Shown here: piece after piece, positions 1 through 64,000 of the stretch
How the letters are laid out: the number at the start of each line of letters is the position of its first letter
Numbering within the stretch: position 1 is the first letter of the stretch
From: Nitrososphaerota archaeon
GTDB lineage: Archaea; Thermoproteota; Nitrososphaeria; Nitrososphaerales; Nitrosopumilaceae
DNA length: 64,000 nt
Direction: 5' to 3'
NCBI GenBank assembly: GCA_016872055.1
Contig: VHBH01000003.1
Coordinates: 1-64,000 of the forward strand
Notes under the pieces: model-generated
Seen by the model: the letters and a program-made list of their open reading frames with translations, nothing else
What the model was told of the DNA's origin: nothing
The model's database searches: none
Translations under genes and position numbers: made by a program

Positions 1-949
1 GTGTGCCCGAGAACAATCTTCCAATTGCTACCGGACCTGCCGCAGGATCCATTGCCATGTTTACAATCATCATTACCGCAGGACCATTGTCATCGCAATT
101 CAGAATTGCTTTGCCAATCTCGGATTCTAAGTCGCCTTTCCAGATTTTTGGAATTCTGTACTTTTGTGCTACGTGTGGTGGCGGGTGGTGCTTTACAACC
201 ATTCCAAGGACTGCTTCTGCCAGTGGTGCTTTTTTTGCCAAGTCATCCACGTTTGCTCCGTCCTGGTATGCCGCGTAAATGTCCTTAAACGAAATTCCTT
301 TTTCCTTCATCACATCAATGTTAAAGCCCCATCTATCTTTGGCAGAACCAAATGATACAGAGCCGTCCTGAATTGAGACCTTCCACTTTTCCCTGTATTC
401 AGGTTCTGCATAGGTATCAATTAGTCCGTTAAAAGTAGAAACAATGTTTGCAAGCCATTCTTGCATTTTGTCCGGTGTTAATCTTAATTCTTTGATGAGT
501 CTGTCGATTTTGTTGATGTATAATACTGGTCGCACACGCTCTTCTAATGCTTGTCTAGTTACAGTTTCAGTCTGAGTCATGATTCCTTCTACAGAGTCGG
601 ATACCACAACTGCACCATCGATTGCCCTGAGGCTTCTGGTGACACGTCCTGTAAAGTCAATGTGTCCAGGTGTGTCAATCATGTTTACGACATATTCCTG
701 GTTTTGTTTTTCGAAAAGTAGTGTAACGTTTGCCTGCACAATTGTCATCTGACGGTCTTGTTCAAGCTTCATGGAATCCAAGGCTAGTGCACGTCCTGCT
801 GCCTGAGGAGAGATGATTCCTGCATATCCTAGTAGGTTGTCACTCATGGTTGTCTTGCCATGGTCTACGTGAGCAATTACACCAAAGTTGCGGATATTTT
901 CCTTGTTTTTGATGATCTTTAGGATCTGCTCTGTTGCCTTGTACTTCAT
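1..949 (-). CDS. fusA: Translation elongation factor aEF-2 (C-terminal part outside window)
   Basis: GTPase that drives ribosomal translocation. Reading the minus strand from the ATG at 947-949 gives an open frame to the window edge (about 316 residues). The G-domain motifs are all visible: AHVDHGKTT (P-loop), DTPGHIDF (G3) and NKIDR (G4), with the archaeal/eukaryal EF-2 switch context QDRQMTIVQANV. The C-terminal two thirds, including the diphthamide region, lies beyond position 1. A TATA-like TTTAATA (minus strand, about 977-983) sits about 30 nt before the start. Family assignment is secure; the gene is only incomplete because of the window boundary. Confidence 0.96.
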   Translation of the reverse strand, partial: MKYKATEQILKIIKNKENIRNFGVIAHVDHGKTTMSDNLLGYAGIISPQAAGRALALDSMKLEQDRQMTIVQANVTLLFEKQNQEYVVNMIDTPGHIDFTGRVTRSLRAIDGAVVVSDSVEGIMTQTETVTRQALEERVRPVLYINKIDRLIKELRLTPDKMQEWLANIVSTFNGLIDTYAEPEYREKWKVSIQDGSVSFGSAKDRWGFNIDVMKEKGISFKDIYAAYQDGANVDDLAKKAPLAEAVLGMVVKHHPPPHVAQKYRIPKIWKGDLESEIGKAILNCDDNGPAVMMIVNMAMDPAAGPVAIGRLFSGT

Positions 950-1315
950 ATTTGATTGAGTTTTTTTCGGAGGTGTATTAAACCTTATTTCTGTCCGATC
1001 AGGTTTTCATAGCTAATTGATCATCTCAGAGCTTGCAACTCGGACTTTTTTTGTCTTGCAAAATAACAGTCCGTGATTTTCCTTTTTTGTGTCAATTCCA
1101 TTGGAATCATCTGTGTGACAATAATGTAAAACAAGACCCGCGTTGATGCATTTCCATTAACTAATGGAGGCTGCAAAGATACTAGTCGTTTATCAGGTTC
1201 ATGGCATAGTCAGCCGCAACAAAAGAATCGGCAGGGTTTGTGACTGAAAAAGACATTACTCACTAGCTTGCAAAAATGGCCTAATTATTATTACCACATC
1301 AAAAAGACCAAAAAC
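950..1315. other. Intergenic region between aEF-2 and mqnD
   Basis: Divergent promoter region of about 365 nt. It should hold the aEF-2 promoter (TATA-like box near 977-983, minus strand) and the mqnD promoter. A 27-codon plus-strand reading frame at 1164-1247 is the only small frame noticed; it has no recognisable motif and I do not call it a gene. No RNA gene was recognised. Confidence 0.5.
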
Positions 1316-2134
1316 ATGAGGATATCCGTGGGCCACACTCCAGACTCGGATGACGCATTCATGTTTTATGGAATGCTCACAGGCAATGTACCGTCAGATG
1401 ATTTTACAATTCAACATGTCATTGCAGACATTGAAGAGCTAAACAAAAGGGCGCTAAATGACGAGCTTGACGTCACGGCAGTGTCTGTCCATGCCTGTGC
1501 ATATTTGCCAAACCACACAATTCTGCGAAGTGGCGGAAGCTTTGGAATTGGTTATGGGCCAATAGTCATTGCAAAAAACGACATGCCGCAAGATAAACTC
1601 GCCAAGTCAAAGATTGCCATTCCCGGAAAAATGACATCAGCTTTTTTGCTATTACAGCTAATGATTGGAAAATTCGACTTTGTAGAGATGAAATTCAGCG
1701 ATATTCCGGCAGCAGTTCTAGACGGAACTGTTGATGCAGGCCTGGTAATTCACGAGACCCAGCTGTCGTATGAATCAGAAAAACTGACTAAAATTCTAGA
1801 TGTCGGAAAATGGTGGGATCAGTCTACGCACTTGCCAGTCCCATTGGGCACCAATGTGATGAGTAATCGGTTTGACAGAAAAACCATCCAAAAATTTGAC
1901 AAGTACCTGCATGATTCCATTGTATATGGCCTAGAGCACCAAAAAGAAGCACTAGAATATTCCATGCAGTATAGCAGAGGCAAGCCAGAAGGCCTAATTG
2001 AAAAATTTGTCAGAATGTACGTAAACGATGTCACTGTTGACATGGGAAAAGAGGGCGAGCAGTCAATTAAGACGTTTTTTGAGATGGCGGCAAAGAAGAA
2101 TCTTATTCCAAAATTCAAAATACAATTAAGTTGA
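1316..2134 (+). CDS. mqnD: 1,4-dihydroxy-6-naphthoate synthase-like protein (MqnD family)
   Basis: Periplasmic-binding-protein-fold lyase of the MqnA/MqnD family, which in the futalosine pathway releases 1,4-dihydroxy-6-naphthoate during menaquinone synthesis. The N-terminus GHTPDSDDAFMF is the family signature, and the length (272 residues) is normal. The ATG at 1316 is preferred: the same frame extends upstream to a TTG at 1268, but those 16 residues are Lys/Tyr-rich and precede the conserved start. The radical-SAM gene mqnE lies 0.9 kb downstream on the opposite strand, which supports a local menaquinone function. MqnA and MqnD are paralogues, so the exact step is inferred from the DDA-type N-terminus and length. 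Confidence 0.85.
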   Translation: MRISVGHTPDSDDAFMFYGMLTGNVPSDDFTIQHVIADIEELNKRALNDELDVTAVSVHACAYLPNHTILRSGGSFGIGYGPIVIAKNDMPQDKLAKSKIAIPGKMTSAFLLLQLMIGKFDFVEMKFSDIPAAVLDGTVDAGLVIHETQLSYESEKLTKILDVGKWWDQSTHLPVPLGTNVMSNRFDRKTIQKFDKYLHDSIVYGLEHQKEALEYSMQYSRGKPEGLIEKFVRMYVNDVTVDMGKEGEQSIKTFFEMAAKKNLIPKFKIQLS

Positions 2135-2404
2135 GATAGGAGGAAGCGGAACACGGCGATTCAAAAAATAATCGCTTACTTGAAACATCAATACCACCAT
2201 TGTGATGAGGACAAGATTGTGTTTGCTTCGTATACTATATGCCAAATTTAATACATAAAGATGATTGGTGAGCAACTAGACATTTGTTCAAATAAGACGG
2301 CTTATCTTTACATTCGTTCAGATCGGATATTGTATCATCTTGGTTTTTTGTACAGGTGTATAGTGGTACGATTTGTATAATAATGATGTATGTGTATTGA
2401 CATC

Positions 2405-2689
2405 ATGGTACTAGTAGACAAAAAAATACTTGGGGGCGGACTCGCAATGCTAATTGTCGGTTTAGTCTTGCTTTCCTATCTGAATTCTAATGTACCCATT
2501 GGCAAGGCCGGCATGACAGAAGAGCAGGTCTTTGATTTGATGAACAGAGAAAGAACACATGAGGAATATTCGACTTTGGCCGCAATACTGGCAGGGCTAG
2601 GCTTTTTGTTTGTAATGATAAGTTTTGGGGCAAGAAGAAAGAAAGGCGGCGCAAAGACAATAGAAAAAAAGCCCCCAGAGGCATCCTAA
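2405..2689 (+). CDS. Small membrane protein, two predicted TM segments
   Basis: Unrecognised 94-residue protein. Residues about 8-25 (LGGGLAMLIVGLVLLSYL) and 60-77 (LAAILAGLGFLFVMISFG) are hydrophobic and should span the membrane; the loop between them is polar and charged, and the C-terminal tail is basic (RRKKGG). The ATG at 2405 is chosen over an in-frame ATG at 2390 because the shorter product begins with a normal polar N-terminus directly before the first TM. It lies just upstream of the thiamine-binding-like gene, in the same direction. No function can be assigned. Confidence 0.72.
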   Translation: MVLVDKKILGGGLAMLIVGLVLLSYLNSNVPIGKAGMTEEQVFDLMNRERTHEEYSTLAAILAGLGFLFVMISFGARRKKGGAKTIEKKPPEAS

Positions 2690-2722
2690 AGATTTTAACC
2701 AAAATCTACACATACACCATAA

Positions 2723-3028
2723 TTGGTCACAGCAGAAATCAGCCTTTATCCAGTAGGCACGGATTCACCCAGCCTTAGCTTTTACATAGCAAGGGCAATC
2801 GAGTCAATTGGCACTAAAATTAAACACCAAACCACGCCAATGGGCACAATACTGGAATCAGACGACATTCAGGATATCTTTGATGCAACAAAATCAATGA
2901 CGGAGATAATCCACAGATTAGGAGTAAAGCGAGTCGAAGTAATCCTCAAGATTGATTCCAGGACAGACAAAAAACAAACAGCAGATGATAAAATGAAATC
3001 CTTGGACAGGTACCTAAAAGGTGCGTAA
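2723..3028 (+). CDS. Thiamine-binding-like protein (MTH1187/YkoF, DUF77 family)
   Basis: 101 residues with the ferredoxin-like fold pattern of the MTH1187/YqgV family: N-terminal strand AEISLYPVGTDSPSLS, then YIARAIESIG, and a C-terminal strand RVEVILKIDSRTDK. Members bind thiamine or related small molecules; the ligand here is unknown. The start is a TTG at 2723 (no ATG is available before the conserved strand). Its last 15 nt overlap the 3' end of mqnE on the other strand. Confidence 0.82.
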   Translation: MVTAEISLYPVGTDSPSLSFYIARAIESIGTKIKHQTTPMGTILESDDIQDIFDATKSMTEIIHRLGVKRVEVILKIDSRTDKKQTADDKMKSLDRYLKGA

Positions 3029-4111
3029 TACCTTGAAGAATGTGTTTCGCTGGGCAGGCGAGCGTCCTATTTCCTTTACCATGGTTGCAAGCTCCATTAC
3101 AGATGAATGTGTAGGCTTGCCGGCTGCACGGTAAATCTCTTCAGAGAATGCAGTTCCAACCAGATCACTTCCACCATTGGACAGTGCTACTTGGGCCAAC
3201 TTCTTGCCCAACGCGACCCAATATACCGAGATGTTGTTTAGATGGCCTGCAAGCATCAGTCTAGATAGTGAGATTATTTTCAGATCATAAATTGCTGATG
3301 ACTCGTGATTAACTTGGTGTTTTTGTTCCAGCTCGGTGTTGTCCAGACTGAACTTTAGCGGAATAAACGTGATAAATCCGCCCGTCTTTTTTTGGAGCTC
3401 ACGCACCTTGATGAGGTGATCAATTATGTGCTCTGGCTTTTCAATGTGACCGTACAGCATCGTGACATTGCTTTTGATTCCAAGGTTGTGAGCTTGCTCT
3501 ATAGTGTCAAGCCATTCTTGGCCTGAGCACTTGCCCCTAACAATTTGGTTTCTGATTTCAGGGTGGAATATTTCTGCGCCACCGCCAGGCATGGAATCAA
3601 GGCCTGCAGACTTGAGGCGTGATAGTATTTCCTTGACTGATGTCTTGGTAAGCTTTGATAGGAAGAATATCTCGGCTGCAGTAAACGCCTTGATGGTAAG
3701 GTCTGGGTGGTTCTTTTTGATTATTCTCATCATGTTTTCGTAATAGTCTAACTGCAAGCTTGGATGGAATCCGCCTACAATGTGAACCTCGGTTGCACCC
3801 AAGGATTTTGCCGCGGCGATTCGCGCCTCTATTTGCTGAGGAGTTAACGTATACGCATCAGATTCGTCTCCCTTGCGATAAAATGCACACATTTGACAGC
3901 TGGCAGCACAAAGATTTGTGTAATTCATGTAGTACGATGCAGCAAATGTAATGGTATTGCCGACTAGTTTTTTTCTAACCAAGTCAGCTGTTGCTCCCAC
4001 TACAAACTGGTTATCAGAATTTATCAGTTCCAGCCCATCATTGTATGATAGTTCTTCTCCTGCAAGTGCTCTATCTATTGCCTTTGAATCAACAATAATG
4101 TCGCGCAGCAT
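3014..4111 (-). CDS. mqnE: Aminofutalosine synthase (radical SAM, MqnE)
   Basis: Radical SAM enzyme that joins 3-(1-carboxyvinyloxy)benzoate and SAM to make aminofutalosine in the futalosine menaquinone route. The [4Fe-4S] motif CX3CX2C is visible at about residues 68-75 (CAASCQMC). The family motif SMPGGGAEIF, with GGGAEIF rather than the GAGAEIL-type of MqnC, points to MqnE; this discrimination rests on remembered family motifs. Length (365) is typical. It is convergent with the DUF77-like gene with a 15-nt overlap. Confidence 0.85.
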   Translation of the reverse strand: MLRDIIVDSKAIDRALAGEELSYNDGLELINSDNQFVVGATADLVRKKLVGNTITFAASYYMNYTNLCAASCQMCAFYRKGDESDAYTLTPQQIEARIAAAKSLGATEVHIVGGFHPSLQLDYYENMMRIIKKNHPDLTIKAFTAAEIFFLSKLTKTSVKEILSRLKSAGLDSMPGGGAEIFHPEIRNQIVRGKCSGQEWLDTIEQAHNLGIKSNVTMLYGHIEKPEHIIDHLIKVRELQKKTGGFITFIPLKFSLDNTELEQKHQVNHESSAIYDLKIISLSRLMLAGHLNNISVYWVALGKKLAQVALSNGGSDLVGTAFSEEIYRAAGKPTHSSVMELATMVKEIGRSPAQRNTFFKVLRTF

Positions 4112-4248
4112 TTGCTAGCTATTCCCTGATTTGTAAATATAAAACAAACGTATCAAAATAGACAAATTTTTGGGCAGCATGTTTGTGAGGGTGATGAATC
4201 GAGTCTTACTTTTGCTTTTTTGATTTGAATCTTTTTTCAGCGTGGTTA

Positions 4249-4980
4249 TTATTTTTTGGCTGTCTGTGATGCCTTTTCCGCCTTTATCTTTGCCTGCTTG
4301 AGTTCATAGTTTTTCTGTTCTGTTTGCTTTTGCTTTTCGTCTAGTTTCTTTTGCTCTTCTTTAAGTGCCTTGATTGCTTCCTTGTTTTTTTTCTCCATCA
4401 TTTTCTGTATGTTCTTTTGATCAATCATGGAGTCCACTTTTGCCTTCTTTGCTGTCTCACCTAGGTCTTGCTTTGCTTTGTCCAGGGATTCCCGTGTGTT
4501 ACCCTGCTTTTGTTCTGTGATTGTTGCATCGCGTTTTTTCTTTTGCTCGTCGATTTGGGCCTGTGCGTTGTCTTTTATTGCCTTGTATTCATCTAGTTTT
4601 TGTTGTCTTTTTTGGAGTAGTTCTTGGCGTTGAGCTTCGCGCATTTCTTCTAGTTCTTTTCGCTTTGCGTCGAGGTCTTTTTGATTTTGCTTAAGTTTTT
4701 CTAGTATTTCCTTATTCTTTATTTGATTTTCCTTTAGTTTTATTTGGCGCTGCGTCTCTAGTTTTTTGAGTTTTTCCTCTTGGGCTTTTTCAAATTCTGC
4801 TATTTTCTCTGCTGTAGTTTGTTTTTCCTTTGCCGGCGGTGTTGTCTTAGGAGCCGGTGTTGTAGTTGTTTCAGTGCTAGTAGGGTTTGTCTCAGTGGTT
4901 TGTGCAAACGACAAGCCTGCTGGTCCAACCAGTGCTGCACTTAGTAGTATTAGTGATGCTAGGATTCCTAGTCTTTGCAT
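4249..4980 (-). CDS. Secreted or surface coiled-coil protein
   Basis: 243 residues. An N-terminal signal peptide (LASLILLSAALVGPAGLSFA, cleavage probably after SFA near residue 26) is followed by a Thr/Pro-rich linker (residues about 28-55) and then by about 180 residues of Lys/Glu/Gln-rich heptad-like sequence, a long coiled coil. No enzymatic motif. The low-complexity composition makes homology searches unreliable. Such proteins are common in thaumarchaeal genomes; a structural cell-surface role is only an inference. Confidence 0.75.
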   Translation of the reverse strand: MQRLGILASLILLSAALVGPAGLSFAQTTETNPTSTETTTTPAPKTTPPAKEKQTTAEKIAEFEKAQEEKLKKLETQRQIKLKENQIKNKEILEKLKQNQKDLDAKRKELEEMREAQRQELLQKRQQKLDEYKAIKDNAQAQIDEQKKKRDATITEQKQGNTRESLDKAKQDLGETAKKAKVDSMIDQKNIQKMMEKKNKEAIKALKEEQKKLDEKQKQTEQKNYELKQAKIKAEKASQTAKK

Positions 4981-5070
4981 ACCACAAAACTATTTTTGCT
5001 GGTATTTATATTGTGGAATGATTTCTCCCTGATTTGATAATTTACCACTTGAAAAGTTTAGTTAGCCTCA

Positions 5071-5256
5071 ATGCCAAATCATACTATGGTACTTCCACTA
5101 ACAGATGAATTCAAGCCAAAATGCTACATTTGCAATAACGCATTTGATACAATAGAATTACTTAGAGCGCACCAAAAAGAGCAACACGCTGAATTTGTCA
5201 GCTACCATGAAAACCAGAAACGAGAGCCAGTCCCCGGTGACGTAACTGTATTTTAG
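5071..5256 (+). CDS. Small C2H2 zinc-finger protein
   Basis: 61 residues with one C2H2 finger: CYICNNAF, then LLRAHQKEQH (CX2C-X12-HX4H). Single-finger proteins of this type are frequent in Thaumarchaeota; whether they bind nucleic acid or protein is not known. The stop is 2 nt before the start of the TPR gene at 5259, so the two are probably co-transcribed and translationally coupled. A related finger gene lies at 6449, giving a zinc-finger/TPR module on each side of the locus. Confidence 0.82.
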   Translation: MPNHTMVLPLTDEFKPKCYICNNAFDTIELLRAHQKEQHAEFVSYHENQKREPVPGDVTVF

Positions 5257-5258
5257 AA

Positions 5259-5843
5259 ATGTCAGAGGAGCAATTACACGCGGCAGTCAAGCTGTTTTTG
5301 GCAAAACAATTCGATGATGCAGTATCATTGTATGATCAGATTCTGCAAAAAAACCCAGACAGCCTAGATGCGATTAACAACAAAGGTTACGCACTTGGCA
5401 AGCTCAAAAAATATGCAGATGCAATTGCGTGTTATGACCTAGGCCTAAAACTATACCCAAATGAAAAAACACTGCTTGTAAACAAGATCTCTTCATTGCG
5501 CAAAACCAAGTCATATGATGCCGCACTAGAAATTTGTAGGCAAGTTCTCAATTCAAATCCAGACGACAATATTGCCCTATATCACATGGAGAGAATCCTG
5601 GCAGCAATTGGAAATTATGCGGAATCCATCCAATGTTGTGATAGGATTTTATCATCATATCCGCAAAACGCAGAGGTCCTCTTTGACAAGGCCGTATCGT
5701 TGGCAAAAACACAAAGCTTCCAGATGACAGACATACTGGCACAGGCAATAAGTTCCGACCAGCACCTTAAAGCCAAGGCAAAAAACCACAGCGCGTTTGC
5801 CAAATACAGTACAGATCAGGAATTTTTGCGCATCGTCTCTTGA
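5259..5843 (+). CDS. TPR-repeat protein
   Basis: 194 residues with about four tetratricopeptide repeats; examples are the units around FDDAVSLYDQILQKNPDSLD and YADAIACYDLGLKLYPNEKT. TPR arrays are protein-protein scaffolds. No signal peptide, so cytosolic. It starts 2 nt after the zinc-finger gene and its 3' end overlaps the next TPR gene (opposite strand) by 28 nt. The partner is unknown. Confidence 0.87.
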   Translation: MSEEQLHAAVKLFLAKQFDDAVSLYDQILQKNPDSLDAINNKGYALGKLKKYADAIACYDLGLKLYPNEKTLLVNKISSLRKTKSYDAALEICRQVLNSNPDDNIALYHMERILAAIGNYAESIQCCDRILSSYPQNAEVLFDKAVSLAKTQSFQMTDILAQAISSDQHLKAKAKNHSAFAKYSTDQEFLRIVS

Positions 5844-6370
5844 TTGGACTTTAGTAGTTTTTCCGCAATCTCTTTGGATATTTGAGCAATGTCATAGTCC
5901 TTGTCAATTTGCAGTGCGTTTTTGAAGCAGGTCAGAGCCTCTTTTATTTTTCCCTGCTCGCCAAAAGACATGCCCTTGTAAGCAAGTGCCATTGCGCATT
6001 TTTTATCCAAAAACAACGCCCTATCATAGCAGGCTATTGCCTCATCAAATCTTCCAAGGCTATGTAGCGCGGTCCCTTTGTTTAGAACTGCGGTAACGCT
6101 GTCAGGGCTGAGCCTAGTTGCCTTCTCAAAGCACTTGAGTGCTTGTTTGAATTTGCCCAGATTTTGTAATGCCACTCCCTTGTCAATTATGGCATCCAGA
6201 TGATCAGGATCAGAGTCCAGTATCTTGTTGTAAAGCGTTATTGCCTCGGCAAATTCGCCCTCATGGCACAACTCTGACGCCTGATTCAGAATTTTCTCCA
6301 AGTTCAATGAAATTACTGATACAACAATGGACATTAGTCTTACTATGGCATCATTGGGATTTGTAGACAT
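5816..6370 (-). CDS. TPR-repeat protein
   Basis: 184 residues with at least four TPR units (for example FAEAITLYNKILDSDPDHLD, FDEAIACYDRALFLDKKCAM). Consensus motifs match the neighbouring TPR protein closely, so the pair probably arose by duplication with inversion. Start ambiguous: the first ATG is used, but the repeats begin only at about residue 22 and an ATG at residue 13 would also serve. Convergent overlap of 28 nt with 5259-5843. Confidence 0.85.
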   Translation of the reverse strand: MSTNPNDAIVRLMSIVVSVISLNLEKILNQASELCHEGEFAEAITLYNKILDSDPDHLDAIIDKGVALQNLGKFKQALKCFEKATRLSPDSVTAVLNKGTALHSLGRFDEAIACYDRALFLDKKCAMALAYKGMSFGEQGKIKEALTCFKNALQIDKDYDIAQISKEIAEKLLKSNQETMRKNS

Positions 6371-6448
6371 TGTTGTGCAAATGTGTCAGTCCAAGCTAAT
6401 GACAGACTCACCAGTTCAGTTTTATCCAAAACCACCCAAAACACTGCA

Positions 6449-6574
6449 ATGTCCAATCGGTGTGAAAAGTGCAATATCACCTTTTATTCTTCTAACGGGT
6501 TGAACGCTCACCTAGAGAGGACGCATAAAATAATTGAGCAAAAGGACAACCGAGTGCTAGATTCGTTTACGTAG
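6449..6574 (+). CDS. Small C2H2 zinc-finger protein
   Basis: 41 residues from the ATG at 6449: CEKCNITFYSSNGLNAHLER then TH (CX2C-X12-HX4H finger). A GTG at 6383 would add 22 polar residues; the short form is preferred because the finger starts directly after the Met. It is divergent from the TPR gene at 5816-6370, mirroring the finger/TPR pair at 5071-5843. Confidence 0.7.
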   Translation: MSNRCEKCNITFYSSNGLNAHLERTHKIIEQKDNRVLDSFT

Positions 6575-7004
6575 CCAATTTATCAGCGCGATGACAGTTG
6601 TTCAAAAAAAACTCTTTTATTCTGGCATTTTAAATTGATTTCATAGCCTTTGGTAGTATCTTTGATACTCACTTGGATCTGAAAACAGTCCTAGACAAAA
6701 ACTAGGATTTTTTCAATCCAAGAACAATTTTGAGACTTTGATAACCTGATAATTCTTGATTAGTGCGGACTTTCATATGATATGTGAATGGAACGTGTTT
6801 TGGTTTGAGTCGGCCTACTTTCTGACTTTTAATGCAATGACCTTACTCGTCTTTTTATTAAACAAATGAATTTTGTTCTAGTCTAATAAAATATCATTTA
6901 ATTTTTAGGAAATAATACAATTATTTTCCGTCCTTGGCACTAATTATAATAAATTACCACTAGAGGGAAAAAAAGTCACTTGATAAATATTAGAAAATAC
7001 GAGA
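6575..7004. other. A+T-rich intergenic region
   Basis: About 430 nt with no supported gene. It is visibly richer in A+T than its surroundings and precedes the SNase-like/oxygenase pair, so it probably holds the promoter of that pair. I see no tRNA, repeat array or mobile-element ends here. Confidence 0.5.
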
Positions 7005-7295
7005 ATGATTATGGACATAATTTGGGGAAATGTAGGTAAAGTTTTGTCAGGTAATATCTTTGAATTGAATGTAACACACAGAAAAAACGGGAATAAAAAA
7101 GACTATTCAGAAATTGAGAAAATCAAAGTTATTCAAACTGACATAATGAGCCTTCCTGCGGATCTCAATGAATGTACAATTGAGCAATTAGAACAAAATT
7201 TGGGTGGTTCATTTGTAAAATGTGAAATCAAAGACAGAGAAAGTGATGGATCTCTCAAATCAGTTGTTTCGCATTCTGGACAAGGCGGATATTAG
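7005..7295 (+). CDS. Staphylococcal-nuclease-like small protein (divergent)
   Basis: 96 residues. The pattern GNVGKVLSGNIFELNV, then EKIKVIQTDI and GSFVKCEIKDRESDG, follows the SNase/OB-fold outline (strand 1-turn-strand 2 with the GKV.SG.. start, and the late strand normally carrying the catalytic Arg). The catalytic Arg/Glu residues of active nucleases are not where expected, so an active nuclease is doubtful; this is an inference from pattern only. The tail ends SHSGQGGY. It abuts the oxygenase-like gene with no gap (stop 7293-7295, next ATG 7296), so the two form an operon. Confidence 0.6.
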   Translation: MIMDIIWGNVGKVLSGNIFELNVTHRKNGNKKDYSEIEKIKVIQTDIMSLPADLNECTIEQLEQNLGGSFVKCEIKDRESDGSLKSVVSHSGQGGY

Positions 7296-8078
7296 ATGAA
7301 TTTGCAATGGAACCCAATAGAAATAGATTACAATGAGATAGGTCAAAATAAAAAAACAATAGAAAAAATCATCACGGGTGAGTCACCTGCATTAATAATT
7401 AGAAATTTTTACAATAATGATTCATGTAAAACAATAGCCCAAAGAGTTGAGACAAAAACCTTTGAAAATAATGAAAAAATTAAGAAGATAGGTGTTTCAC
7501 TTGTATCGTTTATTTCAAGAAAATCAGAGTATTTTGTTCAGGCTGATGCATTAAGAAAAACAATACGCGATCTGTTTTCTGATTTGGAGGATCCTCGAAA
7601 AAAAATCCACACGGCGTTACAAGCACTCTTTCCTGAAAAGCAGATTACTATTGCAGTTGAAAACGGCAAAAAATACGCATGTGGGGTAATCAGACTGCAC
7701 GAATTAGGAGATTTTGCTTCAATACACAGAGATAATGCAAGATTTGAAGCAAGAAGTTTTGGTGTTTCTAAATTTCCTATTCAATTATCTACAGTATTAT
7801 ACATTCAACAATCTAAGAAGGGCGGAGAATTAGTATTGCACAAAAAATCATGGAAAAAATCAGATGAAAAATTTCGTAACATCGATTTTGGTTATTCAAG
7901 GGATGTGATTGCAGATTGCACCCAATCTGTCAGAATAAAGCCAAATCAGGGAGATTTGGTAATAATTAATCCAATTTATTATCATGAGATACTTCCTGTG
8001 AGAGCAAATAATCGCATAACATTAGGATTGTTTTTGGCTTTTTCTAGACATGGGGACAAAGTTGTAACTTGGTCTTGA
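7296..8078 (+). CDS. 2-oxoglutarate/Fe(II)-dependent oxygenase-like protein
   Basis: 260 residues. The C-terminal half has the double-stranded beta-helix signature of 2OG/Fe(II) oxygenases: HxD at H144/D146 (SIHRDNARF), a turn strand GGELVLH near 177-182, the distal iron ligand H230 (IYYHEILPV) and the 2OG-binding Arg R240 (NNRITLGLF). The N-terminal 100 residues are unrecognised. The substrate is unknown; family members hydroxylate proteins, small molecules or nucleic acids. Immediately follows the SNase-like gene, which could be its substrate or partner. A+T-rich context suggests an accessory gene. Confidence 0.72.
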   Translation: MNLQWNPIEIDYNEIGQNKKTIEKIITGESPALIIRNFYNNDSCKTIAQRVETKTFENNEKIKKIGVSLVSFISRKSEYFVQADALRKTIRDLFSDLEDPRKKIHTALQALFPEKQITIAVENGKKYACGVIRLHELGDFASIHRDNARFEARSFGVSKFPIQLSTVLYIQQSKKGGELVLHKKSWKKSDEKFRNIDFGYSRDVIADCTQSVRIKPNQGDLVIINPIYYHEILPVRANNRITLGLFLAFSRHGDKVVTWS

Positions 8079-8182
8079 TAGAAAAATCATCTAGTTTAGT
8101 GACAATTGGAGGCAGTAGACTTGGAAAAGTATCAGAAATGCTGAAGATAAAAAAAAGAGGTGCGAATATTGGACAATTTTGA
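8075..8182 (+). CDS. Possible 35-residue mini-gene
   Basis: A TTG start overlaps the stop of the oxygenase gene by 4 nt and opens a 35-residue frame ending GANIGQF, basic in the middle (LKIKKRG). Its end overlaps the next mini-frame (8169) by 14 nt. Start-stop overlap is the only argument for translation; no family recognised. It could equally be a remnant of a longer gene. Confidence 0.3.
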   Translation: MIEKSSSLVTIGGSRLGKVSEMLKIKKRGANIGQF

Positions 8183-8264
8183 ACAAATAATTACAGTCGT
8201 GGCAATTGTTTCAGCTGTAGGAATTTTTGTCGGCACTAGAATTTGGTTACTTTTTAGAAAATAA
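8169..8264 (+). CDS. Possible 31-residue single-TM protein
   Basis: TTG-started frame encoding one hydrophobic helix (IITVVAIVSAVGIFVG) followed by a basic end (LLFRK), a typical small membrane peptide. Overlaps the preceding mini-frame by 14 nt. Evidence is composition and coupling only. Confidence 0.4.
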   Translation: MDNFEQIITVVAIVSAVGIFVGTRIWLLFRK

Positions 8265-8614
8265 CTTATTCAGATTCAACTTCACAAAGATACAGTCGTA
8301 TCAGTGTGCTAGAACGGATCTAGTTGATTTGTTACTAGCTAGTGTTGGGTTAAATTTTCAAAAAACTAGTGCCAACACAGCCAAAGATGGATTTTTGCTT
8401 AATAATTCAGATTAGCTATGTTTGCTGTCAGTGGTGGTTCCTGTTCTTCAACATGTAGGAGAGTCATCTCCCCACTACTGGCTATTTTTTTGCATTAGTT
8501 TCACTCAGATTATTGAACAGGTACCTAGAATGAAAGAATTCTAAAAATATCGCCACAACTTGAGATGCCTACAAAAACCATACTCACTGGACTTTATGTT
8601 CAAAGAATCCAGGA
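8265..8614. other. Intergenic region, no supported gene
   Basis: About 350 nt. A 62-codon frame overlapping 8227-8415 lacks any family pattern and begins inside the preceding mini-gene, so it was not accepted. Nothing else recognised. Confidence 0.4.
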
Positions 8615-8854
8615 TTAGGCTCTGCTGAACCTCTCACAACTACACTTGCTAACAAGGCAAGACTCGTAGTTTCGCAGATGTTCATGTAACAAGTGCCCAC
8701 ATTTTGCATTGCCGCAAGTCCTTTGCCTGAGCTCTTTTTGCACTACCTTTTGGGCGATCTGGTTTGCTGCCTCCTTAGTGTAGTGCTTACTGTCCAGATA
8801 GTACCTAACTACTCTTGCGTACAGCTTGTTAAAGTCAAACTTTTTTTCTAGCAC
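8615..8854 (-). CDS. Small cysteine-rich probable zinc protein
   Basis: 79 residues. N-terminal half is helical (YARVVRYYLDSKHYTKEAAN); C-terminal half carries clustered ligands CGNAKCGHLLHEHLRNYESC and CSC, consistent with one or two Zn sites. Not a family I can name. Poly-A/T-rich promoter region upstream toward the Lrp gene (divergent). A regulatory or RNA-linked role would be speculation. Confidence 0.72.
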   Translation of the reverse strand: MLEKKFDFNKLYARVVRYYLDSKHYTKEAANQIAQKVVQKELRQRTCGNAKCGHLLHEHLRNYESCLVSKCSCERFSRA

Positions 8855-8956
8855 AATATCATATAGTCATGGATGAATTTATTGCCCATCAATCACAAGC
8901 TGAATATATTTTTAAAAAAACATGATATCCTTTAATATTTGTAAAGCAATACTGTA

Positions 8957-9403
8957 GTGTTGATTTTAGATAAAACAGACGTAAAGATTCTCAAAAACCT
9001 CCTAGTCGACGCAAGGCTATCTTCACGTCAGCTTGCGCTAAAGCTTGGCATGTCAACTGTAACCATCCTTACTAGAATCAAAAAGATGGAGCAGAAAAAA
9101 ATTATCAAAGGATACACCGCCATTATAGACCATGAAAAGCTTGGATACGACCTCACCGCCATCATAGAAATATACACAAAAAAAGGCAAGATGGTCGAAA
9201 TTGAGCAAGACATTGCATCCCTGGAAAACGTCTGCGCCGTCTATGACGTCACAGGCGAATCCGATACCGTCCTTGTTGCCAAGTTCAAAAACAGAGACGA
9301 CCTAAGTAAATTCGTCAAAACACTATCATCCAAGCCAAACGTGGACAAGACAGTCACTAACATCGTCCTAAATACGGTCAAAGAAGACTTTAGGCTAGTA
9401 TAG
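8957..9403 (+). CDS. Lrp/AsnC-family transcriptional regulator
   Basis: 148 residues. Residues about 1-55 form the winged helix-turn-helix (DVKILKNLLVDARLSSRQLA, then GMSTVTILTRIKKMEQKKII), followed by the RAM/AsnC ligand-binding domain (YDLTAIIEIY ... VTGESDTVLVAKF). Members bind amino acids or other small molecules and act as dimers/octamers. A GTG at 8957 is used as start, with a TTG one codon later as an alternative. A stand-alone ligand domain of the same family lies at 50596. Confidence 0.93.
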   Translation: MLILDKTDVKILKNLLVDARLSSRQLALKLGMSTVTILTRIKKMEQKKIIKGYTAIIDHEKLGYDLTAIIEIYTKKGKMVEIEQDIASLENVCAVYDVTGESDTVLVAKFKNRDDLSKFVKTLSSKPNVDKTVTNIVLNTVKEDFRLV

Positions 9404-9440
9404 GCAATATTAATAAAATTTTGAGTCAGTCAGAGAAACG

Positions 9441-10019
9441 ATGAGCAAGTTTGTGTTTTTGGCATTAGCGCTTTTGTTAGTACCAGTATTGGGATATGGA
9501 CAAGTCATAATGGAAAAACCACAGCGAGGATCCGAGGAGATTTCAGAATACTATAATCCAGAAGACGTCAGGCTAGCCATGATTGGAATAGCAATAGCTG
9601 TCATAATCCTGTTTTTGTATCTTGCACGAGATATTATTTTGCGCAGAAAATCAGACTATGAAAAAAAAGAGTTTGATTCAAAGAAAAACCGTGACTATGA
9701 AAAATACCACTCCGAGTGGAATCGTGACGATGAAGAATATTTTGGAGAGAAAAAATCCAAAGAGGCTCAAGAATTCCGCAGAATGATGCAAGATTCCACC
9801 CTACCAGACTATTACAGAGTGCTTGGGGTATCAATGGAGGCATCTCATGAAGAGATAAAGGCAAGGTTCAGGCAGCTTGCAAAGGAATACCACCCTGACA
9901 AGTCAAAGGATGAAAAGAGTGCCGAAAGGTTTGCCGAGATCAATAAGGCATATGAGGTTCTCTCAGACGAAGAGACCAGAAAGGACTATGACAAGTACTA
10001 CAAGGCATCATTTGGATAA
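9441..10019 (+). CDS. Membrane-anchored J-domain (DnaJ-like) protein
   Basis: 192 residues. Signal-like helix at residues 2-20, a TM at about 45-63 (LAMIGIAIAVIILFLYLA), a charged linker, and a C-terminal J domain from about residue 121 (DYYRVLGV ... EEIKARFRQLAKEYHPDKSK) with the essential HPD at 151-153. The order places the J domain in the cytoplasm, where it would recruit DnaK/Hsp70 to the membrane. No Gly/Phe or zinc domains, so it is not a general DnaJ. The last 12 nt overlap the convergent gene 10008-10385. Confidence 0.88.
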   Translation: MSKFVFLALALLLVPVLGYGQVIMEKPQRGSEEISEYYNPEDVRLAMIGIAIAVIILFLYLARDIILRRKSDYEKKEFDSKKNRDYEKYHSEWNRDDEEYFGEKKSKEAQEFRRMMQDSTLPDYYRVLGVSMEASHEEIKARFRQLAKEYHPDKSKDEKSAERFAEINKAYEVLSDEETRKDYDKYYKASFG

Positions 10020-10385
10020 TGTATCCATAATGGTCAGGTTTAGCTCAATGCCTGAGCTTTTCTGTACATAGTTTGTCAGATTTGCAATTATTTGCACAGA
10101 GTTAGATTCTGGCACAAGTTGGATTTTTGCAAACTCTGTGTTTGGGCCAAGCATTGCCTGCGATAATAACTGAGATATCGAAAAATCGGTGACTAGAATT
10201 TTTGCTTTGTATGCAGTAGTGTCAGAAAAATACACTCCCCCCCTAGTAGTAGGCCTGCTAACTGGAACATCAGAAAAAACAATTTCCGAGGATATTGCCA
10301 TAAAACTTTTGTTTTGGATTATTAAATGTGTGATTTTTTCTTTTTGCGCAACAAGTTTGTCCATTATTTCTTTGTTAATTGCCAC
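10008..10385 (-). CDS. Conserved-looking unknown protein
   Basis: 125 residues, no signal peptide or TM. Alternating strands (AYKAKILVTDFSI, AKIQLVPESNSVQIIANL) suggest an alpha/beta domain. I do not recognise the family. It overlaps the J-domain gene by 12 nt on the opposite strand. Confidence 0.65.
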   Translation of the reverse strand: MAINKEIMDKLVAQKEKITHLIIQNKSFMAISSEIVFSDVPVSRPTTRGGVYFSDTTAYKAKILVTDFSISQLLSQAMLGPNTEFAKIQLVPESNSVQIIANLTNYVQKSSGIELNLTIMDTLSK

Positions 10386-10728
10386 AAAACAAAAGAGAAT
10401 AGAAAAGGTATTGAATCTTTAGAATTCTACGACTCCCAATTACAATACCCTGAATACTACATCAGAATGATTTTGACCTGCTTGCGTGCAAGCCGTGCCT
10501 CGAAGTGAGAAATGCCGAATTCCGACTAGAGTTTTTTGTAGATTTTGTTTTTCTGTTACTCCTTCATGAAGAATATTCATAATCGGTGATCTTGTTTTCA
10601 TCTGACCGAGTTTTGTGCTCAATTACACATAAATCGATTTCAGTGCAAGAACTCCGGCGTGTCCAGGCAAAAAGTAATGTTTGCAAGCCAAAGACGCACA
10701 CTCCAATACTACATACTGTATTGAAAAG

Positions 10729-10752
10729 TGCAAATTTGTTATAAAATTTGCA
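10729..10752. promoter_or_regulatory. Perfect 9-bp inverted repeat, candidate operator
   Basis: TGCAAATTT at 10729-10737 and AAATTTGCA at 10744-10752 are exact inverted copies with a 6-nt spacer, about 41 nt upstream of the TATA-like box. Size and symmetry fit a dimeric helix-turn-helix regulator site. No regulator can be named. Confidence 0.45.
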
Positions 10753-10792
10753 AATTTTATTATAATTTTTACACAAAAAATCTAGCTACAGA

Positions 10793-10798
10793 TTTAAA
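10793..10798 (+). promoter_or_regulatory. TATA-like box for 10822 gene
   Basis: TTTAAA centred about 26 nt before the ATG at 10822, the spacing expected of an archaeal TATA box ahead of a leaderless transcript. Confidence 0.55.
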
Positions 10799-10821
10799 AC
10801 TGACTATCCAAGCATACACTA

Positions 10822-12147
10822 ATGCAGCTGTTTGCCAACCCACAGACCTTGCGAAACGAAATTCTAGATCTAGCAGTGTCATGTGGGCTAGATAGTCCCT
10901 GCTATAACAAAATGCTGGACTATACCATCAGGCTTTTTGAAACCCAGGGGCTTGGTAAGGAGTACTATGGATACCATAACATCACACATGAGCTAGAGGT
11001 AACCTACGTAACCTTGGTTGTTCTAAAATGGAAAAGCATCCTCAACAATATCAGAGAAGAAGACTTCAAGTACATGTATGCCGCAGCCTTGTTTCATGAT
11101 TTTGATCCCCAGAAAAGTGTCGACAAGCCGCATGAAGACAATGTCATTAGATTCCTAACGCAAGACCAGCATTTGGGTCAGCTCCTCAAAGATGCAGGCT
11201 TGGACATTAACATAATCATGGTGCTTATTTTGCGAACCACTTATCCATGGCGCGGCGAGCTAAAAGAGCACGCAGAGGAACAAATCACAAAATGCTTTGA
11301 TTTGTCCCCAATCACTAAGGATAGTCCAGAGATGCGTGATTATTACATGCGTCTAGGCTGGCTATTGTCCGTAATAGACCGAGTCAGCGGATATTCTCTC
11401 GGAGATTTTGCAAAGGCAATGGACATGGCAATGAAAAACGCGCATGCATTGGCATGGCATCCATCGTTTATTGTAAAGCGCTCCGTTGGTTATTTTGAGG
11501 ATCTTCTAAACAGCGAATCCGAAATGTGTGAAACAGTATTACATGCATTGCCAAAAAACATGAGAAAAAATTTCATGGATGCAGTGACAGGATTTTTGAA
11601 TCTACGGCAGCTAGAGATCAAAGTCCAATCAGACTATCTCTATGAAAACCTAAGGTTGGTTCCAAAAATAGAGGCGATGCGCTTAAGGCAAGATAGAGAA
11701 TTCCAGTCCACATTATTTGAAATATTCAACGAGCTTCCAACACCGCTTCAGATAAACCGAGAAAATTTTATTAAAACAGTCGAAGACCCAAAAACGATTC
11801 TGAATACTTTGCGCATCGGAAGTTCTGACGGCCAAATAATTGGCTTTGCCAAGGGCGGACCGCTAGAAAACTATATTCTCAGGCCAGAGATAGTAGACCA
11901 AAACTTTGGCAAGCATAATACAGTTTTCCTAGAACCAATTGGGCTTAAGATGGGTTACTGGGGACTACATGGTGGAAGTGAGATGAGGCATCTCTTTACA
12001 ATGCAGGCACATTCGATGAATTACCAGTACCTGACCAGCTTTGCACTCCGAGACGTAATACAAAAAAGAATCGAGGGAAATGAAAAGGCCGAGTTTGTCA
12101 CAAAGTTCGACCCTGAGCGCTGGGACTATTACCGGATAGAATTATAG
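10822..12147 (+). CDS. HD-domain protein with GNAT-like C-terminus
   Basis: 441 residues. The N-terminal half has HD-type metal-site residues in the usual order: H52/H56 (YHNITHE), H92-D93 (ALFHDFDP) and H104 (KPHEDN), then a late helix with D (LLSVIDRVSGY). The last about 140 residues (GQIIGFAKGGPLENY ... VFLEPIGLKMGYWG ... MNYQYLTSFALRD) resemble an acetyltransferase (GNAT) fold, inferred from pattern only. HD proteins are metal-dependent phosphohydrolases, often acting on nucleotides; the substrate is not known. A fusion of the two would be uncommon. Confidence 0.7.
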   Translation: MQLFANPQTLRNEILDLAVSCGLDSPCYNKMLDYTIRLFETQGLGKEYYGYHNITHELEVTYVTLVVLKWKSILNNIREEDFKYMYAAALFHDFDPQKSVDKPHEDNVIRFLTQDQHLGQLLKDAGLDINIIMVLILRTTYPWRGELKEHAEEQITKCFDLSPITKDSPEMRDYYMRLGWLLSVIDRVSGYSLGDFAKAMDMAMKNAHALAWHPSFIVKRSVGYFEDLLNSESEMCETVLHALPKNMRKNFMDAVTGFLNLRQLEIKVQSDYLYENLRLVPKIEAMRLRQDREFQSTLFEIFNELPTPLQINRENFIKTVEDPKTILNTLRIGSSDGQIIGFAKGGPLENYILRPEIVDQNFGKHNTVFLEPIGLKMGYWGLHGGSEMRHLFTMQAHSMNYQYLTSFALRDVIQKRIEGNEKAEFVTKFDPERWDYYRIEL

Positions 12148-12172
12148 GCAAACTCTTTAGTATCACACAATT

Positions 12173-12610
12173 TTGTATTGTTTCGTGCTAAGGTTAGCTG
12201 CTATTTTCGCAATCTGTGTTTTGGCTTTTGCCTCATTTGATACTGTTTTTGCACTGGATGGGACACAGCGTGCCGAAATCAAGAATCCTCGCCTGCTCAA
12301 TTCCTTCGGTGAGGCATTATCGCAAAACGTCAACGCAAACCAGCAAGTGCAAATTTCAGGAGATATTGTAAATAAGCAGGCAACGCCCCAGACCTTTGTC
12401 TATATTGTTCAAATTGTAGACGATGCAGGTATAATCTATAAGCTGACTTGGATTTCCGCATCGCTCAACCCACAGCAATCACTATCCCCAGCAATATCAT
12501 GGAATCCAACAGAACCTGGAACATATACTGCTCAAATCTATGTCTGGGATTCCATCAAGGATGCAAATGCACTAGCAAAAAAAATAGATCTGAAAATCCT
12601 AGTCAGTTAA
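12173..12610 (+). CDS. Secreted beta-sandwich-like protein
   Basis: 145 residues with a signal peptide (LAAIFAICVLAFASFDTVFA). The mature part (VQISGDIVNKQATPQTFVYI ... SLSPAISWNPTEPGTYTAQI) has the strand spacing of an Ig-like/FxLYD-type extracellular domain. Start is TTG 12173; a GTG at 12185 would also keep the signal peptide. Role at the cell surface unknown. Confidence 0.75.
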   Translation: MYCFVLRLAAIFAICVLAFASFDTVFALDGTQRAEIKNPRLLNSFGEALSQNVNANQQVQISGDIVNKQATPQTFVYIVQIVDDAGIIYKLTWISASLNPQQSLSPAISWNPTEPGTYTAQIYVWDSIKDANALAKKIDLKILVS

Positions 12611-12789
12611 TTTACCATAAACAGTGTATAAGACATCAAGAATTGTGAGCCAAGAAAACAAGGAAAACGAGCCGAATTGATAAGGATTGTAGTTGATTCA
12701 TTAGCGAAATTAAGATCCCTGCTCCACTATTCTGTTAAATAATTTTTACAGGTTCACGCTAATATTGGATTTGTCCAAAACAGAACATC

Positions 12790-12930
12790 ATGATAGGCTA
12801 TTGCGTAAAATGCAGAGCAAAACGAGAAATGTCAGGCATCAAGCCATTCACAATGAAAAACGGCAAGCCTGCAACAAAAGGAACATGTCCATCATGTTCA
12901 ACAGCTATATTCAGAATCGGAAAGGCATAA
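12790..12930 (+). CDS. 46-residue two-CXXC zinc-ribbon-like protein (DUF5679-like)
   Basis: Short gene: YCVKCRAKREM at the start and GTCPSCSTAIFRIGKA at the end give two CXXC pairs, a small zinc ribbon. The motif and length match the DUF5679 family common in archaea and some bacteria, whose function is unknown. Own upstream A/T-rich region; convergent with 12955-13206. Confidence 0.8.
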   Translation: MIGYCVKCRAKREMSGIKPFTMKNGKPATKGTCPSCSTAIFRIGKA

Positions 12931-12954
12931 GCCTTTTCTGATACTTTTTTCAGT

Positions 12955-13206
12955 CTAGAAATTCCACTCTGGTGCTATTCCATTCCAAAGAGATTTTAGC
13001 GGACTTGGGTCCTTGCCAATTTCTTCGGTTATTCTATTCTTTAGCACAAAGAACATGTTCTCTAGTGCGTCAACCCCACCGTCTGCAAACAGTTCCCTAC
13101 CTATTTCCGTAATTCTTTGCTTTTTTGATGCCACGTCTGACGAATCCGAATTCTGTAAACAGAATGTTAGCAGATCAATTAATTCTTCTTCTAGCATAAA
13201 GTCCAA
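12955..13206 (-). CDS. Small acidic helical protein, unknown
   Basis: 83 residues, mostly helical and acidic (EEELIDLLTFCLQN, LFADGGVDALENMFFVLKNR), no TM or metal motif. Not recognised as a named family. Lies convergent to the DUF5679-like gene. Confidence 0.68.
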   Translation of the reverse strand: MDFMLEEELIDLLTFCLQNSDSSDVASKKQRITEIGRELFADGGVDALENMFFVLKNRITEEIGKDPSPLKSLWNGIAPEWNF

Positions 13207-13398
13207 GGTAAATTATGGACTTTAGATGCCCGATATAGCCATTTTGATAATCAGAAAACTATTGTAAGTGTAATTCTAATAACAGCAAGTATTCCGAGTC
13301 CACCCATGACAAGACAGTATTTCTCACCAATACAGCGGAGCTGCATGAATTTACCAGTAAATTATATTTGGTCATATGATACCGTTTTGAGAAAACAT

Positions 13399-13971
13399 AT
13401 GAAGATTGACCAAATAGATTTGGCATTTTTGCACCTGGCAATATCACATAATGATAAATTCGACGAGCAAGACCTGGCAGGGTCGGAACTTGCCTATCTT
13501 GGTGTCGGCAGAACGCTTGACAAGCTAGCATATCTCAAAGAAAACAACCTGATCCAGTTGGACGGGAAATCATTTAGAATCACAGATGTTGCAAAAAAGA
13601 TCTATTGGGGCAAAGACACGCCACTGCAAACTAGGATCCTAAGGTTGCTCCAAGTAAAGTCATTTGAAGAGTCAGACATTGCAAAATATCTGATAGAAGA
13701 ACCACAATCAGTCCAGGAAAAAATCGACGAGGCCAGAAAACACGGATTACTTATTTTTACTACAATAAAAAAGGACGAAAAAATCATCAAAATCTGCGAA
13801 ATTACACAGGAAGGAAACGAATTCCTACAAATACAGTCGCTAGACCCAAAGTCACAACTGCAAAAAACACTTCAAGACATTTCAAATAGAATTCAAAACT
13901 CCATGCTAGATGATGTCAAAATAAAAGAAATCCTAGAAAAAATGCAAAAAATCTCTACTGAGCTGGACTAG
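13399..13971 (+). CDS. Winged-helix DNA-binding-like protein
   Basis: 190 residues from the ATG at 13399. Residues 1-75 look like a winged helix (ELAYLGVGRTLDKLAYLKEN, then LIQLDGKSFRITDVAKKIYW) and a second wHTH-like segment follows (LRLLQVKSFEESDIAKYLIE ... VQEKIDEARKHGLLI); the end is a coiled coil. Probably a DNA-binding regulator, by pattern only. An upstream in-frame ATG at 13306 gives an unlikely 31-residue extension. Its 3' end overlaps the SNF2 gene by 17 nt. Confidence 0.75.
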   Translation: MKIDQIDLAFLHLAISHNDKFDEQDLAGSELAYLGVGRTLDKLAYLKENNLIQLDGKSFRITDVAKKIYWGKDTPLQTRILRLLQVKSFEESDIAKYLIEEPQSVQEKIDEARKHGLLIFTTIKKDEKIIKICEITQEGNEFLQIQSLDPKSQLQKTLQDISNRIQNSMLDDVKIKEILEKMQKISTELD

Positions 13972-16312
13972 CCTGCATTATTGCTTTGACCTTGTCCTGG
14001 ATTTGTGCCAAGATGAGCTCTGCTTTACCCTTGTTCTCAAATGACTCTACCTTGTTGTCCATGATTGCGTCAATTTCGTAGCTTTTATCCACCAGAACTC
14101 GCGCGACGTGTTCATCCAGGGTTCCGTTTCCCATCAAATAGTACGCAAAGACTGTATTTTTTTGGCCTATTCTGTGCAATCTGTCTTCTGCCTGCAGGTG
14201 TATTGCAGGGCTCCAATCAAGCTCCGCAAAGATTACGTATTTTGCCCTAGTCAGATTAATTCCTACATTTCCTGCTCGCAGTCCCGCAATCATGAGTTTT
14301 GTCTGGCCTCCCTGGAACGAGTCAATATTGTCTTGTCTCTGCTTGTCTGTTTGTCCTCCAATTATTGATGATGGTTTGAACTCAGAGAGGCTCTGGTGCA
14401 ACAAGGTATGAATTGATTTGTGGTGGCAGAACACTACTACACTTTCCTCTATTTCCATTATGTTTTTGACAAAGTTGATGACATGTGGGAGTTTTGCAGC
14501 CCCTGCCGCTTGTCTTTCGCTTTGAATTGCCCGCTGGTATGCAGTAGACGCATCAAATGCCGTTTGTGCCTCTTTGCGTTCGTCTTCCAGTTTTTTCCAG
14601 ATTCTCTCCAGCTCTTTGTTATAGTAGTTGATATCAGAGTCGATTATCTCCTTGTAACGAATTTTCTCTTTGAGTTCAGTTAGCACGTCTGTTTTTTTGC
14701 GCCTCAGCATTACGTGTTTTTGTAGCATGTTTCGGAGTGACTCGCGCTTGTTTTCCAAAACTATTGCCTTTCCTTTTTCGTTTACATAGCAGAAATATTC
14801 GCAGAATTCCTTATAGCTTCCAAGCAGTCCTGGGCGCAAAATATCAACGATGGGCCAAATCTCCGAACCCCGATTATAGATTGGCGTACCGGACAGTCCA
14901 ATTCTGTACTTGACAGATTCCAGTGCGGCAAGTTTTTTGATTGCATGATATTTTTGCGTGGTCTTGGAGCGTAGGTTCTGCACCTCATCACATACGATTG
15001 TTTTTAGTCCAATCTTTGCGAGGTCCTTGTATCTTTTGTACAATAATTCATAATTGATAATGTAGAAGTCATATTTTTCAAGTGCCTCGGATTTTCCTAC
15101 CCTAATTATGGTAGATGTTGGCGCCTCACCTTCCAATAGTCTGCCGTTTCTGCTTTTTCGCACCATGAATTTTTCAATTTCTCTCTGCCAGTTTTGCAGG
15201 GTTACCAGAGGTGCCACGATAAGTGCAGGAAATGCGTTTTGCTCCGATGCCAAATATGATAATGACTGAACTGTGTTGTGCGATAAAATTCCGTTTACCA
15301 CATAGTTGTGGGTTTGCGGAACTGATAGATCATAGACAAATCCAGTATAATGCCTTGTGCCAATTTCCTTGACTGCGCACCAATTGATTGATTCCATTGT
15401 AGTTTGTTTCTGCTCTGATGGCGATTCATGGTGGTATGATTTTTCCAGTCTGTCGATTATCAAGTAAGCCGAGTTCTTGCTCATTCCTTGAGTGTACTTG
15501 TATGGTGTAAACAAATTCAATGAGTGAGGTGAGATTCCGCTGTCAGTCACTTTGCGAATTATGTGCTGCGATGGCACCGTAACCTTGTCTTGTATGGTCA
15601 ACTCTCCTGCTTTTTTCCATCCATAAACAGTCAAGAAACGATGACGTTTTGTACATTGTATGGTGGAGCCATCACACAACGTGAGTTTTACAATTTCTTC
15701 GTCAATTTTTTGTCGGAATATTTTGTCGACTTTTTTCAAAATAATCTTATTTCCATCAAACGTTTGAACGTTAATTGGATGATTCAGTTTGGCCCACGAT
15801 TCGTTACCGTCCTGTTCAGTGATTACAGAATCATTCCATAATTGTTGAATTTGGATTGGTCCAGAACCCGTCTCTATTATAGAATCACCCAAAACACACT
15901 TGCCCAACCCCATTTCGTCGGCAAGCAGTGCGTTTCCAGCAGACTTGAGCAAAAAGTCAAGGCCTTCCCTCTGAAAGTTAAGCAGATTTCCCTTGAATTG
16001 CTTACCTGGATTTGCTAGCTGCAATCGTTCCGTCTTTTTTGGCTTTTTTGGAATTACTTTGTTAGAAGGCGGGAGTTTTTTTTGCCAAACATTTTTTGAT
16101 AGGATCTCCAGTGGATACCTGTCCATAATCCACTTGATCTGTGCTACATTTTTTGGCTCGTCTGGGACAATTGCCTCATATTCACCGTCGCCATACCAGG
16201 CCTGCGGAATTATTCTGGATACCATGGCTACTGCTCGCTCGCCTGTTACCTTCCAGCTCCACGTGCCAGAGAATTTGTCCATTACATATTCCAGTGTGCC
16301 GAAATTAGTCAT
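13955..16312 (-). CDS. SNF2-family helicase with mini-intein in the Walker A motif
   Basis: 785-residue precursor. N-terminal residues 1-110 resemble the HARP/SMARCAL1-like lead-in; the helicase core starts near 110 (NLLNFQREGLDFLLKSAG). Walker A reads DEMGLGK, then an intein (residues 139-346), then TVQSL; after splicing it becomes the canonical GLGKT. Motif II is DEVQ, motif III SGTP, and motif VI DRLHRIGQ. The mature helicase is about 577 residues. SNF2 ATPases translocate on duplex DNA; SMARCAL1-type enzymes anneal or remodel forks. Convergent overlap with 13399-13971. Confidence 0.93.
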   Translation of the reverse strand: MTNFGTLEYVMDKFSGTWSWKVTGERAVAMVSRIIPQAWYGDGEYEAIVPDEPKNVAQIKWIMDRYPLEILSKNVWQKKLPPSNKVIPKKPKKTERLQLANPGKQFKGNLLNFQREGLDFLLKSAGNALLADEMGLGKCVLGDSIIETGSGPIQIQQLWNDSVITEQDGNESWAKLNHPINVQTFDGNKIILKKVDKIFRQKIDEEIVKLTLCDGSTIQCTKRHRFLTVYGWKKAGELTIQDKVTVPSQHIIRKVTDSGISPHSLNLFTPYKYTQGMSKNSAYLIIDRLEKSYHHESPSEQKQTTMESINWCAVKEIGTRHYTGFVYDLSVPQTHNYVVNGILSHNTVQSLSYLASEQNAFPALIVAPLVTLQNWQREIEKFMVRKSRNGRLLEGEAPTSTIIRVGKSEALEKYDFYIINYELLYKRYKDLAKIGLKTIVCDEVQNLRSKTTQKYHAIKKLAALESVKYRIGLSGTPIYNRGSEIWPIVDILRPGLLGSYKEFCEYFCYVNEKGKAIVLENKRESLRNMLQKHVMLRRKKTDVLTELKEKIRYKEIIDSDINYYNKELERIWKKLEDERKEAQTAFDASTAYQRAIQSERQAAGAAKLPHVINFVKNIMEIEESVVVFCHHKSIHTLLHQSLSEFKPSSIIGGQTDKQRQDNIDSFQGGQTKLMIAGLRAGNVGINLTRAKYVIFAELDWSPAIHLQAEDRLHRIGQKNTVFAYYLMGNGTLDEHVARVLVDKSYEIDAIMDNKVESFENKGKAELILAQIQDKVKAIMQASPAQ
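15275..15898 (-). other. Mini-intein (208 residues) inside the SNF2 gene
   Basis: In-frame protein intein inserted between K138 and T347 of the P-loop. Block A begins CVLGDSIIET with Cys1; block B is GSTIQCTKRHRFLT containing TxxH; block F and G are GFVYDLSVPQTHNYVVNGI and the terminal HN, followed by extein Thr as the +1 nucleophile. About 90 residues separate blocks B and F, too few for a LAGLIDADG homing endonuclease, and no such motif is visible, so it is a mini-intein, presumably fixed. All splicing residues expected for an active intein are present (C1, penultimate H, N, +1 T). Confidence 0.93.
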
Positions 16313-16519
16313 AAGCCTCGATGATCTTCGTTGGCTTGTTTTTTTCCCTTATGAATCTTGAGATTACTGATCGATTCTTGCGCCGAAATAATAAAAAATT
16401 TTGGCAAAACTAGATTCAGTTCAGATAATTTTTCACAAAATGAAATGGATCTTACTATTTTTCCAAAATTAGCTTCACCTTTGCCAAAGTTTTAATCAGT
16501 TACCAATAAAACAAAGTCA

Positions 16520-17218
16520 TTGAAGTTCACACAAACTACCGAGCCCGCAGTAGAAAAACCACTCATCATTGCAGCCCTTCAAGACATGGGAAACGTCGGA
16601 AATATTGTAATTGATTTTCTAAACAAGTCAAAAAAGACCATGCCCTTTAGAAGGGCCGAGTCAACCGAGTTATCTTATGTACTAGACAAGGGTGGTCATA
16701 TTGAAATTCCAAAAGAGGGCTGGGACTACAAGTACAGCCAAAGCCTGATAATCTTTGGTGGAGGTGCAGGCCAGCCAAAGACAACAGAAGAGTTGCATGA
16801 ACTATGCCAGGATGTCATTTCCGTGGCAAAAAAGTACCAAGTCAAGTTCATCTATACGGTGGGCGGCTTTCACACCCCAAGGATAATACGCGAAGAGCCA
16901 AAGGCCTACATTACCACCACATCACAGGAACTAACAAAGCAATTAGAAAAACTGGATGTCTTTATGACGCCAACCAGGTCAGTAATAACAGGATTTAACG
17001 GTTTGATCCTAGGCTATGCAAAGCAAAACGACATTTATGGGATTGGCCTGTACGGCGAAATCGACGAGCCATCTATTCCTCAATACAGGGCTGCAAAAAG
17101 CATAATCAAGACGCTTGAAAAACTCACGTACCAGAATTTCGGTCCTACGCAGGAACTGGATGTGCTGGCAAGTGAGATTGACAAAAAGTTGCGCTCTGAC
17201 TGGAAAGTGGATTACTAG
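16520..17218 (+). CDS. PAC2-family protein (proteasome assembly chaperone-like)
   Basis: 232 residues with the PAC2 pattern: LIIAALQDMGNVGNIVIDFL, LIIFGGGAGQP, FIYTVGGFHTPR and GFNGLILGYAKQNDI. Archaeal PbaA/PbaB-type proteins of this family are related to proteasome assembly chaperones, though their role is not settled. Start is TTG 16520. The stop overlaps the convergent mini-gene at 17215 by 4 nt. Confidence 0.87.
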   Translation: MKFTQTTEPAVEKPLIIAALQDMGNVGNIVIDFLNKSKKTMPFRRAESTELSYVLDKGGHIEIPKEGWDYKYSQSLIIFGGGAGQPKTTEELHELCQDVISVAKKYQVKFIYTVGGFHTPRIIREEPKAYITTTSQELTKQLEKLDVFMTPTRSVITGFNGLILGYAKQNDIYGIGLYGEIDEPSIPQYRAAKSIIKTLEKLTYQNFGPTQELDVLASEIDKKLRSDWKVDY

Positions 17219-17334
17219 TGCTTGTGCATTTCTAAATCCGTGTGACAGTCACACGTGCACAGTTGTGTCTTGTGGTCGTTTTGGCAATCGATGCACTCAT
17301 AGTGTTTGTGTTTTTCACAGCTGGCGCAAATCAT
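17215..17334 (-). CDS. 39-residue Cys/His-rich zinc protein
   Basis: Very short gene on the minus strand, ATG at 17332-17334. The product has CASC, HKHYECIDC, DH, CTCDCH and a His-rich end: 7 Cys and 6 His in 39 residues, like a B-box-type or treble zinc site. Composition cannot easily arise by chance in a shadow frame; the gene overlaps the stop of the PAC2 gene by 4 nt. Function unknown. Confidence 0.72.
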   Translation of the reverse strand: MICASCEKHKHYECIDCQNDHKTQLCTCDCHTDLEMHKH

Positions 17335-17373
17335 CTTTTGTTTAATACGGCAGAGGCATATTTTAGGACTGCG

Positions 17374-18033
17374 TCACAGATCAATCTCGCTTTTTTCCAG
17401 TATAGCCGCAGTCAGAGAATAATACGATTTTGGGTCCATCTGCTTTGCAAAGCCCTTGTCTATGTTGATTAGGTAAATTGCGTCAAGCTTTGCATTTAGT
17501 ATGTCATCAAATTCAATTGGGGGATTTTTGTAAAACGTATCGCAGAGTGACTTTATTTTTTGGATTTCATTGTCAGGTCGCTGCGACGGCGGACTAAGAA
17601 AAAGCTTGTTGATTGGAAGCATTCCAATCACTGGCGTTGCCAGTGAAAACTCGTCGCAGTACTTGCTGTATCGTGCAATCTTGCTGACTATTCTGGACAT
17701 ATAATAGTCGATTGTATCCAGCGCATGCTCTGGCGGGGTAAAGCCAGTCTCTATTTCTATTATTGCGGTTTTGTTGTCTTTTTTTGCATAAAGATCACAC
17801 ACAAGTGAGCCAGTCAATGGCTTTTCCACATCCACTGCAAATCCCTTTGCAACCAGGTTTGCAGCGCAGATAAGCTCCAAGACAGAGTGGTTTATCTTGA
17901 CTAGGTTTTGCTGGTATAATTCAATTAGTCGCTGTCGCACAAAGTTCAGTTTTGGAATGTCATCAGGTTCTAGGTTTTTACCAAGTTGGTTTGTTACTGT
18001 ATAAACATCGTCTTGAAACTTTTCTAAATCCAA
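17374..18033 (-). CDS. Unknown protein, possible PD-(D/E)XK-like fold
   Basis: 219 residues, cytosolic. The segment SLVCDLYAKKDNKTAIIEIE has the D-X(n)-ExE spacing of restriction-endonuclease-like folds, preceded by helix LELICAANLVAKGFAVDVE. This is a weak structural inference; a DNA/RNA nuclease function is not shown. No neighbour suggests restriction-modification. Confidence 0.62.
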   Translation of the reverse strand: MDLEKFQDDVYTVTNQLGKNLEPDDIPKLNFVRQRLIELYQQNLVKINHSVLELICAANLVAKGFAVDVEKPLTGSLVCDLYAKKDNKTAIIEIETGFTPPEHALDTIDYYMSRIVSKIARYSKYCDEFSLATPVIGMLPINKLFLSPPSQRPDNEIQKIKSLCDTFYKNPPIEFDDILNAKLDAIYLINIDKGFAKQMDPKSYYSLTAAILEKSEIDL

Positions 18034-18062
18034 GTAATCAAAATTGAAAAGATATTAGCAGA

Positions 18063-20204
18063 TTATACTGCTTCTCGCACAGTCTTTATTTTGGCAATTG
18101 CAGTTGGTGCGCTGTTGATTGGCTCTACAGTTACCGTTACTGTGTCCATTGCACTGCGTCCGGTTCCGTCGCTGACAGTAATTTCAAAGGTAAGCTTCTT
18201 TGTTTCACCGTTTGCAACTAGTGGTGCAGTGAACGATGGTTTTGCAACGTCATTTGCAGAGAGTTCTACCTGTACGCCAGAGATTTGTCTCCAGTTGTAG
18301 GAGAGATTGTGCTTCATTTGGTCCTTACCAGAGCCAAAGAGTGTTACCTTAGAGTTTTCTTGAACTCGCTGGTCATTGCCTGCATTTGCAGTTATTATCT
18401 TTACAGGGGCTCCTTTAACCATGACATCTACTGTGTCTGGTTCGCTATCTTTTGAGCCGTCGTTTGCAATTAACTGGAATGTGATTACAGCGTCAACTTC
18501 GGTCTTTGGAGCAACAAATGAAGTCTCTAGTTCTGTGCTGGTTGATAATTCAACTGTCGGACCAGAGATTTGGTTCCACAGGTATGTCAATGGTTCGTCA
18601 TCTTCATCAGATGAAGTACCTGCAAGTGAAATGGTATCGCCAATCTTTACTTCTTGGTCTTCTCCAGCATCAACCACTGGTGGCATGTTAACTGGTAGTA
18701 TTGTGACTTTGGAAATATCCTTGGTTGGGTAGCCGTTTTCATCTGCTACTTGTAACTCAAAGACAAGTATCTTGAATTTACCATTTGCCACCACAGGTGC
18801 AGTAAATGTTGGTTCTGCAGATTCAGTATCAAATAGTTCGACTGCTTCGCCGCCTATTTGCTTCCAAGAGAATGTAATCTCATCGCTGTCAGGGTCAGTA
18901 CCAGTGCCTGCAAGTGTGACTTCGGTTTGCTCATCTACGACTTGATCAGATCCAGCGTCTGCAGATGCTCGAACATTGTCTGATGCGACTGTTACCGTTA
19001 CGGTGTCGCTGTCTTCGGCGCCGGATGGGTCAGTAACTGTTAATTCAAATGTTAGTTCAGTTGATGCGCCTCCAAAAACCTCTGGTGCCTTGAATCTTGC
19101 ATCGCCCTTTGTTTGGTATGCAATTACTACATCATCTCCACCAACTTGGCTCCAGGAATATTTGATAATGTCTCCATCCGGATCAGAACCAGTACCTGCT
19201 AAGTAGACAAATCTATTTGATATCGAGTTCTTATCAGGTCCTGCATCTGCCATTGGTCCATCATTTACTGGTCGGACTCTGACAATTACAACGTCGGTTG
19301 CTGAACCGCCGTCTTCTGCTTGGCATGTAAATCTAAATGCTGTTGGAACAATTTTGCTGTTTGAAATTTCTGGTGCTACAAATGTTAGGTCAGAGTCAGC
19401 GTTAGATGATAATTCCACAAATGGACCTAGTGTTTGTACCCAAGAGTAATTCTGCTCTCTGTCAAGCTTGTCGTCGCATGTGCCCTCTAACTGTACTGTG
19501 TCACCCTCGTCCACAATTTGGTCACGTCCTGCAGACACAGAGATTAGTGAAGGCTTGGCTGCAGTCATTTTTACTGTCATGGTGTCTTTGGCCATTCCTC
19601 CAAAGCCGTCAAATACAATTAATTGGAATGTGAAAATGGCTGAGCCTCTAGTTACACTTGAGGTGTCAAAGCTTGGTGTTTGTGATGAAGGGTCATCAAG
19701 TTGTATTTTTGGGCCGGTGATTTGTGACCAGTTGTATCTGAGTGCATCGCCCTCAGGGTCGGAACCAGAGCCGTCAAGTGTGACTTCGTCACCTTTTTCG
19801 ACTGTTTGGTCAGAACCTGCGTCAGCTGTTGGCTGCTGGTTTCTTGGTAAAATAGTGACTTTAACTAAATCAGTATCAATTTCTCCATAAGCATCTTCTA
19901 CGGTTAATTCAAAGGTTAGGACTTTAACTCTGCCATTTTCTACCATTGGAGCTTTGAAGGTTGGCTCTGCAACCGTGTTTGATGGGGTCAGTTCGACTTG
20001 TTCTCCGCGGACTTGGACCCAAGAGATTGTAAGTGAGTCATCGTCTGGATCGATTCCTTGACCCATCAGGGTTACAAAGTCGCCAGATTTTGCATAATTT
20101 TGGACGTTTTGAGTCGATGGTGTAACTGCAGCAAATGCTGGAGATACAATCATGCTACCAACTAGTAACGCCATCAAAACTGTTAGTGATTTTAGTTGCA
20201 ACAT
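18063..20204 (-). CDS. Large secreted PKD/Ig-like repeat protein
   Basis: 713 residues. Signal peptide (LTVLMALLVGSMIVSPAFA), then about seven repeats of about 95 residues. Each unit has ADAGSDQ-VxEGDxVxLxG, a SDPDGDxIxYSW core and a T/FxLxVxD tail, the PKD/REJ-like Ig fold. No C-terminal anchor was recognised. Repeat number and order are visible directly; a role in S-layer or surface structure is inferred. The gene faces a 250-nt divergent promoter region rich in GATCA. Confidence 0.88.
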   Translation of the reverse strand: MLQLKSLTVLMALLVGSMIVSPAFAAVTPSTQNVQNYAKSGDFVTLMGQGIDPDDDSLTISWVQVRGEQVELTPSNTVAEPTFKAPMVENGRVKVLTFELTVEDAYGEIDTDLVKVTILPRNQQPTADAGSDQTVEKGDEVTLDGSGSDPEGDALRYNWSQITGPKIQLDDPSSQTPSFDTSSVTRGSAIFTFQLIVFDGFGGMAKDTMTVKMTAAKPSLISVSAGRDQIVDEGDTVQLEGTCDDKLDREQNYSWVQTLGPFVELSSNADSDLTFVAPEISNSKIVPTAFRFTCQAEDGGSATDVVIVRVRPVNDGPMADAGPDKNSISNRFVYLAGTGSDPDGDIIKYSWSQVGGDDVVIAYQTKGDARFKAPEVFGGASTELTFELTVTDPSGAEDSDTVTVTVASDNVRASADAGSDQVVDEQTEVTLAGTGTDPDSDEITFSWKQIGGEAVELFDTESAEPTFTAPVVANGKFKILVFELQVADENGYPTKDISKVTILPVNMPPVVDAGEDQEVKIGDTISLAGTSSDEDDEPLTYLWNQISGPTVELSTSTELETSFVAPKTEVDAVITFQLIANDGSKDSEPDTVDVMVKGAPVKIITANAGNDQRVQENSKVTLFGSGKDQMKHNLSYNWRQISGVQVELSANDVAKPSFTAPLVANGETKKLTFEITVSDGTGRSAMDTVTVTVEPINSAPTAIAKIKTVREAV

Positions 20205-20260
20205 TTGTATCGTAAAAATCCGCCGATTAAAAGCTTTCGTTCAAATCGGCACTCTTTGTG

Positions 20261-20445
20261 GATCATTTTTTTGATCACGGATCATTTGTTTTATCTTTTG
20301 TCCAAAATATGATCAAATGTGAAACATTTCACCAGTTCTCTTTTTACGATCAATTTCGGACAATTTATGATCAGAAATCTGCTCAAAAATAACTGATCTA
20401 TAACTTGTGACATTTTGATATTTGGATTTAACAAAAAATCGATCA
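20261..20445. repeat. Cluster of eight GATC(A) sites in 185 bp
   Basis: GATC occurs at 20261, 20273, 20280, 20311, 20348, 20369, 20395 and 20441, six to seven of them as GATCA or its complement. Chance expectation is below one. It lies in the divergent region between the PKD surface-protein gene (leftward) and the small membrane genes (rightward), so it may be a multi-copy regulator site or methylation-sensitive region. Confidence 0.5.
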
Positions 20446-20454
20446 TAACTGTAA

Positions 20455-20568
20455 ATGTTGAAGTGGGCAATTACCGCCATAACATCAGAAGCGATTTTGG
20501 TTACTGCGCATACCGGAGCGTTTGATGCAAAACCGTGGAAACTCTTGAATACTGCAAAATTTGAGTAG
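20455..20568 (+). CDS. Possible 37-residue small membrane protein
   Basis: ATG-started frame with a short hydrophobic helix (AITAITSEAILVTAHTGAF) and a basic end. It stops 18 nt before the next gene (20587) and shares its direction, suggesting a first gene of a small operon. No family recognised. Confidence 0.5.
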   Translation: MLKWAITAITSEAILVTAHTGAFDAKPWKLLNTAKFE

Positions 20569-20586
20569 CGGTTGAGGTAGATTTTC

Positions 20587-21048
20587 ATGAACAATCCTAG
20601 TGTTGAAGTATTTTTTCTTTCAATGCTGACTGGTCTTGTTGCCACCCTAGTAATGACATTAATCGAAATCCCGGCTTGGAAGAGGTTTGGGTTACGCGGG
20701 GTCTTGGAATGGCATGAAAATCAGGTCTTATCTACCAAGTTTTTCAGATTGGATGCGTCAAAGCTCCACATAAAGGGCATATTCTTGTTGCACTTTGTAA
20801 ATGGCGGCCTCGGCGGAGTAGGTTTTGCTTTGGTGTTGATCATATTCCCAATTACAACATCAAGTATCATTCTGGCAGGCATTGCCTATGGAGTCTTTTT
20901 GTGGGTTGTCACATTAATCCCAATACACAAGCCAATTACAGGAATAATACCGTGGAGGCATCCTGACGGAAATATACCCATGATCATGAGTCTGATTGGA
21001 CATCTAGCATATGGCGGTGTAGTTGGATCGTTGTTCATCATAATATGA
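20587..21048 (+). CDS. Polytopic membrane protein, about four TM segments
   Basis: 153 residues. Hydrophobic segments near 7-27, 62-85, 90-110 and 130-150 (for example FFLSMLTGLVATLVMTLIEI, IFLLHFVNGGLGGVGFALVL). Conserved-looking polar motif PWRHPDGNIP in a loop between helices. Unknown family. Translationally coupled to the next gene by an ATGA overlap. Confidence 0.75.
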   Translation: MNNPSVEVFFLSMLTGLVATLVMTLIEIPAWKRFGLRGVLEWHENQVLSTKFFRLDASKLHIKGIFLLHFVNGGLGGVGFALVLIIFPITTSSIILAGIAYGVFLWVVTLIPIHKPITGIIPWRHPDGNIPMIMSLIGHLAYGGVVGSLFIII

Positions 21049-21200
21049 CAGGTAATTCCCACGAAATACTGAACCGGAATTCAGATAATATGGGCGGATT
21101 AGGTGGAGTGGCAATTACAATACTTCTTAACATGTCAGGATTTGTTGGAATGGTGTTTTTGAGATTTACTGAAGGCAACAATACCAAACGCGATATCTGA
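21045..21200 (+). CDS. 51-residue membrane peptide, coupled to upstream gene
   Basis: ATG at 21045 overlaps the stop of 20587-21048 (ATGA), a coupling signal. The product has one hydrophobic stretch (LGGVAITILLNMSGFVGMVF) flanked by polar ends. Unrecognised. Confidence 0.62.
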   Translation: MTGNSHEILNRNSDNMGGLGGVAITILLNMSGFVGMVFLRFTEGNNTKRDI

Positions 21201-21346
21201 GATAGATTGTCAAGATTCCATTTGCAGTGTTTGTACTATTTTTACCACAGGCATGAAAGCAGTCGGAATTGGGAATATTATCGCAGATCTTGGCGGACCA
21301 AAAATTCCAAACTAAAGAAGGAAAACCTAGTAAAATACGACAGGTT

Positions 21347-21643
21347 TTAGACGCCTAAGATTGTCTTGAGCATTTTTCTATAGTCGACTTCCTTTTTCTC
21401 AGAGCCAGATGCTGGAAGTGCAAATATGAGTGGTTTTGATTTTGTTGCGCGAAGCTTAGTGAGCTCTGTGCTAATTGGGGTCGACATGTCTTCTGATATC
21501 AAGACCAATCCAACATCGGGATCGTCTGCTAGTTTTTTTACCGCGGAAAATGCATTTTGCGGGGTATCAACAACTACGCCTTGTACTCCCGCAAGCTGAA
21601 AGCTTGTAACAAAGATTCTGCTACCTATAGTTACAATCTTCAC
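21347..21643 (-). CDS. atpF: A-type ATP synthase subunit F
   Basis: 98 residues: MKIVTIGSRIFVTSFQLAGV start, then GLVLISEDMS and KPLIFALPASGSEK, the NtpF/AtpF Rossmann-like pattern. Subunit F regulates the catalytic A3B3 head with subunit D. No other A-ATPase subunit lies in the window, so the gene is outside the main operon here (other subunits are not visible). Confidence 0.9.
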   Translation of the reverse strand: MKIVTIGSRIFVTSFQLAGVQGVVVDTPQNAFSAVKKLADDPDVGLVLISEDMSTPISTELTKLRATKSKPLIFALPASGSEKKEVDYRKMLKTILGV

Positions 21644-21724
21644 GATTTTGCGCCCACATGTGCCAATTTAACCGTTTTTCAGTTAGTCCAAACGTTGATT
21701 TAGCAACCATACAAAGCAAGTACG

Positions 21725-22018
21725 ATGTCACTAGACAACACACAGACAATCTATCTTTTTGTTCATGGGAGAATGGATCTGATGCAAAGATCAATCGACG
21801 CCCTTGTATCAAAGGGATTCTCGAAGGACAAGATAACTCCGGCAGTTTCAACAAAGGTAGGCCAAGTTGGCGAATACATGGCAATGCTTTGGATGCCTCC
21901 AAATCCAGACCACATCAAGATTCAGAAAATCACCAAAGTCGAGCCGGTAGAACCGCAGGGAGTGATCGGGTTATGGAAGGGTGTCTCTAAAGAGGACATT
22001 TCCACAATTCCACTATAA
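21725..22018 (+). CDS. Small conserved-looking unknown protein
   Basis: 97 residues, alpha/beta (TIYLFVHGRMDLMQRSIDAL, YMAMLWMPPNPDHIKIQKIT). No recognised family. Divergent to subunit F with about 80 nt between. Confidence 0.62.
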   Translation: MSLDNTQTIYLFVHGRMDLMQRSIDALVSKGFSKDKITPAVSTKVGQVGEYMAMLWMPPNPDHIKIQKITKVEPVEPQGVIGLWKGVSKEDISTIPL

Positions 22019-22029
22019 TTTTTCTAGTA

Positions 22030-22323
22030 TTGTTCATCAGTAAGCCAAAAAAAACTCAAATGCAAACAATGAAAGCCGGAGATTGTACGATATTCAAGGT
22101 TACATATAGTAATCACGGATTTGAGTCGGGTTTACCATATATGGTGAAAAAATCTCAGTATGAACAAATGGCTTCGAAGTCATTATTGAAAACAACCCCG
22201 GAATTGATTATTCAGTTGATGAGGTTATTCAGATGTTTTAAAAAAAAAGACAATACTAGAGATTCGATAGGAAGGATTGATGAAGAGATACGAAGTAACC
22301 CTCAAGGATTTAATCAGAATTAG
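22030..22323 (+). CDS. Doubtful 97-residue reading frame
   Basis: TTG-started frame with a basic middle (LMRLFRCFKKKD). No family, no promoter that I can see, and codon use looks weak; retained only because it fills the gap downstream of 21725-22018. It may be non-coding. Confidence 0.3.
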   Translation: MFISKPKKTQMQTMKAGDCTIFKVTYSNHGFESGLPYMVKKSQYEQMASKSLLKTTPELIIQLMRLFRCFKKKDNTRDSIGRIDEEIRSNPQGFNQN

Positions 22324-22523
22324 TTAATATTCAAAGACAATATTGGATTTGAATTCAAGGGGAAGATTCTAAGAAAAATATTTACCTTTAAGGAACTGTT
22401 CCCGATGAGAACCTGAAATATTGGAATGCGATGACAAGATAATCGAAAATCACGACAAAATCTTGACTTAATTTATGGCTTAGATAATTAAAACCTAAAA
22501 AGAGTTTTAGTCACGCAGTAAAA

Positions 22524-22823
22524 CTATAACTCTGAGATCAACCCGGTAAGAAAATCAGCAAATTCATCATCAGAAAATTCCACGTATTCTATTTCATGCT
22601 GTTTTTGGGCCAATCTCAGAGATTCCAGATGATAGCAGGATTTTTTGCCCTTTCGCTTGCCAAAATAAAACCCCTCGCAAGAGCAATAATCATACTCTGG
22701 TGCAAGCCAGTGCTCCTTTCCCATGCCAACCACCGTCCAAATTTGGCGCTTGCTTGGCTCAAAAATATGACACTTTACTCGCCTCTCCGATACAATTACT
22801 GATGTTTTTTCTTGTGCCAACAA
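22524..22823 (-). CDS. SWIM zinc-finger protein
   Basis: 99 residues with a SWIM-type ligand set: YCSCEGFYF, then CYHL (CXC-X(n)-CXH). SWIM domains bind zinc and mediate nucleic-acid or protein contacts; in archaea small SWIM proteins are found near recombination genes, but no such partner is seen here. Divergent from the phosphoesterase gene. Confidence 0.78.
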   Translation of the reverse strand: MLAQEKTSVIVSERRVKCHIFEPSKRQIWTVVGMGKEHWLAPEYDYCSCEGFYFGKRKGKKSCYHLESLRLAQKQHEIEYVEFSDDEFADFLTGLISEL

Positions 22824-22856
22824 GAATTAATTCAAAACACATTGTATTATTTTTTG

Positions 22857-23603
22857 ATGAAGACAAAGCCAGTTCCAGGCGAAGCTGCACTAGTCCTAGA
22901 AGGTCATAAAAAACACCTAGTCCTAACTGACCTGCATGTCGGCTTTGAAGCCAGTCTTGAGCAAAACAAGATATTTGTTGGAAAAAACACCACACTTAAC
23001 GAATCCATCCAAAAGATAACATCCTTAATCGACTCTGTAAAGCCAGACTCACTCATACTACTAGGCGATGTAAAGTCAGGAATTTCCAGAATCTCAAAAT
23101 CAGAGTGGGATGAAGTGCCAAAACTATTATCGGCACTGTCAGAGAAAACCGAGACAATACTTATACCAGGAAATCATGATGCAAACATTTCCCATCTTAC
23201 GCCGCCAAGCATTACTTTGATCAGCTCCCTTGGGATGATCCTAGAAGACACACTGCTCACACATGGCCATACAATGCCTACTGAGAATTTTTCACACATA
23301 TCAAAAATCGTGATGGGTCATGTCCATCCGGTTTTCTTTGATGAGGATTCCATTCTGAACGGCCAGCGCGTCTGGGTCTCAATTAGGACTCAAAAAGAGA
23401 ACATATTTCCATCAGAGTCGGGGGAACTGGAAATAATCATCGTACCATCGTTTAATCGGTATTTTTATGCAGCCAAGAAAAAGTCATACAAAAAATCAAT
23501 CTCTCCAATCATAGAAAAAATCAAGGGTGATCTATCTGCCAAAATAGTGACACTTGATGGAACAATTATCGGCGACGAGTCATCGTTATCACAAATCATC
23601 TAA
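22857..23603 (+). CDS. Metallophosphoesterase (archaeal MJ0037-like)
   Basis: 248 residues from the ATG at 22857. Calcineurin-fold metal ligands are visible in order: DLHVGFE, GDVKSG, GNHDANI, THGHTM and GHVHP. Substrate unknown; the family is linked to nucleic-acid or phosphodiester substrates. A 15-residue upstream extension (TTG, 22812) is hydrophobic and unlikely. Confidence 0.87.
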   Translation: MKTKPVPGEAALVLEGHKKHLVLTDLHVGFEASLEQNKIFVGKNTTLNESIQKITSLIDSVKPDSLILLGDVKSGISRISKSEWDEVPKLLSALSEKTETILIPGNHDANISHLTPPSITLISSLGMILEDTLLTHGHTMPTENFSHISKIVMGHVHPVFFDEDSILNGQRVWVSIRTQKENIFPSESGELEIIIVPSFNRYFYAAKKKSYKKSISPIIEKIKGDLSAKIVTLDGTIIGDESSLSQII

Positions 23604-23636
23604 GAACAATAGTCACGTGATTACACTAAAAATCAA

Positions 23637-23738
23637 ATGATAGAAGAAACATATCGATTAGGGATGAGAACGAGGCGATTAGAGTTCACAGAAAAAAAGG
23701 AAAACCAAGAATTTGTCCCATATGATGCATTAGACTGA
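23637..23738 (+). CDS. Possible 33-residue peptide
   Basis: ATG-started frame, polar and basic (RLGMRTRRLEFTEKKENQ). Follows the phosphoesterase gene by 33 nt. No family; may be chance. Confidence 0.3.
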   Translation: MIEETYRLGMRTRRLEFTEKKENQEFVPYDALD

Positions 23739-23793
23739 AATCTCGACAGCCAAAATACTATTCATTCTTATTTGGATTGGTAAAATCCTAGGC

Positions 23794-23943
23794 ATGTCAT
23801 ATGACAAAAAAATGTATCCATGCACATGCTCAGACTGCGGCAAGGCATCACAGGTACCTTTTGAACCAAAACCAGACAGACCAGTTTATTGCAGAGAGTG
23901 TCTACCAAAACACCAAAAACCAAGATTTCAAAAAAGATACTAA
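23794..23943 (+). CDS. 49-residue zinc-ribbon protein (CXDXC / CXXC)
   Basis: PCTCSDCGKASQVPF at the start and PVYCRECLPKH later give a two-knuckle zinc site, matching the small CxxC-x-CxxC proteins widespread in archaea and bacteria (unknown function). Basic C-terminus. Composition and ligand spacing make it a credible gene despite its length. Confidence 0.78.
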   Translation: MSYDKKMYPCTCSDCGKASQVPFEPKPDRPVYCRECLPKHQKPRFQKRY

Positions 23944-23965
23944 AGCTTAGTTGTATTTTTTTTTA

Positions 23966-24205
23966 TTATTTCTGATTCATTTTTGCTAGATCACCCGCAT
24001 AGATCTTTTCGTACTAGTCTAGTGCCTCGTGAATGTACTGATCACATGGGTGCATCATTTTTTCTTGCACAGCAGCGTTGAATTTTTGTGGTCCGGGTAT
24101 AACCTCAAATTGCGAGCAGTGCAAGTCGGTTATGACATTCCAGAAGTTGCCTATTACATCTAGCATGTTTTTGTTAAAGCCAAGCTTGTCAAAGTATTGC
24201 TTTTT
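23966..24205 (-). pseudogene. Decayed unknown gene with in-frame TAG and TAA
   Basis: On the minus strand an open stretch reads QYFDKLGFNKNMLDVIG, then NFWNVITDLHCSQF and ending YIHEALD followed by TAG (24014-24016), after which the same frame continues YEKIYAGDLAKMNQK to a TAA (23966-23968). Upstream it is blocked by TAA at 24206-24208 next to a T7 run. No start codon exists except an internal ATG. The look of real coding on both sides of the TAG suggests a broken gene of about 75-100 residues. Family not recognised. Confidence 0.55.
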
Positions 24206-24404
24206 TTAGACAGCACATATCAAAATAATCATCCAGTAGGTGCGAACATTGTGTGTATAGATGGAGCTTGTCTGAATGTTTGGTTGGATTTGAGACTCTG
24301 GTTTTTTGATTACCTTGTGGTATTATTTTTTAAAATATCGCATTTAGACATTGTATCATCCAAGTATCGACATTATACTTCACCGCAACTAGCAAACATT
24401 CACT

Positions 24405-27400
24405 TTAGATAGGGTCGTAGGGCTCTAGCGCCTTTTTGGTAGTTTCGTTGTGTGTCATCCACTCAAGTGTCTTGACAAAAGATTCTGCGAGCTCTGTTGT
24501 GGTCAATACAGGTATGCCAAGCTCTATTGCCTTTCTTCGGATTTGATATTCGTCATTTAGCATCCCTACGTACTTTTCTAGAGTAGAAGTGGATGGAATA
24601 TTGATGATAAAGTTGATTTTTCTCTCATATAACAAGTCCGAGATGTTTGGTTTGCGCTCCGGCTCGGATATTTTGTGCACTATTTGGACATCGCCGATTT
24701 GCTTTTCCTCAAGGAATTCCGCCGTATGCTCTGTTGCCAGCAACTTGAACCCAAGATGCTTGAGTGTGGCCATAGTTTGGAGTAGCTTTTCCTTGTTTTC
24801 AGAGCCACCGATTGTAATTAGTGCAGTTCCAGTCTTTGTCAGATTGTACCCAACCGAAATCAAGCCCTTTGATAGTGCGTCATAGAAACTATCCCCAAAG
24901 CACGCTGCCTCGCCGGTGGATTGCATTTCAACGCCAAGCACAATGTCTGCTCCATCCAACTGCATAAACGAAAACTGTGGCATCTTGATTCCATGGATTG
25001 GTGTTTTCTTCCATTTGTCTGGCTGAAGCTTTGGCAGCTCTTTTCCCAGTACTGCCTGAGCTGCCAAGATGATAAGATTTGTTTTGATCAGTTTTGAGAC
25101 AAATGGCATGGAACGAGACGCCCTGATGTTTAGCTCTATTACATAGACTTGTTCGTTGTTTATCAAAAACTGCAGATTAAACGGTCCTCGGATGTTAAAC
25201 GATTTTGCGATTCGTGTCGCATAGTCCGTTATGGTCTCGACTTGCTTGTTTGACAATCTCCATGGAGGTATTACCATCATTGCATCACCAGAGTGTACAC
25301 CAGCTGCGTCAATGTGTTCCACTAATGCGCCGATGAATACGTTCTTTCCATCGGAGACTCCATCAACATCGACTTCAAGTGAGTTTAGCATGAATTTTGT
25401 AATTACGACTGGATGGTCTGGCGATAGTGTTGTTGCCTCGCCAACATATCTTGATAGCTCTTCCTGTGACCAGACAACCTTCATTGCGGCACCAGAAAGC
25501 ACGTATGATGGCCTAACCAAGACGGGATAGCCAACCTTCGTGGCAAAGGATTTCGCCTCTGCAAAGTTGGAAAATGCCTGCCACGGAGGCTGCTTTATGT
25601 GTAATTTATCCAATACTGCGCTGAACTTGGAGCGGTCTTCGGCGCTATCCACATCTTCTGCAGATGTGCCAAACATTTTGATTCCTGCCTTGGCAAGCTT
25701 TGGAGTCAGATTATTTGCGGTTTGTCCGCCCACGGATGTTACAACACCTTTGGGATTTTCCATGTCCACAATATCCAAAATTCTCTCCAGTGTTAGCTCT
25801 TCAAAATACAGCCTAGAGCAAATATCATAATCAGTAGATACTGTTTCTGGGTTGCAATTGACCACTACAACATTTGACTCGCCGTTTTGCTGCAAGCCCC
25901 AGACCATGTTGACTGTTCCCCAGTCAAATTCCACTGAAGAGCCGATTCGATATGGGCCTGCACCAAGCACGATTATACCCTTTTGATCAGGTGTTACCGT
26001 GATGTCGTTGTCGTATCCTCCATAAGTCATGTAGAGATAGTTAGTCTTTGCAGGCCACTCTGCGGCAAGCGTGTCAATTTGCTTTACAACAGGCAAGACA
26101 CCCATGTCTTTGCGGATCTTTCGTACCTCCATGTCTTCCATGTTTAACGCCCGCGCAATCTGTCTATCAGAGAATCCAAGGTGTTTTGCTTTTCTCATCA
26201 GTTCCTTATCCATTGGTTTTTTCTTGAGGTTTAGTTCCACATCCACGATGTTTTTGATTTTCTCAATGAACCACGGATCAATAAAAGAGAGTTTCTGGAT
26301 TTTCTCAACAGAAATTCCTTTTCGCAGTGCAGCCGCCACATAATACAAAACCCGGTCATCTCCGTTTAGTAGCTGATTCTCTATGTCTTCTATTTCATTG
26401 TCATCGACGTTGTTCCTATTTAGCACAAGACCGTCGTTGCCAATATCCAGCATCCTAATTGATTTTTGCAGTGATTCCTCAAAGGTTCGTCCAACTGCCA
26501 TAACCTCTCCTACGGACTTCATTGTGGGGCCAAGCTTTCTGTTTGCACGCTCAAATTTGGTAAAATCCCACCTAGGATGCTTGATTACGGCATAGTCTAG
26601 GGACGGCTCAAAGCACGCAGTAGTGGTTTTTGTGATTCGATTTACTAGCTCAGGTAGGGTGTGGCCTAGGCCTATTTTGGCAGACATGTATGCAAGTGGA
26701 TATCCTGTTGCCTTGCTAGCCAAAGCCGATGATCGTGACAGCCTTGGGTTGATTTCAATTGCAACGTATCTGTCGGATTTTACATCCAGTGCAAATTGGA
26801 TGTTGCACTCTCCAATTATTCCGACATGTTTTGTTCCACGCAATGCTGCAGAGCGTAACATGTGGTATTCTCTATTATCTATTGTTTGAGAGGGGGCAAC
26901 TACAATGTTGTCTCCAGTGTGAACCCTCATGGACAAGACATTTTCCATGTTGCATACAATGACATTGTTTCCCTCATAGTCCTGCATTACCTCGTATTCG
27001 ATTTGCTTCCAATGACCAATGTATTCCTCAATTAGAACTTGGTGGACAAGGCTCGCATTTAGGCCGCGCTCTACAATCTCGTGCAGCTCAATTTCGTTGT
27101 GAGCTACTCCTCCACCACGACCGCCCAATGTATACGCAACTCGAATTATCACTGGGTATCCCAGTTCTTCTGCCGCTTTTTTTGCATCCTCAAATGTGTT
27201 AACCGTTTTTGATCTGAGTACCGGAACACCACATTCATTCATCGAGTCCTTGAATAATTGTCGGTCTTCGGTTCTCTGAATTCCCGGTATTTGTGTTCCC
27301 AAAACTTTGACTCCGTATTTTTCTAAAACGTTTGCCTCAGCTAGTTTAACACCACAGTTAAGGGCAGTCTGTCCCCCATATCCAAGCATAATTCCGTCTG

Positions 27401-27650
27401 GCCGCTCTGATTCTATTATCGATGAGACATACTCTGGCGTAACTGGAAGAAGGTACACCTTATCTGCAAACCTAGTGTCTGTCTGAATCGTCGCGATATT
27501 AGGATTAATCAGTACGGATTTCAGACCGTCTTCGTGTATGGCCTTGAGGCATTGGCTACCGGAGTAGTCGAATTAGCGGTCGTTTTAGCGACTTTCGCCT
27601 GCTTCTCCGATTTTGATTGCCCCACTACCAAGAACTAGGATTTTTTTCAG
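24405..27650 (-). CDS. carB: Carbamoyl-phosphate synthase large subunit, 5' end disrupted
   Basis: Makes carbamoyl phosphate from glutamine-derived ammonia, bicarbonate and ATP with CarA. Uninterrupted frame from the ATG at 27458 (1017 residues, ATP-grasp motifs such as AYTLGGRGGGVAH and YVLSGAAM, oligomerisation and MGS-like C-terminal domains). Homology extends upstream: ILVLGSGAIKIGEAGE and FDYSGSQCLKAIHEDG, the conserved PreATP-grasp start, which in the same frame is split by a 21-nt insertion with two TAA stops (27573-27593). No in-frame ATG/GTG/TTG precedes KNESLKKIL; a CTG at 27648-27650 is the only near-start, and an ATG at 27656-27658 is out of frame. Whether the protein is made is uncertain. 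Confidence 0.82.
27573..27593 (-). other. 21-nt insertion in carB carrying two in-frame TAA stops
   Basis: Between the codons for GEAGE and FDYSG, which are adjacent in the CarB family, lie 21 extra bases reading S-R-stop-N-D-R-stop. Removing exactly 21 nt (27573-27593, or shifted by one or two bases) restores the conserved junction. The RNA around it can form GCG-AAA(bulge)-GUCG/CGAC-CGC (27598-27576), and the insertion itself holds a 12-nt imperfect tandem repeat (cgctaaaacgac/cgctaattcgac). Intron, bypass element, mutation or assembly error cannot be told apart from sequence alone. Confidence 0.75.
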
Positions 27651-27666
27651 TGACTCATTTTTGAAT

Positions 27667-28812
27667 TTACTTCCCTCCTTTAATCAAAGAATCAAGCTCT
27701 TCGAAAACAAATTTGCAGTCGTATGGGCCAGGCGATGCCTCTGGGTGAAATTGCACTGCAATTATTTTTTTGAGCTTGTGTCGAATGCCTTCGACTGTGT
27801 TATCGTCAGTATTTGTAAACCATAAATCAAATTCGGTTTTTCCAAGTGAATCAGGGTCTATACAGTAACCGTGATTCTGGGATGTGACGTAGACCTGCTT
27901 GTTTTGTAAATTAAGGCAGGATTTGTTTTGTCCCCGATGTCCGTACTTTAGCTTGTACGTGGATGCACCGCCAGCAAGTCCTATTATTTGTGCGCCAAGA
28001 CAAATGCCAAGTGTTGGGATATTATTTTGGATTAGATTCTTGGCAGTTTCTATTGTCTCAGGGCATGCCTCAGGATCTCCAGGCCCGTTACTTAGCACGA
28101 CGCCCTTTGGGGAATATTTCATGATATCTGAATAGCTAGTGTTCCACGGTACTTTGATGACTTTGTATCCAAGATCCCGAACATTGCGCAGTATGGCATT
28201 TTTGACACCAGTATCCACCACCACGACACAGTCAGACTCTTGCCCAAATGACTGGACTTGTTTTGTGGAAACTACATTCATGAATTTTTCCTCAGAGTAT
28301 GGTTTTGCAGTTGCCAGCTCTTTTTTGATCTGCTCCACATTTATTTCAGAATCAGACACCACTAGTGCCGCCATTGTGACTCCGCTGATTCGTAGTCTTT
28401 TTGTAAGCTCGCGCGTGTCAATATCAGAAATTCCAGGAATTCCCTCTTTGTGCATCCACTCATCTAGTGTCATCGATAGATTCCAGTGGCTTGCAATCTC
28501 GGATAATTCATGGACCACTAATCCCCGAGCCTGAATACACCCGGATTCAAAGAATTTTGATATCCCAGACTCGTCGGCTTGTGATGGGTCAGGCACTCCA
28601 TAATTACCCACAAGCGGATAGGTCAAAGTCAGTATTTGTCCCGAATAAGACGGGTCAGTCAGGGTTTCGACATATCCCACCATTCCGGTGTTAAAAACAA
28701 GTTCACCAAAAACATTCTTCGAGGCGCCAAAGCCCCTGCCAGAAAGAATAGTACCATCAGATAAGATCAGTTTTGCATATTTGTTTGCAAACTGGGATTT
28801 TTTTATTGAAAT
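27667..28812 (-). CDS. carA: Carbamoyl-phosphate synthase small subunit, non-canonical start
   Basis: Glutaminase partner of CarB; class I glutamine amidotransferase. Visible motifs: VVLSNGPGDPEACPE, GICLGAQIIG (catalytic Cys) and AVQFHPEASPG. The earliest in-frame ATG (28681-28683) would drop about 43 conserved residues (ANKYAKLILSDGT, GRGFGASKNVFGELVFNTG). In that upstream segment there is no ATG, GTG or TTG before the stop. The start given is an ATT at 28810-28812, placed 6 nt after GGAGG (28819-28823) and about 35 nt after a TATA-like CTTAAAT (28844-28850). Ends 17 nt before the carB homology begins. Confidence 0.85.
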   Translation of the reverse strand: MSIKKSQFANKYAKLILSDGTILSGRGFGASKNVFGELVFNTGMVGYVETLTDPSYSGQILTLTYPLVGNYGVPDPSQADESGISKFFESGCIQARGLVVHELSEIASHWNLSMTLDEWMHKEGIPGISDIDTRELTKRLRISGVTMAALVVSDSEINVEQIKKELATAKPYSEEKFMNVVSTKQVQSFGQESDCVVVVDTGVKNAILRNVRDLGYKVIKVPWNTSYSDIMKYSPKGVVLSNGPGDPEACPETIETAKNLIQNNIPTLGICLGAQIIGLAGGASTYKLKYGHRGQNKSCLNLQNKQVYVTSQNHGYCIDPDSLGKTEFDLWFTNTDDNTVEGIRHKLKKIIAVQFHPEASPGPYDCKFVFEELDSLIKGGK

Positions 28813-28843
28813 TGTGACCCTCCGTGATTGGATTTTCGAGATG

Positions 28844-28850
28844 ATTTAAG
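28844..28850 (-). promoter_or_regulatory. TATA-like box and GGAGG ahead of carA
   Basis: CTTAAAT on the minus strand, followed by GGAGG at 28819-28823. Their spacing to an ATT (28812) supports initiation upstream of the first ATG, but no experiment is implied. Confidence 0.4.
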
Positions 28851-28922
28851 TTTTATGAGTAAGAAAGCGATCAGTTTCAGGAAAAACGGAATTTTGGTAC
28901 TTGACTAATTCCAAAATTGAAT

Positions 28923-30122
28923 TTATAGTGCGCGGAACTGCTCGCTCCACTTGTAGTAAGCGCGAATCATATCCATCGATACGCTCGGCTTGCGTCTTGC
29001 CATTATTTCCTTGAAATCAGCCACTGTTAGATCTCGAGGCTGCGGCGGAGTCTCGCCCGCTATTGGCTCGTGATAGCCAGGCTGTGTGAATAATTCATTT
29101 ACAATTCTTAGCTGTGCACTCTGGCAGACATCTTTGACATCAGATGCAGAATAGCCATCAAATAATTTTGCAAGCTCCATTGGCTTTACCTTATCATCCT
29201 TCTTTAGTTGTGCAGTATACAGTTCAAAGAGCGCTTCTCTTGCTTCAAGTGTTGGCAATGGTACATAGACTCTTTTTTGGAATCTTCGCAAGAACGGCCA
29301 ATCCAAGCTCCACGGTTTGTTGGTTGCACCGATTACGTACATTTTGATATCTTTACCTTTTCCGTTGATTCCATCCATTTCCGTTAGGAACTGATTCTTG
29401 GTTCTAACCTCGCCTCCGACTTCGGAGTTACGGTTTCCGAGTAGTGAGTCGATTTCATCTATGAATAGTATGACTGGCTTGTTTTCCTTTTCCGCATATC
29501 CACGAGCTAATTTGAATACCTTTGAGACATTTTTTTCTGCTTCGCCTAACCACTTTGACATCATCGATGCAGCATCCACCACAATGAAGTAACCATCTAT
29601 TTCGTTTGCAGTGGCAGCAGCCAGAACTGTTTTTCCACATCCTGGTGGACCATACAAGAGTATGCCTCTTGGCCAGCCAAGTGGAAACAAGTCTGCTCTT
29701 TGTGTAGGATAAACAATGGATTCGCGCAATGCGTTTTTAGCATCATCTAGACCGATTACTTCCTTCCAAGTAACATCGGGTTTTTCCTTCATTATCAGGT
29801 CATCAAATGTGTCTTCGTCCTTTTTCTTTTCCAGCTGCGCCTTTTGCTCAGCAGGGGTTGCATTTGGGTCCACGGCAGGCTCTATATCTACACCATGGTT
29901 CATCTGCAAAGCCTTGATTCTGTTCTCATATGCGCGACACCTCTCAGTGTAAACCTTGTTTAGCTTGTTGTCTGGGTATAATTGGATTAATTTTACTAGC
30001 GAGTCGATTGCCTTTTGGTAGTTAGCAATTGCCATTCCTCGGGCACCCTGAGAGTCGAGCTTTATTGCATCGGATGCGTATTTTGATGCGTTGTTTTCTA
30101 GTTCTTGTGGTGCCAGACTCAT
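28923..30122 (-). CDS. cdvC: CdvC, Vps4-like AAA ATPase
   Basis: 399 residues. N-terminal MIT-like helical domain (residues about 5-75, AIKLDSQGARGMAIANYQKA), a Pro/Lys-rich linker, then an AAA domain with Walker A GPPGCGKT (158-165), Walker B ILFIDEID (218-225), and GATNKPWSLDWPFLRRF with the arginine finger. CdvC disassembles ESCRT-III filaments during archaeal cytokinesis; Thaumarchaeota divide with the Cdv system. It is the last gene of a three-gene operon (gaps 2 and 11 nt). Walker and MIT features leave little doubt. Confidence 0.95.
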   Translation of the reverse strand: MSLAPQELENNASKYASDAIKLDSQGARGMAIANYQKAIDSLVKLIQLYPDNKLNKVYTERCRAYENRIKALQMNHGVDIEPAVDPNATPAEQKAQLEKKKDEDTFDDLIMKEKPDVTWKEVIGLDDAKNALRESIVYPTQRADLFPLGWPRGILLYGPPGCGKTVLAAATANEIDGYFIVVDAASMMSKWLGEAEKNVSKVFKLARGYAEKENKPVILFIDEIDSLLGNRNSEVGGEVRTKNQFLTEMDGINGKGKDIKMYVIGATNKPWSLDWPFLRRFQKRVYVPLPTLEAREALFELYTAQLKKDDKVKPMELAKLFDGYSASDVKDVCQSAQLRIVNELFTQPGYHEPIAGETPPQPRDLTVADFKEIMARRKPSVSMDMIRAYYKWSEQFRAL

Positions 30123-30124
30123 TT

Positions 30125-30589
30125 CTATACTACCTGCTCGAATGTGAATTTAGATTTGCCTTGGTATTCTTGGGTGTGAACTCCGTTGACAAATTTTGTT
30201 AAATTTATTGTACCTTGATTTTGGCCATCAAACGATAGATTATTTGACACATCGCTCTTTGCGCTCTCTATTTCAGACACTGATGATTTTGCCGATATGA
30301 GTAATTCCTGGATTTGATCATTTACCTCCCCAATAGAGACAGACCAGTTTTTCATCATGTCTACGAATTCTCGCAATAACGCGTAGGCCTCTTTTTTGCC
30401 GTGGTGTTTTAATATTATCTGCTCGGCTAGTGCCAGTATTGAATCCAGGTCCTCGAGCTCGTCCTTTGATAGCTTGTTTATTTTTGATTCATAGTTAGGG
30501 TTGGATTCTAGGATCTTTTTTCTGACTAGGTCGGAAAGCTGCTTTACCTTGCCTAAATCACGCTCAAAGTTGGTACTCTCAAAGTTCAT
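30125..30589 (-). CDS. Coiled-coil protein in cdvC operon, unknown
   Basis: 154 residues, helical throughout, 2 nt upstream of cdvC. Segments VKQLSDLVRKKILESNPNYE and LDSILALAEQIILKHHGKKE suggest long helices; the C-terminal end (TINLTKFVNGVHTQEYQGKS) is less helical and may be a peptide motif. No ESCRT-III consensus. Its place between the ESCRT-III-like gene and cdvC suggests a division-linked adaptor, which is inference from position alone. Confidence 0.75.
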   Translation of the reverse strand: MNFESTNFERDLGKVKQLSDLVRKKILESNPNYESKINKLSKDELEDLDSILALAEQIILKHHGKKEAYALLREFVDMMKNWSVSIGEVNDQIQELLISAKSSVSEIESAKSDVSNNLSFDGQNQGTINLTKFVNGVHTQEYQGKSKFTFEQVV

Positions 30590-30600
30590 GGTGTGTATAA

Positions 30601-31140
30601 TTAGTAATTAAGATTAGGATAGAACTTGCGGATTTTAGATTCGGCAATCAAATTAAGCTCAGCTAGAATTTGTTTGGATTCGAGGTTTGTCTGCTTAAAA
30701 TCAAACCGTGATTCCAGCAGACAACCAGAATCCATGACAATGCTGCCCAAAGAAGTCGAGAGCTCAACTAGGTCTTGGCGAGTGCTAGGGACTATTCCGT
30801 AGATGTTAGAGTTTATCATTCTGATTAGCGAAATTAGCGGACAGATTTGTATAATGCCTGAGATTTGCGATATTGCAAGTAGTGTGGATTTGACGGACTT
30901 GATTGCATTTATTGCGACTAGAATGCTTGTTTCCATTTCCAATTGTGTATTTTCTAGTGAGTCATTTTGTCCGTAAAATTGCATATTTTTGGCATGGAGT
31001 TCAGAGCTCGCCTGGTCCAGCTTGTCTAGTATCATGCCAGAAACATGAATGCAGTATTCCAGTCTTGGCTTTATTGTTATAGCATATGGGTTTGGCAAAA
31101 CCTGGACCGTGTCATTTACAAATACAGAGCTTGAGACCAT
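30601..31140 (-). CDS. Divergent ESCRT-III/CdvB-like protein
   Basis: 179 residues. The pattern PLISLIRMINSNIYGIVPST (about 101-120) followed by RQDLVELSTSLGSIVMDSG matches the CdvB/ESCRT-III core motif (SVIRxIxSxxxGVMPExxQEL ... LSxIxxDAG), with acidic/polar changes, and the preceding helices resemble the ESCRT-III helical hairpin. No clear C-terminal MIT-interacting motif was seen. Encoded 11 nt upstream of the next operon gene, in the order ESCRT-III-like, coiled-coil, cdvC. Homology is inferred by pattern; a profile search would settle it. Confidence 0.75.
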   Translation of the reverse strand: MVSSSVFVNDTVQVLPNPYAITIKPRLEYCIHVSGMILDKLDQASSELHAKNMQFYGQNDSLENTQLEMETSILVAINAIKSVKSTLLAISQISGIIQICPLISLIRMINSNIYGIVPSTRQDLVELSTSLGSIVMDSGCLLESRFDFKQTNLESKQILAELNLIAESKIRKFYPNLNY

Positions 31141-31262
31141 ACCTAGTTTTAGATCTGGGGTTTGCTTATGAGTGCGGTGTCCCAGATTTTATCGTAACCG
31201 CGGTAACAAGTGCCGAGGGTTACAGTTTTTTTCTAATTGTTTACTGAAATTGACAAACGGTC

Positions 31263-32441
31263 TTGACTAGAAAACCTCCAAGAATGCGCATGGGAAAAGA
31301 ACGGGAAATAACAGTAAGTCTAGAAGAATTTGGATTATCGCAGTATGAGGCGCGAGCCTATGTCACACTAATTACCAAGGGGACGATTTCCGCATCGGAT
31401 GTTGCATATTATGCAGAGTTGCCAAGAACAAAGGTCTACCCAGTTTTGCTAAAATTACAGCAGAAAAAACTCGTCATAATATCAAGATCAAAGCCAATAA
31501 TGTGCACGGCAATTGCGCCAGAGGACGCATTTGACGAAATTGTGCACGAGCAGATTAGCAAGGTTGACGCAATGAACACATTGGTATCAAAATTAAAGAA
31601 AATAAGCGAGGATGGTAAAAAGGCGCAAGGAGCAGAAGAAAAACGATATTTCCACCTAGGTGCAAACTATGTCCCAGATAGAATGCGAGCAATGATTGAC
31701 GGTGCAAAGACATCAATTCACATCACTGCAGATTCTTGGGGGTTGTCAATTTTAGCCGAATGTAAGGAAGAATTGCTATCTGTGCTTCGACGAGACCTAG
31801 ACGTTAGACTAGTCGTACCAGTATCGGTTATTGGTTCTGAATCATTTAGGAATATTCCAGACGGAGTGAAGATTCGCTCATCTGAAATCGTTCAAAACTG
31901 TTTTGCCTTTGATGATTCCGAAATCTTGCTAATAGACAACACAAATGGTAGAGGTGCAATCTTTTCTGGAACTGACATTCTTAGTGCAAGCCAATCAAGA
32001 TTGTTTGCCCAACTATGGAAGGATGCCCTAAAAATCGATAACCTGTCAGAGATGACAAAGAGTCAGGCACTCGAAGTCTGCAAAATTATCAATATCATAA
32101 ACCAAAATGGCTTAGGTTTTGCGCTGCATTCTATACTAAACTCGAAAAAATTTGTTGACTTTACCAAGTTCCTGGACAAGTCAGGAATCTCACTCAAGGA
32201 CAAATCTCTAGACCAAGTCCTAGATATCGTTAACTCTACACTAGAGATGACATGTTCTGGCAAGGTCCAATATGATGAAAAAACAAACAATATCATTTTA
32301 GAATCAAAGATAAACTCTGGTCATTCCCTACCATGGGCAATGCTCATTGAGAGTTATTTAGAACAAAAGGGCAACCACCCCAAAATGATTTATCATTCAG
32401 ATTCGCATAAGGGCGAGATGATTCATCTCAAGATAAATTAG
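31263..32441 (+). CDS. TrmB-family transcriptional regulator
   Basis: 392 residues. N-terminal winged helix (SLEEFGLSQYEARAYVTLIT, ASDVAYYAELPRTKVYPVLL) followed by a TrmB-type sensor domain (HLGANYVPDRMRAMIDGAKT ... VRLVVPVSVIG). The C-terminal 120 residues are unusual for the family and may be a separate ligand or oligomerisation domain. Start used is TTG 31263; ATG 31284 is also possible. Divergent from the cdvC operon, so local regulation of it is possible but not shown. Confidence 0.85.
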   Translation: MTRKPPRMRMGKEREITVSLEEFGLSQYEARAYVTLITKGTISASDVAYYAELPRTKVYPVLLKLQQKKLVIISRSKPIMCTAIAPEDAFDEIVHEQISKVDAMNTLVSKLKKISEDGKKAQGAEEKRYFHLGANYVPDRMRAMIDGAKTSIHITADSWGLSILAECKEELLSVLRRDLDVRLVVPVSVIGSESFRNIPDGVKIRSSEIVQNCFAFDDSEILLIDNTNGRGAIFSGTDILSASQSRLFAQLWKDALKIDNLSEMTKSQALEVCKIINIINQNGLGFALHSILNSKKFVDFTKFLDKSGISLKDKSLDQVLDIVNSTLEMTCSGKVQYDEKTNNIILESKINSGHSLPWAMLIESYLEQKGNHPKMIYHSDSHKGEMIHLKIN

Positions 32442-32748
32442 ACATAGTCAATTTAATTCAAAATCGCTATCTATGCCCGTTGAGAAACGACTGCACCTTT
32501 AATGGAACACTAACATCAGAGCTTTCATCATGCCTAGAAAAATAGGCCATGCTATAACAAAATAAGATTGTATAATCACAATAAAAGGTGATGCAATCGA
32601 CAATCTAATAGCATCTACAATAAAAACAAACATGTAGAATTACAAATCAAATTCTCTGAGCACACTAATATTTTCCAGAGAAATCCCAAAGGAAAAAATG
32701 GGAATCAAATTATGCACGTGATCTTAAAACAATAAATTCCCAATCATT
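32442..32748. other. Intergenic region, nothing recognised
   Basis: About 307 nt, A+T-rich. No gene, RNA or repeat supported. The RidA promoter should be near its right end. Confidence 0.4.
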
Positions 32749-33216
32749 TTGAATCATTCCATGATAGAAGAAAGGCTAAAGCAGCTAAACCTCACACTTC
32801 CAATACCTCCAAAGCCTGCTGGTTCCTACATCCCGGTAGTGATATCAGGGAATCTGGCATTTGTCTCAGGACAAATACCAATGCGTGACGGCAAGGTCAT
32901 ATACACTGGTAAAGTTCCTTCTGAGAAATCAATCGAAGAAGCACAAGCAGCTGCAAAACTGTGTGCGATTAATCTTTTGGCGCAACTTCAGGCAAATCTT
33001 GGAAGCCTGGATAAAATTACAAAGATTGTTCGCGTATCAGGATTTGTAAATTGTACGCCGGAATTCTCCGAGCACCCAAAAATAATCAATGCCGCATCGG
33101 ATCTATTCTATGATATTTTTGGAGAAAAAGGCAAGCATTCTAGAATCGCAGTCGGCGTGAGCAGTCTTCCCCTAAATTCTACGGTAGAAATCGACATGAC
33201 CGTCGAGTTTTCTTAG
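32749..33216 (+). CDS. RidA/YjgF family enamine deaminase
   Basis: 155 residues with the family pattern (SYIPVVISGNLAFVSGQIPM ... KIVRVSGFVNC ... AVGVSSLPLNSTVEIDMTVE). RidA proteins deaminate reactive 2-aminoacrylate-type enamines. Start TTG 32749; ATG 32761 gives a slightly shorter N-terminus and is equally possible. The stop overlaps the convergent DHH gene by 4 nt. Confidence 0.9.
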   Translation: MNHSMIEERLKQLNLTLPIPPKPAGSYIPVVISGNLAFVSGQIPMRDGKVIYTGKVPSEKSIEEAQAAAKLCAINLLAQLQANLGSLDKITKIVRVSGFVNCTPEFSEHPKIINAASDLFYDIFGEKGKHSRIAVGVSSLPLNSTVEIDMTVEFS

Positions 33217-34220
33217 GCTTTCTGGTTTAGTCTTGCGTTAAACTCTTTGATAAACGGCAGAATCTTGTCTTTTGGTATTACTGCCCCGCATGCCTTATCG
33301 TGTCCACCCCCAGAGCCACCAAACTCTGCAGATAGTCCGTTTACCATTCTTCCCAGATGTATCTTGCAGGATTTAGAGCCGCGGATGGAAACAGCATAGA
33401 TTCCATGGTCTATTCTTTCCTTGTATGCAACACCAACATCCTTTCCAGATAATCCCAGAACAAAGTTGACTGCACCTGATGCACCGGCATCCGTTATTTC
33501 CATGTAACCGAGATTCTTCATAGTTTTTAGTGATTTTTTGACCTTGGCAATCATCTCTGCTAATTTTCCGACCTGAATTTGCGCAAACTCGAATGTGTTT
33601 GGAATTTCATGTGGAAATTTTGATTCAGCGAGCATTTCCACCAAGTACAGTAAATAGTCAGGATCCTTTTGGTGTCCCACAATGTTGTAGGTCAGAACAG
33701 TAGCTGATATCAGAGCAAACTGCCTATCATAGATTTGGAGAAGTTTTGCACCTTTTGGTCTGTCCTCCATGTAATCAGTAATAGCTGCACATGTGGCAAC
33801 AAATGTGGAATGGTCAGATAGTTTTTTCTTGTATGCATCATACACTTGCACCGTGGTGCATTCGTTGGTGTCGTGGAATATTTTGACTTTGGCCTTTTCG
33901 AGTTTTTTTATTATTTCTGGATCGATATCGTGATGATCGATATAGGTGACTGCAACCTTGCGCTTTCTGAGAGTTGACAATACTTCGACAAACTTGTCCT
34001 GGTTATTTTTTGCAAGCCCCAAATCACAAATGTATAGTGTCTTTAGCTTCTCATCATTGATCAGGGTCTCAATTACAGGCATTAAGCCCGGATAGTCAAC
34101 TAGAACTGTATCTCCTCCAAAGGCCTCTCGAATTAGTGCTGCAGAGCTGATTCCGTCTGCATCCTCCATGTGGGAGATACATAGTACCTTTGTTTTTTTG
34201 ATTGGTTTTTTTACCGCCAC
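33213..34220 (-). CDS. DHH/DHHA1-family phosphoesterase
   Basis: 335 residues. DHH-type motifs: HMEDADGISSAAL (metal D), CDLGLA, YIDHHDID (the DHH motif) and, at the C-terminus, the DHHA1 end GGSGGGHDKACGAV. Family members hydrolyse nano-RNA, single-stranded DNA or cyclic dinucleotides; substrate here unknown. Cytosolic, single gene, convergent with RidA. Confidence 0.9.
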   Translation of the reverse strand: MAVKKPIKKTKVLCISHMEDADGISSAALIREAFGGDTVLVDYPGLMPVIETLINDEKLKTLYICDLGLAKNNQDKFVEVLSTLRKRKVAVTYIDHHDIDPEIIKKLEKAKVKIFHDTNECTTVQVYDAYKKKLSDHSTFVATCAAITDYMEDRPKGAKLLQIYDRQFALISATVLTYNIVGHQKDPDYLLYLVEMLAESKFPHEIPNTFEFAQIQVGKLAEMIAKVKKSLKTMKNLGYMEITDAGASGAVNFVLGLSGKDVGVAYKERIDHGIYAVSIRGSKSCKIHLGRMVNGLSAEFGGSGGGHDKACGAVIPKDKILPFIKEFNARLNQKA

Positions 34221-34256
34221 AAAGTGCGGTTTTTTGGGCTCTAATTTAAACCAAAA

Positions 34257-34445
34257 TTACTTTTTTGCCAAAATAATTAGCTGGCGCTTGTCCTCATCTG
34301 AGAGACTGGAATACACATCATAAAACGTCGTACCGGACATTTGGGCTGCTGTGTCTATTTCCGCAAGCTTTGCCTGCAGTTGTGGTGAGGCAGACAAAAC
34401 CAATTCATCTACCTGACGCATAAAGTCGCGCTCAATATGGCTCAT
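34257..34445 (-). CDS. Small protein, paralogue of 36584-36832
   Basis: 62 residues from the ATG at 34443-34445 (a TTG at 34454 is an alternative). Motif pattern FMRQVDELVLSASPQLQAKL then GTTFYDVYSSL. The same skeleton (FTRMVDELVQFS..., GITFYEMV) occurs in the gene at 36584-36832, so the two are paralogues flanking the citrate synthase region. Family unknown; likely thaumarchaeal. Confidence 0.72.
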   Translation of the reverse strand: MSHIERDFMRQVDELVLSASPQLQAKLAEIDTAAQMSGTTFYDVYSSLSDEDKRQLIILAKK

Positions 34446-34709
34446 AATTATCAATGAAAAACAGACCTATAGGACTCTGCTTTGTCAGATTAGACCAAAT
34501 GCTATATCATATCAAACAAAACAAACGAGAACGCATCGGAAAACCACAACGAAATAGCATTTTTCAATAACATGTGTTTTCCCATCTGCCTGGTCTACGA
34601 CGCAGATATGGCAGTTTCTCGTCGCATGTAAACGTCAAAATATTATTTAAGATTGTTCACAATTCTCAGATATTTTGTAAAACAGTTGCATAAACTTAAT
34701 AGGTAATTT

Positions 34710-35894
34710 TTGGGCAGAAAGGCCAAATTGGAGACAAAAAACATAGGCCTGCGCGACATCGAAGTAGCAGACACCAAAATATCCGACATTGACGGCGAGC
34801 ACGGCAAGCTAATCTATCGCGGGTACGACATTTTGGATCTGACAAAAAACTCGACCTATGAGGAAACTGCATGCCTGTTGCTCAACGACAAGCTTCCTAC
34901 AAAATCTGAGCTTGACGAGTTCAAGCAGAGACTAATAGATGCGCGCGACATGCCGCGCCAGATGCAGTCCAACATGAGAAACTGGAAGAAAAACGCCGAC
35001 CCCATGGTAATGATGCAGGCGTTTGTTGTTGCGCTATCTGGTTATTATGACGACAAGGGCTCAAGTGAGCAGGAGGTAAACTATCAGAGTGCAATATCTC
35101 TCATATCAAAAACACCCACCATAGTTGCAAGCTGGGAGCGGGTCCGCACAGGAAAAGACATTGTAGACCCAGACCCAAGATTATCACATGCTGCAAATTT
35201 TCTAAACATGCTTGTGGGAGAAAAGCCGGACGCTGAAACAGAAAGAATTTTCGATATTTGTCTGATTTTACATGCAGACCACACATTTAACGCGTCCACG
35301 TTTGCAGCACGTGAAGTAGCATCGACTGGTGCACACATGTATTCGGCAGTCAGCGCGGCAATTGGTGCACTGTCGGGACCGTTGCACGGCGGTGCAAACT
35401 ATGAGGTAATGAAGATGTTACTTGACATCAAGTCAGTGGATAACGCAGAATCATGGGTCAAAGAAAGGATTGCTAATGGCCAAAAGATAATGGGCATGGG
35501 CCATGCAGTGTACCGTACGTATGACCCAAGGGCTCAGGTCCTCAAGGAGCTATCACGAAAAATGGCAAAAAAGACAGGCTCACCGTGGTACGATATCACC
35601 CAGGCAGTGGAGGAGACTACTATCCGCGAGATGAAGCGACAAAAGGGAATTGACATTTACCCAAATGTGGACTTGTACTCTGCATCGCTGTACTATATGC
35701 TCAAGATTCCACCAGATCTTAATACCCCAATCTTTGCAATATCTCGAGTAGCTGGATGGACCTCGCATGTCATAGAGGAAAAATTTGCGCAGGCTGCTCC
35801 AAAGACAGCACTGTATAGACCAAAGGCAGTATATGTCGGCAAATATTGCGGACCGCAAGGCTGCACGTACGAGCCAATCGATCTTAGAAGATAA
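34710..35894 (+). CDS. gltA: Citrate synthase
   Basis: 394 residues. Condenses acetyl-CoA and oxaloacetate. Active-site patterns are present: LHADHTFNAS, GPLHGGANYE (His) and GMGHAVYRTYDPRA, with the catalytic Asp region in VDLYSASLYYML. Length is typical of archaeal type. Start is TTG 34710 after a TATA-like region; no ATG precedes the conserved part. Single gene. Confidence 0.95.
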   Translation: MGRKAKLETKNIGLRDIEVADTKISDIDGEHGKLIYRGYDILDLTKNSTYEETACLLLNDKLPTKSELDEFKQRLIDARDMPRQMQSNMRNWKKNADPMVMMQAFVVALSGYYDDKGSSEQEVNYQSAISLISKTPTIVASWERVRTGKDIVDPDPRLSHAANFLNMLVGEKPDAETERIFDICLILHADHTFNASTFAAREVASTGAHMYSAVSAAIGALSGPLHGGANYEVMKMLLDIKSVDNAESWVKERIANGQKIMGMGHAVYRTYDPRAQVLKELSRKMAKKTGSPWYDITQAVEETTIREMKRQKGIDIYPNVDLYSASLYYMLKIPPDLNTPIFAISRVAGWTSHVIEEKFAQAAPKTALYRPKAVYVGKYCGPQGCTYEPIDLRR

Positions 35895-35918
35895 TTACCT
35901 GGCACAATAAAAAATGCA

Positions 35919-36086
35919 ATGGTCTGGATTAGATACTCTGATTATGGCAAGCCAAAAAAGAAAAAGGCGTCTGCCAAGCCAATGAAAAAATCAAAGCCAC
36001 GAATAGAGCCAAAGATCAAAAGCACACCAGGGAAACACAAAGTAGAATTCAAAAAGGCCAGTGAATTAAAATCAGAAACAAACTAA
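35919..36086 (+). CDS. 55-residue lysine-rich basic protein
   Basis: Short gene, ATG 35919, 24 nt downstream of citrate synthase. Product is strongly basic (PKKKKASAKPMKKSKPRIEP), with an MVWIRYSDYGKP start. Likely nucleic-acid associated by composition only. No family named. Confidence 0.62.
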   Translation: MVWIRYSDYGKPKKKKASAKPMKKSKPRIEPKIKSTPGKHKVEFKKASELKSETN

Positions 36087-36583
36087 CAACAATCAAGAGT
36101 CGGGTTTGACAATTAAATCATAATCTCTCTTACACAGAAATCTTGAACGAGTAGAATGAGATATAAAAATTGAAAAAATATACTCAGCTCAAACCAGAGA
36201 TTATAAAAATTTTAGAAGGCACTACTTTTGAAAAATTTAAACAATACAATACAAAAATGTTCAAGAATTTCTCAATCATGTTGATTAAAGTCTGTGCAAG
36301 TAAATTCGTAGCAAATCGATTCTAACTCACATCATCTTGAAATGAAACTAAAGAAATTCAATTCAGACAGGAATTGACGGATTTAAGAGAATAATTGCAG
36401 AACTTGGAAAATCTGATAATCCTAGTAAATTTTTAGTGATGAAAATGGAAAATTCGTTAATGTTATGCAAACCACACAATAAAATCACATAGTTCGCTGG
36501 ATCATGTTTTCATTGGTGAATAAATAATTCGGCTAATAGTTCCGGATGAACAAAAATCACCATGGAAAGATAACAGAGTGTAA
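36087..36583. other. A+T-rich region, no gene supported
   Basis: About 497 nt. Broken frames with many stops, possibly a decayed gene, but no recognisable protein. No RNA gene found by eye. Confidence 0.4.
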
Positions 36584-36832
36584 TTAGTTTCTGGTGTTTA
36601 ACCATTGTTGCGCGCGATTTGTTATGTCGTGCTTGTACAAAACTTGGAACACCATTTCATAAAACGTGATTCCTTTTTGTTGGGCCTGCGCATCAAGCCA
36701 CTTGATTCCTTCTGCTAGTTCGGGATCAGTGTCGGAGAACTGGACCAGCTCGTCGACCATCCTTGTAAAGAAGGAGAAGGACTTTTGCATTACGGTATGG
36801 TTTTGCATTTGACTATTCAGACCTGAATTCAA
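36584..36832 (-). CDS. Small protein, paralogue of 34257-34445
   Basis: 82 residues. FFTRMVDELVQFSDTDPELA and GITFYEMVFQVLYKHD repeat the skeleton of the gene at 34257-34445, with a longer C-terminal part. Function unknown. The start could be any of three Met residues within the first 15. Confidence 0.7.
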   Translation of the reverse strand: MNSGLNSQMQNHTVMQKSFSFFTRMVDELVQFSDTDPELAEGIKWLDAQAQQKGITFYEMVFQVLYKHDITNRAQQWLNTRN

Positions 36833-36866
36833 ATTATATAGACAAAAAACACCTTTTTGGTTGACT

Positions 36867-37247
36867 ATGATTCACAGTATTTTTTGCGATGGAAATGCAA
36901 AGAGAATTTGCTGGACGATTCAGACTGATGATACCATGGTTGATCAGTTCCGGGACCATGCAGACATTTACCTGAATAAAGTAACTGATTTGCAATCAAA
37001 ATACATCGCACTGCATGTTGGGATTTTTTGGGGAATAGGTGTTTTTATAATAAAAAATGGCGACACAATAAAAATTCAGCTGGATTCGGATGAGATGTTC
37101 AAACATTTATCCAGTGATGAAAAATCGCAAGACCCACTAATAGAAGGCAAAAAAAGATTCATCAATATGCTAGCAGAACAACGCGGCCTAGTCTACCAAT
37201 ACTCCAAGATGTCAAGTCGTGACAATATCAGCTCATCAATGCTGTAG
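36867..37247 (+). CDS. Unknown alpha/beta protein
   Basis: 126 residues from the ATG at 36867 (TTG 36861 alternative); TATA-like TTATATA at 36834-36840. Strands IHSIFCDGNAKRICWTIQ and YIALHVGIFWGIGVFIIK, then an acidic tail. The start resembles RNase H-type folds with a leading Asp, but the rest of the acidic tetrad is not evident. Not recognised. The 3' end overlaps the convergent glycerate kinase gene by 12 nt. Confidence 0.65.
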   Translation: MIHSIFCDGNAKRICWTIQTDDTMVDQFRDHADIYLNKVTDLQSKYIALHVGIFWGIGVFIIKNGDTIKIQLDSDEMFKHLSSDEKSQDPLIEGKKRFINMLAEQRGLVYQYSKMSSRDNISSSML

Positions 37248-38489
37248 AATTATGCCAATGTCTTGCAGGTTCGTGTGGGTTGGTCCTGTCCTTATTAGGC
37301 CACCAAATTTTTTAAAAAATGAATTGGAATCATTGTTTTGTAAGTATGGTTTTATGATATCATAGTCAACGGCATGATCAAAGATTGCACCGGCGTATTC
37401 CGTGTTACCATCAATCCCGTCAGTTCCAATAGATCCAATAGTCGTATTTGCAGGCAATTTTGGAATTATATTTAGGACAAACTCCTGATTACGTCCACCT
37501 TTTCCCCTTTTGCGCACTAGTACTGTTGTTTCCCCGCCAAAGATAAGACATGATTTTTTTGAAGTCTTGAATTTTTTGAGAGTTTTTTGTGCAGCCTGTG
37601 CAACATCGCCTGTCACATCAGGATATATGACTGCAGAATATCCAAGTGATTTTGCCTTTTTTGACATTATGTCAAGACAGTCAGAATTTGATGCAATTAT
37701 CTGGTTTGGGATTCTTGGCTTTTTTGGAGTCTCGCCTATCTTGCCTTGCGCGCCACGACACAGTCTTGATAGAACGGATTTTGGAAGTTTTTTGCCCAGA
37801 TTGTACTTTGATACTACATCCAGACAGTCAGAAAACGTCGTCTTGTCGCAATATGTCATTCCTGATGCAATAGAACTCAAGTCGTTTCCCACAACATCCG
37901 ACATTACATAGGATATAGCGTCACAATGCAAATTTTCTAGTATTCTGCCCCCTTTTACGCCTGAGAGATGCTTACGAATTGCGTTAATTTCCGATATAGA
38001 GGCACCGGACTCAAGCAGTATTTTTGTGGCCTTGATCTTTTGTGATAATGTAATTCCGGCAGGCGAGCAAACTAAGGAAGATGAGCCCCCAGATATCAAA
38101 AAAACCACCAAGTCTTCTTTGCCAGCATTTTTCAATAGTGATATGATCTTTTTTGCAGCATGGGTTGAGTTTTGGTTTGGTGTTGGGTGCCCTGCATAGA
38201 TGACTAGAAATTTTTTGTTGTGAAATACAGACCTCGTATTTTTTGGAATTACAATGATTCCGCCATCTGCATGCAAAATATCGTGTGCGGTTTTGGCCAT
38301 TGCATCTGCTGCCTTACCCATTGCAACAAGCCAGATTTTATCATATTGCGATGTGTGATATAATTTACCAGAGCAGACAAGCCTGTTTTGTGTAATGTAT
38401 TTTTTGATATACCCCGTATTCCTTGCAGCATCTAGGCCGGCATCAATAATTTTGCGCGCATCACTCAATGAGTGATTTGGTTCCTGCAT
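37236..38489 (-). CDS. Glycerate 2-kinase (GckA/MOFRL type)
   Basis: 417 residues: WLVAMGKAADAMA, LISGGSSSLVCSP, GETTVLVRKRGKGGRNQEF and the MOFRL-end GTDGIDGNTEYAGAI. Phosphorylates D-glycerate to 2-phosphoglycerate, linking glycerate to glycolysis/gluconeogenesis. Length normal. Divergent from the ureohydrolase gene at 38572. Confidence 0.9.
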   Translation of the reverse strand: MQEPNHSLSDARKIIDAGLDAARNTGYIKKYITQNRLVCSGKLYHTSQYDKIWLVAMGKAADAMAKTAHDILHADGGIIVIPKNTRSVFHNKKFLVIYAGHPTPNQNSTHAAKKIISLLKNAGKEDLVVFLISGGSSSLVCSPAGITLSQKIKATKILLESGASISEINAIRKHLSGVKGGRILENLHCDAISYVMSDVVGNDLSSIASGMTYCDKTTFSDCLDVVSKYNLGKKLPKSVLSRLCRGAQGKIGETPKKPRIPNQIIASNSDCLDIMSKKAKSLGYSAVIYPDVTGDVAQAAQKTLKKFKTSKKSCLIFGGETTVLVRKRGKGGRNQEFVLNIIPKLPANTTIGSIGTDGIDGNTEYAGAIFDHAVDYDIIKPYLQNNDSNSFFKKFGGLIRTGPTHTNLQDIGIILQH

Positions 38490-38571
38490 TGCTTATTAGA
38501 TTAGCACTGGTCACACTTAAAATTAGTAGAAAGGGTTATCTTCTCTTCGCATTGTAGCCAACCTAACTTCA

Positions 38572-39423
38572 TTGAATAAAAAACAGATCTGCTGGGCAAA
38601 CTCGTCCTATGATGACTCTGATATCGTTATAGTTGGCATTCCAGATGAAACGGGGTCGCATGCAATATTTACTGGATCATCTGCTGCACCAGATCACATC
38701 AGAAAGATTTCAAATTCTAATGACATTTATGCGGAAAAAAAATTTCCATACTTGGCCCAGCCAACACTCGGAATAGGGGTAGCACGCGTTCACGATTACG
38801 GAAATATCAAAAAAAGGCAGATTGAAACAACTATGGCAAAAATTCTTGCCGCAAAAAAACTGCCAATATCTATTGGTGGAGACCACTCCAATACCGCACA
38901 TATTATCAAAGCCATGGCAAGAAAGCATGGCAAGATCTCACTAGTATATTTTGATGCTCATCCTGACTTTGTATCGCATACCAAGAACTATTATGGCTCA
39001 GTAATTACGGACTGCCTAGACTATATCGATATCAAGTCCAGCATTCAGATAGGAATCCGCAGTCCCGAGCAAGATGAACTAGACAACATCAAAAAGCACA
39101 GACTCCGCGCAATCACCCCGTTTGATATAGTAGAATCAGGCATCAAGTCGGCAGCCAATACCATTTTGGATACAGTAAAAGAAAACGTCTATGTGTCATT
39201 TGACATGGATTGTCTAGATCCATCATGTGCACCCGGAGTATCAGTGCCAGTCCCACTTGGAATCCAGTCCACAGACGCTATGTATTGCGTAAAAAAACTG
39301 GCCAAGAGAGGAATCATAGGCCTTGATATCATGGAGGTCTGTCCCTCACATGACCTAAACGATGTCACATCGCACTTGGCATCGCGAATGATTGGTGAGT
39401 TGATTTCATCCTGTAAGGTATAA
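38572..39423 (+). CDS. Agmatinase/arginase-family ureohydrolase
   Basis: 283 residues, dinuclear Mn enzyme signature: PISIGGDHSNT, YFDAHPDF and SFDMDCLDPSCAPG. Family covers agmatinase, arginase and related guanidino hydrolases; which is not decidable from this sequence. Start TTG 38572. Ends 25 nt before the Fe-ADH gene, which may be transcribed on its own. Confidence 0.9.
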   Translation: MNKKQICWANSSYDDSDIVIVGIPDETGSHAIFTGSSAAPDHIRKISNSNDIYAEKKFPYLAQPTLGIGVARVHDYGNIKKRQIETTMAKILAAKKLPISIGGDHSNTAHIIKAMARKHGKISLVYFDAHPDFVSHTKNYYGSVITDCLDYIDIKSSIQIGIRSPEQDELDNIKKHRLRAITPFDIVESGIKSAANTILDTVKENVYVSFDMDCLDPSCAPGVSVPVPLGIQSTDAMYCVKKLAKRGIIGLDIMEVCPSHDLNDVTSHLASRMIGELISSCKV

Positions 39424-39448
39424 GTACCCAAATTATAACCACCAAAAT

Positions 39449-40393
39449 ATGAACACAGTAAAAATTCCAAAAATAATCAATTTCGGCAAAGATGCATTAT
39501 CTCAATCAGAATATCAAAAAAATGCTCTAGTAATCACAACTGCTCCCCCACCGATTTCACAAAAGTGGTTAGGCAGGATGGGCATCAAAGATTACATGCT
39601 ATTTGACAAAGTAGAGCCAGAGCCATCAATTGAAACTGTACAGAGCGTAATTACAGAATTCAAGCCAAAGAATCCATCTTGTATAATTGGATTGGGTGGC
39701 GGAAGTTCACTGGATGTTGCAAAATATGCAGGTGCGGAAATGAAATTGGAAAAAACGCTCATCCCGACAACATTTGGGACGGGAGCGGAGATGACCACAT
39801 ACTGCGTCCTAAAATTTGATGGCAAGAAAAAACTCCTCCGCGAGGACCGATTCCTAGCAGATAGGGCGATTGTAGATTCATATTTTATGGAAGGAACACC
39901 GGAACAAATAGTCAAAAACTCTGTTTGTGACGCATGCGCGCAGGCAACTGAGGGATATGATTCCAAGCTAGGTAACGAATTCACAAGAACATTGTGCAAG
40001 CAGGCATTTGAGGTATTGTATGACGCAATAATTAACAACAAGCCGGAAAACTATCCATATGGTTCAATGTTATCAGGTATTGGATTTGGCAACTGCTCCA
40101 CAACACTGGGTCACGCACTATCCTATGTCTTCTCAAATGAGGGTGTGGCACATGGATATTCATTATCATCATGCACAACTGTGGCACACAAGTTCAACAA
40201 GTCGATTTTCTATGATCAGTTCAAAGAAGTAATTGAAAAGCTAAAATTCGACAGAATGACGCTCAAGGCGCCATTAGACCAGGCAGCTGATGTAGTCATG
40301 ACTGACAAAGGTCATCTGGATCCAAATCCAAGTCCTGTGACAAAACAAGATGTCATCCAGTGTTTACAGGATATCGTCGACGGTAAGCTGTAA
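39449..40393 (+). CDS. Iron-containing alcohol dehydrogenase family protein
   Basis: 314 residues. NAD(P) site GLGGGSSLDVAKY, then IPTTFGTGAEMT and the metal-site His-rich stretch LGHALSYVF ... VAHGYS. In ammonia-oxidising archaea, Fe-ADH-type enzymes act as malonic or succinic semialdehyde reductases in the 3-hydroxypropionate/4-hydroxybutyrate cycle; this gene is a candidate by family only. Somewhat shorter than usual (about 380). Confidence 0.85.
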   Translation: MNTVKIPKIINFGKDALSQSEYQKNALVITTAPPPISQKWLGRMGIKDYMLFDKVEPEPSIETVQSVITEFKPKNPSCIIGLGGGSSLDVAKYAGAEMKLEKTLIPTTFGTGAEMTTYCVLKFDGKKKLLREDRFLADRAIVDSYFMEGTPEQIVKNSVCDACAQATEGYDSKLGNEFTRTLCKQAFEVLYDAIINNKPENYPYGSMLSGIGFGNCSTTLGHALSYVFSNEGVAHGYSLSSCTTVAHKFNKSIFYDQFKEVIEKLKFDRMTLKAPLDQAADVVMTDKGHLDPNPSPVTKQDVIQCLQDIVDGKL

Positions 40394-40446
40394 ATTTTCA
40401 TTTTCTCTTTTAATTTTGTATGAGAATTTCGCTGACGTTTACTAAA

Positions 40447-40454
40447 TTTAAATA
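40447..40454 (+). promoter_or_regulatory. TATA-like box for LLM oxidoreductase
   Basis: TTTAAATA centred about 28 nt before the ATG at 40479, the spacing of archaeal leaderless genes. Confidence 0.55.
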
Positions 40455-40478
40455 GGTCAAATCTGATCACAAAAAAAT

Positions 40479-41564
40479 ATGCTAAAGTTTGGAATTCAAA
40501 ACGGGCTAAACGTCGCAAGAGCCGGCTTTTCAGAAGGCCAAATTTTGACTGCCTGTTTGTTGGCAGATAGAGTAGGTTATGATTCCATTTGGTACATGGA
40601 CCATTCCAATGTCCCGCAGTGGTCAAAGGCAACTGTACTGGATCCATGGGTAATGCTATCTGCAATTGCAGCAACCACACAAAATGTAGAGCTTGGGACA
40701 TGCGTTACAGACGCGATTCGTCGCCATCCATCAAACATTGCACTTGCGACCATAACACTTGATAGAATCTCAAAGGGACGAGGAACGCTTGGAATCGGTG
40801 CAGGGGAAGCACAAAACTTGAAGGAATTCAACATTCCATTTGATAACCCAGTCTCAAAATGGGAAGAGCAGCTTCAGGTAATAAAATTACTATACGATTC
40901 ATCACCAGAGCACACTGTAAACTTTAATGGAAAATATTATCAGCTAACAGACGCGTGCTTGCAGGCAAAGCCAATTCGTAAACCACACCCACCAACATAC
41001 ATGGCAGCTGGTGGACAGCGAACATTACAGATGACTGGAAAATATGGTGATGGGTGGCTGCCAATCGGATACACGCCAGAATTATTCGAAGACCACGCTA
41101 TAACAATTAGAAAATCAATGAAGGAAAATGACCGTACCGAAGAAGAGCAGGAAAACTTTCAATATGCTCTAGACATTGACGTATACTTTTCAGAAGATGC
41201 AGAAGAATCCTGGGCAAAGATGAAAGAGGCAGTTAAGGTATCATTATTCAAGCCAGAGGTCTTGCGCGTACACAACCTAAAGGCAATTGAAGGATTTGAT
41301 TTTAAGAAATATTTCACAGAGTATTCTATGTCAAACCAAGACTGGATTGTAAAGATGAGAGAGGGTGCAACCACAATCCCTGACGCAATCGCACGCTCTT
41401 CTGTTGCTGTAGGAACACCAGACGACGTAATCCCAGTATTTGAGAGATTCATGAAGGCAGGCGTAAACCACTTTGTCATTAGATTCTGGGGTTCAAACTA
41501 TTTTGGATCAATTGACAAGTTTGCATCCAAAGTAATGCCACACCTCAAGGGCAACACACGATAA
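40479..41564 (+). CDS. LLM-class (F420-dependent-type) oxidoreductase
   Basis: 361 residues. Luciferase-like/F420-dependent fold: ADRVGYDSIWYMDHSN, LGTCVTDAIRRHPSNIALAT, GRGTLGIGAGEAQN and YMAAGGQRTLQMTGKYGDGW. Related to methylene-tetrahydromethanopterin reductase and alkanal-type oxidoreductases; substrate unknown, and F420 use is inferred from family. Confidence 0.88.
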   Translation: MLKFGIQNGLNVARAGFSEGQILTACLLADRVGYDSIWYMDHSNVPQWSKATVLDPWVMLSAIAATTQNVELGTCVTDAIRRHPSNIALATITLDRISKGRGTLGIGAGEAQNLKEFNIPFDNPVSKWEEQLQVIKLLYDSSPEHTVNFNGKYYQLTDACLQAKPIRKPHPPTYMAAGGQRTLQMTGKYGDGWLPIGYTPELFEDHAITIRKSMKENDRTEEEQENFQYALDIDVYFSEDAEESWAKMKEAVKVSLFKPEVLRVHNLKAIEGFDFKKYFTEYSMSNQDWIVKMREGATTIPDAIARSSVAVGTPDDVIPVFERFMKAGVNHFVIRFWGSNYFGSIDKFASKVMPHLKGNTR

Positions 41565-41575
41565 TTTACTTTGTA

Positions 41576-42088
41576 ATGGCGACTCTGGACGAGTGTGAGG
41601 CCTATGCTCGCGGAAAAGGTGCCGACATACCATTTTGCATGGGCGTAGTCTTTAGGCTAAAGGCCATCGGAATAACCCATGAGCAGATTCTATGCTCTGC
41701 CATACTATCTCAGACAAAATCGACCTTTGATGAATTATTTGAGCGCTTTGGACGCGACGTCGCAGTCATGGCAACTAGCATAATGCGGCACACCACCCAG
41801 CCAAAGAAAAAACAGGAAGAAGCCTACGTAGAGCAGATACAGCAGGCACCATGGGAATCAGTCCTAATCAAATTATGTGAGATTTCTGCTACCCTCAAGG
41901 TCATAAAAGAATCGGAATTATCAAAAAACAAGCGCAGAAAACTGCTAAAGCAAAACATCCACTATCTAAATGTGCTCAAGACAAACATTGCAGAAAACCA
42001 AGACAAGGCACTAGGCTTGTCAAAACTACTAGATGGTGCAAATGAAACAATAATGCACTTTGGGCATCGTTCGATCAAATTTGAATGA
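41576..42088 (+). CDS. RelA/SpoT HD-like protein with degenerate site
   Basis: 170 residues. The helical order follows the (p)ppGpp hydrolase domain: VFRLKAIGITHEQILCSAIL, then DELFERFGRDVAVMATSIMR, and LIKLCEISATLKVIKES in place of the usual LIKLADRLxNMR. The usual HD and the first His are absent (SQ at the HD position), so metal-dependent hydrolysis is unlikely; a sensor or scaffold role is more likely. Homology by pattern only. Starts 12 nt after the LLM gene. Confidence 0.6.
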   Translation: MATLDECEAYARGKGADIPFCMGVVFRLKAIGITHEQILCSAILSQTKSTFDELFERFGRDVAVMATSIMRHTTQPKKKQEEAYVEQIQQAPWESVLIKLCEISATLKVIKESELSKNKRRKLLKQNIHYLNVLKTNIAENQDKALGLSKLLDGANETIMHFGHRSIKFE

Positions 42089-42130
42089 AAAGTGCAAGCT
42101 TGCAGGCCAGATTTTTTTTGCAGTCCTAGC

Positions 42131-42137
42131 TTAAATT
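42131..42137 (+). promoter_or_regulatory. TATA-like box for 42160 gene
   Basis: TTAAATT centred about 26 nt ahead of the ATG at 42160. Confidence 0.5.
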
Positions 42138-42159
42138 AAGAATTTTTTCATACAAAACT

Positions 42160-42570
42160 ATGAAGGGAGATATTTTACTTCAAAACATTTCAGTTCGAGG
42201 ATTCATCCCCGCAACTGCCGGCAAAAACGTCAAAGAGGATAAGAAGAAAATCAAAGATGCAATAGAGACTAAGTTAGGCAAAAATATTGATGCGGTTAAA
42301 AAGAGAATTGACTCAAAGCCAATATCAATTAGCGTTACATTTTTTGTCAAAAAGGATTCCGTACATGCAAAAAAAGACACTCATTCACTATCCAATGTAC
42401 TGCTTGCAGTATTATCACCCACAATGGCATCAGGTAAGGAAGTTGAGATAGGCCTAGACATCATAAAGGATGATTCTAACATATTCAAGACAATGCTAGA
42501 GAAAAAGCTAGTAGAATCCGAAAAAGATGAAGGGTTGGCCTTTTCCGTATACGAATGGTCCACTACATAG
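42160..42570 (+). CDS. RusA-fold-like small protein
   Basis: 136 residues. The spacing of DTHSLSNVLLAVL (D73) and GLDIIKDDSNIFKTMLEKK (D104, D105) resembles RusA Holliday-junction resolvases (kD.DNl.KalLDal ... iiDD..I..l...K). Acidic residues are conserved in position but the overall match is weak. If correct it could process branched DNA; otherwise the family is unknown. Confidence 0.5.
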   Translation: MKGDILLQNISVRGFIPATAGKNVKEDKKKIKDAIETKLGKNIDAVKKRIDSKPISISVTFFVKKDSVHAKKDTHSLSNVLLAVLSPTMASGKEVEIGLDIIKDDSNIFKTMLEKKLVESEKDEGLAFSVYEWSTT

Positions 42571-42731
42571 CATACTGACAAATCATGAGTAATGGTTTTA
42601 CTGTAAAATCGCACAATCGTGGTAATTAGGGTACATGGCCCCTAAACCATACCTGTACCCAAGGCTTGGGAGCAAAAATCCCATGCATCAAGTGAGGTTG
42701 AATTTATTATCAGTGCGATATAACTTTCACT

Positions 42732-43364
42732 ATGCAGCTACTTGGCAGACTCGAGATAAAATCACCCCAAAAAATAGCAGAATTTCTCAACTCGGAGCAC
42801 ATAGGAAGGATTGCATCACTAGACAGTGAGGGCTTTCCGCAGATCATACCAATGAATTTTGTCTTTGTAAACGACGCAATATACATGCACTCTCATACAA
42901 AAGGTGAAAAGCTTGACAACATCCGCAAAAACCCAAAGGTGGGCTTTGAAGTGGATAGGGAGGTAGAATTTTTGCCATCTTACTTTAGCTCGCCCACTGA
43001 CGCATCGCAGGCAGATACGTTTTACATTAGTGTGGTTATCAAAGGAAACGCTGCAATAATACAAGACAAGTCAGAAAAGGCAGTGGCTCTCAATGCGTTA
43101 ATGGAAAAATATCAGCCAGAGGGAGGATATGAAGAGCTAACGCATGAAATGCACGTAGTGGATGAAGTCGCAATCATCAAGGTAACACCAAAGACAATTC
43201 GCGGAAAATACAAAATCGGCCAGCATATGGACAAGTCCACCAAAATTCAGATGGCACGAAAGATTTTAGAGAAAAACAGCCCGCTTGCAAGGCAGGCACT
43301 ACAGACAATGGGTTTTGAGATAATAGATAATGACGTCAAGATGGTAGACGAGCCGAACTGGTAG
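42732..43364 (+). CDS. Pyridoxamine-phosphate-oxidase-fold flavin protein
   Basis: 210 residues with the split-barrel PPOX pattern (EHIGRIASLDSEGFPQIIPM, NDAIYMHSHTKGEKLDNIRK, VGFEVDREVEF). FMN, F420 or heme binding is typical; substrate unknown. N-terminal extension of about 15 residues precedes the barrel. Convergent with 43366-44022 with a 1-nt gap. Confidence 0.85.
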   Translation: MQLLGRLEIKSPQKIAEFLNSEHIGRIASLDSEGFPQIIPMNFVFVNDAIYMHSHTKGEKLDNIRKNPKVGFEVDREVEFLPSYFSSPTDASQADTFYISVVIKGNAAIIQDKSEKAVALNALMEKYQPEGGYEELTHEMHVVDEVAIIKVTPKTIRGKYKIGQHMDKSTKIQMARKILEKNSPLARQALQTMGFEIIDNDVKMVDEPNW

Positions 43365-43365
43365 A

Positions 43366-44022
43366 TTAGCTGCTCAGTGTACCTATCAGGTTTAATCGAT
43401 ACGGTGTTTCCTTTTTGACCAGATAGAAATTCTGGTCCTTCATTTTTACGATTTGCTTGCGGTTTGCATCATCTATTATATTATTATCCAGCGTGCTGGA
43501 AATTGAAAATGATCCGACATTGTTTGCGGTAAAATCCAATTTTAGTACAGTGTCATTAATTGTTGCACCCGTGGACACAATTGCAACGCCAGTGCCATCC
43601 AAGATGAGTCGCGACTCAACTACTTTGAATTGTTTTAAACCTGTTCCCTGAATTGGCTCTAGCTTTACCAACAGGTTCGCCTTTTTGAGTATGCCAGACA
43701 CAAATGCCTCGCCACTTAGATTAAGCTGAAACTGTTTTTGCTCTAGTTCGGCTAGGCTGTATTTAGGCTCCATTTGGATTTTTGGAGCCGTTTTTTGTAT
43801 TGATTTTTGTATTGTTGGGACAGGCTCTATTGCAAGAGTGGACTCGGCAATTGGTTGTGGAATTATGGTCTGGCTTGGTGTTTCAGTATAGTCAATGCTT
43901 GCAGCACGCTCTGTTGGTTTTGGGTAAAACTTTTCATCAAGATCCAAAATCAAAAACGTAGAAACTACAACAAATGTAATACTGCAAAATGCGATCAAGT
44001 GTATGTTCAATGAGCCTTGCAA
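43366..44022 (-). CDS. N-terminally anchored extracytoplasmic protein
   Basis: 218 residues. TM/signal anchor at 7-27 (IHLIAFCSITFVVVSTFLIL), a Pro/Thr-rich linker to about residue 85, then a beta-rich domain (FQLNLSGEAFVSGILKKANL ... LKLDFTANNVGSFSISSTL). No catalytic motif recognised. Surface protein by topology; divergent from the uvrB promoter side. Confidence 0.72.
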   Translation of the reverse strand: MQGSLNIHLIAFCSITFVVVSTFLILDLDEKFYPKPTERAASIDYTETPSQTIIPQPIAESTLAIEPVPTIQKSIQKTAPKIQMEPKYSLAELEQKQFQLNLSGEAFVSGILKKANLLVKLEPIQGTGLKQFKVVESRLILDGTGVAIVSTGATINDTVLKLDFTANNVGSFSISSTLDNNIIDDANRKQIVKMKDQNFYLVKKETPYRLNLIGTLSS

Positions 44023-44128
44023 CCAAAGCTTGACTTTGAAAATTAGCTTAAAAGAGGCACGTATGAATTATCAGCGGACTGCTTACCACTAGGTAATTTA
44101 TGATGATACAATCACCCATCCTTTAAAT

Positions 44129-46099
44129 TTGAAATTAAATTCTCATTGCCTATTGCAGGTGCAGTCATACCAAATATCATCAGAGTTTGAGCCAACAGGC
44201 GACCAGCCAGAGGCAATAAACAAGCTAGTCACGGGAGTGCAGAAAGGCAAAGTTCAGACATTACTTGGTGTAACCGGTTCTGGCAAGACATTCACGGTTG
44301 CAAATGTAATTGCAAAAACAGGCAAAAATACACTAGTCATATCGCACAACAAGACACTTGCCGCACAGCTATATTCGGAGCTAAAACAGTTTTTCCCAAA
44401 AAATAATGTCGGCTATTTTGTATCATATTATGATTATTACCAGCCTGAAAGCTACATTGTGCAGACAGACACTTACATCGAAAAAGACACTCAAATCAAC
44501 GAAAAAATTGAAAAAATGAGACTAGAGGCAACTGCCATGTTATTATCCGGTGAGCCGACCATAATAGTGGCCACGGTGTCATGCATCTATTCTTTGGGCA
44601 ATCCCAAAGACTGGGAAGAGATGGCAACTACTATCAAGGCAGGTGCGCAAATGAATCGTAGTGAGCTGATTCGACGCCTAGTAAACGCACGATATGAGCG
44701 CAACGACACCACAATCGCGCCTGGAAATTTCCGAGTCAAGGGAGACACATTGGATGTAATTCCCGCATATTCCCAGGATTTAGTGCGAATATCCATGTTC
44801 GGTGATGAAATTGAAAAAATCGCAATACTGGATAACGTATCACTAAAAGAAAAACATAAGGTCAATTCAATCAGGATTTTTCCTGCAAAGCATTATTTGA
44901 TAGCCGATGACGTGCGAACTCGTGCGGTAAAATCGATTCGAGCAGAGCTCAAAATGCGACTGCCAGAATTAAACGAGCTGGAGCGACAGCGACTAGAGAT
45001 GCGAACCAAGTTTGATTTGGAAATGATCGAGGAGCTTGGATATTGCTCCGGAATTGAGAATTATTCTCGCCACTTTGATGGAAGGGCTCCAGGTCAGCAA
45101 GCATTTTGCCTCTTGGATTTTTTTGGCAATGACTATCTCCTAGTAATCGATGAATCACATGTCACAATTCCGCAGCTCCACGGAATGTATGGTGGGGATC
45201 ACACTAGAAAAAAATCCCTAATTGATTACGGATTTAGATTGCCAAGCGCTTTTGACAATCGTCCACTGAAATTCGAGGAATTTGAGAAATATATCAAAAA
45301 CACAATTTTTGTTTCAGCCACGCCATCCACATTTGAAAAAGAACTATCCTACCAAATAGTAGAACAGTTGGTGCGCCCAACAGGTCTATTGGATCCACAA
45401 GTAGAGGTCAGGCCTACAAAAAACCAGATGGATGACCTAATATCTGAAATTAAAAAGCGTTCAGACAAAAACCAGCGCGTCCTAGTCACCACACTAACAA
45501 AAAGAATGGCAGAAGACCTGGCAGAATATTTGGCAAAAAAAGAGGTGCGGGTGAGATACCTCCACTCGGAAATAGATGGCCTGCAGAGAACCGAACTAAT
45601 ACGCCAGCTAAGGCTAGGCGACTTTGATGTTCTAGTTGGAATTAACCTACTCCGTGAGGGTCTGGACATTCCTGAAGTGGCGCTAGTTGCCATATTGGAT
45701 GCCGACAAGGAGGGCTTTTTGCGCAATTTTACAAGTTTGATTCAGACATTTGGTAGGGCTGCTAGAAACGCAGACGGCTCGGTCATAATGTATGCAGACA
45801 TCACCACAAACTCCATGAAGCAGGCAATTGAAGAAACCGCCAGAAGGTGCGCAAAACAGCTAGAATACAATAAAATCCACAACATCACGCCTAGAACAAT
45901 CATCAAGTCCATCCCAGCGCAGGTGGCAGCACTTGATGATCTCAAAAACAAGACCCAGCATGACCTGTCCCGTGAAATAATAGAAATAGAGAGTCAGATG
46001 AAAAGATATGCAGAAGAATTGGACTTTGAGAATGCGATTGCATGTCGCGACAGACTGAGGCGAATTCAAGTAGAGTTGGAAAAGAAAAATGCACGATAA
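44129..46099 (+). CDS. uvrB: Excinuclease ABC subunit B
   Basis: 656 residues. Walker A GVTGSGKT (47-54), the damage-binding beta-hairpin region YYDYYQPESYIVQTDTYIEK, motif DESH, and the C-terminal UVR motif near RYAEELDFENAIACRD. Loads damaged DNA for UvrC. Start uncertain among TTG 44129, TTG 44153 and GTG 44159. Its 3' end overlaps uvrA by 11 nt. UvrABC is bacterial in type and patchy in archaea; transfer from bacteria is the accepted view for such sets. Confidence 0.97.
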   Translation: MKLNSHCLLQVQSYQISSEFEPTGDQPEAINKLVTGVQKGKVQTLLGVTGSGKTFTVANVIAKTGKNTLVISHNKTLAAQLYSELKQFFPKNNVGYFVSYYDYYQPESYIVQTDTYIEKDTQINEKIEKMRLEATAMLLSGEPTIIVATVSCIYSLGNPKDWEEMATTIKAGAQMNRSELIRRLVNARYERNDTTIAPGNFRVKGDTLDVIPAYSQDLVRISMFGDEIEKIAILDNVSLKEKHKVNSIRIFPAKHYLIADDVRTRAVKSIRAELKMRLPELNELERQRLEMRTKFDLEMIEELGYCSGIENYSRHFDGRAPGQQAFCLLDFFGNDYLLVIDESHVTIPQLHGMYGGDHTRKKSLIDYGFRLPSAFDNRPLKFEEFEKYIKNTIFVSATPSTFEKELSYQIVEQLVRPTGLLDPQVEVRPTKNQMDDLISEIKKRSDKNQRVLVTTLTKRMAEDLAEYLAKKEVRVRYLHSEIDGLQRTELIRQLRLGDFDVLVGINLLREGLDIPEVALVAILDADKEGFLRNFTSLIQTFGRAARNADGSVIMYADITTNSMKQAIEETARRCAKQLEYNKIHNITPRTIIKSIPAQVAALDDLKNKTQHDLSREIIEIESQMKRYAEELDFENAIACRDRLRRIQVELEKKNAR

Positions 46100-48902
46100 G
46101 CTAAAGATTCGAGGTGCACGCCATCACAACCTCAAGAACCTAAACTTGGACATACCAAAAAATAAACTCGTAGTGATATCGGGTTTGTCTGGTTCTGGCA
46201 AGTCAACTTTGGCATTTGATACCATTTATGCAGAGGGGCAGAGAAGATACGTAGAATCGCTTTCAGCATATGCAAGACAATTCCTAGAGATGATGGACAA
46301 ACCAGATGTCGATTCCATAGAAGGATTGTCGCCCGCTATATCCATACAGCAAAAGACAACGTCAAAAAATCCCCGCTCTACTGTCGGCACCACTACTGAG
46401 ATCTATGATTACCTGAGATTGCTATATGCAAGAATCGGGATTCCTCATTGTGTAAGATGCGGCAGGAAAATCTCAAACCAGTCAGTAGAGTCAATTTGCG
46501 AATCCATCTTCAAGGATTTTGATGAAAAACAGGTACTGATTTTGTCGCCGCTAGTCCAGAGAAAAAAGGGAACGTATGAGAAATTATTTGAGCAGATGAA
46601 AAAGGACGGCTATTCCCGAGCTAGAGTGGACGGCCAAGTAATTCTACTAGAGGATGAAATCCCATCGCTTGACAGGCAAAAATGGCATAATATTGAAATT
46701 GTAGTGGACAGACTCAGGGCATCAAAGGCGGAAAAAAGTAGGCTCTTCGAGGCAATCCAGACAGCGCTAAAGGCTGCCAAGGGCTCGGTTTTGGTGTCAT
46801 CTGACAAGGATGAAAAGATATTTTCTCAGAATAATGCATGCCCATATTGCGGATTAACAGTTGGCGAAATAGAACCTAGGACATTTTCATTCAACTCGCC
46901 GTTTGGTTCTTGCAAGGCATGCCATGGCCTTGGAGTCAAAATGGAGTTTGATGAAGATTTGGTAATTCCAGACAAGACAAAATCAATTCTTGATGGCGCA
47001 ATCATTCCATGGAGTGGAAGATTTTCCGCATTCAGAAAGCAGGAATTGAGAGCAGTCGGAAAAAAATTCGGCTTTGATCTAATGACTCCAATTAGCAAGT
47101 TGAAGCCGGAGCATCTTCGAGTTATTTTGCATGGGACTGACCAGAGAATAAACTTCCACTATGAGTCACAGACAACAGACTCGCACTGGGCCTATACTAA
47201 TTCATTTGAAGGTGTGCTGAATAATTTGCAGCGAGCCTTTATGGGGACTGATTCCGAGTCAAAGCGAGACTGGCTTAAGCAATTCATGCGAGATATTCCA
47301 TGCAACGTTTGCGATGGTAAAAAGCTAAAGCCAGAACCGCTTGCAGTCAAGGTAAACGACAGGGGAATCTTTGAGGTCTGCGATTTGTCCATTGATGATT
47401 GTTACGAGTTTTTCAAAGAAATCAAGCTAACAGACACTGAAAAATATATTGCCAAAGACGTCCTCAAGGAAATAATAGAGAGGTTGGAATTTCTGCGAAA
47501 TGTGGGCCTCAACTATCTGACACTGAATAGGCAAAGCTCTACCCTGTCAGGCGGGGAATCGCAGAGAATCAGACTTGCAACCCAGATAGGCTCTAATCTC
47601 ACAGGCGTACTGTATGTGTTGGATGAGCCAACGATAGGCCTGCACCAGCGCGATAATGCCAGATTGATCAAAACACTAGTCAAGCTTAGGGACTTGGACA
47701 ATACAGTAATTGTAGTAGAGCACGACGAGGAGGTAATCAAAAATGCAGACTGGATAGTGGATTTGGGCCCAGGTGCTGGAATCCATGGAGGAGAGGTGGT
47801 GTTTGAGGGAACTGTTCCGCAAATAATGAACAACCACAAGTCAGTCACTGGAGACTATCTCAAGGACAAAAACCTAATCAGTCTAGCAGACAAGAAAAGA
47901 AACCAAATTGGGAGAATAACCATCAAGGGTGCTGCAGAAAATAACCTCAAAGACATTACAGTTGACATACCATTGGGACTACTAGTTACTGTGACGGGGG
48001 TTTCCGGCTCTGGCAAGTCAACACTGGTAAATGAGATTCTTCTAAAAGTACTATCATCATATTTTTACAAATCCAATGAAAGGCCAGGCAAGCACAAGTC
48101 AATTGAGGGTACAACTCTAATTGACAAGGTGATCGCGATAGACCAGTCCCCAATTGGGCGTACCCCAAGATCAAACCCTTCAACATACATTGGTGCATTT
48201 ACTCCGATTAGGGAACTGTTTGCAAATACCGAGACATCAAAAGAAAGAGGATACACACCAGGACAGTTCTCATTTAATGTTGCAGAAGGTAGATGCTTTG
48301 CATGTGAGGGCGACGGCGTTAAAAAAATAGAGATGCAGTTTTTATCAGATGTTTACGTTCGGTGTGATGAGTGCAAAGGAAAACGATACAATTCCGAGAC
48401 TCTCTCTGTACTATACAAGGGCAAAAATATCTCTGATGTCCTAGATATGACAGTAGAAGAAGCACTGGCATTTTTTGAAAACATTCCCAAAATAAGACGA
48501 ATCTTGCAGACAATATTTGATGTGGGCCTAGGCTACATCAAGCTTGGGCAGTCATCCACCACATTATCTGGTGGGGAGGCACAGCGCGTTAAGCTGGCAT
48601 CAGAGCTGGCAAAGCGTGACACCGGCAAGACAATGTATATTTTAGACGAGCCAACAACCGGCCTCCACTTTGCTGATGTGCAAAAGCTTCTCGATGTTCT
48701 AAACAGGCTGGTAAACCTTGGGAACACCATAGTAGTAATAGAGCACAACATGGATGTAATCAAAAATTCCGACTGGATAATAGACCTTGGACCGGAAGGT
48801 GGGGACAAGGGTGGCAGAATAATTGCAACTGGGACTCCGGTCCAAGTTGCCGCAAATCCCAAAAGCTACACAGGACAATATCTCAAAAAGATCCTAAATT
48901 GA
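46089..48902 (+). CDS. uvrA: Excinuclease ABC subunit A
   Basis: 937 residues. Two ABC modules: GLSGSGKSTLAF and LSGGESQRIRLATQ in the first, GVSGSGKSTLVN and LSGGEAQRVKLASE in the second, with CXXC zinc modules (CPYCGLTVGE, CKACHG; CFACEGDG, CDECKG). Scans DNA for lesions with UvrB. The gene overlaps uvrB by 11 nt and uvrC by 4 nt, so all three are co-translated. Confidence 0.98.
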   Translation: MHDKLKIRGARHHNLKNLNLDIPKNKLVVISGLSGSGKSTLAFDTIYAEGQRRYVESLSAYARQFLEMMDKPDVDSIEGLSPAISIQQKTTSKNPRSTVGTTTEIYDYLRLLYARIGIPHCVRCGRKISNQSVESICESIFKDFDEKQVLILSPLVQRKKGTYEKLFEQMKKDGYSRARVDGQVILLEDEIPSLDRQKWHNIEIVVDRLRASKAEKSRLFEAIQTALKAAKGSVLVSSDKDEKIFSQNNACPYCGLTVGEIEPRTFSFNSPFGSCKACHGLGVKMEFDEDLVIPDKTKSILDGAIIPWSGRFSAFRKQELRAVGKKFGFDLMTPISKLKPEHLRVILHGTDQRINFHYESQTTDSHWAYTNSFEGVLNNLQRAFMGTDSESKRDWLKQFMRDIPCNVCDGKKLKPEPLAVKVNDRGIFEVCDLSIDDCYEFFKEIKLTDTEKYIAKDVLKEIIERLEFLRNVGLNYLTLNRQSSTLSGGESQRIRLATQIGSNLTGVLYVLDEPTIGLHQRDNARLIKTLVKLRDLDNTVIVVEHDEEVIKNADWIVDLGPGAGIHGGEVVFEGTVPQIMNNHKSVTGDYLKDKNLISLADKKRNQIGRITIKGAAENNLKDITVDIPLGLLVTVTGVSGSGKSTLVNEILLKVLSSYFYKSNERPGKHKSIEGTTLIDKVIAIDQSPIGRTPRSNPSTYIGAFTPIRELFANTETSKERGYTPGQFSFNVAEGRCFACEGDGVKKIEMQFLSDVYVRCDECKGKRYNSETLSVLYKGKNISDVLDMTVEEALAFFENIPKIRRILQTIFDVGLGYIKLGQSSTTLSGGEAQRVKLASELAKRDTGKTMYILDEPTTGLHFADVQKLLDVLNRLVNLGNTIVVIEHNMDVIKNSDWIIDLGPEGGDKGGRIIATGTPVQVAANPKSYTGQYLKKILN

Positions 48903-50488
48903 CTCTAGACATTAAAAAAATCATCATTCCTGCACTACCAGGAATTTATCTGATGAAGGATGCAGATTCCAAAATTATCTATATTGGAAAAGCAAAAAAC
49001 CTCAAAAATAGAGTCAGGTCATATTTTTTAAAAAACCAAAACTACAAGACGCAAAAGTTGGTTGAAAAAATTTCAGAGATAGAATTTGTCCTAACAGACA
49101 ACGAATCAGAGGCATTCTTGCTTGAATCAAACATGATAAAGCAATACAGACCTATGTTCAATATCGAGCTCAAGGACCAGCAGCGATATACGTATCTGAG
49201 AATAACAGACGAGCAATACCCAAGATTACTAGTCGCTAGAAGGACCCGCAGTGGAAAATTCCTAGGAGATGGTAAGATATTTGGGCCATTTACCTCTGGA
49301 AGCTCCAAGATTCTCAGCATCGGCTCGTTACGAAAGACATTCAAGATCAGAATCTGTAAAAGACTACCAAAAAAGACTTGCTTGGAATACCATCTAGGAA
49401 ATTGCGAGGCACCATGTGAGTTTGTCAAGGCCCAAGAAGACTATAAAAAACATGTTTCAGACCTAGAGGCAATACTTCGTGGTAGAGACCTTGGCGCATT
49501 TACAAAAAACCTAGAGCAGGAAATGGCACTTGCCTCAAAAAACCTCCACTTTGAGCGCGCGCAAGAAATCAAGGACACGCTTCAGAGGTTAGGCAGCCTC
49601 AAAACCAAGCAAAAGATGGAAAGTGCGACAGATTCCGATGAGGAATATTTTGGAATTGTATCATCTAATCAGACTGCCCACATCATGACGTTTAAGAAAA
49701 TAAACGGGGTGATTCGTGACAGTAACAAGTATTCCTTTGACTTGATTGGCGATAACACATTTGCCAATTTTCTATACCAGTATTACACGACAAACCAGAT
49801 CCCGCCGTTTATCATAACAAACCAGATCCCAGAAGACCACATATTATTAGAGCAAATGTTTGCCAAAACATCTGGATTTCCAGTCAAGATAATATTACCA
49901 AAATCAGGCAAGCAACGGGAAATGCTGGATTTAATTATAAGAAACATTTCTCTGGTGCAGTCAAGTGGCTCAGAGTATGGACTAGTCGAGCTTAAAGAAC
50001 GACTTGGACTTCCCGTTATACCCAAAATAATAGAATGCTTTGATATTTCAAATCATGGCAAATCATATGCGGTGGGCTCTATGTCACGATTTATCAACGG
50101 CAGACCTGACAAGTCAGGATATAGAAAATTCAAAATAAAGACGGTAAAAGGTCAAGACGATTTTGCAATGATAAATGAGATAGTCAAACGTCGATACTTT
50201 AGGCTGGACAGTGAAAGTGCACAAATGCCAGATCTCATATTAATTGATGGTGGGCGAGGCCAGCTTGGCGCTGCAATTTCAGCACTGGAAAGTATGGCAA
50301 TTAGAATTCCTTGCGCATCGCTTGCCAAAGAAAACGAGGAGGTATATTTGCCAAGGCAAAAAGAGCCAGTTCTTCTCCCAAGACAAAACCAGTCACTGAA
50401 AATCCTGCAGCATGCCAGAGACGAAGCCCATAGATTTGGCGTGGCATACAACAGATCTCTTCGTATGCCAAAATCCGAATTTTCTTAA
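48899..50488 (+). CDS. uvrC: Excinuclease ABC subunit C, lacking the C-terminal HhH domain
   Basis: 529 residues. N-terminal GIY-YIG domain (PGIYLMKDADSKIIYIGKAK), a UVR segment near residue 220, and the RNase H-like nuclease (ECFDISNHGKSYAVGSMSRF ... PDLILIDGGRGQLGAA). It ends soon after RDEAHRFGVAYNR, where bacterial UvrC continues into tandem helix-hairpin-helix motifs. Both incision centres seem present; the HhH region, needed in bacteria mainly for 5' incision and ssDNA binding, is missing. TTG start overlaps the uvrA stop. Confidence 0.95.
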   Translation: MTLDIKKIIIPALPGIYLMKDADSKIIYIGKAKNLKNRVRSYFLKNQNYKTQKLVEKISEIEFVLTDNESEAFLLESNMIKQYRPMFNIELKDQQRYTYLRITDEQYPRLLVARRTRSGKFLGDGKIFGPFTSGSSKILSIGSLRKTFKIRICKRLPKKTCLEYHLGNCEAPCEFVKAQEDYKKHVSDLEAILRGRDLGAFTKNLEQEMALASKNLHFERAQEIKDTLQRLGSLKTKQKMESATDSDEEYFGIVSSNQTAHIMTFKKINGVIRDSNKYSFDLIGDNTFANFLYQYYTTNQIPPFIITNQIPEDHILLEQMFAKTSGFPVKIILPKSGKQREMLDLIIRNISLVQSSGSEYGLVELKERLGLPVIPKIIECFDISNHGKSYAVGSMSRFINGRPDKSGYRKFKIKTVKGQDDFAMINEIVKRRYFRLDSESAQMPDLILIDGGRGQLGAAISALESMAIRIPCASLAKENEEVYLPRQKEPVLLPRQNQSLKILQHARDEAHRFGVAYNRSLRMPKSEFS

Positions 50489-50595
50489 AATCTGTTCATA
50501 ATAGCACGGAAAAATTAAACAGATTCCTAAGTTTTACATAATTCACAATATATACGACAAATTGCTTGTTATGTCATGAAAACGGAAGGAGTGAG

Positions 50596-50838
50596 ATGAG
50601 CGCGACTGCATATGTTCTGATTAACTGTGACTTAGGTGCTGAGCAAAGAGTAATTGACCAGATAAAGCCTCTAGAGGGAGTAAGGGAGGTAAAAGGAGTC
50701 TTTGGCGCATATGATATTTTGGCAAAAATAGAGACGCCCACATCGGAACAACTACGTGAGACAATAACTTGGAAGATTCGCAAAATAGATAGAATTCGCT
50801 CTACTCTAACATTGATGAAAGTAGAAGGACAAGAGTAA
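50596..50838 (+). CDS. Stand-alone Lrp/AsnC ligand-binding (RAM) domain protein
   Basis: 80 residues from the ATG at 50596, preceded by GGAAGGAG-type sequence. YVLINCDLGAEQRVIDQIKP ... VKGVFGAYDILAKIE is the RAM/AsnC effector fold without a DNA-binding helix-turn-helix. Single-domain forms can dimerise with full-length Lrp proteins or act as ligand sensors. A full-length Lrp is at 8957. Confidence 0.88.
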   Translation: MSATAYVLINCDLGAEQRVIDQIKPLEGVREVKGVFGAYDILAKIETPTSEQLRETITWKIRKIDRIRSTLTLMKVEGQE

Positions 50839-51018
50839 GCCCCTTCCCAAACTTTTTGTCGAAAACTTGTTTAGTGGTCTATTTTGCATGCTAAACAAAC
50901 GTTCACAATACCAAAAGACAGACTTATCTTGGATCATATGGGATCGTTATAGACGGTCGCTACAAGCATTTACAAGTCAATTTTTGATGCAAACCTAGAT
51001 GTAAGACTACAAGAGCTT

Positions 51019-51288
51019 TTGGTAAACATGCTTCGATACAATTCCTCTGCCGGAGTACAAGAGCCAATCAGGATTTTTCTATATAACTACCAGATAATGT
51101 CGGATAATTTCTGGCAAATGTACAAACGCGCAAAGTCATATGAAGACGTTCTCGAATGCTACTATCAGTTTTCCAAAAACCAGTGTACCATAATAGAGAC
51201 ACTACTAGAGAACCTAAAGATGTCAATGAATACAGATAATCTAAAAGATGACCTGCGAGCAATGCTAAAAGAAGCATTTACGTTTTAG
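51019..51288 (+). CDS. Helical protein, probable longer N-terminus with no usual start
   Basis: 89 residues from TTG 51019. Helical, YNSSAGVQEPIRIFLYNYQI ... YYQFSKNQCTIIETLLENLK. The frame continues upstream with plausible coding sequence (SIYKSIFDANLDVRLQELL) to a TAG at 50950-50952, five codons after an ATG at 50938-50940, but no ATG/GTG/TTG lies between. The family is not recognised. It precedes the HEPN-like gene by 18 nt. Confidence 0.6.
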   Translation: MVNMLRYNSSAGVQEPIRIFLYNYQIMSDNFWQMYKRAKSYEDVLECYYQFSKNQCTIIETLLENLKMSMNTDNLKDDLRAMLKEAFTF

Positions 51289-51306
51289 TTATACCATAAC
51301 TATTAC

Positions 51307-51846
51307 ATGGATAGTACAGAATTCAAGCTAGAAACGGCAGAAAAATTTCTAGCAAAAATTCCAAGCCAAGTCCCAAAAACACCAAGAGAATTAGAAAAAC
51401 TGGAGGAAAACGCTGAGGCATTCTTATTTTTTGCGTCAGGCGTAATTGAGGCAGTTAAACGCCAGATAAACGACAAGTTCGAGATATTTGATAAACAGAA
51501 TGTCTTTTACATGCATGGTTTGCGAAAAAACCTTGCAAATTCGGGTTCACAAAAAAAGGTCAAAGATGCAATTACCACCTACTTTACCACGCTCAAAACC
51601 AAGCCAAGAGGCGATACCACCAAAAGCAGTCTTTGGAGACTGCAGATGCTTCGTAATCAGGCAATGCATGGAAACATCATCTTCATGCAAGGGTGTTCTT
51701 TGGTCTTCAGATACACTGCTCGCGAGGGCAATACCATGCATCAATTTGTGCAAAAAACCCAAGATCCTCGTAGATATTTTGAGCGGATTCTAGTAAGCCT
51801 AAAGAGATTCAGGGCACAAGTAAACCAAATTCTGGCTCAGTCGTAG
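51307..51846 (+). CDS. HEPN-like protein
   Basis: 179 residues, all-helical. R116-N-Q-A-M-H121 fits the Rx4-6H motif of HEPN domains, which in many families are metal-independent RNases (toxins) or ligand-binding helices. The rest is not diagnostic. Co-directional and 18 nt after a helical partner gene, so a toxin-antitoxin-like pair is possible but unproven; no MNT-type partner was seen. Confidence 0.6.
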   Translation: MDSTEFKLETAEKFLAKIPSQVPKTPRELEKLEENAEAFLFFASGVIEAVKRQINDKFEIFDKQNVFYMHGLRKNLANSGSQKKVKDAITTYFTTLKTKPRGDTTKSSLWRLQMLRNQAMHGNIIFMQGCSLVFRYTAREGNTMHQFVQKTQDPRRYFERILVSLKRFRAQVNQILAQS

Positions 51847-51876
51847 CTTTATTTAGAGTTCACAGTTAGTCAGTCC

Positions 51877-52230
51877 ATGACAACTGCAGATAAATTTGGC
51901 ATCGCTATTTCGATTGGATTTACTGTAGCTCTGATTGCCTTTGCCATGTCATTTTCGGCAACAGGTAAAAGTGCACCAGTGGAATTAATTCCAGCACCAT
52001 CAGCTCCAATGCCAGTAGACATTCCGGCAACTGAGGAGGAAGTTTCTGAGGAAATGATCGTCGAGGAGACTCCGGCAACTGAGGAGGAAGTTTCTGAGGA
52101 AATGATCGTCGAGGAGACTCCGGCAACTGAGGAGGAAGTTTCTGAGGAAGAGACTCCCGAAGAAGAAATGTCTGAGGAATTACCAATTGAAGAAGAACCA
52201 GAGACGGAAGAAGAATACGTTGATGAATAA
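51877..52230 (+). CDS. Membrane-anchored Glu-rich repeat protein (front part of a broken gene?)
   Basis: 117 residues. One TM at about 8-28 (IAISIGFTVALIAFAMSFSA), a Pro-rich stretch, then repeats of PATEEEVSEEMIVEET. Thaumarchaeal blue-copper proteins often have an anchor and acidic linker before the copper domain. The same frame continues past the TAA (52228-52230) into cupredoxin-like sequence at 52246, so this may be the anchor and linker of a disrupted gene. Confidence 0.6.
   Translation: MTTADKFGIAISIGFTVALIAFAMSFSATGKSAPVELIPAPSAPMPVDIPATEEEVSEEMIVEETPATEEEVSEEMIVEETPATEEEVSEEETPEEEMSEELPIEEEPETEEEYVDE
52024..52149 (+). repeat. 48-nt tandem repeat coding PATEEEVSEEMIVEET
   Basis: Units begin at 52024, 52072 and 52120; the third is about 30 nt long before diverging. 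The first two are identical. Slippage-prone, so copy number may vary between strains. Confidence 0.8.
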
Positions 52231-52245
52231 CACTCTGAAATTGTA

Positions 52246-52374
52246 ATGAGTGAAGACGTATCAATTCCATATGGATCTTCGACTCCAGGATGTGAAGCAG
52301 ACAATGTATGTTACATCGATTCTGAAGTAACAGTAATTGTTGACGCAATAGTCACATCATTATTTTTCTTTTAA
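52246..52374 (+). pseudogene. Truncated plastocyanin/blue-copper domain remnant
   Basis: 42-residue frame from an ATG at 52246: VSIPYGSSTPGCEADNVCYI and SEVTVIVDAIVTS, the N-terminal start of the thaumarchaeal plastocyanin-like fold (V-S-I-P-x-G-x-S-x-P-G-C ... C-Y-I), in frame with the Glu-rich gene but separated by TAA. It then ends in FFF and a stop, before the copper ligands (Cys, His, Met). So no copper site remains. Confidence 0.65.
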
Positions 52375-52925
52375 TTTATTTTGGATATTTCCGACTGGAT
52401 GCCCTGCACCAGGTTTTCATAATCTTGCCTTGACTTGCCAAGCTGATCCAGTTTTTTTTTCTCAACAGTATCAAGCTCGGCATTGACCTTATCAGAGACG
52501 CCCGAGAGGCGCATTTCTGCCATCATGAATAATCGGTTGTTTTCCTTCCAGAGGTGCTGGCTCATGTGTTCTATGTATTGTGAAATATCAGAGATCAACG
52601 CCTCCGCATGTCCTGAAGCAAGGTATTCTTTGGCAGATTCCTCCATGTGGATTGCTATTTTGCGCGTAATTTCGTGCTCCATTAGCATTACGGCAATTGG
52701 TCCCATGTTTGTGGGCATGCCTGTCTGTCCCAGTGCTGGAAAGAATGATTCCTCTTCTTTTCCATGATGGCACACATCCGTAAAGTTTTTTGTAAAATCT
52801 ATTGTCGGCATTAGAATCGATTCTGGAATTTTTTTGCCGGACTTGAGTAATTGCATTGTGACTTCCATAGCCTTTACCACTTTTTCTATTAGATCGTGGT
52901 CCTTTCGCAGAGATTCAGTTGCCAT
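52371..52925 (-). CDS. Hemerythrin-like domain protein
   Basis: 184 residues. Helical bundle with His/Glu set: H10 (RKDHDLIE), CHHGKEEESF near 52-61, LMEHEITRK near 82-90 and HMSQHLWKEN near 118-127, the O2/di-iron pattern. Such proteins sense or buffer O2 or iron; partner unknown. Convergent with the copper-protein remnant, whose stop it overlaps by 4 nt. Confidence 0.88.
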   Translation of the reverse strand: MATESLRKDHDLIEKVVKAMEVTMQLLKSGKKIPESILMPTIDFTKNFTDVCHHGKEEESFFPALGQTGMPTNMGPIAVMLMEHEITRKIAIHMEESAKEYLASGHAEALISDISQYIEHMSQHLWKENNRLFMMAEMRLSGVSDKVNAELDTVEKKKLDQLGKSRQDYENLVQGIQSEISKIN

Positions 52926-53014
52926 AAAATTTTCGCAAGATCATTCTCATTTAAAGCATGGTGTGATGAGTGCGCTGTTGTTTTATTATGTAATACTATA
53001 GGAATATTCCAGTC

Positions 53015-53992
53015 TTAGAAAAACTCGTCAAGTGAGTTTTCATGTAGAGGTTGGGCGTCATATCCAAGCCGGACTAGATCTGATGCAAACTCGTCAACAA
53101 AGCCGTGAATCGTATAAATTTTCTTCGCGCCGGTCTTTTTGACCAAATCCAGTAATTCTGGATAATCACAATGGTCGGACAATGGAATGGAATAGTCAGA
53201 TTTTCTGCCAAACGATACATTTGATTTTGCCCAGCCCGAAAACCCGATTGTTACAGCGCCATATTTTGCCTTCATTTGCTTGAGAAACGGATTGTTCTCT
53301 GACATGAGTGGGCACACCATTATCCATGGTTTTTTGTTAAGAAGTCCCTTTGACTCGGCTTCTGTATGACCCACTGATTCTTTGAGTGGAACACCTAGGC
53401 GATTGTGAAGTAAATTCATCTCTTTTACAGAATCATGATAGTACAACGGCTCCCAGTGTCCAAAGAGATTCGATATTGTCTGGGCCTTGCCAAGTTGATA
53501 TCCCATCAATATCACCGGTTTGCCCTTGTGGTAAATTTCCGATATAAGCTCGTTTACTTTTTTTACTGTCTCGTCTATTTTTGGAAAGACAAATTCGGGC
53601 TTGCCAAAGGTACACTCCATGATAAGGGTGTGACATTTTGGGATTATAGCGCCCTTGAGAAATCCTCTATCTCTGGTGCAGATATCGCCAGTATAGAAAA
53701 TATCATGGAATAGAGCCCCCCTTGCACCCAAAATATGACCAGAGTCATACAGTCTAAAGTCATCCAGGTGCTCGATATGGTTTGCCAGCGTTCTCCCCCT
53801 AAGACTTGCAATCTCCATTGTTTCTCGAGTTGCCAGGACCAGTCCGCTGTTGCCGCTAGGCAAATGGTCCGAGTGGGCATGAGACACAAAATTCACACAG
53901 TTTGGTGTTGCAGTCTTTGGATCCAAGTTTATGGTCTTGCCATCTATTTTGCAGACAATTCCGGTCTTTGTCATTTTTATCATTAGCTGCAA
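53015..53992 (-). CDS. MBL-fold (beta-lactamase-type) RNA/DNA exonuclease
   Basis: 325 residues. Metal-site motif FVSHAHSDHLP (H38, H40, D42, H43) and the later H of HTEAESKGLL, GDICTRDRG (D ligand), LIMECTFGKP, SDHCDYPEL. Similar to archaeal mRNA 3'-end exonuclease and related DNA-repair nucleases; the exact activity is not decidable. Start is a TTG at 53992, but ATG 53983 or 53974 are alternatives; a CTTAAAT box sits about 26 nt ahead of the TTG. Confidence 0.8.
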   Translation of the reverse strand: MQLMIKMTKTGIVCKIDGKTINLDPKTATPNCVNFVSHAHSDHLPSGNSGLVLATRETMEIASLRGRTLANHIEHLDDFRLYDSGHILGARGALFHDIFYTGDICTRDRGFLKGAIIPKCHTLIMECTFGKPEFVFPKIDETVKKVNELISEIYHKGKPVILMGYQLGKAQTISNLFGHWEPLYYHDSVKEMNLLHNRLGVPLKESVGHTEAESKGLLNKKPWIMVCPLMSENNPFLKQMKAKYGAVTIGFSGWAKSNVSFGRKSDYSIPLSDHCDYPELLDLVKKTGAKKIYTIHGFVDEFASDLVRLGYDAQPLHENSLDEFF

Positions 53993-54084
53993 TCAAGGCA
54001 GAATCTACGTACGATTTAAGTTTCGGCTTTAATGGAATGTTGACAACAGTACAAAAATTTGTCAAGCCAAAAAAATAGTAAATA

Positions 54085-54247
54085 CCCCCACCAAGAATCT
54101 TTGAGTGTTTTTTACCACAAAGCCTAGAGGGAATGACTATGCCTTGTAGGCTGCGAGAGTATAAACAAAATCAAGGCGGTACAATAGAGCGCTCCAGAGT
54201 ATTAAACAAGGGAACCGTCTTTACTGTCAGACTGCACAGATACTAAA
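54085..54247 (+). pseudogene. Histidine-kinase C-terminal remnant
   Basis: The frame starting at 54134 (37 residues) ends QGGTIERSRVLNKGTVFTVR followed by LHRY, the end of an HATPase domain. Just upstream, RIFE (frame of 54134) and FFTTKPRG (another frame, about 54107) are the N/F box, so the ATPase domain is present in pieces with frameshifts. No HisKA domain or receiver was found. Confidence 0.5.
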
Positions 54248-54276
54248 AGCATAAAATCAGTAGCACTTACAAAAAA

Positions 54277-54900
54277 GTGTTGAACCTAGGAATTTTGATT
54301 TCCGGCAGAGGCAGCAACATGGAGGCAATTCTCAAGGGAATAAAAAGAAAAAAAATTCCAATCAATCCAGCCATAGTAATATCTAACAATCCAGATGCAA
54401 AGGGGCTACAAATTGCTCAGAAGATGGGCGTGCCTACTGAGATAATTCCAAGCAAGGGTTTCTCAGGTACCCGATTGGAATACGACCAGCTAATCATCAA
54501 AACCCTGAAAAAATACCAAGTCACACCAAAATCTGGCCTTGTCTGTCTGGCAGGCTTTATGAGAATAATCAGTCCCGAGTTTATTGCAAAATATGAAAAT
54601 AGGATCCTTAACATCCATCCCGCATTATTGCCGTCATTTCCGGGGCTGCATGCGCAAAAGCAGGCACTCAACTATGGTGTAAAGTATTCAGGGTGCACAG
54701 TCCACTTTGTAGACTCTGGTGTAGACACTGGTCCTATCATACTGCAAGAAATTGTGCCAATCAAGGATGGTGACACCGAAGAAACACTCTCAAGGAGAAT
54801 TCTGGCAAAAGAGCATTTGGCCTATGTCAAGGCAGTAAGGCTTTTTGCAGAAGGCAAAGTCAAGATAAGCGGCAGAAAGTTCAGTAATCAGGGCCGCTAA
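54277..54900 (+). CDS. purN: Phosphoribosylglycinamide formyltransferase
   Basis: 207 residues. Transfers formyl from 10-formyl-THF to GAR. Motifs: LISGRGSNMEAIL, VICNxxxx-type VISNNPDAKGL, LAGFMRIISPEF, NIHPALLPSFPG (catalytic Asn/His) and SGCTVHFVDSGVDTGPII. Start GTG 54277. 3' end overlaps the cupin gene by 20 nt. Needs folate one-carbon units made by folD and the cyclo-ligase, 3 kb away. Confidence 0.95.
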   Translation: MLNLGILISGRGSNMEAILKGIKRKKIPINPAIVISNNPDAKGLQIAQKMGVPTEIIPSKGFSGTRLEYDQLIIKTLKKYQVTPKSGLVCLAGFMRIISPEFIAKYENRILNIHPALLPSFPGLHAQKQALNYGVKYSGCTVHFVDSGVDTGPIILQEIVPIKDGDTEETLSRRILAKEHLAYVKAVRLFAEGKVKISGRKFSNQGR

Positions 54901-55201
54901 AAAAGTACAAGGCAATTAGTTGTTTTTTGTTGCCATGGAATTTGTGCGGTATATTTTTTGGCACATAATACGCAAGGCCGTCTGAGACGGAATAGTCTTT
55001 TTTATTTATTTGTAAAAACCCATCACCCTTGATAATATAGTACAGCTCGTCTGCCTCGTGCGGGATCTGTGTGTCTTCTTCTCCGGGTTCCAGTACTAAG
55101 ACGCCTGCCGCAATATTTTTTCTGTTGATAAAAGTTTTAAAATACTCATCAGAGTTTTTTATTTCCTCAATGTATTTTTTCACGTCAAACTCTATTTTCA
55201 T
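54881..55201 (-). CDS. Cupin-fold protein
   Basis: 106 residues from the ATG at 55199-55201. Conserved cupin pattern: GEEDTQIPHEADELYYIIKG and LAYYVPKNIPHKFHGN, with His ligands for a metal. Small one-domain cupin of unknown substrate. An upstream 28-residue extension (from 55285) is basic and unlikely. Convergent with purN. Confidence 0.82.
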   Translation of the reverse strand: MKIEFDVKKYIEEIKNSDEYFKTFINRKNIAAGVLVLEPGEEDTQIPHEADELYYIIKGDGFLQINKKDYSVSDGLAYYVPKNIPHKFHGNKKQLIALYFFSGPDY

Positions 55202-55205
55202 GGAA

Positions 55206-56144
55206 TTACTTTTTTTTCCTAGATTTTTTTCTTTTTTGTAATCTGTGAATAAATATTGAGAATAGCGCTCCTGCAGGTATGCCAACTATAGTTCCAATGC
55301 TGACATATGGCGCCAAAAAGAACCCACCAATCCAGAGTCCTCCATCAGTTGTAAATTCCATAAAGGTCCTAGGCCTAAGCAAAAGCGAGACGGTCTTGGA
55401 CGTGGTTTTATCCTCACCAGAGTCGTCGGCGTATGATACTACGACCTCAAATGGGATCTTGTGCTCTGATGTTACATCTTTGGGGTCGGTAATCACCTGA
55501 GTTCGGATCAATATTGGAGTGTCTTTTTCTATAGCAGAATATGCATATGATGTCTGGCCACGAATGTTCACGTCGGAAGGCGCAATTATCTGGACTGTGA
55601 CATCCCGAATGAGGGCATCCTTTGATGTTATTTCTATATCAAATTGAAATTCGGCATTTGGGAATATGCTCGTTGGGGTTATGGTGTTAATCTGGATTTC
55701 CGGTGCCGCCTTGATCAAAATAGGAACTGCGATGTTTTTTTGAAATTCCGATTGCGGTGTTTCGTTATTTGAGAGCAGCACATGTGAGTACAAGCCATTA
55801 AGATAATACGTGCCAAGATCAGACTCCAACGTAGTGCTAAATTCCAGCGTTCCGCCAAAAGAGCCTCCCTTTGATAGGCGCTCAATGGAAAATGTCTGGT
55901 TTTTTCCCAAAATAGAACTGTTTTGCGACTCTAGTTTAAACAGGATGTTTTGCTTATCCTCCCAGCCGTTGTTTTGAACAAATATAGACACTGCAAAGTC
56001 GCGCCCAGCAATGACAGAATCAGGATATTCCAGTGTGACATCCATTGCCCCATCCATTGTCTGCTTTATGGTTGCTGCATCGACGGAGATTATAGTTCCT
56101 GAGAGCACAAGAATCCCAATTACGACAAGAAAATGTACAGCCAA
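55206..56144 (-). CDS. Secreted, C-terminally anchored beta-sandwich protein
   Basis: 312 residues. Signal peptide (HFLVVIGILVLSGTIISVDA), two Ig-like beta domains with repeated aromatic strands (DFAVSIFVQNNGWEDKQNIL, AEFQFDIEITSKDALIRDVT), a C-terminal TM (PYVSIGTIVGIPAGALFSIF) and a basic cytosolic tail (RLQKRKKSRKKK). A surface protein; function unknown. Start TTG 56144, 2 nt after the stop of the small gene 56147-56293, hence one operon. Confidence 0.78.
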   Translation of the reverse strand: MAVHFLVVIGILVLSGTIISVDAATIKQTMDGAMDVTLEYPDSVIAGRDFAVSIFVQNNGWEDKQNILFKLESQNSSILGKNQTFSIERLSKGGSFGGTLEFSTTLESDLGTYYLNGLYSHVLLSNNETPQSEFQKNIAVPILIKAAPEIQINTITPTSIFPNAEFQFDIEITSKDALIRDVTVQIIAPSDVNIRGQTSYAYSAIEKDTPILIRTQVITDPKDVTSEHKIPFEVVVSYADDSGEDKTTSKTVSLLLRPRTFMEFTTDGGLWIGGFFLAPYVSIGTIVGIPAGALFSIFIHRLQKRKKSRKKK

Positions 56145-56146
56145 GA

Positions 56147-56293
56147 CTATTTTAGATTGGACTGGTTATGTTTTTTTCTTAGTTGTTTTTGTTTATTTGC
56201 AAATTCGTTAACTTTGTCATGCTCTTTTCCAAGCTCTTCAAAGAACTTGTTTGAGAACCCATTTTTATCAATAGAATTGACATCCTTTTTCAT
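56147..56293 (-). CDS. 48-residue helical peptide, operon with 55206-56144
   Basis: Short gene, ATG 56291-56293. Product charged and helical (NKFFEELGKEHDKVNEFANK, then KQLRKKHNQS). Stop lies 2 nt ahead of the start of the secreted protein. Sequence looks coding; no family recognised. Confidence 0.7.
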   Translation of the reverse strand: MKKDVNSIDKNGFSNKFFEELGKEHDKVNEFANKQKQLRKKHNQSNLK

Positions 56294-56325
56294 AATAATG
56301 AAATCAAGGAGATCTCGAATTTAAA

Positions 56326-57531
56326 TTAATTTGCAGGTCTTGCGGCAAGGGTCGCCGTGATTTCCATCACCTCCCCTGTACGATTAATCTTAACTAACAC
56401 TGTGTCGCCCACGGATTTGTTTTCCGCCAAATATATGATAAGGTCGTCAATGTCCCGCACAACTTGGCCATCTAGTGCCACAATTACGTCTCCGCCCTTT
56501 AGCTCGCGATTTACATTGTATATTGCCTCTTGGATTCCGGCCTTGTCTGCTGGACCGTCTGGAACCACAGTAGTCACAAATACACCGTGATAGTTCTTTG
56601 GTAGGTCAATGAGCTTTGCAATGTCTGGCGTAAGGCTTGTTCCAGAAACACCAAGCCATGGATGGGTGAAGGTTCCTTTTTCTATTAGGACAGGAACTAG
56701 GCGTTTGATAGTGTTAGATGGCACTGCAAATCCAATTCCTGAAAAATCACCAGTAGTAGACTGGATTGCGGTGTTTATACCAATAACTTGGCCTTCCAAA
56801 TTCAACATAGGTCCGCCAGAATTGCCAGGATTGATTGCGGCATCGGTTTGGATTACACTTGGAATTGAATAGCCAGATTCATAGTTTGGCAATAGCCTTC
56901 CAACCTGGCTTACTATGCCAGTAGTCATGGTGTTGGATAGACCAAATGGATTACCAATAGCGACTATTTGCTGACCTACTTCAAGTTCTGCCGAGTTTGC
57001 AAGAGGTAATGGGTTTAGAGTTTCTTCAGAGAAGTCATCGGTTATTTGGAGTACTGCTATATCGTTGAAAGGATCTGTTCCAATCACCTTGGCAGAATAA
57101 ATATTTCCGCCAACGAATCTGACAGTCACTTCTTGCGCTCCTGAAATTACGTGATTATTAGTGATGATGTGGCCTTGTGTGTCATAGACAAACCCAGAAC
57201 CAAGTCTTGAGGATTGGCTTTCAAGCGGCGAGCCATTAATTATGATATTAGTGTTCACAGTGGATATCTTGGTATTGATTTGAACAACTGAATTTTCTAC
57301 TTTTTTGAACAATACAGTAAGCGGGCTTTTTTGATTTTGAATATCAGAGACTGCTGCATATTCCAGTTTTGGCGCATTGGTTGGCTCTTGTTGGTAGAGT
57401 ACGGGTGCGGTTGGCTGGGGATTTTGCACCTGAACGGTCTTTGTTTCTCCAAAGTTTGTGACAAACCCAACAGATAATGCCACTGCAAGTATTCCTACTA
57501 AGCCGACTAGGACTTTTTCACGGGAATTCAT
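56326..57531 (-). CDS. HtrA/DegP-like serine protease with PDZ domain
   Basis: 401 residues. Signal anchor near 7-26 (VLVGLVGILAVALSVGFVTN), trypsin-like protease with H127 (TNNHVIS), D157 (NDIAVLQ) and S238 (NPGNSGGP), then one PDZ domain (GVFVTTVVPDGPADKAGI ... GDVIVALDGQVVRD). Extracytoplasmic quality control of misfolded proteins; the catalytic triad is complete. Only one PDZ, like short DegQ/HtrA types. Confidence 0.94.
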   Translation of the reverse strand: MNSREKVLVGLVGILAVALSVGFVTNFGETKTVQVQNPQPTAPVLYQQEPTNAPKLEYAAVSDIQNQKSPLTVLFKKVENSVVQINTKISTVNTNIIINGSPLESQSSRLGSGFVYDTQGHIITNNHVISGAQEVTVRFVGGNIYSAKVIGTDPFNDIAVLQITDDFSEETLNPLPLANSAELEVGQQIVAIGNPFGLSNTMTTGIVSQVGRLLPNYESGYSIPSVIQTDAAINPGNSGGPMLNLEGQVIGINTAIQSTTGDFSGIGFAVPSNTIKRLVPVLIEKGTFTHPWLGVSGTSLTPDIAKLIDLPKNYHGVFVTTVVPDGPADKAGIQEAIYNVNRELKGGDVIVALDGQVVRDIDDLIIYLAENKSVGDTVLVKINRTGEVMEITATLAARPAN

Positions 57532-57782
57532 TTTAGTGTTTGATGTTTCATAGTATAATATTGCCTATAACCATTACGTAGAATTTGTTAGCTTTAATCA
57601 TTGAGCTAGGGGCAGGTTTTCCGACTAAAAATTCTGAGTTAACAAAGTAAATCTGCCCATAAATATGTCGGATAGAAATTTTGCGTGAGGAAGACGATAT
57701 TACCTACCGATAGCCCGTCGCTTCAACATTTGTCTTTCTAGTCAATTTTGATAAGTTAAATTAGAATTATTCTAGATATGTT

Positions 57783-58640
57783 TTGTTGGTTGGCACAAAA
57801 ATAGACGGACTGGTAGTTTCTGCTGCCGTCCGCGAACAGGTCAAAAAGGACGCGGAGGGCCTAAAATCAAAGGGAGTTGAGCCGTGTCTTGCCACTGTTC
57901 TTGTTGGCGACAATCCAGCATCTGCAACATATGTAAAAAATAAGCAAAAGGCATGTGCCGAAGTGGGAATTAAGACCAAGGACCACAAGCTGTCATCCAC
58001 CATAACGCAGATGGATTTGAACTTGCTAGTCGATAAACTAAACGAAGACCCCGAGGTCCACGGCATACTGGTTCAGTTACCATTACCACCGCAGTGCAAC
58101 GAATTTGAGACAACATCGAGGATTTTGCCTGCAAAGGACGTAGATGGGCTAACTCCACAAAACGTAGGGCTCCTTGCAATGAAAAAGGCCGCGCTAAAGG
58201 CATGTACACCGTCTGGCATAATGGAGCTATTCCAGTATTATTCAATACAATTAGAAGGAAAAAACACAGTAATCATTAATCGAAGTAATTTAGTTGGCAA
58301 ACCCCTAATTCACTTGCTACTAGAAAAAAACGCCGTAGTCACAGTTGCACATTCAAAAACAAAAAACTTAGCAGATGTTTGTAAAAATGCAGACATTATC
58401 ATAACAGGCGTTGGCGACAGGACAAAGTTCACACTAACGCCAGATATGATAAAGGATGGTGCAATAGTAATTGATGTCGCTACAACCAGGCTTGACGGCA
58501 AGCTAGTAGGCGATTGTGATTTTGAAAAAATAATCCAAAAAGCATCCTTTGCATCCCCTGTTCCAGGAGGAGTTGGTCCGATGACCATTGCGATGCTATT
58601 AAAAAACACGGTAACTGCGGCAAGCCATGGTAGAAACTAA
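57783..58640 (+). CDS. folD: Methylenetetrahydrofolate dehydrogenase/cyclohydrolase
   Basis: 285 residues. Bifunctional FolD: SATYVKNKQKACAEVGI, GILVQLPLPPQ, PAKDVDGLTPQNVG, IINRSNLVGKPLIHLLLEK and SPVPGGVGPMTIAMLL. Interconverts 5,10-methylene-, methenyl- and 10-formyl-THF for purine synthesis. Start TTG 57783. Overlaps the cyclo-ligase by 14 nt, a coupled pair. Confidence 0.96.
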   Translation: MLVGTKIDGLVVSAAVREQVKKDAEGLKSKGVEPCLATVLVGDNPASATYVKNKQKACAEVGIKTKDHKLSSTITQMDLNLLVDKLNEDPEVHGILVQLPLPPQCNEFETTSRILPAKDVDGLTPQNVGLLAMKKAALKACTPSGIMELFQYYSIQLEGKNTVIINRSNLVGKPLIHLLLEKNAVVTVAHSKTKNLADVCKNADIIITGVGDRTKFTLTPDMIKDGAIVIDVATTRLDGKLVGDCDFEKIIQKASFASPVPGGVGPMTIAMLLKNTVTAASHGRN

Positions 58641-59187
58641 AGAAAATCTCCGCAAGCAGTTCCTAGAAAAAAGGGACTGGCTCTCAGCAGATTTGATGGA
58701 AATTGCAAGTAGGCAAATAAGAAAAAATCTAGGTAAAATAGAGCAATACCGAAAGGCGCAAACCATTGCGTGCTATCATTCTACTGGAAGCGAGGTCAAA
58801 ACGCACGAGATAATGCAGGAAATACTCAGTCACGGCAAGACACTTGCGCTTCCACGCGTAGAAGGAGGAGTTTTGATGTTCTGCGATGTTAAGAAATTTG
58901 AAGACTTGGAAAAAGGAGAATTTGGCATAATGGAACCAAAGCAATATTGTGGAATGGTCGACAGTTTTGATCTAATCATAGTCCCGGCAGTAGCAATGAC
59001 AAAGACAGGTCAAAGGCTAGGATACGGAATGGGATTCTACGATAGATTCCTAGCAGGTAGAGAAACTCCAACCATAGCACTGGCGTACTCTAAATCAATT
59101 GCAAAAAACATCCCGCACGAAAATTCAGATGTCAAAATAGACATTATAGTAACAGAAGACGAAATTATTCTCTCAGAGAAATGCTAG
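58627..59187 (+). CDS. 5-formyltetrahydrofolate cyclo-ligase family protein
   Basis: 186 residues. KENLRKQFLEKRDWLS start, LPRVEGGVLMFCDV and RLGYGMGFYDRFLA (ATP/folate site). Salvages 5-formyl-THF back into the active pool, so its coupling with folD is functional. 3' end overlaps purD on the opposite strand by 15 nt. Confidence 0.9.
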   Translation: MVETKENLRKQFLEKRDWLSADLMEIASRQIRKNLGKIEQYRKAQTIACYHSTGSEVKTHEIMQEILSHGKTLALPRVEGGVLMFCDVKKFEDLEKGEFGIMEPKQYCGMVDSFDLIIVPAVAMTKTGQRLGYGMGFYDRFLAGRETPTIALAYSKSIAKNIPHENSDVKIDIIVTEDEIILSEKC

Positions 59188-60447
59188 TCCTTTTTTGCCA
59201 ATATCTGTTCTGCAGTACTTGTTTTGCCACTGGATTTTCTGTATAGCCAAATATGCATTAGAAATTGCCGATTCCAGTGTTGTACCTAGTGCTGTTACTC
59301 CAAGAACTCGCCCACCATTCGTTAGAACTTGGTTGTCTTCTCGCTTTGTGCCGGCATGAAACACCATGGTATCATTGTTATTAACAGAGTCAAGGCCCAA
59401 AATTGGTTCATTTTTTGGATAAGAGTCAGGATACCCCTTTGATGCCAAGACAACGCAGATGGCAGTTTGGCTTTTCCAAGTAATTTGTGGGAGCAAAGCG
59501 AGATTACCGTTGTATGACGCGAGTAGGTATTCGTACAAATCAGAGCCCATTCGCATCATAATCGGCTGACATTCTGGGTCGCCCATTCGAGCATTATACT
59601 CCAAGACAAATGGCTCACCATCTTTGATCATTATTCCAGCATACAAAAATCCCTTGAATGGGATTCCTTCCTTTTTCATTGCATGGATTGTTTTTTCTAT
59701 TACATTTTTTTGGATTTTTTTTGCCATCTCTTCTGTGATTACGCCGGTTGGCGAGTACGCGCCCATTCCACCTGTGTTTGGACCCTTATCATTATCAAAA
59801 ATCCTCTTGTGGTCCTGGCTTGTAGCCATAGGAATTGTAGTCACACCATCAGATAATGCAATGTATGATGCCTCTATTCCGTCAATTCTTTTTTCTATCA
59901 CTATACTTGCGCCAGCAGAGCCAAAGGTGTTTTTGACCAGCATTTCCTCTATTGCAGTAAATGCATCTTGTTTGGTATCACAGATAATCACCCCCTTGCC
60001 TGCGGCAAGGCCATCTGCTTTTATGACTACTGGATAATTCACAGATTCAACGTACTGTTTAGCCTCTTTTGCATCATCAAATATTCCAAATGGGGCAGTC
60101 TGGATGTCATTTCTTTGCATGAATTGCTTTGCCCAGATTTTGCTTGATTCAAGTCGTGCTGCTTCTTTTGTTGGGCCAAATATTCCAAGATTGTTTTCTG
60201 TGAATCTATCCACTATTCCCTTGGATAGTGGTGCTTCAGGGCCCACTACAGTAAAGCAGTCATTGTTTATTGCAAACTCGATTAGCTTATCAATTTCTTC
60301 TGGATTTATTGGAATATTATTTTGTGTTCCACCATTGCCAGGTGTAAAGAAAACCTTGGCTACTTGTTTTGATTGTGCAATCTTCCATCCTAGTGCGTGT
60401 TCTCTGCCGCCAGAGCCGACAACCAAAACATTTACCAACAAACTCAA
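59173..60447 (-). CDS. purD: Phosphoribosylamine-glycine ligase
   Basis: 424 residues. ATP-grasp ligase, second step of purine synthesis. NVLVVGSGGREHALGWK N-terminus, VVIKADGLAAGKGVII, DHKRIFDNDKGPNTGGMGAY and EYNARMGDPECQPIMMRM. Start TTG 60447, or the shorter form beginning at NVLVVGSGG. Divergent from ileS. Confidence 0.95.
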   Translation of the reverse strand: MSLLVNVLVVGSGGREHALGWKIAQSKQVAKVFFTPGNGGTQNNIPINPEEIDKLIEFAINNDCFTVVGPEAPLSKGIVDRFTENNLGIFGPTKEAARLESSKIWAKQFMQRNDIQTAPFGIFDDAKEAKQYVESVNYPVVIKADGLAAGKGVIICDTKQDAFTAIEEMLVKNTFGSAGASIVIEKRIDGIEASYIALSDGVTTIPMATSQDHKRIFDNDKGPNTGGMGAYSPTGVITEEMAKKIQKNVIEKTIHAMKKEGIPFKGFLYAGIMIKDGEPFVLEYNARMGDPECQPIMMRMGSDLYEYLLASYNGNLALLPQITWKSQTAICVVLASKGYPDSYPKNEPILGLDSVNNNDTMVFHAGTKREDNQVLTNGGRVLGVTALGTTLESAISNAYLAIQKIQWQNKYCRTDIGKKGLAFL

Positions 60448-60524
60448 GCTCGCATTCTCGTATATAATCGCAGTTTCTGGGTCAGACCTAGCTTGCTTTA
60501 TAAAATCAGATCACAGTTTGTACG

Positions 60525-63500
60525 ATGTTGCAACTAGACCGGGAATTAAATTCCAAAAAAATTGAAGAACAGATACGCCAACATTTGTCCAGTCTTGATT
60601 TGCAAAAAATGTTAGATGATGCAAAGTCTGGTCAAAATCTAGTATTCATTGAAGGTCCCCCTACAATGAATGGAATTCCTCATGCAGGACACCTTCGTGG
60701 AAGAATAATCAAGGATTTGTGGTATCGCTACAACACACTTTTGGGTTACAAAATAACATTCAACGCAGGCTGGGACACACAGGGACTACCAGTTGAATTG
60801 CAGGCGGAAAAAGAACTTGGAATCACCGGTGGAAAAACTGAGATCCTGAAATCATTTGGAATTGAAAAGCTTGTAGCAGAGTGCAAAAAGTTAGTCCACA
60901 AATATAACGAAAAATGGATTGAGGTGGATAATCTCCTAGGTATGTCGTTTAACCAAGAAAACGCATACTGGACATACAAAGATGAATTCATAGAGAGAGA
61001 ATGGCAGATTCTAAAAAAGGCACACGAGATAGGCGTCCTAACGGAAGGACATAGAATTGTAGCATATTGTCCTAGCTGCCAAACTGCACTATCAAGCCAA
61101 GAGGTAAACCAGGGATATGAGATGGTCCAGGACCCATCACTCTATTACAAAGTCAAGCTGGAATCAGAAGATGCTTTTTTGATTGTCTGGACCACAATGC
61201 CATTTACTCTAGTCACTGACGCAATGGTTGGCCTCAACCCAGAGGAAAATTATCACTATGTCAAAGTAGAAGGCGAAACCTGGGTTGTTGGAGAAAAAAG
61301 ACTAGAAGAATTTGCAAAGGAAGTCAAAATTGAAAATTATCAAATTATTAAGACTGTAAAGGGGGCAAGTTTTGAGGGTAAAAAATACATCCACCCATTA
61401 TTAACAGAGATTCCAAAACTAGCCGAGCTTGCAAAAAATCCCAACTACCACATTGCAGTTTCTGAAGAGTTTGTCGATCCAATCACAGGAAGTGGGCTTG
61501 TGCATTTGGCACCTGCAAACGGAGAGGAGGATTACAATATTGCGCAAAAAAGAAAGATTCCTGTTTTCTCACCAATTGACGATGAGGTCAAGTTCACGTC
61601 AGACGCCGGAAAATATGCATCAATGTTTGTGCGTGATGCAGATAGGCAAATAACAGAAGACATCAAGGCAAAAGGCGCCCTAGTGAGAATAGGTAGAATA
61701 AAGCACAAGTATCCGCTTTGCTGGAGATCCCATCACCCAATTGTGTGGCTTGCAAGACGCGAGTTTTTCTACATGCTGGACAAGCTAGACAATAAAGCAA
61801 TAGAGGCGGCAGAAAAGGTAGAATACTTTTTTGATCAGCCAAAGAACCGGTTCTTGGGAATAATAAAAGAAAAACACCCCTGGTGCATTTCTCGTGAGAG
61901 ATTCTGGGGCTGTCCTCTACCAATATGGAACTGCAAGTGCGGCCATGTAGAGCGATTATTCTCAAGAAAAGAAATTTTGGATGTTGCAACTGATCTACCA
62001 GATGGTCCAAACTTTGAGCTTCATAGACCATGGATCGACAGAATTGGAATAAAGTGCAAAAAATGTGGTGCCCAGATGGAGCGAGAGAAATTCGTCCTAG
62101 ACACCTGGCATAATAGTGGCTCTGCCCCATATTCGTCGCTCTCAGATTCTGAATATTCCAAGGGAATTCCAGCACCGTTTCTAACAGAGGGAATTGATCA
62201 GACAAGGGGTTGGGCATACACATTACTAGTTGAGAATGTCATTCTCAACAACAAGCCTACGCCGCCGTATTCTGCATTCTTGTTTCAGGGACACGTTCTA
62301 GACAAAAACGGAAACAAGATGAGTAAAAGTCTCGGAAATGTAATGGATGGAAAAGAACTATTAACAAAGTATCCAGTTGATTTGATCCGATTCTATTTCA
62401 TCTGGAAGTCAAGCCCGATTGAGCCAATTAATTTCAGCACTGATGAGATGATGTCGCGGCCATACCAGATCCTAAACACTCTATACCACATTCATCTGTA
62501 TTACAAGCAAAATAGCGAATACGACAAGTTCGACTATAACATCCACACAATATCGCAGGCAAGGCAAAGGAACCTACTTGGTTCACCAGACATTTGGATT
62601 TTATCAAAGCTTCAAAGACTCGTCAAATTAGTACAACAAAACAACGATTCCTGCAAGTTTCATGAATCTGCTCGGGCATTGGAAGACTTCATCATAAATT
62701 CGCTAAGCCAAGTCTATATTCCAATTACTAAAGCAGAATTATGGGATGAAGATAATTCCAAAACAGACAGACGTTTTGCAATTTATGCCATTTTACATAA
62801 GATTCTCAAAACACTTGATGTTCTGATTCACCCACTTTGCCCCTATACCAGTGAATACCTGCATCTTGCAGTGTTTGGCAAAGATAGCATTTTGTTGGAG
62901 AGCTGGCCTGTCCCAGAAACAGATCTAATCAACGACACAATAGAAGAGTCATTTGATTTGATGAAAGAGTCAGTGTCAGTATCATCAGCAGCTCGAATGA
63001 AGGCAAAGCTCAAGCGACGCTGGCCGCTAACTGATGCAGTAGTTTGTGTCACTCCAGGACAAAAGCAAAAACTGGAATCATTATCAGAATTATTATTATC
63101 ACAGATGAATGTGGAATCATTCAAGGCAGTAGAGCTGCTAAACAGTGCAGGCCTAGAACTGATTAATGAGATGCAGTCCTTGAAGCTTCCAGTCAAACCA
63201 CTAGTGGAAATGGACCGAAAGAAAATAGGCCCCAAGGCAAAGCAGCACATGGGCGCGTTACTCTCGGCATTTGCAGGAACAAAGCCAGAGGAAATCATAT
63301 CAAATCTACTCAAATCAAAATCCCACACATTTGATATTGAGGCTGAAAAAATAACACTAGACCTAGAAGACTTCGTGATATCATTTGACGCCCAGGACGG
63401 CTATGCGTATTCGCAGCGTGACTCACTGATTGTATTCATATCTACTGCCAGAAACCGCGAAATGATGGCTCGCGGACTAGTAAAGGATCTGGCAAGAAGA

Positions 63501-63716
63501 CTGCAGACATTGCGCAAAGAGCAAGGCTATAATCCAACAGATGTTTTGAGCTGCGCACATATCTTGGATCTGGATTCAGAATCTCTGGAAATGGCTAAAG
63601 AAAAATCAAAGGACTTGGCTTTTTTGGTTCGAGTAAAATCAGTGGATTTTGAATCAGCTCCGCAAACAAAAGACGATGACATTGATGGTCAAAAAATCCG
63701 AATCTGGATAGAGTAG
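60525..63716 (+). CDS. ileS: Isoleucyl-tRNA synthetase
   Basis: 1063 residues. Class I synthetase: HAGH at 53-56 (PTMNGIPHAGHLRGR), KMSKS-type GNKMSKSLGN near residue 600, an editing (CP1) domain, and a zinc-type ending. Archaeal/eukaryal-like length. Charges tRNA-Ile; single gene. Start ATG 60525. Confidence 0.96.
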   Translation: MLQLDRELNSKKIEEQIRQHLSSLDLQKMLDDAKSGQNLVFIEGPPTMNGIPHAGHLRGRIIKDLWYRYNTLLGYKITFNAGWDTQGLPVELQAEKELGITGGKTEILKSFGIEKLVAECKKLVHKYNEKWIEVDNLLGMSFNQENAYWTYKDEFIEREWQILKKAHEIGVLTEGHRIVAYCPSCQTALSSQEVNQGYEMVQDPSLYYKVKLESEDAFLIVWTTMPFTLVTDAMVGLNPEENYHYVKVEGETWVVGEKRLEEFAKEVKIENYQIIKTVKGASFEGKKYIHPLLTEIPKLAELAKNPNYHIAVSEEFVDPITGSGLVHLAPANGEEDYNIAQKRKIPVFSPIDDEVKFTSDAGKYASMFVRDADRQITEDIKAKGALVRIGRIKHKYPLCWRSHHPIVWLARREFFYMLDKLDNKAIEAAEKVEYFFDQPKNRFLGIIKEKHPWCISRERFWGCPLPIWNCKCGHVERLFSRKEILDVATDLPDGPNFELHRPWIDRIGIKCKKCGAQMEREKFVLDTWHNSGSAPYSSLSDSEYSKGIPAPFLTEGIDQTRGWAYTLLVENVILNNKPTPPYSAFLFQGHVLDKNGNKMSKSLGNVMDGKELLTKYPVDLIRFYFIWKSSPIEPINFSTDEMMSRPYQILNTLYHIHLYYKQNSEYDKFDYNIHTISQARQRNLLGSPDIWILSKLQRLVKLVQQNNDSCKFHESARALEDFIINSLSQVYIPITKAELWDEDNSKTDRRFAIYAILHKILKTLDVLIHPLCPYTSEYLHLAVFGKDSILLESWPVPETDLINDTIEESFDLMKESVSVSSAARMKAKLKRRWPLTDAVVCVTPGQKQKLESLSELLLSQMNVESFKAVELLNSAGLELINEMQSLKLPVKPLVEMDRKKIGPKAKQHMGALLSAFAGTKPEEIISNLLKSKSHTFDIEAEKITLDLEDFVISFDAQDGYAYSQRDSLIVFISTARNREMMARGLVKDLARRLQTLRKEQGYNPTDVLSCAHILDLDSESLEMAKEKSKDLAFLVRVKSVDFESAPQTKDDDIDGQKIRIWIE

Positions 63717-63744
63717 TAAGCTAGCTTTTGGTAAATGTTTGGTC

Positions 63745-63751
63745 TTAAATA
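63745..63751 (+). promoter_or_regulatory. TATA-like box for 63774 gene
   Basis: TTAAATA centred about 26 nt before the ATG at 63774. Confidence 0.5.
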
Positions 63752-63773
63752 GCAAAATTACCAATATAGTGTA

Positions 63774-64000
63774 ATGGTAAAGCAGATCAGTCTTGATGCG
63801 TGGCAGATACAGCACCTACAGGCACTGCTAAAAAAGGGAGCAACCATCGTCACAAAAACCGGCACGCCGATTATTTTGTACAGACAAACACTAGAAGAAG
63901 AGGAAGAGTCCTATGAGGAGATTGTTTGTTCGCTAACAGACAAGCACGTAGTAGAGCAAGTAGTGATTTCTGGTGGAGGAATTCCCCCGACATTTAGACA
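63774..64000 (+). CDS. Unknown protein, cut by window end
   Basis: About 75 residues before the edge: ISLDAWQIQHLQALLKKGAT, then an acidic stretch LEEEEESYEEI and SGGGIPPTFR. The helix-plus-loop start with KTGTPIILYRQ is not a family I recognise. Continues beyond 64000. Confidence 0.6.
   Translation, partial: MVKQISLDAWQIQHLQALLKKGATIVTKTGTPIILYRQTLEEEEESYEEIVCSLTDKHVVEQVVISGGGIPPTFR

Follow-up and report, generated by a model that had tools for sequence, protein, structure and literature searches.

An endonuclease-less intein in the Walker A motif of an archaeal SNF2/Rad54-type ATPase and its same-site alleles in the Nitrosopumilaceae

The window analysed here, 64,000 nucleotides of contig VHBH01000003.1 from a Nitrosopumilaceae genome (G000; relative genomes are denoted by other G numbers), carries on its reverse strand a gene for an SNF2/Rad54-type ATPase whose Walker A motif is interrupted by an intein without an endonuclease. 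We consider it about 90% probable that this class 1 intein was inherited and is now late in the homing cycle, its endonuclease having been deleted while its HINT domain still splices. Full-length, shortened and empty states of the same site are found within the family, and the endonuclease has been lost there on multiple separate occasions.

Anatomy of the precursor and of the deletion

The precursor is a 785-aa open reading frame (13955–16312, minus strand), assigned from its translation, Pfam matches and the structure match of its C-extein. Alignment with intein-free orthologues delimits an N-extein of 138 aa (15899–16312, minus strand) ending in the Walker A sequence DEMGLGK. The C-extein of 439 aa (13958–15274, minus strand) starts with the +1 residue Thr347, which completes Walker A, and contains the rest of the motor and the helicase C domain. 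Residues 139–346 form the insert, a 208-aa intein running from Cys1 to His207-Asn208 and encoded by exactly 15275–15898 (minus strand), and the extein sequence around it reads ...LLADEMGLGK138/T347VQSLSYL.... The sequence-only reading had placed the intein exactly at GLGK|T; it does lie between Lys138 and Thr347, with coordinates correct to the base. Pfam identified the SNF2 motor (SNF2-rel_dom, PF00176, E=3e-37) and the helicase C domain (Helicase_C, PF00271, E=2e-16) in the host protein, and these domains, together with Walker A and motif VI, identify an SNF2/Rad54 ATPase. In the PDB, the C-extein comes closest to a helicase of the snf2/rad54 family (1z63, E=6e-41). The G000 gene contains no stops; the assembly is incomplete and consists of multiple contigs, and the same pattern recurs in relatives. 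A 713-aa open reading frame elsewhere in the window (18063–20204, minus strand) probably encodes a repetitive surface protein: it apparently has a signal sequence at its N-terminus, and a unit of the type ADAGxDQxVxxGxxVxLxGxxSD recurs in it several times.

The insert scored 81.9 bits (E=6e-23) with the Pfam model Intein_splicing (PF14890), whose cut-off is 35.8, and it also exceeded the cut-offs of the NCBIfam N- and C-terminal splice models TIGR01443 and TIGR01445. Compared with PDB inteins by sequence it matched 1mi8 (E=1.6e-10), and a Foldseek comparison of its AlphaFold model with known folds returned the TvoVMA intein (4o1s) and many other inteins, with E down to 1e-11. The pLDDT of this model is about 92–98 over residues 1–110 and mostly above 90 outside the linker described below. 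All of the splice residues listed in the sequence-only reading are present, namely Cys1, block B T83-x-x-H86, His207-Asn208 and the +1 Thr. Block B reads T83-K-R-H86; its T and H, like Cys1 and H207-N208, are invariant across 24 homologues, and all 28 carriers have Thr at position +1. The insert is confirmed as a class 1 intein with a HINT fold and is no chance match. Its N-terminal splicing region, with the block A Cys1 and block B, comprises residues 1–111 (15566–15898, minus strand), as defined by AlphaFold pLDDT and invariant columns, and its C-terminal splicing region (YDLSVPQTHNY...HN) comprises residues 169–208 (15275–15394, minus strand), as defined by NCBIfam, invariant columns and AlphaFold. 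No further match to the intein's family was found in the G000 genome, and a Pfam search there found no second intein.

Alignment to full-length relatives bears out the earlier statement that the endonuclease domain is lost: both LAGLIDADG motifs are absent, and about 57 aa from behind the endonuclease are kept. Pfam found no LAGLIDADG match in the window protein, as against PF14528 in full-length homologues, where the LAGLIDADG_3 match at the same site has E=3e-10. The model of one full-length intein, that of G002, is similar to TliVMA and PI-PfuI and, in its nuclease part, to I-DmoI. The remnant in the window intein, residues 112–168 (15395–15565, minus strand; delimited by pLDDT, alignment and the G002 model), has pLDDT below 50 and is predicted to be a disordered linker; the region after the nuclease is helical in the G002 model (helices 328–336, 358–370 and 374–384). 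Mini-inteins typically have a minimal size of about 130–170 aa, although this range does not strictly define the group. At 208 aa the window intein lies above it, and a copy of only 163 aa occurs at the same site in G250. Because the 57-residue remnant stays, the window copy is not an especially small mini-intein; the label is right, but the emphasis that had been put on its small size was overstated.

The G000 deletion is 648–651 bp long, in frame, and falls on PSQ codons (intein residues 109–111; 15566–15574, minus strand), which full-length relatives have at either end of the missing segment. In the full-length copy of G013 the deletion ends carry a short direct repeat, TTCCATCACAA/TTCCATCCCAA, and the G000 junction lies within the sole 10-of-11 in-frame direct repeat between the G013 flanks (6,933 pairs tested). 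In a second test the repeat match has p=0.003 with G013 and is weaker, at p=0.057, with the closer relative G002. Microhomology at the deletion ends is strong for G000 (with G013) and G251, and weak or absent for G258, G222 and G148. As a general rule of endonuclease loss it was dropped, being uneven across events; the combined p of 6e-4 is only suggestive, and is optimistic because the first-listed full-length relative was taken for each event.

Alleles at one site and their descent

In a survey of 250 family genomes, one per species, 28 carried an intein of the window type, 11 of them full-length (424–428 aa; the G244 copy is a fragment cut off by a contig end) and 17 without endonuclease (163–240 aa). 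The insertion site is identical in every carrier having both flanks in sequence. The host had been taken from sequence to be thaumarchaeal, and its kin are indeed Nitrosopumilaceae and Nitrosotalea MAGs. A database search for the same insertion point in other SNF2 proteins, which the earlier reading had proposed as a check, recovered these 28 family members and cyanobacterial SNF2 proteins of the sll1366 type. The full-length Nitrosopumilaceae copies, among them those of G002 (VHBK01000004.1) and G231 (Ca. Nitrosotalea sp. TS), share the insertion codon and splice residues with the window intein but keep a two-motif endonuclease. In the genome-wide scan, no SNF2 copies from outside the family were present among the best 80 matches, and matches in proteins other than SNF2 belonged to different intein alleles, such as those of UvrD/PcrA-type helicases.

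The Nostoc/Anabaena inteins in sll1366-family SNF2 proteins (L197–L199) occupy the identical site, GLGK/C...HN/T, but are full-length (434–467 aa) and belong to a distant, bacterial host family. They are homologous to the full-length archaeal inteins over the whole length including the endonuclease, with about 30% identity and E down to 3e-66, and the NCBIfam model of the sll1366 family (NF058636, 'intein-prone') ends at the same Lys as the window insertion. Since the Nostoc/Anabaena members carry a homologous intein at GLGK/T, the insertion site is common to archaea and bacteria, and not new. The P-loop is a common place of intein insertion (PMC5874633). According to PMC11219805, which cites Southworth and Perler 2002, splicing has been demonstrated experimentally for the Snf2 intein of Deinococcus radiodurans, whose host protein is likewise an SNF2/Rad54 helicase. 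The titles and abstracts of papers on thaumarchaeal inteins, subscription papers being outside this scope, do not describe the SNF2 allele. For halobacterial inteins, too, related species are known to have the same site empty, full or occupied by a mini (PMC4071816); these concern other host genes and another lineage, whereas here endonuclease loss has been repeated many times at one site in one family. A cycle of invasion, fixation, nuclease loss and intein loss, with mini-inteins as a late phase under strong purifying selection, is established (PMC8966425, PMC4071816, PMC7765530).

Presence of the intein is scattered over the host-gene tree no better than random: on 82 sequences the empty, full and mini states need 25 changes, compared with 25.8 in shuffles. 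In the intein tree, G000 is sister to the full-length copy of G002 (support 100/98), which is its closest intein relative (425 aa, 83% identical over shared columns). The nearest relative of the host gene is instead that of G014, a complete genome, with 98% protein and 92.8% DNA identity and no intein; synteny between G000 and G014 is intact on both sides, and the intein is the sole interruption.

Two other accounts of this distribution were weighed. One is that all mini-inteins of the family derive from a single endonuclease loss and then spread as mini-inteins. Some junctions are nested, so that trimming of a G148-like form could have produced G068 and G222, and G251 and G256 have a junction in common. 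Against this, the tree places each of the minis of G000, G258, G242 and G236 beside a full-length intein of its own, none of 200 bootstrap trees unites the minis in one clade, and the intein tree requires about eight full/mini changes, at least five of them forced by well-supported branches alone. Deletion junctions, moreover, differ even between close sisters. A single loss is extremely unlikely, and multiple separate losses at one site within the family are shown. On the other account G014 never had an intein: the window lineage acquired it recently and horizontally, once it had separated from G014, and the intein was then shortened. It is in keeping with the empty site of G014, the host-gene sister of G000, and with the intergenus transfer indicated elsewhere in the family. 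Between G000 and G002, however, intein dS (0.72) equals extein dS (0.68), as expected from shared descent and loss in G014, and conversion tracts beside the insertion, which would mark recent homing, were not visible at 150-bp resolution. We therefore regard recent gain as rather unlikely. Because intein and host gene are equally distant from G002, G000 and G002 probably inherited the intein from a shared ancestor; given an ancestral intein, the empty site of G014 therefore points to a loss, most simply via replacement by an empty allele.

Transfer across genera is indicated for other copies. The inteins of G068, from one genus (L032), and of G222 and G148, from another (L033, L043), differ by a dS of 0.27–0.49, compared with host-gene values from 1.5 to saturation, and each of the three has a different endonuclease deletion. 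This pattern indicates past, apparently recent homing across genera, probably with separate nuclease losses afterwards. The inteins were probably full-length when they moved, because copies without endonuclease cannot home by themselves. A search of viral contigs found no relatives of the intein, and there is thus no sign of a viral carrier.

One further genome, G246 (REEA70 MAG, contig JAGWHF010000002.1; L135, L113), has a second SNF2 intein, about 340 aa long, which interrupts helicase motif VI. The sequence there is QAEDR/CIKQGQ...VVGQASVHN/CHRIGQ and that of orthologues QAEDRLHRIGQ, giving a +1 extein Cys instead of the usual Leu. In the full-length intein of the same genome (L070) the endonuclease, residues 111–324, has the motifs VAEENEY and FDAGGH, as against the usual AEGYEY and FDAEGH or FDSEGH, and may possibly have been inactivated though not yet deleted.

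Selection, splicing and the question of regulation

Host-gene dN/dS is 0.010–0.036 in close carrier pairs (such as G000-G002, G251-G225 and G258-G231) and 0.002–0.030 between carriers and intein-free genomes. For G000-G002 it is 0.017 in the extein and 0.11 in the intein, and pairs of minis give 0.1–0.3 in the splicing region. Inteins with intact motifs may be poor splicers. As host-gene dN/dS is equally low in carriers, splicing probably works and is needed. Division of the Walker A P-loop is expected to abolish ATPase activity. The 208-aa insert parts the P-loop Lys from its Thr, and the unspliced precursor should for that reason be inactive as a helicase. Mini branches look longer in the intein tree, and faster evolution after endonuclease loss was considered as a general claim; it was rejected, only G236 and G247 being clearly faster in relative-rate tests.

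Another reading is that of a decaying intein that no longer splices, in a gene becoming a pseudogene. In its favour, the G000 extein has more unique amino-acid changes than that of G014 (eight versus two), so that slightly relaxed constraint is possible. The frame is nevertheless open throughout and all catalytic residues are intact. Both dN/dS values for G000-G002 are low, and the relative-rate test of the G000 mini against its full-length sister was not significant (nine versus seven unique changes, p=0.80). Decay is accordingly highly improbable. The sequence-only reading had suggested a possible post-translational on/off switch. In a fuller form of this idea, conditional protein splicing would gate the helicase once the endonuclease is lost, as has been proposed for some RadA and DnaB inteins, and copies without endonuclease would be maintained in several lineages by regulation and not by mere inability to be lost. 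The position in the catalytic P-loop, the purifying selection on the splicing domain and the conditional splicing reported for RadA and DnaB inteins (PMC5790916, PMC6195587) favour it. Purifying selection on splicing is expected even without any regulation, however, and the host gene is equally constrained whether or not it has the intein. Between the splicing halves, the linker is free to vary in both length and sequence, as is the junction. The nearest host-gene relative has no intein, and presence is random on the host tree. Because presence of the intein changes from one sister species to the next, the switch finds no support here, and we think it very unlikely.

Our preferred reading, an inherited intein that has lost its endonuclease, would proceed as follows. 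The ancestor shared by G000 and G002 would have carried a full-length LAGLIDADG intein with specificity for the conserved SNF2 Walker A codons. Later, in the window lineage, about 650 bp would have been deleted in frame, and with them the endonuclease; the deletion probably took place between the short direct repeats at the PSQ codons. The remaining HINT domain is predicted to splice through an N-S shift at Cys1, transesterification at Thr+1, cyclisation of Asn208 and an O-N shift, rejoining GLGK-TVQ into a working ATPase. The window copy, having no endonuclease, would no longer be able to move by itself. It would persist because the P-loop would be destroyed if splicing were lost, and its exact removal would require replacement by an empty allele, as proposed for G014.

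Taken singly, the window copy is an ordinary endonuclease-less intein, and its worth lies in the allele series around it. At one codon in one archaeal family there is a useful natural series of alleles, in which the site is empty, holds the full-length intein or holds one of many separately shortened forms, with some of these differences lying between close sisters. With this series one can test directly in what order and by what mechanism the endonuclease is lost, and whether shortened inteins splice worse or vanish faster.

What the first reader, a model, noticed from the sequence alone, without database searches (positions are those of the whole stretch)
27573..27593. 21-nt element with two TAA stops interrupts conserved carB, removable without trace
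Seen: the universally adjacent CarB motifs GEAGE and FDYSG are separated by exactly 21 nt, in frame, encoding two TAA stops, while the 3 kb downstream stays open. Around it the RNA can fold as GCG-AAA-GUCG-loop-CGAC-CGC, and the junction is ambiguous by two bases, with one cut option falling at the AAA bulge. Known: archaeal splicing endonuclease removes small introns from some mRNAs (for example cbf5 in Crenarchaeota) at bulge-helix-bulge or relaxed motifs. Inference: a minimal mRNA intron, a ribosomal bypass element, a recent duplication (12-nt imperfect tandem repeat is visible), or an error.
Basis: partly seen in the sequence, partly recalled or inferred. Interest (0 to 1): 0.8.

Follow-up and report, generated by a model that had tools for sequence, protein, structure and literature searches.

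The report
Tiny conserved intron in archaeal carB
A 21-letter stretch that would break an essential gene in an ammonia-oxidising-type archaeon turns out to be a tiny, conserved intron present in about half of 400 related genomes examined, apparently cut out of the messenger RNA by the enzyme that normally trims transfer RNAs.

Summary
carB (minus strand, exon 2 = 24405-27572) is interrupted by 21 nt (27573-27593) with two in-frame TAA codons, between GEAGE and FDYSG.

It is not an error, a recent duplication or a sign of a pseudogene. The element sits at the same nucleotide in 204 of 400 Nitrososphaeria genomes. Carriers include named Nitrosopumilus, Nitrosotalea, Nitrosocosmicus and Nitrososphaera records.

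Inserts are 20-32 nt, in all three length classes modulo 3, and each leaves GGC GAR | TTY in frame when removed. The intron hairpin shows strong compensatory change. The exon codons that pair across the intron are nearly fixed in carriers and free in non-carriers. Precise losses recur.

The fold is an archaeal bulge-helix-bulge: a canonical 3-nt 5' bulge, a 4-bp central helix, and a relaxed 3' side. The genome encodes catalytic and non-catalytic EndA subunits, RtcB, and tRNA introns of 15-49 nt.

Best reading: a pre-mRNA intron removed by splicing endonuclease plus RtcB. Splicing itself was not observed; no RNA or peptide data were available. The closest known case is the crenarchaeal cbf5 intron (16-44 nt). 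I found no report of one in carB or this class, but most subscription literature is not in the library.

The parts
27573..27593 (-). 21-nt putative intron AGTCGCTAAAACGACCGCTAA (cut after the 2nd nt of each bulge), two in-frame TAA
   Evidence: Direct sequence; same position in 204/400 class genomes; covariation
27594..27683 (-). carB exon 1 open frame after an in-frame TGA at 27684-27686; codes ...LKKILVLGSGAIKIGEAGE; start codon uncertain (no in-frame ATG/GTG/TTG)
24405..27572 (-). carB exon 2 from FDYSG to the stop; 1055 codons open; carbamoyl-phosphate synthase large subunit
   Evidence: TIGR01369 match from profile position 63 for the ORF-caller version; dN/dS about 0.03
27596..27599 (-). 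central helix, exon-1 strand GGCG, pairs with intron 3' end 27575-27578 (CGCU)
   Evidence: 3 of 4 pairs standard in 94/94 sequences, 4th in 80/94; G040 GGUG:CACC compensatory
27593..27595 (-). 5' splice-site bulge AAA (ARA in all relatives)
27589..27592 (-). intron helix 5' strand GUCG, pairs with 27579-27582 CGAC
   Evidence: 4 bp, 100% paired, 3 pairs with two-sided changes
27575..27578 (-). intron 3' end CGCU, central helix partner
27572..27574 (-). 3' splice site AAU (ARU), within an asymmetric internal loop
27602..27610 (-). outer exon helix, exon-1 strand UCGGAG+AG, pairs with 27559-27567 (CU+CUCCGG)
   Evidence: Folds; codon constraint in carriers only
27559..27567 (-). outer exon helix, exon-2 strand
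27667..28683 (-). carA (small subunit) directly upstream; open frame extends upstream to an ATT at 28810-28812

Best explanation
The 21 nt are a pre-mRNA intron of the archaeal bulge-helix-bulge type. In the carB transcript, exon-1 GGCG pairs with the intron's 3' end, and the intron's GUCG/CGAC hairpin stacks on it with a 3-nt ARA bulge between. Exon-1 UCGGAG..AG pairs with exon-2 CU..CUCCGG and brings the splice sites together. Inferred: the tRNA-splicing endonuclease (catalytic and non-catalytic EndA subunits, hence probably the (alpha-beta)2 type) cuts after the second nucleotide of the 5' bulge and at the matching place in the 3' loop, and RtcB joins the exons, giving GGC GAA | TTC and full-length CarB. 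Unspliced message stops or frameshifts about 20 codons in. Shown by sequence: the element, the fold, its conservation, exon constraint, precise losses and the enzyme genes. Not shown: cleavage and ligation.
For: Same nucleotide position in 204/400 class genomes. Lengths 20-32 nt in all modulo-3 classes, always removable in frame, and every length-multiple-of-3 insert contains a stop. Intron helix 100% paired, 3 of 4 pairs with compensatory changes; covariation score 0.258 against shuffled 0.164 (0/500) and at most 0.115 when slid; RNAalifold finds the same structure unaided. 5' bulge ARA and 3' ARU in 94/94. With a fully degenerate exon pattern, carriers have GGA 35/38, GGC 37/38, GAC 38/38, TAC 38/38, TCC 33/38; intron-less 14, 7, 26, 23 and 9 of 61, while the unpaired Phe codon varies in carriers. 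Precise losses within carrier clades, e.g. G282, G396, G015. Two EndA genes, one keeping DHAP..K and one lacking the His; RtcB. tRNA introns of 15-49 nt in the same genome. carB single-copy, dN/dS about 0.03.
Against: No RNA or peptide evidence could be examined. The 3' splice site lies in an asymmetric loop rather than a strict 3-nt bulge, so it needs an enzyme tolerant of relaxed motifs; the enzyme type is inferred from sequence only. The outermost central pair is a G-A mismatch in 14/94. Exon codon constraint could partly reflect common ancestry of carrier alleles.
Confidence: 0.93

Rival explanations
1. Ribosomal bypass: the element stays in the mRNA and the ribosome hops over it from GAA to the codon before TTC.
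For: A hairpin at the gap, and an exact in-frame junction.
Against: Known bypass elements (T4 gene 60, Magnusiomyces byps; from memory) re-pair with a matching landing codon; here the last intron triplet never equals the take-off codon, 0 of 94. Exon-exon pairing and a BHB with a 3-nt bulge would be unexplained. Precise losses also fit RNA-level removal better.
Confidence: 0.03
2. Disrupted gene or pseudogene, or carB translated only from an internal start downstream of the element.
For: ORF callers see a 1017-aa ORF from an internal GTG.
Against: That ORF lacks the first 62 profile positions of TIGR01369, yet exon 1 codes the conserved N-terminus. dN/dS about 0.03, no second carB, and structured conservation in about 200 genomes.
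Confidence: 0.02
3. Assembly error or recent duplication.
For: A 12-nt imperfect repeat is visible locally.
Against: Present in 204 of 400 genomes from many independent assemblies, including single-contig ones.
Confidence: 0.005
4. A conserved RNA regulatory element that is retained and passed by readthrough or frameshifting.
For: Structured RNA near the start of the gene.
Against: Lengths of 20-32 nt in all three frames with differing stops allow no constant recoding event.
Confidence: 0.015

Closest known systems
cbf5 pre-mRNA intron of Desulfurococcales and Sulfolobales (Yokobori et al. 2009, PMC2738675; Watanabe et al. 2002)
   Different: Different gene (carB), different class (Nitrososphaeria), many more species known to carry it, an exon-exon outer helix with visible codon constraint; cbf5 splicing is experimentally shown and this is not. 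cbf5 has no intron in Cenarchaeum or N. maritimus.
BHB element in the 5' UTR of HVO_1309, Haloferax volcanii (PMC7714728)
   Same: EndA substrate in an mRNA.
   Different: Lies in a UTR, not in a reading frame; different taxon and, as far as known, different enzyme type.
Archaeal tRNA introns
   Same: Same motif class and size range; the own genome has 15-49 nt tRNA introns.
   Different: tRNA context and position; no coding requirement.
Ribosomal bypass elements (T4 gene 60, byps; from memory)
   Same: Short structured non-coded gap in an ORF.
   Different: No matching take-off and landing codons here.

Membership tests
Archaeal BHB (EndA-type) intron | 4-bp central helix between exon 1 and intron 3' end | tested here: met
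   94/94 for three pairs, 80/94 for the outermost; GGUG:CACC in G040
Archaeal BHB (EndA-type) intron | 3-nt bulge at the 5' splice site flanked by an intron helix | tested here: met
   ARA in 94/94; intron helix with compensatory change
Archaeal BHB (EndA-type) intron, strict form | strict 3-nt bulge at the 3' splice site | tested here: not met
   Folds place the ARU in a larger asymmetric loop before the outer helix, so it is filed under the relaxed form only
Archaeal BHB (EndA-type) intron, relaxed form (HBh') | one bulge intact, other side relaxed, in a host with (alpha-beta)2 EndA | tested here: met
   Fold; two EndA genes, one without the catalytic His; relaxed motifs are accepted by (alpha-beta)2 enzymes (PMC6379350). 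Assembly state of the enzyme not tested
Archaeal BHB (EndA-type) intron | removal restores the frame exactly at the expected cut (after 2nd bulge nt) | tested here: met
   GGC GAR | TTY in all 94 distinct sequences
Archaeal BHB (EndA-type) intron | host encodes splicing endonuclease and ligase | tested here: met
   Two PF01974 genes, RtcB
Archaeal BHB (EndA-type) intron | RNA is cleaved and ligated in vivo or in vitro | not testable with these tools
   No RNA data or assay available
cbf5 pre-mRNA intron | lies in cbf5 at the conserved site | tested here: not met
   Gene is carB; same kind, separate intron
Ribosomal bypass element | matching take-off and landing codons | tested here: not met
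   0/94 matches
Group I or II self-splicing intron | ribozyme core | tested here: not met
   20-32 nt is too short; no Rfam match

The most novel reading that the evidence does not exclude
The intron is a working control gate rather than a passive insert. Splicing has to beat the first ribosome, which reaches the element about 60-80 nt after the start. Intron-bearing Nitrosopumilaceae carB genes start with weak near-cognate codons (CTG, or ATA/ATC/ATT-like in the window's genus), and intron-less relatives mostly have ATG or TTG. CarB supply, hence pyrimidine and arginine synthesis, would then depend on EndA/RtcB activity shared with tRNA splicing.
Probability: 0.2. Interest if true: 0.85.

Novelty: new member of a known kind. 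Interest (0 to 1): 0.72.

Why it matters
In the open literature searched, cbf5 was described in 2020 as the only previously reported archaeal mRNA with a BHB intron (PMC7714728). A second one inside a reading frame, in a central metabolic gene and in some 200 of 400 sampled genomes of the class that contains the ammonia-oxidising archaea, shows that archaeal mRNA splicing is more widespread than thought and not limited to hyperthermophilic crenarchaea. It implies that CarB is mis-annotated (N-terminus lost, split or called a pseudogene) wherever an ORF caller was used. It also offers a natural series of intron loss and covariation in which exon coding and RNA structure compete, testable now in cultured strains.

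Tried and rejected
A covariance model of the element found no second copy in the own genome, but the model is dominated by carB exon sequence and would miss unrelated introns. Two hits outside the class (G477, G530) are 29-nt intron-less carB. Short extra hits to exon 1 are contig ends or chance. Rfam gave nothing. The start-codon/intron link is strong by simple count (p = 3e-6) but rests on too few independent events on the tree (8 supported pairs; median p 0.25), so it stays a hypothesis. Two paper searches aimed at carB or thaumarchaeal coding introns returned nothing.

Full report
Observation. The window lies in a 1.24-Mb, 98.8% complete archaeal genome. On the minus strand, carB reads ...KKILVLGSGAIKIGEAGE, then 21 nt with two TAA codons, then FDYSGSQC.... 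Exon 2 is open for 1055 codons and matches the large subunit of carbamoyl-phosphate synthase. An ORF caller would start it at an internal GTG and lose the first 62 profile positions (TIGR01369). It is the only carB; the next hit is a 26%-identical 501-aa protein. Exon 2 evolves with dN/dS of about 0.03 within the genus, so the gene works.

It is conserved. A DNA search of 60 relatives returned carB with the insert at the same nucleotide across the genus and family. A degenerate pattern that accepts genes with or without an insert gave hits in 324 of 400 Nitrososphaeria genomes, with and without it. A covariance model recognised the intron-bearing form in 204 of 400: most of the window's family, very many members of family f8, parts of f10 and f12, single members of f3, f5 and f11, and one genome of another order (f20). 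In a sample of 398 genomes of the phylum none outside the class had it. Named carriers include Nitrosotalea devanaterra, N. bavarica, Nitrosopumilus salaria BD31, Nitrosopumilus sp. b1, CSP1-1, MnTg01 and Nitrosocosmicus/Nitrososphaera MAGs.

It behaves as removable RNA. Among 94 distinct sequences the insert is 20-32 nt long, in all three classes modulo 3. All 45 inserts of length 3n carry an in-frame stop. No single recoding event could serve them all, but exact removal always gives GGC GAR | TTY. Between the window and L004, L005 and L008 the insert is identical although 43-68% of synonymous sites in exon 2 differ.

It has a splicing-endonuclease substrate fold. Folds of six diverse sequences, and RNAalifold on 41, give the same shape or close variants of it: an outer exon-exon helix, a 4-bp helix between exon-1 GGCG and the intron's 3' end, a 3-nt ARA bulge, and an intron hairpin. 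The hairpin stem is paired in 100% of cells with two-sided changes at 3 of 4 pairs; the covariation score is above every shuffle and every slid register. G040 keeps the central helix through GGUG:CACC. The 3' cut site, ARU, lies in an asymmetric loop, so this is a relaxed (HBh'-like) motif.

The exons are constrained by the intron. With a pattern degenerate at every codon, carriers and non-carriers differ sharply at the codons whose third bases pair in the model: GGA 35/38 vs 14/61, GGC 37/38 vs 7/61, GAC 38/38 vs 26/61, TAC 38/38 vs 23/61, TCC 33/38 vs 9/61; the unpaired Phe codon is free. These counts are not corrected for ancestry. In L188, nested among carriers, the intron is gone to the nucleotide and synonymous changes have appeared in the exon-2 codons next to the junction while exon 1 keeps the carrier sequence. 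A CarB tree needs 10 changes of state, 8 of them forced by supported branches, consistent with an old intron and repeated precise loss; some lateral transfer is likely (G083 sits among f10).

Machinery. The genome has two EndA genes. L183 is closest to the Aeropyrum pernix catalytic chain (3p1z_B) and keeps the DHAP motif and a following Lys; L184 lacks the His. This suggests the (alpha-beta)2 type, which accepts relaxed motifs (PMC6379350). RtcB is present. The same genome carries tRNA introns of 15, 16, 18, 28 and 49 nt, so a 21-nt intron is in its normal range.

Mechanism and rivals. Shown: position, conservation, fold, constraint, precise losses, enzyme genes. Inferred: cleavage by EndA and joining by RtcB. 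Bypass is disfavoured because the landing triplet never matches the take-off codon (0 of 94); error, duplication and pseudogene are excluded by the facts above.

Known work. The cbf5 intron of Desulfurococcales and Sulfolobales (16-44 nt, spliced, probably lost in at least two lineages) is the same kind of thing; it is absent from Cenarchaeum and Nitrosopumilus maritimus. A 2020 paper called it the only earlier case. I found no report for carB or for this class, with the caveat that most subscription papers are not in the library. I therefore file it as a new member of a known kind, with a broad distribution.

Open point. Intron-bearing Nitrosopumilaceae carB genes mostly start at CTG (ATA/ATC/ATT-like in the window's genus), while intron-less ones mostly start at ATG or TTG. 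A slow start might give splicing time to finish before the first ribosome arrives. The phylogenetic test is underpowered, so this is offered as a hypothesis only.

Noticed in passing
window 27594-27683 (-); L004-L032, L186-L225 upstream of carB: carB of the window has no ATG/GTG/TTG in frame between the last upstream stop and the conserved N-terminus. Intron-bearing Nitrosopumilaceae mostly use CTG at a fixed place after a strong GGAGG; intron-less relatives mostly use ATG or TTG.
   Followed up: partly
window 28684-28812 (-): carA's conserved N-terminus also continues upstream of the ORF-caller ATG at 28683 with no ATG/GTG/TTG; an ATT at 28810-28812 follows GGAGGG and is a candidate near-cognate start.
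   Followed up: partly
L033 (G083): The only carrier found in another order of the class has a CarB that branches inside family f10, suggesting lateral transfer or a binning error.
   Followed up: no
L222 and L223 (G190): This genome holds two intron-bearing carB copies on different contigs that belong to different branches of the tree, probably a mixed bin.
   Followed up: no
L278 (G008:C123), L279 (G006:C156): Two contigs end inside carB exon 1, just upstream of the intron (L278 within the outer helix), perhaps strain variation at assembly breaks.
   Followed up: partly
L244, L249, L266, L270, L273-L277: The genome carries several intron-containing tRNA genes, many with introns of only 15-18 nt.
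   Followed up: partly
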